A DNA stretch of 30,227 nucleotides, taken from positions 1 through 30,227 of the IMG/VR virus record IMGVR_UViG_3300025889_000626. One strand, written 5' to 3'. Made by a program: the position numbers and the translations under genes. The notes under the pieces were generated by a model. That model was not told where the DNA came from, did not search any database, and saw nothing but the letters and a program-made list of their open reading frames with translations. Shown here one piece after another: positions 1 to 30,227 of this stretch. Origin of the DNA: a virus. Every line of letters starts with the position of its first letter. The stretch's first letter is position 1.

Positions 1-31
1 GGCGGTGTTTTGTATTTTCCATGTTTAACAT
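1..31 (-). CDS. 5' fragment of small HTH protein gene (left allele)
   Basis: The first ten codons (start at 31, reading left off the window edge) match the beginning of the complete 112-residue HTH gene at 29199-29537. An AGAGGT ribosome site lies just upstream and overlaps the stop codon of the preceding 43-residue gene. The rest of the gene is found at the other end of the window, which supports circularity of the genome. Confidence 0.8.
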   Translation of the reverse strand, partial: MLNMENTKHR

Positions 32-40
32 TTTGTACCT

Positions 41-172
41 CTATAGTGTGTTGTAAATGGTTGCCAGATATGCCAACGCCTTAAACGCTGGAAATATTAA
101 CATCGCACCGCCCAATGCCATTATACATTGGCCGATCGTTGTGCCTAGCTCGTGTGCCTGTTGTTTGTTCAT
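41..172 (-). CDS. 43-residue single-pass membrane protein (left allele)
   Basis: A short gene encoding 43 residues, beginning MNKQQAHELG. Residues about 13-38 are hydrophobic and rich in Gly, Ala, Ile and Leu, so one transmembrane helix is expected, with a short polar N-terminus. The start overlaps the stop of the 97-residue gene as ATGA, and a GAGGGGG ribosome site lies inside that gene. The same gene is present at 29547-29678 with two substitutions (HE to QQ at residues 7-8), so the reading frame is under selection. Function is unknown. A small phage membrane effector, such as a superinfection-exclusion or holin-like peptide, is only a guess. Confidence 0.7.
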   Translation of the reverse strand: MNKQQAHELGTTIGQCIMALGGAMLIFPAFKALAYLATIYNTL

Positions 173-462
173 TGTACCCCCTCAACAATATACATTGATT
201 CTATTAATTCGTGCGATTGTGTAACGTAATCCAATGTTGCAACGTCCATTGGTAACCATTCCATGATACCCGTTACATGTGTGATAATTAACACGCGGGT
301 GTTGGTTGCCATTGCTGGCATATTGGTTTGGCCCATCGGTACGATCTGCATTGATTCCACTAGATCGTGGCACGTGGTGATATGTTCTAACGCGGCAACG
401 GTGTATGGCATCCATTCCATTTTGCCGGATACGTAAGTAATAATTAATATTTTGGTTTGCAT
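169..462 (-). CDS. 97-residue protein made of two tandem repeats; indel cassette
   Basis: The protein consists of two 38-residue units, residues 4-41 and 56-93, which share 21 identical positions, including LIIT, MEW and the ESM..IV end. The start has a GAGGCAAAACA ribosome site. The stop overlaps the start of the 43-residue membrane protein gene (ATGA), so the two are translationally coupled. The whole gene is missing from the second allele at the right end of the window, where the same flanks are joined directly; it behaves as an optional cassette. I recognise no family. Each unit looks like a small alpha/beta element (beta strand LIIT, then helix). Function is unknown. Confidence 0.75.
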   Translation of the reverse strand: MQTKILIITYVSGKMEWMPYTVAALEHITTCHDLVESMQIVPMGQTNMPAMATNTRVLIITHVTGIMEWLPMDVATLDYVTQSHELIESMYIVEGVQ

Positions 463-491
463 TGTTTTGCCTCGGTTGGTGGTTTATTTTA

Positions 492-528
492 CGTGGCACA
501 AATCGCGTATAGGTTGATTTGTACCACG
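492..528. other. Conserved intergenic hairpin
   Basis: An inverted repeat with arms at 492-504 and 516-528 forms a 13-bp stem with one mismatch and an 11-base loop. It lies between the 152-residue gene and the ribosome site of the next gene. There is no T-run on either strand, so it is not a typical terminator. The loop and most of the stem are preserved in the other allele at 29708-29744. It may be an mRNA processing or stability element, or a binding site. Confidence 0.6.
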
Positions 529-550
529 CAAAACAAACCGGTTTGGTTGT

Positions 551-1009
551 TTATAGGTTGTTTACGAATAATTCAATTTGTGTTTGTTCATCACTCGATA
601 ATTCACAAATGCGATTACTAAAACGGCCACGCATTAAAAAATTACACGGGAAACGGCCATGGAATCCAAACGGTTTTAATACCATGATTAAACCACACTC
701 GGGGCGGCCACTACCAAGTACACACACAACAATATCGGTTGATGGTATCTCACTTATTTGGGTTACATTTTGCATTGTATAACCATGTGGTAATTGGTAA
801 TTTTGTGGTAATTTAAATTCTTCTTTAGAAACGTTTGTAGCCTTTAAATAAAATTGTTGATCATATTCGTTGTATTCAATTACACAGCTGAACAAACCGC
901 CATTTTTACCCTTACTAATAAATTTGTATACGGTATCGGTTGGCATGTTGCCGTTTTGCATTTCTTCTAATAATATTTGCGCCTGTTCGTATGATACATA
1001 TGGTTGCAT
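551..1009 (-). CDS. Conserved hypothetical 152-residue protein (left allele)
   Basis: This is the first gene behind the promoter at 1072-1100. The start at 1009 has a GAGGCAAAACA ribosome site, and the longer in-frame extension to 1156 runs back through the promoter, so it is rejected. The protein is soluble and mixed alpha/beta, beginning MQPYVSYEQAQILLEEMQ. It contains LGSGRPECGL and a basic, aromatic stretch around KPFGFHGRFPCNF. The allele at 29767-30225 has the same length with seven substitutions. As the promoter-proximal gene of what looks like the early operon it could be a host-takeover or regulatory protein. No family was recognised and the function is unknown. Confidence 0.75.
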   Translation of the reverse strand: MQPYVSYEQAQILLEEMQNGNMPTDTVYKFISKGKNGGLFSCVIEYNEYDQQFYLKATNVSKEEFKLPQNYQLPHGYTMQNVTQISEIPSTDIVVCVLGSGRPECGLIMVLKPFGFHGRFPCNFLMRGRFSNRICELSSDEQTQIELFVNNL

Positions 1010-1071
1010 TTGTTTTGCCTCGTTTGGTTGTTTTGGTTGTTTTGATATATACACTTGATTGTGTATACATA

Positions 1072-1100
1072 TATATAACATGGCATACATATGTATGCAA
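1072..1100 (-). promoter_or_regulatory. Sigma-70-like promoter, early operon
   Basis: On the minus strand a -35 TTGCAT (1095-1100) and a -10 TATATA (1072-1077) are separated by 17 bases. It is well placed for the gene starting at 1009. A closely similar element lies at 26291-26320, with the same TTGCATACATATGTA start and a TATATATA/GTATAC end. The repetition in front of two gene blocks supports a real promoter. Confidence 0.65.
1083..1098. promoter_or_regulatory. Perfect 16-bp palindrome, candidate operator
   Basis: GCATACATATGTATGC is a perfect palindrome overlapping the -35 box and spacer of the promoter at 1072-1100, where a dimeric repressor would block RNA polymerase. The core TACATATGTA is kept at 26306-26315 in the second promoter. 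The phage encodes several small HTH proteins that could bind it; which one does so is not shown by the sequence. Confidence 0.55.
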
Positions 1101-1196
1101 CAAAAATATACAAATTTCTTTACATATGTTGATAATTTGTCCTTTTGTACACGCACACAATGCCCAATGCAACGGCGGTTATGCTATTATGATCAC

Positions 1197-1718
1197 ATGA
1201 TAAAAAAACGTGATAATATCCCCCGCGGCCATCGTCGATTTGAGCAAATTGTTGTGCCGGTATTGGTGGCAAACGGTTGGAGCTCCCAATGGTTAAACGT
1301 ATTGGGAACCGATCATGATCGCGATCATGGTATTGATTATTTGCACGGTAAACAAGGCATTGCCGCGCGTATTTGGGATGGTATGCCAAAACAACACTTT
1401 AGTATGCGATGGCTCAACACTCGATACCCCAACGTACAATGCGAGCTGCCCAAAATGTTAAACCTGTTGGCATTGGGCCATTTGATGCCCGATTATACAA
1501 TTGAGGCCCACACATTTAACGGCCGGGTGTACATTGCGATCGTCGATACAAAAACATTGATCGGCACCGTGCAACGCTACCACCCTAATTTGCCGCAATT
1601 CGTTGTGCGCAATGATACTCACGATTTTACAGTGTTTGTAAAATGCCATTTTGATTTGTTGCCGCCCGATGCGATAACAAAAATTATTGCACCGATTGGC
1701 CGGCCGGATTTGCGCTGA
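1197..1718 (+). CDS. Lone plus-strand protein, possible PD-(D/E)XK-like nuclease
   Basis: This gene encodes 173 residues from an ATG at 1197; an upstream in-frame extension through the promoter region is less likely. No strong ribosome site is visible. Residues 37-60 (GTDHDRDHGIDYLHGK followed by IAARIW) resemble the Asp-Gly-Ile-Asp and beta-strand arrangement of PD-(D/E)XK nuclease-like phage proteins, with D43 or D47 and R58 as possible active-site residues. A second segment, MPDYTIEAH at 97-105, precedes a strand-rich half. Its 3' end overlaps the convergent holin-like gene by 35 bases. It is one of only two plus-strand genes. The nuclease assignment is a weak inference from pattern alone. 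Confidence 0.6.
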   Translation: MIKKRDNIPRGHRRFEQIVVPVLVANGWSSQWLNVLGTDHDRDHGIDYLHGKQGIAARIWDGMPKQHFSMRWLNTRYPNVQCELPKMLNLLALGHLMPDYTIEAHTFNGRVYIAIVDTKTLIGTVQRYHPNLPQFVVRNDTHDFTVFVKCHFDLLPPDAITKIIAPIGRPDLR

Positions 1719-1992
1719 TTTTGTCTTTAATCTCTTTAACGTCGCCCTTTAGTACGGTTAGATCACCATGCAATGTTTGCATACTCCGGTTTACCTCGCG
1801 CATTGATTCGCGGTAAACCTCGCGATCCTCGTTATGAGATTCCACCATGTTATCGATCTGGTTTAAATGGCGGTCAACCCATACCGGCACGTTTTGCGCC
1901 AACCAACGGGCCACAACCCAAATTGCCATAATACACAACGCCAACGCCGCAACGGGGCCCGTGGCAAATTCTAAAACATGTTGTTCACTCAT
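1684..1992 (-). CDS. Holin-like protein: one TM helix plus coiled coil
   Basis: This 102-residue protein starts at 1992 behind a GGAG ribosome site. Residues 11-33 form a hydrophobic helix (VAALALCIMAIWVVARW), followed by a charged heptad-like helical region at about 40-93. It sits one base downstream of the amidase gene, the usual place for a holin or other lysis membrane protein. Small phage holins and antiholins with one N-terminal helix and a cytoplasmic coiled coil have this layout. A spanin subunit is the main alternative. Its 3' end overlaps the plus-strand gene at 1197-1718. Confidence 0.7.
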   Translation of the reverse strand: MSEQHVLEFATGPVAALALCIMAIWVVARWLAQNVPVWVDRHLNQIDNMVESHNEDREVYRESMREVNRSMQTLHGDLTVLKGDVKEIKDKISANPAGQSVQ

Positions 1993-1993
1993 T

Positions 1994-2578
1994 TTACAGC
2001 TCCAAAAAATATTGGTGTATACCGGTTGCCATGGCATCCGCAATACGTGCCAATGTGATGTTATCCAATTTGCCGCGCGGGCTGTCCATGAATACCGGTT
2101 CACAACACAACGCCACGGGGCGGCCAACGCCTCGTATGGTGTAAAACGCGTTTTTTGTCCATCCCTCGGGATGGGCGGCAATGGTTTTACAATCCGTAAT
2201 ATCAATGTTGTTTTGCATCATTTGGCGGCCAATGTGGGTTGCCAACGCCGCGCCCTGTTTGGATGCGTGATGATGAAAAAACGCGCCGTATGTACCACCG
2301 CCGGCGTTTAAGTGCATCGCCAAATAAATACAATGTTCATTGGGATACATCGCGGCGTATTCGTTAACACGTTTATGCCGTTGGGTGTATGTGCCATCCG
2401 ATATTGGCATAACCATGTGGCCGTGCAACATTAACAATTGTTCGAGTTGTATAGCCAAACGGGCCGTGATCATCGCCTCCATATCCGGCGATCCATCGTG
2501 ATCACAATCAACCGTTGCACCCCGATCGTTTAATTTATCGGGTTTGCCGGCGTGTTGTCTGTCAATAAATACGATCAT
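1994..2578 (-). CDS. Endolysin: N-acetylmuramoyl-L-alanine amidase (Amidase_3 type)
   Basis: This enzyme cleaves the bond between N-acetylmuramic acid and the stem peptide in peptidoglycan and would lyse the host. The 194 residues are a bare catalytic domain. The zinc ligands typical of Amidase_3 are visible: H9 in IDRQHAGKP, E34 and H89 in AMHLNAGGG. The catalytic Glu is probably E160 in CCEPVFMD. There is no signal peptide and no cell-wall-binding domain, so export would depend on a holin, and the next gene is holin-like. The start overlaps the tail-hub gene as ATGA at 2575-2578. An Asp-rich loop (DCDHDGSPD) after residue 24 is a minor variation. Confidence 0.88.
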   Translation of the reverse strand: MIVFIDRQHAGKPDKLNDRGATVDCDHDGSPDMEAMITARLAIQLEQLLMLHGHMVMPISDGTYTQRHKRVNEYAAMYPNEHCIYLAMHLNAGGGTYGAFFHHHASKQGAALATHIGRQMMQNNIDITDCKTIAAHPEGWTKNAFYTIRGVGRPVALCCEPVFMDSPRGKLDNITLARIADAMATGIHQYFLEL

Positions 2579-4215
2579 GATTGGCCCAAAATGTATTGTA
2601 AATCAAATGCCCAAACGGTGCCCGCCCATCGTTTGCCGCTAACAATCACATTTTGGGATTGCAACGCCAACCGCGGGGCCGTTAACTCGATTATATCACC
2701 TATTTGTATGTAACCGTATTGCATGTTGGCATGTACTGAGAGCTCGAACCGGGGCAACGCGTTTGCCTGTACATATGTGGCGGCTATCATATCCGCGGTG
2801 GCACTATCGTATACATAATTGGTTTGTGTGGCACCCTGTTTAACACCATACCGGTTTGTTGAGGCCACGGCGGCGTTGGTCTTTAACTCGTTATTGGTTT
2901 GGCGTATCGCACGGCACCGAGATATGCCCGCGTAATCATCACCAAACCCGTTATAACCGTACTCAACCGTATAATCGTTTATAATATCCACCGATTCGGT
3001 TAGCTGTGTTATTGGCCCGTTTTGCGTTATTTCGCTGTTATCATCCACTCGCCAACGTGCCACGGGTTGCAATTGTTTAATGATGGTTAGCAAATCCACC
3101 ACCGGCCGTAAACCGTTGGGGCCCATGCGGATCGATACCGGTAACAACGGTAAAATGTTGCCCTGTAACCATTCCCACGCATACATGGTTGGATCGTTAA
3201 TGTACCCCGCCAATTTGTACGTGTTTAATATTGCGGTAATGTTGGCCCATGCGCCAACATCCACCGTTTGCCCCGTGCGCAACATCCCAAATAATAACAC
3301 ATCCCCCGCACGTGTTAACGGTTCACCCGTTACCGAGCTGGGATCGGTGCCAAAACGGTTAGGCAATGCGGGGCGATCCCAATGTACCCACCATGATTGC
3401 GAGGATCCGGATCCACTGTAACCCGGCATAGCAACATTATCCGATGGCAAAATTGTTATGTAATGGTATACGTTGCCATATTGATCAACGGATCGCACGG
3501 GGGTTTTGGTGGTGGTTTGGCCCAAATCATCAATAATTTTAACGGTGTTGGGTACACTGGTAACAATATCATGCCCGCATATCATGAATTGGGCATTGTG
3601 AGAATCATATTTTTTAATGCAATACGCGGGCGTGGCGTATATCTCGCGGGTGATACCGTTGGATGTGAGATCGCCGGGGGTGCCAAATACAATTGGGTAA
3701 GGTTTGCCATCGGCGGTATCAATATCCCGATCCGGGAATCGTTCATCAATCACGCCAACGTTTAATAACAATTGGTTGGGCGTTTGCGGGTGTGCCTCAA
3801 TAGATACGGCCACGAAATTATTGGGCTCGTTTGGATCGCCAAATTGCGGTGCCTCGAATTGGCCACGGTACAATACCACGCGATCATTATACGTTTGTAC
3901 AATACGGCCAACGCGTACAATGTAATAACCAAATTCGGCGTTTACGTTATCCATACCCAAACCGCGGTTGTGCAAATCCAACACATCGGTATTTGGCAAC
4001 GCCAATTTACACAATACGGTGTTTTCTTCAATATCACCCTCGGATCCCATGGCCTCGGTATAATCAAAATCCAATAACCCATCGGTGTATAAAATATCAC
4101 CCTCGGGGCCCTGTACTGTTATGGCAATTTCTCCCAACCGGTATTGCCGTGAATTGTATTCAAATTGCACATAAAACACCGGCGTACCGCCGATCAAATC
4201 TTTAGGATCTATCAT
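2575..4215 (-). CDS. Tail hub/tip protein
   Basis: This 546-residue protein lies between the very large tail protein and the endolysin, where siphoviruses encode hub and tip proteins. It begins with a beta-rich domain (YVQFEYNSRQYRLGEIAITV). A central KPYPIVFGTPGD resembles the PxVFG element of baseplate hub proteins, and it ends with IQIGDIIELTAPR followed by a strand-rich tail. That terminal pattern is common where hub proteins fold into OB-like domains. It is probably assembled at the distal end of the tail tube. The start overlaps the stop of the preceding gene by one base (TAATG). The role is inferred from position and general resemblance. Confidence 0.65.
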   Translation of the reverse strand: MIDPKDLIGGTPVFYVQFEYNSRQYRLGEIAITVQGPEGDILYTDGLLDFDYTEAMGSEGDIEENTVLCKLALPNTDVLDLHNRGLGMDNVNAEFGYYIVRVGRIVQTYNDRVVLYRGQFEAPQFGDPNEPNNFVAVSIEAHPQTPNQLLLNVGVIDERFPDRDIDTADGKPYPIVFGTPGDLTSNGITREIYATPAYCIKKYDSHNAQFMICGHDIVTSVPNTVKIIDDLGQTTTKTPVRSVDQYGNVYHYITILPSDNVAMPGYSGSGSSQSWWVHWDRPALPNRFGTDPSSVTGEPLTRAGDVLLFGMLRTGQTVDVGAWANITAILNTYKLAGYINDPTMYAWEWLQGNILPLLPVSIRMGPNGLRPVVDLLTIIKQLQPVARWRVDDNSEITQNGPITQLTESVDIINDYTVEYGYNGFGDDYAGISRCRAIRQTNNELKTNAAVASTNRYGVKQGATQTNYVYDSATADMIAATYVQANALPRFELSVHANMQYGYIQIGDIIELTAPRLALQSQNVIVSGKRWAGTVWAFDLQYILGQS

Positions 4216-7200
4216 TAACGCACCTCACGCATAACCACGGTGCCAACGCGCAACACCTCGTTTTTGCTTTCGTCACCTATCACATTTTCGATTTGGATAT
4301 CGTTACCCAACGTTACCATAACATGATCGTGGTACCGATTGATCAACAAACAATTGGTGCTGGTTTCCGTGTACACCGTTGGCAAATACACCAACGCATC
4401 GTGCGCGCCTTGCATTTGTTGCACAATGCCGTACATGGTTGTGGGCGCACTGGCAACCGCCGCCACCGGTTGGCCGCCTGTTTTGGTGGTGTAATAATCC
4501 GGATCGGGGTTTGTGTTGTGCAATTCTGTAACGTCGATGCCATCTGTCCATGCAATACGCACCGTGCGCCCACCGCGGCCATTTACACGGGTATGTAATA
4601 CGCCGTTTTGGGCCTCGTTAATATCCGTGTTGGCCTCAAAATTGATTGTGCGCCCACGCCCATATTGAGTAGCTGGCAACACAACGGGGCCAAACACCAT
4701 ATGGCCGATCTTAAAATACCCCTCATTGGTTTTTTGGGTACCAATACGGATACGCAACGCCGATAATGCGGCCACACTGTTTAACACAACGGTACATACA
4801 TTTGGCACCAATTGCGCATAACCAAACGAGGGTGCGCCGGTTGGCTCCAATATGGTAAATGTAACGGTTTTTGTTGTGCTGCTATTATCGATCACACCCT
4901 CGGTATTTTGGATGATTTTACGCACGGTTAGATCGTCGTTATCATCATACAAATACAAATACCAATCCACGCACTCGCCATAATGTAAAAATGGCCCATC
5001 CACATTTTGCGCACACACAACGGTGTTACCGGATCGTGTAAAATCCCAATCGGGCCCAACCTGATTTGCAACCGTGCAATGTTGTACCCATGTGGATCCG
5101 TTGTACATATCCAAAAAGAACCGCCGGAAATTAACGCCGCTCAAATGTAACCCCAATGTTTTATTTCTCGGGTAGGCAATAGCCGTTGGGGCATCCACAT
5201 CCAACGCCCACGCAATGTTGTTTTGTGGTACTGTATCGGCATCGGGATCGGCCACTGTATCGGATCGCCACTCGTTACCGCGTGTGGGTGATACGGAATA
5301 CAACACCCGATCAATTGGGTAATCGTATTGCGGTTGTATATCCCACAAATCAGATTGGCGGGCGGGCCCATCCTGTGTTGTGATGTATAGGCCGGCATCC
5401 AACGCCGCATAATATCCCAACGCCGGGTATTGTTTGCCGTTGATCTCACCATCCACACCGATCCCCATTTCGCCATTTTCCGATACACTGAAATATGCCC
5501 AATTGGCCTCGGTGCCGATCGTTGTACTGGTTGCGCCCCAAATGTATTGGTTGGCCGTTTGCGCACCGGCAATTGCCGATCCGGTTAACAACGCATATTG
5601 GCGTGGGCCCTGTTTTGTAACGTAATACAAATTGGCGCGGCCGCTGTTATTATCCACATGCAAAAACAAAGCGCGCTCACCCTCGGGTAACCCTGTAACG
5701 CTATCGAGCTGTGTACTATTTAACGCATCATACAAATACAACGATGTGGGCGTAATGTACACCCGCACGTGGTACCCCTGTGTGCTACTGGTTGGTGTTT
5801 GGATTTGCACACCGATGTAAGTACCTTGCGAGGCACCGCCGCCCACAACACCATCCAATTTTGCATGTAATAGTACGCCCTCGCTTTTATCCGTAATGGC
5901 CGTGCGATATTGCAACGCGGCCCCGCCTGGGCAACGGATGTACAAACGCGCACCGGTTAATGTTTCCGATGGTGTACCGGTTGTTGTTTTACTCCATTGG
6001 CCACCCTGTGTTGGTAGATCGGCCGGTAACCAATCGAGCGTTGGGCTGGTATAATCCGAATCGGTGGCATATTTAACGTAACGCGGGTAATTTTGTGTGG
6101 CCCACATCCCCAAACGCATCATTATTATACTGTGTTGGTACGCATTGGTGCCATTGGGCAACCAATTGTTAAACATCAATTGTTGGCCATCGTATGATGT
6201 GGTTGTAATGTTGGCAACATCCCCAACGCCTCCACAATCGATCACTTTTGAATATCTCAAATTGTCCGTGGCGGTTGGATCTTTGATAAAATGCCACGTG
6301 CGCCCATAATCAATTGCCGATTGGCCGGCGGTATCCGAATACGCCACGCCCACCAAATTGTTAATGAGTAACCGCGCGTAAATGTAAATACGGCCGTCGG
6401 TGTCGATGTGCATGGATTTATCACCATTGGTTAATACATCGTTACCAACACCGCCCAATGTTGCCAAAAAATCGCCATCAATGGTTGTTATGTTGGAAAA
6501 TACCAACGCATTAAAAATATTATCGTACGCATCGGTTATTTGAGTAACGCCCATTTGATCATCGTTACGTATGAACGATAAAATAAACACGCCATTGTGT
6601 TGTACGATATCGATTTCATGCAAACGGTAAACGGTTGATGTTACAGGCGTCGAGCCCACCAAATCGAATTTGGCACCCTGTGAAATGCTGGCATATTGGT
6701 ATGCCTTGTTTTTGTTTGTGCCGGTGTTGGTAGCTGTTTCAATGAATAAACACACCTGTGTACGTGAGGCGGCCGCCGTGATTTTATTCAATGAATCAAT
6801 GCCGGTTAATGATATATCATTGATCAATGCCCGGTTAGATATGAGATCCCACGATCCACCATTATCGGTTGTTTGGTACACTTGTATATTTACGAGGCTC
6901 GCGGCGGTATCAATCGAGTAAAACAGGCACAACACGTTGCCATTATCCAACACGCACAAACACGGGTGGCGTAATTCACCCCCCAACGTGGATACGGCAA
7001 CACCGTTAACCGTGGTAAATGATGTATTGCCATCACGATCGATCGCATATACTCGCACATTGTTATTTGTGGCCGTGGTGTATTCAATGGCAACCAATAC
7101 GGTACCATCGTTTAATGTTACGGCATCGCGCACAATGAATTTTTGCCCCGCCAAATTTAACGTGGCCACGGCGGTTACATCGGTAACAACGTTTGGCATG

Positions 7201-7472
7201 TTGTGGCCGTAATAACTGGCATCGGTGGCATATTTCCAACCAAATTTGGCATTTTGGTTAACGTGTCCACCCTCGAGGGTTTTAACATCCACCGCCTCGG
7301 TTTGTAAACCACGCGCACCCAATACCAAACCCGATTTGGTAACCTCGGTTGGGATACCGGCGCGGGCCGTACCCTGTGTGGCGGTTGTTTCCTGTTGCCA
7401 AATGTGGTTGGTTGTTAGCTCGTATGGCGTGATAAAACCACGTACATGTGTTGGTGTGCGATTGGTGCCCAT
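4215..7472 (-). CDS. Large tail protein with Asp-box (sialidase-like) region
   Basis: At 1085 residues this is the largest protein in the window, placed directly after the tape measure. Two Asp-box motifs are visible, TDNGGSW at 202-208 and DYGRTW at 388-393, inside a strand-rich region with repeated DxDG turns, so a beta-propeller as in BNR/sialidase proteins is likely. The middle (about 500-640) resembles a concanavalin-type jelly roll, for example GVLLHAKLDG. The C-terminus is beta-rich with GRGRTINFEAN. I infer a tail-tip or side protein that binds or cleaves surface glycans. Catalytic sialidase residues were not identified, so binding only is possible. The start is two bases from the tape measure stop. 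Confidence 0.65.
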   Translation of the reverse strand: MGTNRTPTHVRGFITPYELTTNHIWQQETTATQGTARAGIPTEVTKSGLVLGARGLQTEAVDVKTLEGGHVNQNAKFGWKYATDASYYGHNMPNVVTDVTAVATLNLAGQKFIVRDAVTLNDGTVLVAIEYTTATNNNVRVYAIDRDGNTSFTTVNGVAVSTLGGELRHPCLCVLDNGNVLCLFYSIDTAASLVNIQVYQTTDNGGSWDLISNRALINDISLTGIDSLNKITAAASRTQVCLFIETATNTGTNKNKAYQYASISQGAKFDLVGSTPVTSTVYRLHEIDIVQHNGVFILSFIRNDDQMGVTQITDAYDNIFNALVFSNITTIDGDFLATLGGVGNDVLTNGDKSMHIDTDGRIYIYARLLINNLVGVAYSDTAGQSAIDYGRTWHFIKDPTATDNLRYSKVIDCGGVGDVANITTTSYDGQQLMFNNWLPNGTNAYQHSIIMMRLGMWATQNYPRYVKYATDSDYTSPTLDWLPADLPTQGGQWSKTTTGTPSETLTGARLYIRCPGGAALQYRTAITDKSEGVLLHAKLDGVVGGGASQGTYIGVQIQTPTSSTQGYHVRVYITPTSLYLYDALNSTQLDSVTGLPEGERALFLHVDNNSGRANLYYVTKQGPRQYALLTGSAIAGAQTANQYIWGATSTTIGTEANWAYFSVSENGEMGIGVDGEINGKQYPALGYYAALDAGLYITTQDGPARQSDLWDIQPQYDYPIDRVLYSVSPTRGNEWRSDTVADPDADTVPQNNIAWALDVDAPTAIAYPRNKTLGLHLSGVNFRRFFLDMYNGSTWVQHCTVANQVGPDWDFTRSGNTVVCAQNVDGPFLHYGECVDWYLYLYDDNDDLTVRKIIQNTEGVIDNSSTTKTVTFTILEPTGAPSFGYAQLVPNVCTVVLNSVAALSALRIRIGTQKTNEGYFKIGHMVFGPVVLPATQYGRGRTINFEANTDINEAQNGVLHTRVNGRGGRTVRIAWTDGIDVTELHNTNPDPDYYTTKTGGQPVAAVASAPTTMYGIVQQMQGAHDALVYLPTVYTETSTNCLLINRYHDHVMVTLGNDIQIENVIGDESKNEVLRVGTVVMREVR

Positions 7473-7473
7473 A

Positions 7474-9405
7474 TTAATATGCCCCCGTATGTTTACGGCC
7501 CATGCGTTTACGCGCCGCGCGGTTATATCGATCGATGTGTTTAAACGGTTGTATTATAACCGTATCGGTGTTGTTTGTGCGTTGGTTTTGCAATTGGCGC
7601 ACACCCTCGGGGCCGCCCATGTTGCGTACGGTGGTACGGTCGATCACGGCCTCACCTGTTAACAACGTGGCCGATCGTTCATCCGGTGCCATACCCCCCA
7701 TGTGATATTGTGGCGGCTGTTGCGATGCAACCACGGCGGTTTGCGCGGCCCCAACGGCGGTTGCCGTGGCAATGGCGGCCCCGCGTAAAATTGGAGGATA
7801 CACCAACGCGGCCGCGATGGCCTCAGCTGTTGAAAATGCAATATCCGCAATGGCGGCGATCTGATTCATACGAAACAGTTTTTTCGTATTTTCACCATTG
7901 GCGCGGCCGGTTTGTTCTAAAAACGTGGTCATTGCGGCGGCAAATGTTTGTATGCCCGATACAACGGTTTTTACACCCTCGTAATTTTCCTTGCGCCGAT
8001 CTTTGATGCGCTCTAATTCCTTTTCATGATTGGCGTTTAATATTTCGTCTATTTCGGCTAATCGCTCTTTATCCAATTCATGGGCCATATCTTGGGCCAA
8101 TTGGTGTTCACCACTAATAACGCCCAACCGTAATAATTGCTCATATTCGGCATCGTACCGATCTTGTACCGCCTGTATTTGCTTGTTGGTATCATCCATT
8201 TGTGTTAACGCATATTGGGATTGCAACGTGTTTCGGGCCTCAATTTTTGCGATCTCGGCTTGTACCGCCTCCGAATCAAACGGATCATCGAGCTCAACCA
8301 ATTGTTTTTTGGCCGCCACTTGTTTTTGCATTGATTGGGCCTGTTCTTCGTTGGCCTGTGCTAATTCATTTTCCAATTCTTGGCGGGTACGGGCTAGATT
8401 TTTGGCGGTTTTTTGATATTGTACAATCGTATCTAATTGGCCTTGTTCATTTTGAATTTGCTTGGTTAATAACGTTTGTAATTCCAATAGCTCGGTAAAA
8501 CTTTTTTGTTTCCGTGCGGTTAGATCAATACTGTTATCAATGGCATCATTTTGTAATTGTAACGTGCGTAATTGTGTGATCTGTTCTTCACTCAGGATCG
8601 CCGCCTCGTTGGTGTTGTACGCAGCGGTTAACATTTTAACCGTTTCCAACGCCTCGTTGGTGGTGTTTACGGTTTGGCGCGCCGCCTCAATGTTACCATC
8701 AAACGCCGCCGCCGCACTGTAACCCGCTTTATTTACGGCGTATTCGTATTTATCGATCTGTTGTGTGAGCAACTGGTACTCGTTAATTTCTTCTGCCAAT
8801 TTTGATACGGCATCGTCTAAATTGGCTTGTTGTTCTAATTGCGATGCGTTGAGCTGTTTTTGTGCATCCCGTAGATCCAACACGGTTTGCCGCGCCTTTT
8901 CAACTTCGGCGGTGTATGCCATGTACCCCAACGCCAACCCACCAACCACGGCGGTACCCGCCAATAATATTGGATTTAACGACCCAAAACCCATTATTAA
9001 CGATTCAGTAACGGCAAATGTATCCGCCAAACCATCGGCGGCTTCGGCCAATTGTGGATTAACACCACGCAATGCCAAACCGATACCACTAAACCCGCGA
9101 TCAATATCGCCCGATTTGTCGGCAACATTTTCCAACCGGCCACCCATCCGATCCGCACTATGTGCCAAATCATCAAAATCGGCTTTAGCTCGTTGGGCTC
9201 CTTTTGCCATTTCGCGGGCCACTTTCTTTTGCGCATCCGCGGATTGTTTGGCGGCCTTTTCGGCTTGTTTTAATTGGCGATCCAACGCCGCTACCATCGC
9301 CTTAGCTTCTTTTTTGGTAACCGTTGGGATCTGTTCTAATTTGGATATCAGATCTTTGATATCGGCTTTATAACTGATCTCAATGCTTTTTTGTTCTGTT
9401 GCCAT
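7474..9405 (-). CDS. Tape measure protein
   Basis: This 643-residue protein sets tail length by lying inside the growing tail tube and is delivered with the DNA at infection. The evidence is long, Gln/Ala/Lys-rich coiled coils at about 20-80 and 165-520, a hydrophobic stretch at about 133-165 (LNPILLAGTAVVGGLALGY) and a second at about 525-562. A Gly-rich C-terminal element (HMGGMAPDERSATLLTGEAV) resembles tape measure C-termini. It follows the chaperone genes, as in other siphoviruses. The start at 9405 is chosen because the 14-residue extension overlaps the upstream gene and lacks an ATG with a ribosome site. It is short for a tape measure, implying a fairly short tail. Confidence 0.85.
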   Translation of the reverse strand: MATEQKSIEISYKADIKDLISKLEQIPTVTKKEAKAMVAALDRQLKQAEKAAKQSADAQKKVAREMAKGAQRAKADFDDLAHSADRMGGRLENVADKSGDIDRGFSGIGLALRGVNPQLAEAADGLADTFAVTESLIMGFGSLNPILLAGTAVVGGLALGYMAYTAEVEKARQTVLDLRDAQKQLNASQLEQQANLDDAVSKLAEEINEYQLLTQQIDKYEYAVNKAGYSAAAAFDGNIEAARQTVNTTNEALETVKMLTAAYNTNEAAILSEEQITQLRTLQLQNDAIDNSIDLTARKQKSFTELLELQTLLTKQIQNEQGQLDTIVQYQKTAKNLARTRQELENELAQANEEQAQSMQKQVAAKKQLVELDDPFDSEAVQAEIAKIEARNTLQSQYALTQMDDTNKQIQAVQDRYDAEYEQLLRLGVISGEHQLAQDMAHELDKERLAEIDEILNANHEKELERIKDRRKENYEGVKTVVSGIQTFAAAMTTFLEQTGRANGENTKKLFRMNQIAAIADIAFSTAEAIAAALVYPPILRGAAIATATAVGAAQTAVVASQQPPQYHMGGMAPDERSATLLTGEAVIDRTTVRNMGGPEGVRQLQNQRTNNTDTVIIQPFKHIDRYNRAARKRMGRKHTGAY

Positions 9406-9406
9406 T

Positions 9407-9877
9407 TTACACCCGTGTAAATAGATCGGCGGCCAACGCCCGCACAACCTCGTTTGCCGTTTGACGAATTGGTTTTATTAATGTTACTTGGGCAACGTTG
9501 CGCCCCCGTGGTTGTATGATATCTTGCCGGCGTGCATTTTCCGAATCGATCCCATATTTAATCATAAACGAATACGGCGCGGTATTTTTCAAATACACCA
9601 CCAATTTGCCATCGGCATCCAAACGGAAACCACGCACAAATTTTTGGTATGATTTTTTTGATCGTTCCTCAGATCCAACCACGCGCCCATCCTCTATTGT
9701 TAATTTAGGTTTGCGTTTGGGCCATTGGCTAATGGCCTCGGTTTGTATGCGCTTTAATGATTCATCCATGATAATGCGCGCATTGGGTGCAACGGTATCC
9801 AACAAACCGGTAAACAGCTGATCAATATCCTGATCAAATGTTGCCGATGCTTTACCCTGTTGTATTGTTTGGCCCAT
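9407..9877 (-). CDS. HK97 gp10-like tail component (tentative)
   Basis: A 156-residue basic protein located between the frameshifted chaperone and the tape measure. The segment TAPYSFMIKYGID resembles the PYAxxVExG element of HK97 gp10-like proteins. The N-terminal helix with FDQDIDQLFTGLLDTVAPNARI and the following conserved QTEAISQWPKRKPKL fit the same family loosely. It overlaps the end of the -1 frame chaperone extension by 26 bases. It probably takes part in tail assembly. The usual place for gp10-like genes is upstream of the tail tube, so its position is somewhat atypical and the assignment stays tentative. Confidence 0.6.
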   Translation of the reverse strand: MGQTIQQGKASATFDQDIDQLFTGLLDTVAPNARIIMDESLKRIQTEAISQWPKRKPKLTIEDGRVVGSEERSKKSYQKFVRGFRLDADGKLVVYLKNTAPYSFMIKYGIDSENARRQDIIQPRGRNVAQVTLIKPIRQTANEVVRALAADLFTRV

Positions 9878-10435
9878 CGTACCCCCGTTGCCGTGCGATC
9901 ATCCTTTCCAATTGTAGCCGTTTAATTTCATTTTGGCGGCTTTTGATTTGCTCGGGCGTACTGTTGTGTAATCGGTATTCGGCTAATACGTTTATTTGGG
10001 TTTGTTCATCTAATGTATAAAACCATTGCGGCGGTTGGCCCCAATGGCGGGCCACCCGTAAAGCCAATAAATCTAATTGGCCTCGGGTGGATGCGTAAAA
10101 TTTGCCGTTTCCTCAACCTGTTGTTCGGTTGGGATCTTGGTGGTCATTTGCACAATACATTGCACGCCCAATTCATATATGGCACCCGGTGTAACACCCG
10201 CACCCATTAAACGATCCATAATCGTATGGCCATACCCAACCGGATCGCCATCGGCAACACGGTATGCGGGTAATATCTTGGCATGATCAACGCATACACC
10301 AATTGCACCCGCACACAAACGTGCCAATTGCGCCCTGTTGGGATCGTTACTCCAAATGGCGATAAAATCCCAACATGTGGCCATTGATTCAGGCACAACC
10401 AATTGGTGTTGCCCTAATTTACCTAATTCCAACAT
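9852..10435 (-). CDS. Tail assembly chaperone, -1 frameshift fusion (G-T type)
   Basis: Reading from the 10435 start, a -1 slip at the heptamer A AAT TTT (plus-strand 10097-10103) joins the 120-residue upstream frame to an open -1 frame ending at 9852. The heptamer is exactly in frame (GCA AAT TTT) and sits 24 bases before the zero-frame stop. The downstream part (residues beginning YASTRGQLDLLALRVARHW) has no ATG or convincing ribosome site of its own and contains RHWGQPPQWFY, typical of the T portion of such proteins. In lambda-like phages the G and GT products recruit tail tube subunits to the tape measure. No stimulatory pseudoknot was established. Confidence 0.85.
10073..10435 (-). CDS. 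Tail assembly chaperone, short (G-like) product
   Basis: This is the zero-frame product, 120 residues, ending EETANFTHPPEAN. It lies directly downstream of the tail tube gene and upstream of the tape measure, the fixed place of G-type chaperones. Most ribosomes should make this form, and a minority shift at 10097-10103 to make the longer fusion. The central part (NRAQLARLCAGAIG) is alpha-helical. It is not expected in the mature virion. Confidence 0.8.
   Translation of the reverse strand: MLELGKLGQHQLVVPESMATCWDFIAIWSNDPNRAQLARLCAGAIGVCVDHAKILPAYRVADGDPVGYGHTIMDRLMGAGVTPGAIYELGVQCIVQMTTKIPTEQQVEETANFTHPPEAN
10097..10103 (-). promoter_or_regulatory. -1 ribosomal frameshift slippery heptamer
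   Basis: AAATTTT on the minus strand fits the X XXY YYZ pattern (A AAT TTT) in the frame of the upstream gene. Both frames are open across it and the -1 frame continues for about 80 codons. This is the classical signal used by phage tail chaperone genes. Confidence 0.82.
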
Positions 10436-10457
10436 AATACGCCCCGTGGTTGTTGGT

Positions 10458-10961
10458 TTATGCTACAACGGCACCGCCATAACATGTAAAATTCAATGTA
10501 AACGCGGATGGGTCACCCTCGGCAAAATCCAAAGAACAAACGCATTTCGATAATGTTACGGATGTGTCCTGATCATCCCCAAAATCGGTACCCTCGGCGG
10601 TGTACACTAGATCGATTGTATGAAATTCCACATATGGTACACCCGTTGCGCCGGTGGATATGTTTGCATTGTATGCGCCGGATTTGTTGATAAAATCACG
10701 TACGGATCCAAGGTTTACCGCATCGGTAAATTGTCGAAAATGGAAGCTAAACGATCCGGTAATGGTTTGTTCATCCTGTTTACGGATGGTGGCAAAATTG
10801 CCGCGATCCATAACTACCAGCTCGCTAAATTGTTGCGGCTGTGAAAATGAAAAATTGCCATCCTCGTATGCAATTTCCAGTACAACCGCCGTTGGGGTTG
10901 TGCCATCCTTTAGCTCGATCTTTCCATCGCGTTTTGTTTTTGGTACTGTTGAGTATGCCAT
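10458..10961 (-). CDS. Major tail tube protein
   Basis: A 167-residue, beta-rich protein encoded between the tail terminator candidate and the tail chaperone. The order terminator, tube, chaperone, tape measure is highly conserved in siphoviruses. Features such as DGKIELKDGTTPTAVVLEIAY near the N-terminus and the strand pattern up to FTLNFTCYGGAVVA fit a tube protein fold, which stacks as hexameric rings. The start at 10961 has an AGGT ribosome site. Direct family recognition by sequence is weak, so position carries much of the call. Confidence 0.75.
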   Translation of the reverse strand: MAYSTVPKTKRDGKIELKDGTTPTAVVLEIAYEDGNFSFSQPQQFSELVVMDRGNFATIRKQDEQTITGSFSFHFRQFTDAVNLGSVRDFINKSGAYNANISTGATGVPYVEFHTIDLVYTAEGTDFGDDQDTSVTLSKCVCSLDFAEGDPSAFTLNFTCYGGAVVA

Positions 10962-10983
10962 TGTAATACCTGTGTGTGTGGGT

Positions 10984-11418
10984 TTATTGGGTGATTGTGT
11001 GTAATGCCGTAAATGTACATGCCACGGTTATGTATTCCTGTGAATCGCCAACGGTGCGTACACTGCTATTATAGCGTATTGTAAACGCCTTGTTTACACT
11101 GTATGTTTGCAACACTTGGTTTATAATATCACGCTCGAGATCCAAAGCCGCATCGTAATCCGTTGGGTACACATCCAACGGCCGCAAACGATGGGCAAAC
11201 GTTACAACCACATTTGTTTGCACATATACACCAACACCCCGCCGTTGCCGCTCCGGTGTTGCATTGGATTGTGCAACGGCCACCGTGTACGATTTGTGCG
11301 CAATGGTGTTTTGTTGGCGTAAAAAATACTCGGGTGCCATTTTGGCCAACGTCATACCGCTAACATTGGCAACATTGGAGGCAACCGCCGCCCGTAAATC
11401 GCTAAATGTTACGCTCAT
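10984..11418 (-). CDS. Tail terminator / head-tail joining protein candidate
   Basis: This encodes 144 residues from the ATG at 11418, which overlaps the upstream stop as ATGA; a TTG extension to 11430 is unneeded. The length, the mixed alpha/beta pattern and the place immediately before the tail tube gene match tail terminator proteins, which cap the tail tube. The segment DLERDIINQVLQTY is a likely amphipathic helix, and the C-terminal EYITVACTFTALH a likely strand. Recognition rests on gene order rather than a diagnostic motif. Confidence 0.6.
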   Translation of the reverse strand: MSVTFSDLRAAVASNVANVSGMTLAKMAPEYFLRQQNTIAHKSYTVAVAQSNATPERQRRGVGVYVQTNVVVTFAHRLRPLDVYPTDYDAALDLERDIINQVLQTYSVNKAFTIRYNSSVRTVGDSQEYITVACTFTALHTITQ

Positions 11419-12179
11419 CGACGCCGCCAACGGTAATTACCCAAACGGCCGGGGTTACTGAGATAGATCACCGGTTGTTTGTTTTGGCGTTGATCGGGGT
11501 TATCCGCATTGCCGGTATGGTTGTGATCATACACAAAATTTATTTGTTTCCACTCGTTATTGTATTGGCGGTAATGTTCATTGGCCAAATCCAAATAACG
11601 CCCGTTTGATTGGCCCAATGAGCTGTGGAAATCACGAAATACATAATACAATGCCAAATTTTGATGCGCACCCCTAAATGCCTCGGCACTCATAACCAAA
11701 TACTCAAGGCCGCCGCCCTCGGTTCGCAAACGTTGGATCAACGTGTACCACGCTTCATCAATGTATGTTTGGTAGCTGGTTAATGATGATGGGCGCAAAT
11801 CCGCCAATTGTGCATACGTGGCGGTTAAATCGGCATCGGATACCACGGGATACAAACGGCGCAACACAACGGCACACATGCGCCGAAATGTGTACACACG
11901 GCCGCCAATAGTGATTGCCCATTCCTGTAGATACCCCTCGCCCAATTGGGCATCATTAAACAACGTGGCCGCATGTGTGTATTGCGGTACGTTGGCGGGA
12001 TACGTTGCCACCGCATTATCCACTAATTTTTTTTGCGTTGGATCGTATAGGGTGTAACGCACCTCGGTTGGGGCCACCAATGCACCGTCACGATATACCG
12101 GTAATTCGGTGGTTTGCGCGGATCCTTTCTCGAATAGCTCGGGGATCTTAATTTGTGGTGCAAATGGTGTTGTACTCAT
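11415..12179 (-). CDS. Virion structural protein, head-tail connector region
   Basis: This 254-residue protein overlaps its upstream neighbour by one base (TAATG) and its downstream neighbour as ATGA, so all three are translated together. It starts with a beta-rich half (PVYRDGALVAPTEVRYTLYD) followed by a helical half around SYQTYIDEAWYTLIQRLR. That second part resembles the multi-helix adaptor proteins that attach to the portal. The C-terminus is polar and basic (LGNYRWRRR). An adaptor or connector role is inferred from position between capsid and tail genes. I do not recognise the family. Confidence 0.6.
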   Translation of the reverse strand: MSTTPFAPQIKIPELFEKGSAQTTELPVYRDGALVAPTEVRYTLYDPTQKKLVDNAVATYPANVPQYTHAATLFNDAQLGEGYLQEWAITIGGRVYTFRRMCAVVLRRLYPVVSDADLTATYAQLADLRPSSLTSYQTYIDEAWYTLIQRLRTEGGGLEYLVMSAEAFRGAHQNLALYYVFRDFHSSLGQSNGRYLDLANEHYRQYNNEWKQINFVYDHNHTGNADNPDQRQNKQPVIYLSNPGRLGNYRWRRR

Positions 12180-12868
12180 TATTTTAATACCGGTTGGTAC
12201 ACGTTAATGCCGTGCGTGTTGTACGATTCTATAAATGTTTCCATGGCCACAATTTGTTGTTGCATGGCGTTTAATTTCTCTTTAATCTCGGGTAAATGTT
12301 GTTGGCGTACCAAACGATCCGGCCGCTTTTTGAAATCGGTTACGTACAATTTCCAAAATTCGGGCTCGATTGGCCCCAATTCACCTTTTACCAATAATTG
12401 TAACGCCCATTGGTTAAACGCATCCCGATCAAACGTTTTAATAACGCGGTTTGCCAATACTCGTACATCGGTAAAACGATCCGTGTAAAATTTGCCGCCG
12501 CGGGCGTCGTACATGCGTATGTAATCGTGCCGTTTTGGATCTAGGTAGATCCACCCCTCGCGTTGCAATTGGCCGATCCGGTTGGATACGTCGCCCATCT
12601 CGCCACGGAGTTGTCGCACACCGTTTACGCCCGGCCTGATTTGCTCAAGCTCGATATTGGGCACGAATACGCCAACGGTTTTGGTAATCGTTTGATCTTT
12701 ACCTTTACCCGTTGCCGGTATTGTTTCCGTTACCTCGAATGTTTGCCACATCCAATTGGCCGGCCACCATTTGGCAAACATTGGATGATTGGCGCGCGTT
12801 GGTAATACCAATTGTGCGTTGTGCGGGTTTTGGGGTGCCCACGGTTGGGCCTGTGTTTTAAAATTCAT
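12179..12868 (-). CDS. Conserved structural-module protein of unknown function
   Basis: This encodes 229 residues from the ATG at 12868, which has a GAGGCAAAAC ribosome site (the four-residue extension to 12880 is not needed). It is the first gene after the capsid gene and its downstream hairpin. The N-terminus is Pro/Asn-rich; the middle contains REGWIYLDPKRHDYIRMYDARGG, and the C-terminal 60 residues are helical (LPEIKEKLNAMQQQIVAMETF). It may be a head-completion or connector protein. No family was recognised. Confidence 0.6.
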   Translation of the reverse strand: MNFKTQAQPWAPQNPHNAQLVLPTRANHPMFAKWWPANWMWQTFEVTETIPATGKGKDQTITKTVGVFVPNIELEQIRPGVNGVRQLRGEMGDVSNRIGQLQREGWIYLDPKRHDYIRMYDARGGKFYTDRFTDVRVLANRVIKTFDRDAFNQWALQLLVKGELGPIEPEFWKLYVTDFKKRPDRLVRQQHLPEIKEKLNAMQQQIVAMETFIESYNTHGINVYQPVLK

Positions 12869-12911
12869 GTTTTGCCTCATTGTGTGTTTGTTTTTTTACC
12901 GGTTTGTAAAA

Positions 12912-12936
12912 TGTGCGGCACCAATGGCACCGCACA
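12912..12936 (-). terminator. Hairpin after the capsid gene, partial terminator
   Basis: Arms TGTGCGG (12912-12918) and CCGCACA (12930-12936) pair perfectly, and the stem can extend inward through two G-U pairs. On the minus strand it is followed by TTTTAC, a short T-run. It lies between the capsid gene stop and the next gene, so partial termination could give excess capsid mRNA; RNA stabilisation is another possibility. Confidence 0.5.
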
Positions 12937-12978
12937 CAAAACAACCAATCCAATCAAAAATCGGATCTAACCTTAAAC

Positions 12979-13926
12979 TTAATCGTTAATAGAACTGAGC
13001 TTAACACCGCGATCGGCATCAACCACGCCCATACCCAAATAACAATGGCCAACGATCGATGTGAGCGCGCGGCTTGCGTCGCGTTCCATTTCGATCAATA
13101 CGTCGCCCATATCCATAGATTGAGCAGCTCCGGCCAACGCGGCGGGTTTACCTGTTGCAAATCCAATTGCTCCGGGGGCCCACATACCACCAACATGTAA
13201 ACCGGTTGCCGTTTGTACATGTGATGATGTATAGATATCAACACCTAGGTACGATCCTTTAAAGCCCGGCCCTTTTGCGCTCATGGCCTCATATGATGCC
13301 GGCGCAAATGCCAATGCGTTGTTATTTTCAGATCGAATATCAGCTTGGAGATCTTGCCATTGTTCCGGATGCAATAACGCAACATATGGCCCCGGCGCAC
13401 CTTTACCGGACGCAGCCAATTCCAACGTTTGATATGCCTCAATAAAATCATCAATGGTCAACGCGCCCGCATTGGATACGGATGCAGTAAAGCCGGCAAC
13501 TGTGGATGCGGTCAATTCAGCAAATAATAGCTCGTATGATTTGGCGATTGATTCAGCAATACGGAATGGATCAACATCCGCGCCCATACCGGTCATGTTT
13601 GCCAAATCGGTAATTTTGTACATAAGAGCTTGACGCTTAACAACGATATCGGCGTGGCCATCGGTTAACGATGTTTCAGTAACCGCGCTATCCTCGTTGT
13701 ATGTACCACCGGTGCCGGTAAATGCTTGGAATGAATCGTAACCATCTAATCCGGCTTTACGTACGCGGATTGTGTCCGATCCCATACCGTTAATTGAGCC
13801 AACAAAATCCAAAAATGGCGTGTTGCGCAAATTGCGGGCGTCGGTAATTAATAATTTGATTTCTTGGCTAATCATCTGTTGGAGCCGTAGATCGCCAACC
13901 AATGATACGTTTGTAATATTTGCCAT
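12979..13926 (-). CDS. Major capsid protein (HK97 fold expected)
   Basis: This encodes 315 residues from the ATG at 13926, six bases after a GGGG ribosome site; a TTG four codons upstream is less likely. It forms the capsid shell. The sequence shows PYVALLHPEQWQDLQADI, then a GVDIYTSSHV strand and a Gly/Ala-rich end (GGMWAPGAIGFATGKPAA). These features are common in HK97-fold capsid proteins of the P22-like/encapsulin-like branch. It lies downstream of the scaffold gene and has its own promoter at 14019-14047, directly behind a strong terminator, as expected for the most abundant virion protein. There is no fused protease or visible propeptide. Confidence 0.85.
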   Translation of the reverse strand: MANITNVSLVGDLRLQQMISQEIKLLITDARNLRNTPFLDFVGSINGMGSDTIRVRKAGLDGYDSFQAFTGTGGTYNEDSAVTETSLTDGHADIVVKRQALMYKITDLANMTGMGADVDPFRIAESIAKSYELLFAELTASTVAGFTASVSNAGALTIDDFIEAYQTLELAASGKGAPGPYVALLHPEQWQDLQADIRSENNNALAFAPASYEAMSAKGPGFKGSYLGVDIYTSSHVQTATGLHVGGMWAPGAIGFATGKPAALAGAAQSMDMGDVLIEMERDASRALTSIVGHCYLGMGVVDADRGVKLSSIND

Positions 13927-14018
13927 GGTAAACCCCAATGGTGTATGTGTTTGTAAAACGTGTGTGTTTGTTCTCTATGGGTTTTACTGCTGTTTCGGGT
14001 GCGACCCTACCCACCCAA

Positions 14019-14047
14019 ATTATAAACCAATAAAACGCCGTGTGCAA
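14019..14047 (-). promoter_or_regulatory. Strong sigma-70-like promoter for the capsid gene
   Basis: On the minus strand TTGCAC (14042-14047) and a perfect TATAAT (14019-14024) are separated by exactly 17 bases. It stands between the fibre gene terminator and the capsid gene, which otherwise would be cut off from upstream transcription. The leader before the capsid ATG is about 90 bases long. Confidence 0.75.
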
Positions 14048-14051
14048 CCCC

Positions 14052-14078
14052 AAAAAAAACCCCCCAAGGGAGGGGGGG
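14052..14078 (-). terminator. Rho-independent terminator after the fibre gene
   Basis: On the minus strand a run of Cs, a short loop and GGGGGG form a G:C-only stem (14060-14065 with 14072-14077), followed by eight Ts (14052-14059). This is the strongest terminator in the window. It lies 36 bases after the fibre gene stop and just upstream of the capsid promoter. Confidence 0.85.
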
Positions 14079-14113
14079 AAAACAACCGAGGCAAATTGTT
14101 TTTTTGGTGGGAA

Positions 14114-15505
14114 TTAAAGAGATACTACAATTTCTGCATTTGATACGTTTACAACGCTCTTTACCTTTACATTGTTGGCATCAACCAATTGCACATCCAA
14201 TTGGATTAAATTGCCGCTTGAATCATACGCCGATACGTGTACAATCTTTTTACCCAAACCGTGGTTGAGCGTGGCAAATGTATTTGCCGTTAAAGATTGC
14301 GGCGCAAATTCTTTACGGAAATCACCGAGATCTACCAGAATTGCACCGGTTGTACTGTTGTATTGTGCCATATTATCCGATGCAGAATCGGCACTAATAG
14401 CTCCCCTGGCGCGCGCATCCGTAAACCATAGATTTGTGGCGGCTACGTCCTCAGTAATATCGTCGGTTTTTGCATCCAATGAGTATTCGCCATTTGAGTA
14501 TGCCAAACCGGTACCGGCGGTAAATTCGGCAAACACATCCGATAGCTCAACGCTTAAAACACCGGTTGTACTGTTGTATTGCAACAATTGTACATCAGGG
14601 CCGGCAACACTTGCAACCGATACGGCGGCGCGTGATCTTGCATCCGTAAAATATAGATTTCCGGATTCGGTGATCATACTGGTATTGGCTGCTAATTGCA
14701 AAACACCGGTACCACTATTGTACGATAGGCCCGATCCGGTTACGCTAATAGCTCCGCGGGCGCGGGCATCCGTAAACCATAAATTGGTTGCGCCTGTATC
14801 CTCTGTGATATCATCAGTGATCAACGCCAAATCAATAACACCGGTGCCACTGTTGTACGATAGGCCGGCACCCGATACACTAATAGCTCCGCGCGATCTT
14901 GAATCCGTGTAATATAGATTATTGGATCCCTCGCTGATTCCGTCGCTATCAACATTTAACGAGTATGTACCATTGGAATTATCATACGATAGGCCCGATC
15001 CCGCTGCAAAAAACCCGCGGATCTCGGCTTGATCGGCTGTAATTTCGCCGGTGGATGCGTTAAAATTAACACCACTTGATGCGCTCAACGCGGCGCGTAC
15101 TTCGGCATCGCTTACACTTTGGCCCTCGATCTCGGTAAAATCTGCACTTGAACCGGCCGATCCGCCATTGTGGATCCATGTTTGCGCGCGACCTGTAACG
15201 CCTGTAAGAATGATTATATCACCCTCTTGTTTTTCGTCGCCATTGGTGTAATTTGCCGTTACCCATGCGCCAATGCTGGTTGCGGTTGTATCAACGGCTA
15301 CATCGGTAATTGTGAGCGGCTTTAATTTCAATTGCTTTTCACCATTAACGGTTACGAGCTCGGCATAATTTGCGCTATCGGTTGCGATACCAACAACGGC
15401 GTTTGCCTCTAAATATTGTTTTGTTACGGCGTGGTTATCGGCACTGATTGCGCCCTCGATTGATACTTGGCCTTTGAATACGTTTTGTGGGCTAAAAAAT
15501 TCCAT
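14114..15505 (-). CDS. Repetitive fibre protein within the head gene block
   Basis: This 463-residue protein has four imperfect repeats of about 40-50 residues from about 165 to 410. Each contains GLSYNSGTGV and NLWFTDARARGAIS or close variants. This is typical of beta-helical, trimeric fibres, where the unit YFTDARAR occurs in many phage tail fibres. The N-terminus (KGQVSIEGAISADNHAVTKQYLE) resembles the virion-attachment part of fibres. The C-terminal LNHGLGKKIVHVSAYDSSGN is a small beta domain also seen in the neighbouring 70-residue protein. It is encoded between scaffold and capsid genes, so it may decorate the head rather than the tail. The ribosome site is GAGG, ten bases from the start. 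Confidence 0.8.
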   Translation of the reverse strand: MEFFSPQNVFKGQVSIEGAISADNHAVTKQYLEANAVVGIATDSANYAELVTVNGEKQLKLKPLTITDVAVDTTATSIGAWVTANYTNGDEKQEGDIIILTGVTGRAQTWIHNGGSAGSSADFTEIEGQSVSDAEVRAALSASSGVNFNASTGEITADQAEIRGFFAAGSGLSYDNSNGTYSLNVDSDGISEGSNNLYYTDSRSRGAISVSGAGLSYNSGTGVIDLALITDDITEDTGATNLWFTDARARGAISVTGSGLSYNSGTGVLQLAANTSMITESGNLYFTDARSRAAVSVASVAGPDVQLLQYNSTTGVLSVELSDVFAEFTAGTGLAYSNGEYSLDAKTDDITEDVAATNLWFTDARARGAISADSASDNMAQYNSTTGAILVDLGDFRKEFAPQSLTANTFATLNHGLGKKIVHVSAYDSSGNLIQLDVQLVDANNVKVKSVVNVSNAEIVVSL

Positions 15506-15564
15506 GATTGGATATCCTCAATGTTTGCGTTTGTTTGTTTGCGTGGCGGTGCCACGGGTTCATA

Positions 15565-15777
15565 TTAACGCAAATAAACGGTGCCCGTAACTGAATTGTG
15601 GAATGTTATAACAACGCGGTTTGCCGTTGGGTGTTGTACGTTGGCGGTAACCACATACCCCCCAATAACAATGGTTGTATTTGGCACATATCCCAAATTA
15701 TGATCAATAATAACCGTGTTCACATTTACAAAATCGTGGCCGGTTGGCGGTTGTTGAAAAAATACAGCGTTGGCCAT
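15565..15777 (-). CDS. 70-residue stand-alone fibre-tip-like domain
   Basis: A short protein whose core, IIDHNLGYVPNTTIVIGG followed by VQHPTANRVVITF, matches the H-x-LG-x-xP and beta-sandwich pattern often found at the C-terminus of phage fibres. The same pattern ends the following fibre gene (LNHGLGKKIVHV). It starts two bases after the upstream stop behind GGATGAG. It is probably a small virion surface or fibre-associated protein. A detached, duplicated fibre domain is the simplest explanation. Confidence 0.65.
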   Translation of the reverse strand: MANAVFFQQPPTGHDFVNVNTVIIDHNLGYVPNTTIVIGGYVVTANVQHPTANRVVITFHNSVTGTVYLR

Positions 15778-15779
15778 GG

Positions 15780-16085
15780 TTACTCATCCTCTAATATGAT
15801 CAAAATGGTACCGGTACCCGCTTGCATGGCAACATAAACCGCGTTGGGCCGATCTTTACCACGGCCATATTTTACGCCCAAATAACCATAATTGGCAACA
15901 AATACCGCGTTTGCCGATGGTGTGCCATTGTCGACGCCCTCAAATGCAAATTTGCACTCACCTGTTTTTGTACCAATGGTAACCGTACGGGTGCGGGGTG
16001 GTAATAATATTTCGGTGTTATTGGTGGTTGCACTAATCGCACGGGTGTGTGGGAATTGGTTAACCGTTGTTAAATCAACACTCAT
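15780..16085 (-). CDS. Small beta-rich virion protein, possible capsid decoration protein
   Basis: This encodes 101 residues from the ATG at 16085 with a GAGGCGTTACA ribosome site; a longer in-frame extension to 16124 is unneeded. It contains EILLPPRTRTVTIGTKTG and GTGTILIILEDE, a pattern of alternating strands. The position just after the scaffold gene and before fibre and capsid is one where decoration or head-fibre proteins are often found. No family was recognised and the function is inferred only from context. Confidence 0.6.
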   Translation of the reverse strand: MSVDLTTVNQFPHTRAISATTNNTEILLPPRTRTVTIGTKTGECKFAFEGVDNGTPSANAVFVANYGYLGVKYGRGKDRPNAVYVAMQAGTGTILIILEDE

Positions 16086-16108
16086 TGTAACGCCTCGTTT
16101 GTTTATGG

Positions 16109-16771
16109 TTAACGGTTTTGCCACGCCTTGCGGATGGCATCACGGTTTGCGCGGTAAAATTCGATATCGCTAGCCCCTCGCTTTAACAGATCACCCGCCT
16201 GTGTGGGTGCCGGTTGAGCTCCCGTATTGGTGCGGGGTGGTAATAAAGCCGGCGCAACATCCGTTTGCATGGCATCGGGTGCCGGTTGCGGTTCGGATGT
16301 GGCCGCCAATGTTGAGGGATCGGCCGCCGTGGTGGTATCCGTGGCAACCGTTGGGGTGGTTTGCAAATGTGGGCGCAACACCAACGGCGCGTTGGTTGGA
16401 TCGGCTTTTATGGATGCCAACCAATCGCCCAATGGTACTGGTTGATCGTTGCCTTGCATCGCTTTATTGTATGCCCATTCCACGGCGTCGCGCAATTCGG
16501 GATCGGTAAAACCGTTTTGGGCCATCGCGTTGTGGCGGTCGTAACGTTTGTTGGCATCCGTTAATTGTGTCTCCAATTCGGATATTTTACCCTGTAACGT
16601 ATCCAACGATGCCAAACGGCCCGCGGTGTTATCCAATTCGGTTTGCAACGCCGCCGCCTGTTCTTCAGCTGTAACGGCGCGCGCGCTTAATTTGGTTATG
16701 CGGTCTTTAAATGCGGCCTCAATATCGGTTTTTGCCACGTATTCGACGCCCTCGATCTCTTTTGTTCTCAT
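16109..16771 (-). CDS. Capsid scaffolding protein
   Basis: This 220-residue protein shows the composition of a scaffold: a charged coiled coil at about 15-80 (ARAVTAEEQAAALQTELDN), then a low-complexity Pro/Thr/Ala region at about 135-190, and a short basic helical tail (FYRANRDAIRKAWQNR) that could bind the capsid protein. It lies between portal and capsid genes, the usual scaffold position. It would guide procapsid assembly and be lost afterwards. No protease is encoded nearby, so release rather than cleavage is likely. The ribosome site is GAGGTAACACC. Confidence 0.75.
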   Translation of the reverse strand: MRTKEIEGVEYVAKTDIEAAFKDRITKLSARAVTAEEQAAALQTELDNTAGRLASLDTLQGKISELETQLTDANKRYDRHNAMAQNGFTDPELRDAVEWAYNKAMQGNDQPVPLGDWLASIKADPTNAPLVLRPHLQTTPTVATDTTTAADPSTLAATSEPQPAPDAMQTDVAPALLPPRTNTGAQPAPTQAGDLLKRGASDIEFYRANRDAIRKAWQNR

Positions 16772-16826
16772 GGTGTTACCTCGTTGTGTTTTTGGTTATT
16801 GTAATACATAATATGCCCGTTGGCAA

Positions 16827-18287
16827 TTATAGGAATTCGGCGCGCTCGCGGCGGATCTGTGTTAGATATTCGCGGGCCTCGCGTTCATCCATATCATCAA
16901 ACATCATCATAACGGCGGTTACGGGGGATATTAAACCGGCGGTTAATTTGGCCGTGATATCCTCACGTTGTGCGCGCATTTCGTCCGGCGTTAATGGCAT
17001 ACTGTGATATGATACCCTGTAACCATCCTCGGGTAAATTGGTACCCAAAAACCGGTTGGCTAACATCGCGGTTTTGCTTAATAGCTCTTCATCACCCATG
17101 CGAAATACGGGCGCAAATTTCTTTTGTGCATCCCGTTGCCCACTACGTGATACCGCCAACGCATACCCCGATCGCGGGTCGCCTGATTGGCGGGATATGT
17201 CGGATGGGCTTAAACCGGCGGCCAATCCCACGCGCATTTCGTATTTGCTGATTGAATCTAATAACGAGGCGGGATCCGTTGGGTTTGTAAAGCTGCCGAC
17301 CAACGGTTGGCCCTGTGCATCCGGATCTTGCGTAAATACTAGAATCGAGCTGGGATCGGTGGCAATGGCGGATCGGCGTGCAATTTGATCGGTATCCATT
17401 TGGGATAGCCCCGCAACCGATAGGCCCGCCACGTATTTTTGGGCCCATGCACAATCACGTACACAATGCACCCACATGGAATACAATACCGCGGATGTTA
17501 AAGAACCGTAAACCATTTGTGAGGCGTTATAACTATCCCACAAAAACCCCGTTTTTTCAGCGTGATACAATACAACCGGTAAAAATGGCCGGCCATCGGC
17601 ATCGCGGTATGGGTAATCAACACCGGTATGTGTTGGATGGCCCATATATGTTTGCGATACATCGGCGCCCAATGTACCATCATTGTTAACGGCAAACATG
17701 CCAAACATTGGTTGATCTAGATCTCGAATATCCAACACATCCGCAACCCAATCATATTTGCCGGTATCGGGGTGGCGGCGCAAACGCATTTCGCGGTAAT
17801 ATGTTGGGGTATCCGGCCGATCCGGATCCGATTCACAATAAACAAAATCAGGCGTCACCAATCGGTATTGGATGCCGGGGTAATCCGCTTGCACATCGGT
17901 GTGCGGGTTAACGTCGATGCGTATAAACGATTCACGCAACCCAATAACCATTTGTTGGGTGCGTTGCATCAATGGCCACAAACCCGATTTTGTTACGAGG
18001 CCCTCGCGGGATGTTAACGCCTCAATATTGCCACGCATGTTTGTTACCGTTGGTGTTTCATGGTACAACACGGATAATTGGCGGGTGATTTGTTCAAATG
18101 GATTTGATGATAGATCGGCCGGCCCCCATGATTCACGGCGATCCGCCGGTAAATGCCGGCTTAATTCATCCTCTAGATCTTCTTCCCACGCGCCAATAAT
18201 CAAGCGGCGGCGCAATGCCGTGTGTTGCCATCGGTTTTGGCACTCGGGTGTGGGTGCAAATGGTGTAACGGGTATTGGCTGTTGCAT
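16827..18287 (-). CDS. Portal protein
   Basis: This 486-residue protein is encoded right after the large terminase. Portal proteins form the dodecameric ring through which DNA enters and leaves the head. Supporting features are the N-terminal helical region, the mid segment YRLVTPDFVYCESDPDRPD, the stem/crown region around NASQMVYGSLTSAVLYSMW, and the acidic helical C-terminus (MMMFDDMDEREAREYL). The LSPSDISRQSGDPRSGYAL segment is common in SPP1-like portals. The length is typical. It has an AGGAG ribosome site. Gene order (terminase, portal, scaffold, capsid) adds strong support. Confidence 0.85.
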   Translation of the reverse strand: MQQPIPVTPFAPTPECQNRWQHTALRRRLIIGAWEEDLEDELSRHLPADRRESWGPADLSSNPFEQITRQLSVLYHETPTVTNMRGNIEALTSREGLVTKSGLWPLMQRTQQMVIGLRESFIRIDVNPHTDVQADYPGIQYRLVTPDFVYCESDPDRPDTPTYYREMRLRRHPDTGKYDWVADVLDIRDLDQPMFGMFAVNNDGTLGADVSQTYMGHPTHTGVDYPYRDADGRPFLPVVLYHAEKTGFLWDSYNASQMVYGSLTSAVLYSMWVHCVRDCAWAQKYVAGLSVAGLSQMDTDQIARRSAIATDPSSILVFTQDPDAQGQPLVGSFTNPTDPASLLDSISKYEMRVGLAAGLSPSDISRQSGDPRSGYALAVSRSGQRDAQKKFAPVFRMGDEELLSKTAMLANRFLGTNLPEDGYRVSYHSMPLTPDEMRAQREDITAKLTAGLISPVTAVMMMFDDMDEREAREYLTQIRRERAEFL

Positions 18288-18298
18288 TTTTGGAGCTC

Positions 18299-19744
18299 CT
18301 AATAAAACCGGATCGGTGCCGTGGGTGCTTGGTATTTTACATCAATGGTTGGTACCAATGTATAACGCAACGCATCGATACAATGCCCGTATTCATCGCG
18401 GGATCGTAATGATTGGTTGCGTTTCATTGTCCAACGTTGCAAACTCATTATAGTACGTTGGCAACGGGGATGGATAAAAAAGTTTTTACGCGCCTGTATT
18501 GAGTGAATCAACGCCGCGCCATGGTAAACACTGTAACGGGGTTTACGTACGGTACGAATACGCCACGGTAAATTGTTGGGGGGGTATTGTAAGACCTTTT
18601 CAAATGCCCGCATCAATAGCGAATTACTCATTTTACCCGCACCGCCCGATCCGCCATAATGGATATTATCGCCTGTCCATCGGCATTGGCCCGGCTCAAC
18701 ATGGTTACGTTTTAACATTTCCAAAATTGCACGCGCGTGTGCCTCGGGTGTGGCGGCCCCGCTCGTATATTCATCCAACACATACACGATCGGTTTTTCA
18801 GGATCGGCCATGTTGATCGCCGCCAATATGGCAACCTGTGCATTTGGTTGTGAACCGTGATCAACGCCAATACCAAATTCATATTGGCCACCGGGCGGTG
18901 CGGGTAAGCTGCTAATCATTGTTTCATCAAATTGATCAAAAACGCGGCCCTCGGGTATGCCCACGGCCCAATCACCATTTAACCGCGCGGCCCGATCAAT
19001 TGGCAAATACGTTTGGGAAATACGATCAATGGTGGATTGGGCTATCAATGGATTTAAACCCATTGGCGTCGTTGCCTCAACCGTTAACGGGGCTTGGTGG
19101 CATGATACGGTGCCCTCATCCACCAATTTTTTTAAATATGTTACATCCTGACCAACGGGGGTCATGGTAATACCAATTGTACCCGTTTTGCCACCGGCAC
19201 CGCCTCGCAAAACGCGAGCTGCAAGCTCGCCCCAAACATCTTGGCCAACCGGCTCATCTATCGCAACATACGAGATCGTAGACGATGCAAGGCCCAAACC
19301 TTGGTTAGCTGTTTTTACCATGATCAACGAACCGTTACGAAATCTAATAACGGGGTGGATGCCTCTAAACCCACGCCCCGGCACAAATTCACAATCGGGG
19401 TGTAATTCGTTTTTGGGGCACATGTTATACAATTTTTCTTGGATCGTAATGCTTTGTTGGTGGCTGTGTGTGATCAAAAATGCTTGTATTGGAGGCGGAT
19501 CCGTTTGTATGTACGGATGGGTGCCCAAACATCGGTGTATCAATTCGGCACACGCGGCCATGGTTTTACCCACTTGGTTACCACCCAATAATAATTTGAT
19601 CTTGGATGTATCCCGCATCCATGCGTGTTGGGGTGGCGTTGGCCGGAAATATGCCAACGGGTTTACATCCGCACGGCGTTTAATTTTCCGGATGTTGCCA
19701 GTTATTGCCCGAATACTCAACAGGCACCCCCAAATGCGCCGCAC
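18299..19744 (-). CDS. terL: Terminase large subunit
   Basis: This is the ATP-driven DNA packaging motor with a headful or site-cleaving nuclease. From the GTG at 19744 it has an adenine-binding PTPPQ near residue 35, Walker A GGNQVGKT at 54-61, Walker B YVAIDE at 159-164 and RNase H-like nuclease carboxylates GVDHG (D295) and LDEY (D324), with DEYGHCIDALRY near the end. The start is uncertain: no ATG precedes the Q motif. GTG at 19744 has a poor ribosome site, while TTG at 19720 follows GGGGG at good spacing. Either overlaps the HTH gene at 19680-19967. The length (about 475-481) is normal. Confidence 0.93.
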   Translation of the reverse strand: MRRIWGCLLSIRAITGNIRKIKRRADVNPLAYFRPTPPQHAWMRDTSKIKLLLGGNQVGKTMAACAELIHRCLGTHPYIQTDPPPIQAFLITHSHQQSITIQEKLYNMCPKNELHPDCEFVPGRGFRGIHPVIRFRNGSLIMVKTANQGLGLASSTISYVAIDEPVGQDVWGELAARVLRGGAGGKTGTIGITMTPVGQDVTYLKKLVDEGTVSCHQAPLTVEATTPMGLNPLIAQSTIDRISQTYLPIDRAARLNGDWAVGIPEGRVFDQFDETMISSLPAPPGGQYEFGIGVDHGSQPNAQVAILAAINMADPEKPIVYVLDEYTSGAATPEAHARAILEMLKRNHVEPGQCRWTGDNIHYGGSGGAGKMSNSLLMRAFEKVLQYPPNNLPWRIRTVRKPRYSVYHGAALIHSIQARKNFFIHPRCQRTIMSLQRWTMKRNQSLRSRDEYGHCIDALRYTLVPTIDVKYQAPTAPIRFY

Positions 19745-19967
19745 CCTCGCACAATACGATGGCCACGGAATCGCCCCGCAATTTGGCCAATGCTTGGCAC
19801 GTCATTATGTAATTTATGGCCCGTGGCTCGGTACCGGTTCGCCATTTTAAAATCATTGTGGGATTGGATCCCAATTGATCGGCCAACCATGTAATGGTTT
19901 TGCCATGCGTGGTTAAATTGCGGCGCACCCACTCGCCAAAATTGGCCGTTTTTTTTGTTCTCATCAT
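19680..19967 (-). CDS. Small XRE-like HTH protein
   Basis: Up to 95 residues. The segment KTITWLADQLGSNPTMILKW fits a Cro/C1-type helix-turn-helix, followed by the supporting helices NYIMTCQALAKL. Two adjacent ATG codons (19967 and 19964) follow GGGGTAA, and the second has better spacing. It sits between the Cys-rich membrane protein and the large terminase, and overlaps the terminase start by 41-65 bases. A regulator embedded in the packaging genes is unusual. It could control late transcription or bind DNA near a packaging site; both are guesses. An upstream overlapping frame is discussed in the entry at 19717. Confidence 0.7.
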   Translation of the reverse strand: MMRTKKTANFGEWVRRNLTTHGKTITWLADQLGSNPTMILKWRTGTEPRAINYIMTCQALAKLRGDSVAIVLCEGAAHLGVPVEYSGNNWQHPEN

Positions 19968-20019
19968 TTACCCCGTGGCAATCACATGGATCGCACCCGC
20001 AACACGCACAAAATGCCAT
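19717..20019 (-). CDS. Overlapping Cys-rich frame, possible leader or frameshift partner
   Basis: An ATG at 20019 overlaps the stop of the preceding gene (TAATG) and has a good GAGGCGCAAATA ribosome site. It reads MAFCACCGCDPCDCHG, a dense Cys cluster that could bind metal, and then overlaps the HTH gene in a different frame. A run of eight As on the coding strand lies where the two frames meet (near 19950-19957). A +1 or -2 slip there, or a one-base error in the homopolymer, would fuse the Cys cluster to the HTH domain. The C-terminal part of this frame looks like a shadow. I am unsure whether it is a separate gene. Confidence 0.3.
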   Translation of the reverse strand: MAFCACCGCDPCDCHGVNDENKKNGQFWRVGAPQFNHAWQNHYMVGRSIGIQSHNDFKMANRYRATGHKLHNDVPSIGQIAGRFRGHRIVRGCGAFGGAC

Positions 20020-20426
20020 TATTTGCGCCTCGTAACTAAATCCACACACGTATTATAATCCACATTTTCGGCATTGCACACGCCAAATATTGCAACGCTG
20101 TTTGCCACGTTGCTAATTTCCTCACATTCGGATTGAGCTGCCCCCGCGCCGTTTGTTTGCAAACGGCAAAACATCTCACGGCACAACATCGGGCCGTGTG
20201 TATTCATCCAATCGGCACCGCATGATACGGTTAACATATCGGTGGCGGTTAGGTTTTTGGCAACATCGTTACGCGCATCAATGGCCGCGCGCAAATCACC
20301 AATTTGATCGGCCAAACCCGTATTGGGATCCGCCTCGGGTTGCCGGGTATGTATCCACCACACCACCGCAACGGTTGAAAATACACCGCTAAATGCGCCC
20401 CACGCCGCCGCCTGTATTATGCTCAT
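20019..20426 (-). CDS. Membrane-anchored Cys-rich protein
   Basis: 135 residues. A hydrophobic helix at about 3-25 (AAAWGAFSGVFSTVAVVWW) probably anchors the protein, leaving a soluble domain with six Cys (69, 82, 87, 101, 117, 127), which would suit disulphide bonds in the periplasm. It overlaps the small terminase stop as ATGA. Similar small proteins with CEEISNVANS-like and CVDLVTRRK-like endings seem to me familiar from other phages but I cannot name a function. A spanin-like or other lysis role is possible. There is no lipobox. Confidence 0.6.
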   Translation of the reverse strand: MSIIQAAAWGAFSGVFSTVAVVWWIHTRQPEADPNTGLADQIGDLRAAIDARNDVAKNLTATDMLTVSCGADWMNTHGPMLCREMFCRLQTNGAGAAQSECEEISNVANSVAIFGVCNAENVDYNTCVDLVTRRK

Positions 20427-21127
20427 GCTTTACCCCCTTGTAATGGTATCACGTTGGCCAATTGTTGTACGTTTTGTTCGAGCTGTTGCCGCAACACGGG
20501 CGGTAACGTAATAATGGCGTTTGTTATCTCACTAATCAATTGTTGATCTGTTAGGCCCTCGAATTCATCACCCATTTGATTTTCGGCCTCGATTTGTCGT
20601 ATGTTTGCAACCACGTGCAACAATTGCCGTTGCAACGCCGCGTACGCTTGCCATGATTGGGCGGCCTGTGCTTGGTTGATCGCCTCGTTTAAATCGGCGG
20701 CCTGTTTGCGCAACAATTGGTATGTATCGGTGGGCATTTCCACGCGCTCGGTTTGTTCGGTTTCGATCCGGCCATCCTTTACAAATCCGTGGCGTCGCTC
20801 CAATACCCACGCCGCGCATTTCCAATCTTTTGTGGCGTGATCTTGAATCAACGCCAACATGCGATCGCCGTTTTGCGCTTCAGCTGCCAACACATCGCGC
20901 CGGAAATCAACAAATTTACCATGCGGTGCCGTTTGGCCCTTTTTCATCCAAATATAAAATGTTGATTCATGGATACCGGCAATGTTGCACGCCATGCGGT
21001 ACGTTGAGCCACGGCCCACCGCCTGAATGATCAACGGGGCCACCTTTTCAAATTTACCGGTTTTGGTTTTGCGTTTGGCCGGTGTTTTGGCACCGGCTTT
21101 TGGTTTTGGGGTTTTGGATTTACTCAT
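20423..21127 (-). CDS. terS: Terminase small subunit
   Basis: This encodes 234 residues from the ATG at 21127 with a GAGGCGTAAAA ribosome site; the longer frame to 21226 crosses the G/C-tract region and is rejected. The N-terminus is Lys/Pro-rich (KTPKPKAGAKTPAKRK). A helix-turn-helix follows at about 40-75 (GRGSTYRMACNIAGIHESTF), then a conserved AWVLERRHGF segment often seen in small terminases, and a helical oligomerisation region. It should recognise the packaging site and feed DNA to the large subunit encoded nearby. It is separated from TerL by two genes, which is a little unusual. Confidence 0.8.
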   Translation of the reverse strand: MSKSKTPKPKAGAKTPAKRKTKTGKFEKVAPLIIQAVGRGSTYRMACNIAGIHESTFYIWMKKGQTAPHGKFVDFRRDVLAAEAQNGDRMLALIQDHATKDWKCAAWVLERRHGFVKDGRIETEQTERVEMPTDTYQLLRKQAADLNEAINQAQAAQSWQAYAALQRQLLHVVANIRQIEAENQMGDEFEGLTDQQLISEITNAIITLPPVLRQQLEQNVQQLANVIPLQGGKA

Positions 21128-21262
21128 TTTTACGCCTCGAATATCTGGTTTTTTTTGGAAAAATTTACACGTATCAAAAAAAAGTCGTGGTTCATGCAGT
21201 GCCCCCCCCCTATGGCCCGCGCACATGGTGTTGGGGGGTGTGTTTGGGGGTGTGTTGGGGTG
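21128..21262. other. Homopolymer-rich intergenic region before terS
   Basis: 135 bases without a gene. It contains T8 (21149-21156), A8 (21176-21183), C9 (21202-21210) and, on the plus strand, three G-runs of six, five and four (21233-21238, 21246-21250, 21257-21260) spaced by TGTGTT-type linkers. On the transcribed strand this reads as three CACCCC-type repeats. The place next to the small terminase gene makes a packaging-recognition site one possibility, and a rho-utilisation or quadruplex-forming element another. Nothing in the sequence decides between these. Confidence 0.5.
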
Positions 21263-21655
21263 TCATATGAACCGATCTAACCATTGATCCCACGTACCCA
21301 CAAATATATTGAGATCGTGGCCCATTTCGGCGCGTACCGTTTGCCATGTGCGCGCCTGTGCGGCAACCTCGGGTGCCGGTTCGCCATCATCATTTAACAA
21401 TACGTACAATTCATTATTGGGATCGGTGGCAAAATATGCAACGGCCGCCATTATAGATTGTTGGCCGCGGTTGTACTCTAATGATCTTTCGGGTATTCCA
21501 TACATGCCGCTTGTTATGTTGCAATGGATGGATGATACAAACACCGGATCCAATTGGATACCATCCACCAAATATTTGTGCATAACCGCAACGCGTTTTG
21601 CCCAATGGATTTTGTTAGATTCATACGGGGCAATGATGTGTTGTACCTTAATCAT
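21263..21655 (-). CDS. Hypothetical 130-residue protein
   Basis: The product starts MIKVQHIIAPYESNKIHWAK and contains NNELYVLLNDDGEPAPEV and a Trp-rich C-terminus (VGTWDQWLDRFI). It appears soluble, with an alpha/beta pattern. The start overlaps the upstream gene by eight bases and has GAGGCC nine bases away. It might be a regulatory or modifying enzyme (its strand-loop LNDDGEP looks like a nucleotide-sugar or glycosyltransferase-like loop), but I do not recognise it. Confidence 0.6.
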   Translation of the reverse strand: MIKVQHIIAPYESNKIHWAKRVAVMHKYLVDGIQLDPVFVSSIHCNITSGMYGIPERSLEYNRGQQSIMAAVAYFATDPNNELYVLLNDDGEPAPEVAAQARTWQTVRAEMGHDLNIFVGTWDQWLDRFI

Positions 21656-21860
21656 TGTAACGGCCTCGGGTTTTGTTGCGCTCGCGTTGCCAACGGCGTT
21701 TGCGATCCTCGCGTTTGCGTTTGCGTTGGTTTGGTGTTGGTGGCTTTAACTCACCATCCCGCCACATCCGATACGCGATCGCCGTGGCTTGGCGTTGGGG
21801 GTATCCCTCGCGCATCAATATAACAATTTTGCGTGATATTGCGTACTCTTTCAAATTCAT
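21648..21860 (-). CDS. Small basic protein with MREG-type motif
   Basis: 70 residues. The core VILMREGYPQRQATAIAYRMW resembles a short conserved element found in many small phage and plasmid proteins, where the Gln-Ala pair and Ala-Ile-Ala helix recur. The C-terminal half is extremely basic (QRKRKREDRKRRWQRERNK) and could bind nucleic acid. It is the first minus-strand gene behind the divergent promoter region at 21861-21916. Function is unknown. Confidence 0.65.
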   Translation of the reverse strand: MNLKEYAISRKIVILMREGYPQRQATAIAYRMWRDGELKPPTPNQRKRKREDRKRRWQRERNKTRGRYND

Positions 21861-21877
21861 GATACCGCCACGTTTGG

Positions 21878-21906
21878 GTTATAATCATGTATACAATATA
21901 CCACAA
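21878..21906 (-). promoter_or_regulatory. Candidate promoter for the packaging/late operon
   Basis: On the minus strand TTGTGG (21901-21906) and TATAAC (21878-21883) are 17 bases apart, upstream of the gene starting at 21860. The spacer contains TATATTGTATAC, similar to the TATATA/GTATAC end of the early promoters. On the opposite strand a TATAAT (21880-21885) could serve the divergent plus-strand gene at 21917. Confidence 0.5.
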
Positions 21907-21916
21907 CGGGGGGGTT

Positions 21917-22264
21917 ATGCCACAATATCAGGTACCACGCAACATACGTACGATTGCCGATCGTGCGTTGGAATACAATAGATCGTTACCACAATCAAAA
22001 CGAGCTGCATATAAAGAGGATGGCGGTAAACGTGTACCCGGTACGGGTATGTTAACGGCGCGGCGGTTGGCATCCGGCCGTGTGGATGATGATCAAATAT
22101 TGTTAATGGCCGCATGGTTTGCACGCCACGGTGCCACCAATGCCAGTAAACGCCGCGACCCCTCCAGTAAAGCCGCGATCGCGTGGGCCCTTTGGGGTGG
22201 TACGCCGGCCCAACGTTGGGTTAAACGCATGGCAAAACAGATAGAATCGGGTAAAAACACTTAA
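21917..22264 (+). CDS. Plus-strand 115-residue protein with IAWALWGG motif
   Basis: The ATG at 21917 follows a GGGGGGG ribosome site; the ten-residue upstream extension is not needed. Residues about 70-105 (MAAWFARHGATNASKR, then SKAAIAWALWGGTPAQRW) match a short module that I have seen at the ends of phage head or maturation proteins and as stand-alone small proteins; its function is not known. The protein ends GKNT, encoded by a repeat (22250-22270) that also encodes the GKNT end of the convergent exonuclease. A terminator follows at 22294-22328. It is transcribed against the rest of the genome. Confidence 0.7.
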   Translation: MPQYQVPRNIRTIADRALEYNRSLPQSKRAAYKEDGGKRVPGTGMLTARRLASGRVDDDQILLMAAWFARHGATNASKRRDPSSKAAIAWALWGGTPAQRWVKRMAKQIESGKNT

Positions 22265-22293
22265 AAACAGGTACGTTTTTGCCTATGATATCC

Positions 22294-22328
22294 AACGGCC
22301 CGCATGTGTACCATGTTGGGCCGTTTTT
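22294..22328 (+). terminator. Rho-independent terminator for the plus-strand gene
   Basis: AACGGCCC (22294-22301) pairs with GGGCCGTT (22318-22325), with an inner CATG/CATG pairing, and is followed by a short T-run. It lies 29 bases after the stop at 22264. Confidence 0.7.
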
Positions 22329-22434
22329 GGTGTTTGATCTTTGTTATTTATAGATATATATATTTCAAAATAAAATTGTAATTTAAGTGTTGATTATAGA
22401 ATAATATAACTATAAAGCGCGCACCGCCGATATC

Positions 22435-22451
22435 ATAGCCGGATCGGCTAT
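22435..22451. other. Short perfect hairpin inside the candidate origin
   Basis: ATAGCCG and CGGCTAT form a 7-bp stem with a three-base loop. It is followed on the plus strand by CTGTTTTT, so it could act as a plus-strand terminator that stops transcription entering the exonuclease gene from the left, or as part of the origin structure. Confidence 0.5.
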
Positions 22452-22467
22452 CTGTTTTTAAGTGTTT

Positions 22468-23064
22468 TTAAGTGTTTTTACCTGTTGATTGTTTCCGATC
22501 TCGCCATAGCCGGTACATGTGGCCCACAAACAATTTAAAACGTAGCCATACCGAGGCCCGCGCCAATAACATGTACAAATCATAACAATCGTAAACATCC
22601 GTGGCGGCCGTGTGAGCTGTTGGCCGTACCCATCCCAAAAACGCCCGCACCGTATCCATTGATAAATCGGGGCAACCAATCGGCGTTAAATGTTCATGTA
22701 CGAGGGTAATGGTATCAATGCCACGCAAACGTGGTATGCGGTGCCCGCATCGCTTAAACGCCTTGTTTATAAAGCCAATATCAAATGCCACGTTATGGCC
22801 AACCACCACGCACCCATCCAACATAATGCCGAATACATCCGCAATATCTTTAAATTCGGGCGCGTTGGCCCAATCACTCGGTGTATATCCGTTGATCTCC
22901 AATGCCACCGGATCCGCCGTGGCGATGTGTGCCGGCGCAATGCGTTTATGCCAAAATTGTTTGGTGCCATCATCCAATACAATCAACGCCGCGATTTCAA
23001 TTATTTCGTGGCGGCTGTTATCGAGCCCTGTTGTTTCCGTATCTATAAAAACCAATTTGGCCAT
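22468..23064 (-). CDS. DnaQ-like 3'-5' exonuclease
   Basis: 198 residues with the DEDD-family motifs: Exo I FIDTETTG (D8, E10), Exo II GHNVAFD (D95) and Exo III with H151 and D156, giving the DEDDh arrangement. It should remove nucleotides from 3' ends of DNA or RNA. No polymerase gene is encoded, so it acts alone or with a host polymerase, in proofreading-like trimming, host DNA breakdown or recombination. The C-terminal 30 residues are basic and end GKNT, encoded by the inverted repeat shared with the convergent gene. The ribosome site is GGGGGT, close to the ATG. Confidence 0.88.
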   Translation of the reverse strand: MAKLVFIDTETTGLDNSRHEIIEIAALIVLDDGTKQFWHKRIAPAHIATADPVALEINGYTPSDWANAPEFKDIADVFGIMLDGCVVVGHNVAFDIGFINKAFKRCGHRIPRLRGIDTITLVHEHLTPIGCPDLSMDTVRAFLGWVRPTAHTAATDVYDCYDLYMLLARASVWLRFKLFVGHMYRLWRDRKQSTGKNT

Positions 23065-23134
23065 ACCATACCCCCGTGTTGTGTGTTGGTGGGTACAATA
23101 TAGCCAAAATATGCAACGTATTATGTGCCGGCCG

Positions 23135-24049
23135 TTATGTTATCAAATCATCCAACAAACCAGCTTGCACAATACGTTGGCCGATCCATTGTGAACACTG
23201 AGGCACGATCGCATTGCCCAACGCCTTTAATTGTTCTTTTTCAATTCGTCGCATGGCTCGCCATTGGGATCGATCCACCCCTCCGGGAATCCCATCATCC
23301 ATTGTACAAATTGTGGGTTTAGGCGGTTGGGATTGTTGCCAGTATGTTTTACATCCATCATTGCGCTTAATGTTTTTGAATTTCGCCGGTGTTCGGAGGG
23401 TGCGCCGGTCTCTTTTGCCAAATGTGCAACCGGTGTTGGCAACATCCCCCGTTGTATCATGTACATTAACGGGCGGCCGCCCTGTTTGTATTGGGTTTTG
23501 TGTTCGCATCCCGTGGCCGTTGGCGTTGGCAATAACCCGTGTTGGGTTTGGCTGCTCGGGGGTATATGCAACGCAAAACCACCGCCGGCGTTGGTGGGGT
23601 GCGCCGCATTGTGCAGCTGATATAATACCCCATTCAACACAATACCCGAGGGTGGCAAGGGATCCGACCACCTCGGATCCCCCCATGGCAACAATGTTTG
23701 GCACGTTTTCCAATATTGCAATTCGTGGTCGTAGCTCGCTAATGATTCGCCACATTTCCCACCATAAACCCGATCTTGTTTCATCTTTAATAATCCCCCG
23801 TTGTTTGCCGGCGGTGCTGATATCTTGGCATGGAAATCCACCACATATAACGTCCACCGGTTGTAAATTGTGTGCGCCCACTTCGCGCACATCGTTGTGT
23901 ATTGTTGCATTGGGCCAATGTTTGGCCAATATGGTTTGGCAAAACGCATTTTGTTCTACTTGCCAAACCGTTGTGGCATCACCAAATGCGCGCTCCAAAC
24001 CGAGCTCAAACCCGCCAATGCCGGCAAATAATGAACCTATTTTAATCAT
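23135..24049 (-). CDS. DNA (cytosine-5) methyltransferase
   Basis: 304 residues from the ATG at 24049, which overlaps the end of the helicase-like gene. The conserved motifs are all visible: FAGIGG at 8-13 (AdoMet binding), GGFPCQ at 70-75 with the catalytic Cys 74, ENV at 114-116, QRRRW at 153-157 and GNA at 278-280. It transfers a methyl group from S-adenosylmethionine to C5 of cytosine in a specific site. The target-recognition region (about 165-265) is short. No restriction endonuclease is adjacent, so this is a solitary enzyme, most likely protecting phage DNA from host restriction. Confidence 0.93.
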   Translation of the reverse strand: MIKIGSLFAGIGGFELGLERAFGDATTVWQVEQNAFCQTILAKHWPNATIHNDVREVGAHNLQPVDVICGGFPCQDISTAGKQRGIIKDETRSGLWWEMWRIISELRPRIAILENVPNIVAMGGSEVVGSLATLGYCVEWGIISAAQCGAPHQRRRWFCVAYTPEQPNPTRVIANANGHGMRTQNPIQTGRPPVNVHDTTGDVANTGCTFGKRDRRTLRTPAKFKNIKRNDGCKTYWQQSQPPKPTICTMDDGIPGGVDRSQWRAMRRIEKEQLKALGNAIVPQCSQWIGQRIVQAGLLDDLIT

Positions 24050-25331
24050 TGACCCACACCCGCCCCGTTTTGGTTTGTTTGGTACGGTAACCGAGATCAC
24101 GGCATATTTGCGAGATCCGGCGCGATAATCCCACATGCCGTTGGCCCATCGGTACATCCAACGCATCCAATATTGCATCGGTGGTTGCCGGCATTTCGGG
24201 GTTTGCATGTGGCCCGTTTGCCGCTTGCAATACCTTTTGTGCGGTTACGGCCCATGGATCGGCAACAATGTATGCGTGTTGGATGCGCTCCAATTCGGCG
24301 GCCTCGTTTGGTGTTAGATGCCATTGCATACCGTTATTGTATTCGTGCAACGCCTCACGAAATAGATCAACACGATTTGTTGCCACCCAATCAACATCAA
24401 CAGGGCGCACGATTTGCAACGGCCAAAAACGCCGCTCGGGGCCATCCGTTAAAAATTGCATATCGTTGGTGGTTGCAACAAACACCGTACGCCGTTTGCG
24501 CAATACGGGGGTTTTACCCCATGTTGGCCGGTAACGATCCGCGGGGGATGTTAAAAACATTTTGGCATTGTTTGCCGATCGGCCGTGCAGCGCGTGCATT
24601 TCGGCCAGCTCCCACACCCACACCAACGATTGGTGGATTAACTCGTATGCGCTTTTATTGGTAATGTTGATATTGCTATCACTAAACCATTTTTGCCCCG
24701 CCAATGCGCGTAATACGCGGCTTTTACCCATCCCTTTTGGGCCAACCAACGTTAACACCGTGTGTACATCGCAACCGGGATCCATGATTCGGGCAACCAA
24801 CGATACCATAAACCGTACGGCCAACATATCGTAAAACGGTTGTGTACCGTTTGGCACCTCAACCCCCCAACGTTGATCAAACATACCGGCAATGCGTGGT
24901 GTATCCACATCGGGATCCCACGCCGGCAATGATTCCAACCATGCGCGGATGGGCTCAACACGGTTTTGGTTGGCAACGCGGATTATGCACCCAACCAAAA
25001 ATGTGTCTTTGGTTTTCAATCTGTAATCACGCTCGAGATCCAACGCTATTTGCTCAATGTCGCACGGTTCTAACATGGCCCCGTGATACAACACACGATC
25101 GGATTGCACGCAATATTGCAATGTTTCATATTTGGGATCCCCCTCGAGGATCAACGCCAAATTGTGGCGGCTACAAATCGCGGTGGGCAATTTGGTTATG
25201 TTGCCATCGGCATCGAATTTTGCGGGGTTTTTTGTTAGTTTGTGCCACGTGTCCAGGTGACCCGAGGCGGGGCAATGTGAACGATCGATTTTATGGCCCA
25301 ATGATTCGGCAATGGTTAATATTTTGCTCAT
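24042..25331 (-). CDS. VirE-like helicase/ATPase (replication)
   Basis: 429 residues. The ATPase core has Walker A GPKGMGKS at 197-204, a Walker B-like strand LVWVWELAE at 236-243, VFVATTND at 283-290 and an arginine-rich RRFWPL at 300-305, as in the virulence-associated E (VirE) family, which is close to SF3 helicases of phages and plasmids. It probably unwinds DNA at the origin. The primase partner would be the AEP-like protein at 27879-28736. It is translationally coupled to its upstream HTH neighbour (ATGA) and overlaps the methyltransferase gene downstream. The N-terminal 150 residues show no primase motifs. Confidence 0.88.
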   Translation of the reverse strand: MSKILTIAESLGHKIDRSHCPASGHLDTWHKLTKNPAKFDADGNITKLPTAICSRHNLALILEGDPKYETLQYCVQSDRVLYHGAMLEPCDIEQIALDLERDYRLKTKDTFLVGCIIRVANQNRVEPIRAWLESLPAWDPDVDTPRIAGMFDQRWGVEVPNGTQPFYDMLAVRFMVSLVARIMDPGCDVHTVLTLVGPKGMGKSRVLRALAGQKWFSDSNINITNKSAYELIHQSLVWVWELAEMHALHGRSANNAKMFLTSPADRYRPTWGKTPVLRKRRTVFVATTNDMQFLTDGPERRFWPLQIVRPVDVDWVATNRVDLFREALHEYNNGMQWHLTPNEAAELERIQHAYIVADPWAVTAQKVLQAANGPHANPEMPATTDAILDALDVPMGQRHVGLSRRISQICRDLGYRTKQTKTGRVWVND

Positions 25332-25573
25332 GATACTACCTTATTGTGTGCAATTGTGTACGGTATGGCCTCGGTTATAACGGCCTGTAATGGTTGATTT
25401 GTTAGCGTTGCAATGGCATTGCAAATACGCAAAAATGTTAACATGTTTGGATCGAATTGCGTTAACCGCCACGGGTGTAACGTTTGATACCCAACGCCCG
25501 CAATTTGTGCAAACGCCGTGCGGGTCAATTCTAAATTCTGTAATTTGGTATTTAACCACTCGTAAAACGTCAT
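25328..25573 (-). CDS. Small HTH protein upstream of the helicase
   Basis: 81 residues from the ATG at 25573, with AGGAG at good spacing. The longer frame to 25774 is a shadow over the neighbouring gene. LTRTAFAQIAGVGYQTLHPW is a likely XRE-type helix-turn-helix, followed by LTFLRICNAIATL, typical of the fourth helix. It overlaps genes on both sides as ATGA. It may regulate the early operon or help load the helicase at repeats; the sequence does not tell. Confidence 0.7.
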   Translation of the reverse strand: MTFYEWLNTKLQNLELTRTAFAQIAGVGYQTLHPWRLTQFDPNMLTFLRICNAIATLTNQPLQAVITEAIPYTIAHNKVVS

Positions 25574-25761
25574 TGTGCCAGCTCCTGAATTGCCCACCCG
25601 ATTATGTGATGGTGGTAAATTATCAATGTTTCGGTGCCACCCTCGCAAATAACGTTGGTGAACACGTACCGGTGATCGTGCGCCTTGGTTTTGGAGATCA
25701 CCGCAAACAATATTGCCATGTGTTGTTGTGTTAACGGCCGGTTGATTATGATTCGTTGCAT
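25570..25761 (-). CDS. Hypothetical 63-residue protein
   Basis: A short reading frame locked between two neighbours: its start overlaps the upstream stop (TAATG) and its stop overlaps the downstream start (ATGA), which supports it being translated. GGGGGTG lies upstream as a possible ribosome site. The product is soluble and His-rich (YVFTNVICEGG, IIYHHHIIGW). No family was recognised. Confidence 0.6.
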   Translation of the reverse strand: MQRIIINRPLTQQHMAILFAVISKTKAHDHRYVFTNVICEGGTETLIIYHHHIIGWAIQELAQ

Positions 25762-25967
25762 TATGCACCCCCAACGATTGGGTATTTTATCCGATGCAAT
25801 GCCCGGTTGCGTAGCTGGTTATACATGCGCCGGTTGGTTTTTACTTGGTTTGCGTGTTTGGTGGCCGCTTGCAATGTTGCATATGTGTTTACATACGCCC
25901 ATTGCCCCGCAACCCACATAAACAACGCAAAACGTTGTGCGGTTGGTTGTATTTTGGTTTGTACCAT
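25761..25967 (-). CDS. Hypothetical 68-residue basic protein
   Basis: The start at 25967 has a GAGGCAAACG ribosome site; the longer frame to 26126 crosses the upstream gene. The product, beginning MVQTKIQPTAQRFALFMWVA, has a helical, aromatic middle and a basic C-terminus (NRRMYNQLRNRALHRIK). It could bind nucleic acid. Function is unknown. Confidence 0.6.
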   Translation of the reverse strand: MVQTKIQPTAQRFALFMWVAGQWAYVNTYATLQAATKHANQVKTNRRMYNQLRNRALHRIKYPIVGGA

Positions 25968-25992
25968 CGTTTGCCTCGTATGGTTGGTTAAT

Positions 25993-26008
25993 GGGCCCCG
26001 CGGGGCCC
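25993..26008. other. 16-bp perfect GC palindrome
   Basis: GGGCCCCGCGGGGCCC lies between two small genes. It can form a very stable 6-7 bp hairpin, but no T-run follows on either strand, so simple termination is doubtful. An operator or mRNA stabiliser is possible. Confidence 0.6.
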
Positions 26009-26016
26009 GTTGGTTG

Positions 26017-26247
26017 TTATTTGTTGCGGCGTTTAAAGGCCAACATTTTTTGGTTAAGTTCTTCATTAGCAAACGGTGGAAATTTATGGCCGTTGTACTC
26101 AAAATGCCATTTGCGTTGCACGGCACACACCGATGCGGTTAAACCATTGCGCAACGTAATCCGTACGTTGTAACCAGTAATTGTTGGTTCTAATTGCAAT
26201 GTTGCCGGTATTGTTTTGCCATTGTGTGTAAAAGTGATTGTTTCCAT
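26017..26247 (-). CDS. Hypothetical 76-residue protein
   Basis: This is the first gene behind the promoter at 26291-26320, with a GAGGCAAAAA ribosome site. METITFTHNGKTIPATLQLE and later strands suggest a small beta-barrel or beta-sandwich, with a basic helical tail (NQKMLAFKRRNK). Being promoter-proximal it could be an early regulator. No family was recognised. Confidence 0.65.
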   Translation of the reverse strand: METITFTHNGKTIPATLQLEPTITGYNVRITLRNGLTASVCAVQRKWHFEYNGHKFPPFANEELNQKMLAFKRRNK

Positions 26248-26290
26248 TTTTTGCCTCGGTTGTTTTGTAACCCCTCATTGGGTATACTTA

Positions 26291-26320
26291 TATATACCAT
26301 GTGTGTACATATGTATGCAA
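26291..26320 (-). promoter_or_regulatory. Second early promoter with palindromic core
   Basis: On the minus strand TTGCAT (26315-26320) and TATATA (26291-26296) are 18 bases apart. TACATATGTA (26306-26315) is a perfect palindrome at the -35/spacer border, as in the promoter at 1072-1100. The likeness extends over about 40 bases, including GTATAC after the -10 box. It should drive the genes from 26247 to the exonuclease. Confidence 0.65.
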
Positions 26321-26338
26321 GTAAAAAACGCATTTTGT

Positions 26339-26977
26339 TTAAAATAATTTCAATTGGCGCGCGTGAGCTGTATATCTGGCAACGGCGTTTGCGTGATACT
26401 CGGGATCTATTTCCCACGCATCCAAGGCGTAACCGGCATTGTAACATGCAATGGCGATAGATCCCGATCCCAAATGCGTATCAATGATGCGATCCCCCTC
26501 GTTTGCAAACGTATCCAATAACCATTGGTACAGCTGCACCGGTTTTTGTGTTGGGTGGATCTTGCCCTTGGTACGATTATCAAATTTAAACAATTTGGCC
26601 GGTTTGTTGTATGATGTCCAAGCGAGCTCAATTTGTGAGAAATTGGGCCACGGTTGGCATTTATCCCACGCAATAACGCAACGGCCACCGTGCGCCCAAA
26701 TACTCGGGAAATAGTTACCGCCCCAAATGATCTGGTTACGCGATACACGCCGCAATTGATCAAAATATTCCGGGGTGGGTGCGTTATCCCACGCATCCGC
26801 TTTACCATGGTGGGCAAAAAATGCGCGGTCGCCATATTGCCCACCGCCGTTTAAACCACCGCCCAACCATGATTGTTTATCCATCCCGTACGGCGGATCC
26901 ACAATTGCCAAATCATACGCGTTATCATCCATGGCCCGCATGGCGTCCAAGCTATCACCCAAATGTAAATTAATCAT
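26339..26977 (-). CDS. N6-adenine/N4-cytosine DNA methyltransferase, paralogue 2
   Basis: 212 residues. VDPPYG near residue 26-31 is the catalytic motif IV, HPTQKPV introduces the later motifs, and DTHLGSGSIAIAC is the AdoMet-binding motif I. The order catalytic-then-AdoMet is that of the beta class. It is the tandem copy of the gene at 26990-27604: the first 30 and the last 60 residues are nearly identical, while the middle (about 32-140), which should contact DNA, is different. It has AAGGAGG, the strongest ribosome site in the window. The length is short for the family. No endonuclease is adjacent, so anti-restriction or regulatory methylation is likely. Confidence 0.9.
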   Translation of the reverse strand: MINLHLGDSLDAMRAMDDNAYDLAIVDPPYGMDKQSWLGGGLNGGGQYGDRAFFAHHGKADAWDNAPTPEYFDQLRRVSRNQIIWGGNYFPSIWAHGGRCVIAWDKCQPWPNFSQIELAWTSYNKPAKLFKFDNRTKGKIHPTQKPVQLYQWLLDTFANEGDRIIDTHLGSGSIAIACYNAGYALDAWEIDPEYHANAVARYTAHARQLKLF

Positions 26978-26989
26978 TGTGTTACCTCC

Positions 26990-27604
26990 TTAAAACAATT
27001 TTAATTGGCGCGTGTGTGCCTGATATCTGGCAACGGCGTTTGCGTGGTATTCGGGATCTATTTCCCACGCATCCAAGGCGTAACCGCTGTTGTAACATGC
27101 GATGGCAATGGATCCCGATCCCAAATGCGTATCAATGATGCGATCGCCCTCGTTTGCATAGTTATCCAATATCCATTGGTACAACGCCACCGGTTTTTGT
27201 GTTGGGTGCATCCGGTTGGGATCGGTACTGTTTATTTTTACATATCGCGCCGGGCTGTTAAAACTGGTTACCGCTAATTCTACTTGGCTCATGGTTGGTA
27301 CGTACGTCATTTTATCCCAAACAATAAAGCACCTGTAACAATTAACAGGGAAATAATTACCGCCCCAAATGATTTGGTTACGAGATATGCGCCGCAATTG
27401 ATCAAAATATTCCGGTGGCGGGATCTCATTATCCCAATCATGAGCTGCAAATTTTGTTTGGCTATTTCTGGTTTTTTTGGGATCTTTACCACCGTATGTT
27501 TTGTTGCCTAATCCGTATGGCGGATCCACTATCGCCAAATCATACGTGTTATCATCCATGGCCCGCATTGCCGCCAAGCTATCACCCAAATGTAAATTAA
27601 TCAT
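26990..27604 (-). CDS. N6-adenine/N4-cytosine DNA methyltransferase, paralogue 1
   Basis: 204 residues with VDPPYG (catalytic DPPY at 27-30), HPTQKPV and DTHLGSGSIAIAC, a beta-class methyltransferase. Its termini match the neighbouring paralogue almost exactly, but the region from about 32 to 140 (NKTYGGKDPKKTRN and onward) is different, which suggests another recognition site. The start overlaps the upstream HTH gene as ATGA. The two genes are 12 bases apart and arose by tandem duplication with replacement of the middle. N6-adenine versus N4-cytosine cannot be decided from DPPY alone, though DPPY is more usual for adenine. Confidence 0.9.
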   Translation of the reverse strand: MINLHLGDSLAAMRAMDDNTYDLAIVDPPYGLGNKTYGGKDPKKTRNSQTKFAAHDWDNEIPPPEYFDQLRRISRNQIIWGGNYFPVNCYRCFIVWDKMTYVPTMSQVELAVTSFNSPARYVKINSTDPNRMHPTQKPVALYQWILDNYANEGDRIIDTHLGSGSIAIACYNSGYALDAWEIDPEYHANAVARYQAHTRQLKLF

Positions 27605-27882
27605 TTTGTTACCCTCGTTTTGCGTTTGTGAAATTCGTAATCGTAATGCGCCCGTATCAAATCCATGATCAAACGCTCATATTGATCGGGATCCTTGGCA
27701 ATGGCCGCCGTGAGCTCGTAAATACGGTAAAATGGCATTGTGTGCGTGTGTTGCAACCACCGGCGCACCGTGGCGGGTTGTACATCGCAATATTGCGCGA
27801 TTTGGGCCACCGTTTTACCATTGGCATTGGCGGCGTTTATAACTGCATTGCCCAATGTTGAATATTTGATATTTTGATTCAT
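27601..27882 (-). CDS. Small XRE-like HTH protein upstream of the methyltransferases
   Basis: 93 residues from the ATG at 27882, which overlaps the primase stop as ATGA and has GAGG ten bases away. KTVAQIAQYCDVQPATVRRW is a clear helix-turn-helix, followed by the YRIYELTAAIAKD helix and a basic tail (YEFHKRKTRVTK). Its stop overlaps the first methyltransferase start, so they are translated together. It may control expression of the operon or bind the palindromic operators. Confidence 0.75.
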   Translation of the reverse strand: MNQNIKYSTLGNAVINAANANGKTVAQIAQYCDVQPATVRRWLQHTHTMPFYRIYELTAAIAKDPDQYERLIMDLIRAHYDYEFHKRKTRVTK

Positions 27883-28736
27883 TTTAACAGATCCTCGAGG
27901 GTGCCAAACCACCCGCATTTGTTTTGCCGGTTACAACGGGGCCAAACAACGCCGCCGATTGTTTCCGGATCGATTGTGTAATACACCTCGTTATGGGCGC
28001 AATTTGGGCACGTGATGTTGCGTACATTGTTACCGTTAACCGTGGCCCCAATTTGATTTGCAACAGCTAACCGCACACCGGGATCCAACATCGCCATGCG
28101 AACCGTTTTTGTTTCCGTACCTCGCAACGTGGTTTGCATCGGTTTGGGGCGCACAAATCGTTTTGGCACCGGTACGTGGCTGTAATCCAAATCGAGATAT
28201 GGCACACCCAAATGCACCGCCGTTTGGTGGTAATGCGCGGTGTGCATTGGATGTTTTGCCGTGCGTGTTGCCTCGGGTATGGTGTAACGGTAATAACCGC
28301 GCGCCGCATCATTGATTGCGGATTGATCGGGCATACCACGGCCCACCACATCGATCCACAGCTCATTGGCGGCGGTGGCCGCGCGATCCCAATCGGTGGC
28401 CGGTATTGGATTGGCCAACGGTAAAATAACGCGGTATTTGTGCCAATGCGGTTTATGGCTAAATGATGTGTGAGCTATCACGGCCCAATCACCAAACAAC
28501 CGCCACGTATCAAATGCGGTTAACCCATCATCCATATCGTACACCAAACAGTTAATGGCAACGGCGTTGGCTTTGGATCGGGTACCGTTAAACGTGGTTG
28601 GTGACCACATCGGGATGTGTTGTTTTTGTTGCCCACTGGCAACGGGGGTTGTTAACGCACGGGCCAATTGTGTATCACTGCATATTTGCCGTTGGCCCCG
28701 CGTGTTTAACATGTGTGTAAATGTTGTAATTTCCAT
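27879..28736 (-). CDS. AEP-like DNA primase with C-terminal zinc ribbon
   Basis: 285 residues. The pattern of an archaeo-eukaryotic-type primase is seen: a DxD strand LVYDMDD (D67, D69), a basic HKPHWHKYRVILPL segment (H97-R102), and a third carboxylate region DQSAINDAARGYYR (D137 or D143, R146) resembling the D-x-R motif of phage and plasmid prim-pol proteins. The C-terminus carries a four-Cys zinc ribbon (C243, C246, C268, C274), typical of primase DNA binding. It should make primers at the origin and work with the VirE-like helicase. The ribosome site is GAGGCAAATA. Confidence 0.68.
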   Translation of the reverse strand: MEITTFTHMLNTRGQRQICSDTQLARALTTPVASGQQKQHIPMWSPTTFNGTRSKANAVAINCLVYDMDDGLTAFDTWRLFGDWAVIAHTSFSHKPHWHKYRVILPLANPIPATDWDRAATAANELWIDVVGRGMPDQSAINDAARGYYRYTIPEATRTAKHPMHTAHYHQTAVHLGVPYLDLDYSHVPVPKRFVRPKPMQTTLRGTETKTVRMAMLDPGVRLAVANQIGATVNGNNVRNITCPNCAHNEVYYTIDPETIGGVVWPRCNRQNKCGWFGTLEDLLK

Positions 28737-28771
28737 TATTTGCCTCGGATGGAATATACAACCCTGTAATG

Positions 28772-29197
28772 TTATTGTATCTCGGGTTGGTGGTTGTAAA
28801 TTGTGTACATGGTGTGCGGTGTTTCGTATGCGTTGGCGTAATAATCCGTGGCTTGTATCTCAACCACCAAATTATCATCAACCCATACGCCCGATTTGCT
28901 AATGGCATCCATCACCATTTTGATCAAATTATCAATATCGGGTTTTGTTGTTTTCAACACGCGCCCAGGGCCTTTGATCCTAGCCGGCCGGCGGTGGATG
29001 AATTGCACGCACAATTTTAACGGCATGTTGGCCAATGGCGGCGCATCCCCCCAATCATTTGTAATCGTATCGATCGCGTGTTGCATGTATTCGCGTGATT
29101 TGGGCGGCGTGTACGCATGGCCCGAACGAGCTAACCGAGGCCGGCCCATCGCAACCGGCGGCCCCGCAATTAATCCCGTATGTATTGATTTCCACAT
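28772..29197 (-). CDS. RusA-like Holliday junction resolvase
   Basis: 141 residues from the ATG at 29197, which follows GGAG inside the end of the HTH gene; the longer frame to 29245 is rejected. KPDIDNLIKMVMDAI followed by GVWVDD reproduces the RusA active site, with D87, D89 and D107/D108 as metal-binding residues and K86 beside them. It cuts four-way DNA junctions symmetrically, which would resolve recombination intermediates or branched DNA before packaging. Length and motif positions match the family (about 120-140). Confidence 0.9.
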   Translation of the reverse strand: MWKSIHTGLIAGPPVAMGRPRLARSGHAYTPPKSREYMQHAIDTITNDWGDAPPLANMPLKLCVQFIHRRPARIKGPGRVLKTTKPDIDNLIKMVMDAISKSGVWVDDNLVVEIQATDYYANAYETPHTMYTIYNHQPEIQ

Positions 29198-29198
29198 T

Positions 29199-29537
29199 TT
29201 AACGCTCCAATGATTGCAACCGCATAAACGCGGCGCAATGTTCATTTACCACATCGTTGTTAATGATGTTGCCATAATCATCATACACCGCATATAACGC
29301 AACGCATATACGCAATAAGAAATGGCTCGCGGGGTATTGTGTACCGTTTAACCATTTATCCAATGCGGGTTTACTACAATGGATCTCGTTTGCCAATTGT
29401 ACTCGGGTAAAATCCGATGCATCCACCGCGGCATGTAACGTTGCCGCGAACCCACCGCCCGCCAACATTTTTTTGGCCACGGTGCGCCCATACTGTTTTA
29501 CCAATTGGCGGTGTTTTGTATTTTCCATGTTTAACAT
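29199..29537 (-). CDS. Small HTH protein, start of the replication block
   Basis: 112 residues. FTRVQLANEIHCSKPALDKW fits a Cro/C1-type helix-turn-helix, followed by FLLRICVALYA. The first 60 residues are basic and helical. The start has AGAGGT overlapping the stop of the 43-residue membrane protein gene. The first ten codons reappear at the left end of the window. It may be a repressor or a replication accessory protein. The co-occurrence of several such proteins suggests layered control of gene expression. Confidence 0.72.
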   Translation of the reverse strand: MLNMENTKHRQLVKQYGRTVAKKMLAGGGFAATLHAAVDASDFTRVQLANEIHCSKPALDKWLNGTQYPASHFLLRICVALYAVYDDYGNIINNDVVNEHCAAFMRLQSLER

Positions 29538-29546
29538 TTTGTACCT

Positions 29547-29678
29547 CTATAGTGTGTTGTAAATGGTTGCCAGATATGCCAACGCCTTAAACGCTGGAAA
29601 TATTAACATTGCACCGCCCAATGCCATTATACATTGGCCGATCGTTGTGCCGAGCTGTTGCGCCTGTTGTTTGTTCAT
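29547..29678 (-). CDS. 43-residue single-pass membrane protein (right allele)
   Basis: The same gene as at 41-172, with AQQLG instead of AHELG at residues 6-10. Here the ribosome site is GAGGTAACAAA and lies in an intergenic region, because the 97-residue gene is absent. One hydrophobic helix at about 13-38. Function is unknown. Confidence 0.7.
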   Translation of the reverse strand: MNKQQAQQLGTTIGQCIMALGGAMLIFPAFKALAYLATIYNTL

Positions 29679-29707
29679 TTTGTTACCTCGGTTGGTGGTT
29701 TATTTTA

Positions 29708-29744
29708 CGTGGCACACATCGCGTATAGGTTGATTTGTACCACG
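29708..29744. other. Intergenic hairpin (right allele)
   Basis: The counterpart of 492-528. Arms at 29708-29720 and 29732-29744 pair with two mismatches instead of one; the 11-base loop is unchanged. Confidence 0.5.
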
Positions 29745-29766
29745 CAAAACAAACCGGGTTGGTTGT

Positions 29767-30225
29767 TTATAAATTGTTTACGAATAATGCGATTTGTGCG
29801 TGTTCATCATCCGATAATTCACAAATGCGATTGCTGAAACGGCCACGCATTAAAAAATTACACGGATAACGGCCATGGAATCCAAACGGTTTTAATACCA
29901 TGATTAAACCACATTCGGGGCGGCCACTACCAAGTACACACACAACAATATCGGTTGATGGTATCTCACTTATTTGTGTTACATTTTGCATTGTATAACC
30001 ATGTGGTAATTGATAATTTTGTGGTAATTTAAATTGTTCTCTCGAAACGTTTGTCGCCTTTAAATAAAATTGTTGATCGTATTCATTGTACTCAATTACG
30101 CAGCTGAACAAACCGCCATTTTTACCCTTACTAATAAATTTGTATACGGTATCGGTTGGCATGTTGCCGTTTTGCATTTCTTCTAATAATATTTGCGCCT
30201 GTTCGTATGATACATATGGTTGCAT
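29767..30225 (-). CDS. Conserved hypothetical 152-residue protein (right allele)
   Basis: The same protein as at 551-1009 with seven substitutions, mostly near residues 60 and 140-150. The window ends two bases beyond its ATG, so its ribosome site and promoter lie outside; by analogy they are those at 1012-1100. Function is unknown. Confidence 0.75.
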   Translation of the reverse strand: MQPYVSYEQAQILLEEMQNGNMPTDTVYKFISKGKNGGLFSCVIEYNEYDQQFYLKATNVSREQFKLPQNYQLPHGYTMQNVTQISEIPSTDIVVCVLGSGRPECGLIMVLKPFGFHGRYPCNFLMRGRFSNRICELSDDEHAQIALFVNNL

Positions 30226-30227
30226 TT

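Follow-up and report, generated by a model that had tools for sequence, protein, structure and literature searches.

The window analysed here, a stretch of 30,227 nucleotides from IMG/VR virus record IMGVR_UViG_3300025889_000626, contains at 22236-22486 two inverted sets of iterons around an AT-rich centre, which, from their sequence and gene context, very probably constitute a replication origin. With hardly less confidence, we regard the element as a phage origin of the PICI/SaPI type that would be opened by the VapE-family helicase encoded in the same window, and VapE itself is probably the protein that binds the iterons.

Architecture of the element between two convergent genes

The element lies between a plus-strand ORF and a minus-strand ORF whose products both end in ...GKNT, with a gap of 203 bp between the two genes. 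It comprises, with its flanking genes:

21887-22264, plus strand: small gene, the conserved convergent neighbour of the element, without a Pfam or PHROGs match
22236-22275, plus strand: left iteron array of four 10-bp units, AACAGATAGA ATCGGGTAAA AACACTTAAA AACAGGTACG
22294-22325, plus strand: hairpin AACGGCCC...GGGCCGTT followed by a T run; stem kept in the relative L007
22329-22415, no strand: AT-rich centre (84% AT against 52% for the window)
22382-22391, minus strand: single central unit AACACTTAAA, the ninth unit, alone in the AT-rich centre
22435-22451, plus strand: hairpin ATAGCCGGATCGGCTAT, between the AT-rich centre and the right array; similar hairpins in L131, L132 and L134
22447-22486, minus strand: right iteron array of four inverse 10-bp units, reading AACAGGTAAA AACACTTAAA AACACTTAAA AACAGATAGC on the minus strand from 22486 to 22447
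22468-23064, minus strand: DnaQ-like 3'-5' exonuclease gene (PF00929, E=1.8e-24; PHROG 192)

As the preliminary description had proposed, an inverted repeat covers the stop codons of both genes: GGTAAAAACACTTAAAAACA at 22250-22269 (plus strand) recurs as a perfect inverse copy at 22463-22482 (20/20, no mismatch), compared with 15 bp for the longest exact inverted match in 1000 dinucleotide shuffles of the stretch. A weaker inverted match extends the repeat to 22236-22292 and 22429-22486. Each arm consists of four head-to-tail 10-bp units and is thus longer than the repeats first described, giving a 4+1+4 plan. The final codons and stop of the small gene fall within the left array, and those of the exonuclease gene within the right. 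The 30 kb window holds four copies of the motif TTAAGTGTT (0.23 expected), all of them within the element: once on the minus strand (22256-22264) and three times on the plus strand (22383-22391, 22458-22466 and 22468-22476). The AT-rich segment with a further repeat copy and hairpins that had been reported between the repeats is likewise confirmed, with a TTAAGTGTT copy inside the central unit and two hairpins.

The AT-rich centre likely serves as the melting region, and the hairpin at 22294-22325 is likely the terminator of the small gene; an Rfam search of 22100-22700 returned no RNA family. That hairpin, with its T run, would also suit a reading of the whole element as a bidirectional transcription terminator whose repeats are a by-product of hairpins. 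We give this reading almost no credence, as the arrays are direct repeats that are helically spaced and outlast hairpin changes, and the hairpin beside the right array lacks a T run for the exonuclease transcript.

The common GKNT ending is a by-product of the DNA repeat: with little room between the convergent genes, the array runs into both and encodes their final codons, which accounts for the shared residues. In relatives, the small gene and the exonuclease gene end in DKNT and DKNR (L007) or both in DKSR (L131 and L132), and in some the two proteins have no C-terminal residues in common. The exonuclease of L134 ends in ...ANES and the array follows after ~130 bp, free of coding overlap; in L133 the distance is ~700 bp and one array is kept, at the contig end. 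Arrays are also present in members without a recognised exonuclease gene beside them. These comparisons indicate that selection acts on the DNA repeat and not on the peptide ends, as had been suspected, because the array recurs with other unit sequences in other lineages and outlasts the loss of the exonuclease overlap, also where no exonuclease gene is recognised. The small gene has more than 60 viral relatives and a distant homologue in cyanophage S-CBS4, near head genes.

Conservation and helical spacing of the arrays

Relatives were gathered by VapE, exonuclease and small-gene searches. A nucleotide search of phage records, a search for phage relatives via terminase and portal proteins, and a scan of bacterial genomes with an alignment of the small gene each returned none. 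The exact 15-mer AAACACTTAAAAACA was found in 119 stretches of viral contigs, mostly as single copies. Repeats do occur in relatives that retain the two genes, the opposite of what would have spoken against the earlier proposal. L007, L131, L132 and L134 share the 4+1+4 layout, with the single unit in an AT-rich centre and the second set of four inverted; the unit sequence varies by lineage and is alike within one genome, and the central unit is conserved as AACAGATAAA in L007 and AAACAGATA in the other three. In more distant members (L142-L195), the array comes after the small gene and is built from units like ATACAGATAG, AAATACACGT and ACACTAGATA; together, the unit sequences of the window and its relatives include AACAGATAGA, AAAGCAGATA, AAATACACGT and ACACTAGATA.

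The geometry of the arrays is uniform. Among the 171 spacings between neighbouring units measured in 32 members, 161 are 10 bp (88), 11 bp (30), 20-22 bp (38) or 31 bp (5). These values correspond to one helical turn or multiples of it, and would be expected for proteins that sit side by side on one face of the DNA. We also searched 19 genomes blindly for exact 6-mers repeated at least three times at 10 or 11 bp. This search found essentially only the array zone and almost nothing elsewhere; it departed from this in G002, with one chance-like chain, and in G013, whose array is shifted to +924, beyond the exonuclease. No exact chain was returned for G000 (the window), G014, G015 and G018, because their units are too varied for the strict test.

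VapE, DnaA boxes and the replication gene cluster

The element lies 3' of a cluster of minus-strand replication genes:

24042-25331, minus strand: VapE-family helicase (PF05272, E=3.3e-52), the proposed origin-binding initiator, with a predicted C-terminal winged helix
27879-28736, minus strand: primase-like protein (PHROG 9765/2135, weak), present with vapE in relatives
28772-29245, minus strand: RusA Holliday-junction resolvase (PF05866, E=1.2e-21)

VapE was found in 19 of the 20 genomes searched (window included); it is absent from G019, which has only a distant homologue (33%) of the small gene. In most relatives, the array zone is flanked immediately by the small gene on one side and by the 3' end of vapE on the other; the primase-like gene and rusA come next. 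In the window, the exonuclease gene and a methyltransferase gene separate vapE from the array, which is still 3' of vapE. Further into the cluster, two tandem DNA methyltransferase genes (26339-26977 and 26990-27604) are ~67% identical and represent a duplication. The ends of the window (1-1011 and 29500-30227) overlap, positions 1-173 and 455-1011 matching the last ~720 bp at 97% and 95%, and L131 and L132 carry a homologue of the window gene 1059-1718 near the RusA side; the map of the window is circular or circularly permuted, and the overlapping copies, which differ by ~280 bp, are strain variants.

A VapE profile matched the structure 7pds (PriRep1 with dsDNA) with E=3.6e-27, and the predicted VapE model matched the same entry with a Foldseek E-value of 1.4e-14 and Z=19.4 (next best 8.4), although the AF2 model is of modest confidence (mean pLDDT 66). 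Its C-terminus is predicted to form helices at residues 384-390 and 400-412 and strands at 415-420 and 423-428, with a short helical turn between, an arrangement that the model presents as a winged helix. Residues 357-429 align with forkhead and other winged helices at low Z.

Residue 404 lies in the first turn of the last helix, the putative recognition helix. It is arginine in all 19 members with ACAG-type units and lysine in 12 of the 15 with ACAC-type units, the three exceptions being the window's own clade. In a tree built from the rest of VapE, the R/K change matches the iteron change in two separate clades, and the position is one of the two highest-scoring of 347 columns for co-change fraction. 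The covariation of R404/K with the iterons is a post hoc observation that fails in the window clade, and it is suggestive only.

The iterons could instead be bound by a separate small HTH protein, with VapE acting solely as the helicase of the same origin. The cluster does contain several small HTH-like genes (25328-25774, 27601-27918 and 29199-29537), and the one adjoining vapE evolves fast: its identity in L007 is 55%, compared with 89% for VapE. However, this gene was not found in G002, G004, G005, G008 and G013, all of which have arrays, VapE has a predicted winged helix of its own, and the rep proteins of PICIs are themselves initiators (PMC6092414). We therefore consider a separate binder unlikely, if far from negligible, and continue to favour VapE.

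Further support for an origin comes from DnaA boxes. Exact boxes number 41 in 22.6 kb of array zone and 9 in 495 kb elsewhere, a ~100-fold higher density, and clusters of 3-8 exact boxes adjoin the array in 7 of 19 genomes. Such clusters, with boxes often 11-12 bp apart, are present in L165, L191, L192, L176, L155, L148 and L141, which suggests that some members recruit host DnaA. The array zone of the window and its closest relatives contains no exact DnaA boxes. The earlier proposal of a replication origin bound by the helicase, a primase or an HTH protein thus gains support from VapE in all 19 genomes of this comparison, from the position of the element directly after vapE in most of them, and from the DnaA clusters in 7/19. 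The GC-skew signal it had anticipated around 22370 did not appear: the window shows no sign change or inflection there, a comparison of the two halves of 19 genomes revealed no sign change at the element, and the check is uninformative. The missing sign change, the lack of boxes in the zone of the window and its closest relatives, and the two genes placed between vapE and the array count against the origin reading.

The arrays could alternatively serve as operators for a regulator of the convergent genes or of an early/late switch. Phased direct repeats can also be cooperative operators, and HTH proteins are present; yet the array is located between two gene 3' ends and not at promoters, its unit occurs nowhere else in the window, and the DnaA boxes and the association with VapE would be left unexplained. 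We consider this reading very improbable.

That the small terminase binds the element as a cos or pac packaging signal appears more improbable still. In favour of this reading, the gene for the small terminase is ~1 kb distant, and the contigs of several relatives stop 160-1650 bp past the plus-strand gene. Against it, the array remains linked to vapE even in satellites and in VapE phages that are unrelated, DnaA boxes would be unexpected at a packaging site, and those contigs terminate on the side of the plus-strand gene that faces away from the array; on these three grounds the packaging reading was rejected. Many contigs of ~25-30 kb (L141, L144, L165, L177, L188, L191, L192 and L194) stop in this way beyond the 5' side of the small gene, close to the gene for the small terminase, which may mark a physical end of the genome, either cos or a terminal repeat.

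Comparison with known origins and other VapE replicons

In the origins of PICIs (SaPIs and E. coli PICIs), an AT-rich region with an iteron set on either side follows immediately after the 3' end of rep (PMC6092414). The window and its relatives likewise have two iteron sets around an AT-rich region, placed 3' of vapE (directly in most relatives, not directly in the window), and encode the cognate Rep/VapE helicase (PF05272; 7pds PriRep1). In contrast to these systems, the window array overlaps both convergent stop codons and is separated from vapE by the exonuclease and methyltransferase genes, its centre holds a lone iteron, and DnaA boxes are an addition in some relatives. The carriers differ as well: PICI satellites have an integrase, lack capsid genes of their own and depend on a helper, whereas the present genomes are tailed phages with no integrase found, and the window has its own terminase and major head protein genes.

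The inverted decamer arrays around a centre also resemble the arm-type integrase sites around the core of a phage attachment site. A tyrosine integrase was found in none of 20 genomes and a serine recombinase in none of 18, and for want of a site-specific recombinase in these genomes the attachment-site reading, which we consider scarcely plausible, was rejected.

Iteron plasmid origins combine DnaA boxes, iterons and an AT-rich melting region (PMC4980987). The helically spaced iterons, the AT-rich, likely melting region and, in some relatives, the DnaA boxes recall this layout, but here there are two inverted sets instead of one direct set, and the likely initiator is a helicase and not a plasmid Rep. 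The ori/crr system of phage P4 uses decameric iterons and a primase-helicase initiator, the alpha protein; both features resemble those described here, while sequence and layout differ.

By analogy with the PICI origins, VapE would bind both iteron sets through its C-terminal winged helix and hold the DNA between them. It would melt the AT-rich centre and then load there as a helicase, after which the phage primase would start synthesis. In some relatives, host DnaA on the box cluster adjoining the array probably assists.

We also scanned the DNA around vapE blindly in twelve isolated VapE phages and satellites. In eight of them, the strongest inverted 6-mer cluster was located 0-700 bp after the vapE stop, and L248, L249, L252, L253, L254, L255, L256 and L257 (isolated VapE phages and streptococcal satellites) have comparable inverted clusters of ~9-12 bp repeats behind vapE; in S-LBS1, a cluster is visible by eye at the record end. 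The scan returned no cluster downstream of vapE in Bacteroides SJC22, Leuconostoc LNTR3 and Xanthomonas FoX1, and a wider rule therefore has exceptions.

We regard it as evenly balanced whether VapE-helicase replicons in general, autonomous phages included, use the bipartite PICI-type origin, which would then not be peculiar to satellites, with the VapE winged helix reading helix-phased decamers that co-vary in sequence with it. If this is true, the coevolution of initiator and origin could be followed directly in this family. Its specificity is open to testing, since a single family of initiators occurs with many different units. The PICI-type plan is seen here in uncultured phages of about 27-30 kb that form one family and, through the blind scan, in several isolated VapE phages. 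It would link the replication of satellites to that of phages and make origins easy to find in phages with VapE.

Follow-up and report, generated by a model that had tools for sequence, protein, structure and literature searches.

Organization of the gene pair

The stretch of DNA analyzed here (the window) is a virus record of 30,227 bases whose terminase, major head and tape measure genes mark the genes on it as phage-encoded; the carrier is a tailed phage, uncultivated. Two intact open reading frames, gene B followed by gene A, lie in tandem on the minus strand (Table 1). When the two are aligned, three conserved blocks (N, M and C) alternate with two diverged ones (V1 and V2), where the identical residues amount to 3 of 26 aligned positions in V1 and 19 of 47 in V2.

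Table 1. Features of the methyltransferase array and its surroundings. Residue numbers refer to the gene named in each row.
Feature	Position	Strand	Description
Gene B, first of the pair	26990..27604	-	orphan-type beta-class N6-adenine methyltransferase (predicted), 204 aa; Pfam PF01555 52.8 bits; phrog_67 3e-35
B conserved block N, aa 1-31, with DPPY (motif IV)	27512..27604	-	91% nt to A
B variable block V1, aa 32-57, corresponding to CcrM Loop-2B	27434..27511	-	36% nt to A; profile alignment to CcrM
B conserved middle block M, aa 58-86	27347..27433	-	84.5% nt to A; 77-nt core 88%
B variable block V2, aa 87-133, corresponding to CcrM Loop-45 to Loop-6E	27206..27346	-	47% nt to A; CcrM profile alignment
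B conserved block C, aa 134-204, with SAM motif DTHLGSGS and the remainder of HPTQKP	26993..27205	-	89% nt to A
B-A spacer, 12 bases	26978..26989	-	GGAGGTAACACA; ribosome-binding-site-like GGAGG before A; sequence
Gene A, second of the pair	26339..26977	-	B's family, 212 aa; Pfam PF01555 50.4 bits; phrog_67 2e-34
A conserved block N, aa 1-31	26885..26977	-	A-B block comparison
A variable block V1, aa 32-63	26789..26884	-	A-B block comparison
A conserved middle block M, aa 64-92	26702..26788	-	A-B block comparison
A variable block V2, aa 93-141	26555..26701	-	recognition type of L026, L004, L014, L029 and L028 gene 1
A conserved block C, aa 142-212	26342..26554	-	A-B block comparison
HTH-domain protein directly upstream of B	27601..27918	-	PF13384 26.6 bits; stop overlaps B start by 4 nt
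Cytosine-5 type methyltransferase, third in the window	23135..24208	-	PF00145; listed frame overlaps VapE-like gene

A repeat search of the DNA gives the same picture. The ends match over 223 nt at 89% (26339-26561 against 26990-27212) and over 118 nt at 86% (26869-26986 against 27496-27613), both far above chance, and an island of 77 nt at 88% (26697-26773 against 27339-27415) lies inside the middle. The original prediction, that two genes with ends conserved even in DNA enclose entirely different middles, thus holds for the ends once their limits are corrected: the repeat begins at 26339, with the stop codon of A, rather than at 26332, and the ends span about 31 and 71 codons rather than 30 and 60. 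The middles are strongly diverged but not throughout, since M is retained within them, and the scheme of two ends around one exchanged middle becomes one of three conserved and two exchanged blocks. The likeness of the ends exceeds chance: in the 10,744 cross-contig pairs of the family whose middles differ to a similar degree, ends matching as closely as those of A and B (0.90) occur only 18 times. The pairs are not independent, and copies of the window's phage are involved in some of the 18.

Enzyme class and fold

Both proteins score above the curated cut-off of 26.7 bits for PF01555 (N6_N4_Mtase), and their motifs run DPPY (aa 27-30), HPTQKP (141-146 of A) and then DTHLGSGS, that is IV, X, I, the order given for beta-class methyltransferases (PMC4190342). 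AlphaFold models have pLDDT values of 89.4 for B and 86.8 for A. A structure search, run with the B model, matches M.BceJIV in its DNA-bound form (9c3s_A; Z 19.2, rmsd 2.8 over 180 residues) and CcrM (6pbd; Z 19.1), to which B is 25-27% identical in sequence. These two bacterial enzymes resemble A and B in fold and motif order, although CcrM has an extra C-terminal domain that A and B do not. The solved relatives nearest by both sequence and fold are adenine enzymes, with cytosine-N4 enzymes matching too, and both A and B are probably active and methylate adenine.

Profile alignment to CcrM places V1, after DPPY, at the position of Loop-2B, and V2, from the WDK strand to HPTQKP, at that of Loop-45 and Loop-6E. 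These are loops that, according to the published CcrM-DNA structure (PMC6787082), read the target bases. By homology, therefore, the difference between A and B falls on the DNA-reading surface, and V1 and V2 would be expected to set the methylation motif.

Among the neighbouring proteins scanned, which represent part of the open reading frames, we recognized no cognate restriction endonuclease, a kind of enzyme that diverges fast. Nor do the genes resemble a Type III system, in which a large Mod is paired with Res: at 204-212 aa, A and B compare with 616 and 420 residues for the Type III Mod chains among the structure matches (4zcf_A and 7dsu_B), and no Res partner was recognized in the array neighbourhood. 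Named phage isolates contain no relative of B or A at 60% identity (599 and 609 records), so that neither a host nor a motif can be transferred to the pair.

The locus in related phages

In the window and its relatives, the array sits between a primase-like gene, joined in the window's clade by the HTH gene, and the 25761, 25328 and VapE genes. The HTH gene also adjoins the array in L028 and L035 and serves there as a marker of the locus. For the cytosine-5 type methyltransferase of the window, no match was found behind the VapE gene of the related contig L014.

The content of this site varies. The window, L001, L002 and L003 carry B and then A; L028 has a gene with an A-type middle followed by one of a second type; L111 has a different first gene followed by the second type of L028 (51 of 51 V2 residues); and L005 has two genes, one of them with the middle of the first L111 gene. 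Single genes occupy the site in L004, L026, L014 and L029, with an A-type V2, and in L035, with another, third middle. The DNA of L028 and that of L111 agree at about 90%, yet the two reading blocks of gene 1 differ. Along the DNA, identity is 82-98% in the primase gene, then in gene 1 47-58% in V1, 83-95% in M, 48-58% in V2 and 80-100% beyond, and 88-100% in gene 2. It drops after the block coding for DPPYG, recovers in M, drops again in V2 and recovers at the HPTQKP block, so that the breakpoints lie at sequence coding for conserved motifs. Between L028 and L035, a flank that is 93% identical extends into the first codons of the array gene. The original prediction had proposed to look in relatives for one-gene versions and chimeras; L035 is a one-gene version, and L028 and L111 show a replacement in the same slot.

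The suggestion that such change is rapid is not supported. The 1,266-nt array is base-identical in L001, L002 and L003, even though one of these three has 44 differing positions within 7.9 kb; the array is thus unchanged in four records of the window's phage, with no recent exchange visible there, and no switching machinery was recognized.

Two further observations concern the surroundings of the array. Part of the HTH gene before it (L028 2432-2611) is 70-77% identical between L028 and L111, with 92-93% on both sides, and this segment may have been exchanged along with the array or in addition to it. Three contigs of the L028 clade (L109, L110 and L112) stop short of the array on its upstream side, by about 140-340 nt, and L114 begins inside the second array gene, as if assemblies broke at the variable array.

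Histories of ends and middles

Relatives were gathered from viral contigs, and trees were built for 16 close relatives. In the tree of the ends, A and B are sisters (support 98/96), with the L028, L111 and L035 genes in a group of their own (93/94, not starred). In the V2 tree, A falls with L026, L014, L004, L029, L118 and L028 gene 1 (68/83, not starred); another group joins L111 gene 1 to L005 gene 2 (81/84). The V2 of A is identical to that of L028 gene 1 at 46 of 49 residues and to that of L026 at 48 of 49. Forcing the clade with A-type middles on the ends costs 172 log-likelihood units and is rejected (p-AU 2e-54), and forcing L028 gene 1 and L111 gene 1 together on V2 costs 80 (p-AU 2e-64). 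Forcing A and B together on V2 costs 12 units and is rejected only narrowly (p-AU 0.033), and the middle of B is a long branch. Because the clades were picked after the first trees had been viewed, the p values (AU test by treekit) are optimistic, and we place weight on the size of the likelihood differences instead. Swapping whole trees between the regions, in both directions, is 140-313 log-likelihood units worse in a site-likelihood KH test, which is biased towards rejection because the trees were drawn from the tested data. A common history of ends and middles had been named as the outcome that would speak against exchange; the opposite was obtained, and on these trees the ends and middles of A and B have different histories.

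Synonymous sites, counted in codons for identical residues only, point in the same direction. Between A and B, the ends have 23 differences at 112 such sites and the middles 11 at 20 (Fisher p 0.004). Between A and L028 gene 1, which have a middle in common, the ends have 42 differences at 103 sites and V2 has 19 at 42, similar values that make this pair about equally old throughout. The ends of A and B are less diverged than those of A and L028 gene 1 (23/112 against 42/103, p 0.002) and hence younger than the split of the phages. L028's own gene pair repeats the pattern (25 of 111 in the ends, p 0.005). Young ends within both pairs indicate that the ends have been homogenized within each lineage. 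L111 gene 1 and L005 gene 2 have a middle in common (51 of 58 V2 residues) and show equal synonymous divergence in V2 (16/49) and ends (33/98), so that donor cannot be separated from recipient.

Survey of the family

A query- and pattern-based sample of the family, which is no census and whose pair counts are not independent, contains 222 full-length members, with 24 tandem pairs in 21 loci that reduce to 15 distinct arrays. Ten of these 15 combine ends that are 0.78-0.99 identical with middles at 0.12-0.41. The other five (L025, L068, L082, L091 and L041) have ends at 0.30-0.68, like unrelated pairs, and homogenization is thus not universal. The nearest sequence by ends lies in the same locus for 15 of 45 array members, and the nearest by middle for 2 of 45; with duplicate records collapsed to 33 members, the numbers remain 15 and 2. 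Longer arrays also occur, with four tandem members in L025 (5977-8505), where the ends of neighbours are 0.59-0.68 identical, and three in L063 (99-1959), where they are 0.91.

Removal of near-duplicates (at least 95% identity) left 174 sequences, which fall into 74 V2 groups. Among cross-contig pairs of this set, V2 is below 0.4 in 362 of the 540 whose N and C blocks are at least 0.8 identical. Conversely, of 528 pairs with V2 at 0.7 or more, 155 have N and C below 0.55, and 312 have V1 below 0.4; V2 is below 0.5 in 37 of 166 pairs with V1 at 0.7 or more. In L014 and L026, for example, 48 of 49 V2 residues are common but only 5 of 29 in V1. Rank correlations of the identities (Spearman) are 0.61 for N with C, 0.30 for N with V2 and 0.35 for C with V2; the outermost blocks therefore co-vary more with each other than either does with the V2 between them, which supports exchange. 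The pattern can also be reversed, as in L178 and L163, with 54 of 58 V2 residues identical (86% nt) and 29 of 71 in C (54% nt). Recognition segments are thus common to genes with diverged backbones.

In bacterial genomes, genes of Formosimonas limnophila and Hydromonas duriensis match A at 0.70 in V2 and near 0.5 in the ends, and a Bacteroidetes bin matches B at 0.60 in V2 and 0.52 in the ends. Among the best 80 genome loci and three phage stretches, a comparison of three close same-strand pairs, one of which is phage L200, gave ends at 0.28-0.50 and hence no homogenized pair; a fourth pair, L258, is cut off by the contig end in its second gene and lies outside this comparison.

A model for exchange of the recognition segments

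We consider it very probable that A and B are orphan methyltransferases on a common scaffold whose V1 and V2 have been exchanged by recombination at N, M and C, likely for protection from restriction. Exchange at the conserved blocks is well supported by the mosaic structure of the genes, the discordant histories of ends and middles, the replacement in the same slot and the one- and two-gene versions of the locus, as these are read from the sequences; we infer its direction and rate. In this model, differing DNA-reading segments are inserted between N, M and C, which carry the catalytic and SAM motifs, and the near-identical DNA of these three blocks would provide the homology for recombination. 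Within a phage lineage, neighbouring copies could be homogenized by gene conversion, or one gene could be duplicated and its middle replaced. Between phages, V1 and V2 would be replaced while the rest of the gene keeps its place. The outcome would be a single locus of one or two genes with shifting methylation specificities, used to protect phage DNA from host restriction enzymes with two specificities at once. An anti-restriction use is, by analogy, the most likely one for A and B. A more ambitious version, which we regard as tentative and somewhat doubtful, is a cassette in which V1 and V2 assort independently and the tandem copies act as mutual donors and as a reservoir, giving combinatorial specificities that track host restriction. 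In a tamer alternative to independent modules, V1 would be a loop that changes fast and contributes little to specificity.

The same anatomy might have arisen by plain duplication and divergence, in which catalysis constrains the ends, the middle is free or positively selected, and there is no recombination. The conserved blocks do contain the catalytic and SAM motifs, so selection contributes. Synonymous sites, however, are also less different in the ends than in the middle, the middle of A is near-identical to middles of other phages while its ends are not, middles elsewhere are more conserved than ends (L178 and L163), and the tree swaps were rejected. Given the synonymous sites and the reversed pattern, we reject divergence by selection only, and regard the explanation as a whole as the most improbable of those weighed here. 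It is very unlikely that the mosaics are metagenome assembly chimeras, with short reads mis-joined at the common ends. Every close relative is a metagenomic contig, and L109, L110 and L112 end near the array, upstream of it. Yet the longest exact run common to A and B is 36 nt (53 nt in L028), short for a misjoin. Metagenome assemblers usually reach long k-mers. In addition, synonymous changes separate the ends of the array copies, the array is identical in L001-L003 (possibly not all independent assemblies), and the second middle of L111 recurs in L114 and L028.

Tandem copies with homologous ends, numbering two to four in some phages, would also suit phase-variable shuffling of specificity within a population, as in bacterial hsdS loci. 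This appears highly unlikely in view of the invariance of the array in the four records of the window's phage, and no recombinase was recognized among the neighbours searched. An inverting switch or a repeat tract was rejected, since the inverted repeats of the region are only 15-22 nt long at 77-87% identity and the array contains no tandem-repeat tract. Another possibility leaves the mosaic as it is and concerns its use, in that methylation might serve regulation, packaging or the marking of competitor DNA rather than anti-restriction. The sequence does not separate these uses, and the cytosine-type methyltransferase is also present in the window. On the other hand, diverse recognition segments at a fixed locus agree better with a target that keeps changing, as host restriction does, than with a regulatory site that is conserved, and phage orphan methyltransferases of the same class are described as protecting lactococcal phages from restriction (PMC4190342). 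We consider such other uses unlikely, if still a serious contender.

Relation to known systems

It is established that the recognition domains of bacterial Type I and Type III systems move through recombination at sequence coding for motifs (PMC3983042, PMC7379913, PMC3311624, PMC4996451), and the A/B case would thus be a phage orphan-methyltransferase variant of a known process. In the Type I hsdS and Type III mod genes of Helicobacter pylori, where such movement (DoMo and its relatives) is described (PMC3983042, PMC7379913), segments likewise fall into homology groups and are moved, at sequence coding for conserved motifs, onto non-orthologous backbones. In contrast to that system, A and B are phage-borne, 204-212 aa long and in tandem, their scaffolds are homogenized, no restriction partner was recognized, and two segments appear to be exchanged around a retained M. 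The modA alleles of Neisseria and Haemophilus, too, have mosaic recognition domains replaced en bloc in a fixed gene, but modA is a phase-variable bacterial Type III gene and not a tandem phage pair (PMC3311624). Closest in class are the phage orphan N6-adenine methyltransferases M.Phi145I and M.Phi93I of lactococcal 936 phages, beta-class enzymes with the motif GGWGA that, as reported, protect against a restriction enzyme (PMC4190342). They are nevertheless distant, the phi145 match (H73) being 34.8% identical to A over 42% of its length, and the available text of PMC4190342 reports no tandem mosaic for them. In the literature searched, which covers few subscription papers, we found no tandem phage methyltransferases with exchanged recognition segments. 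Exchangeable recognition domains are a feature of the multispecific cytosine methyltransferases of Bacillus phages.

What appears to be new here is the tandem arrangement of standalone phage enzymes with homogenized scaffolds and two exchanged segments. Recognition-domain exchange, familiar from bacterial restriction-modification, is thereby extended to small phage methyltransferases that stand alone and vary in copy number. Phages with exchanged reading parts could probably change which DNA sites they protect. L028 and L111 are natural swaps for asking which block sets which bases of the motif, pairs of this type offer a way to ask whether phage methylation specificity follows host restriction, and the family set provides a sizeable stock of natural reading segments, all carried by one scaffold of about 205 residues.

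Ends of the window

The two ends of the window (1-1011 and 29506-30227) are imperfect repeats of each other, 97.1% identical over 173 nt and 94.6% over 559 nt, with a stretch at about 174-454 present in the left copy only. A small open reading frame in this left-only stretch (169-462, minus strand), which has no NCBIfam match, shows an internal duplication, with one half (MQTKILIITYVSGKMEW...) resembling the other (TNTRVLIITHVTGIMEW...). Contig L113 joins both ends without the left-only stretch, an arrangement suggestive of a circular or permuted genome whose assembly combined two variants.
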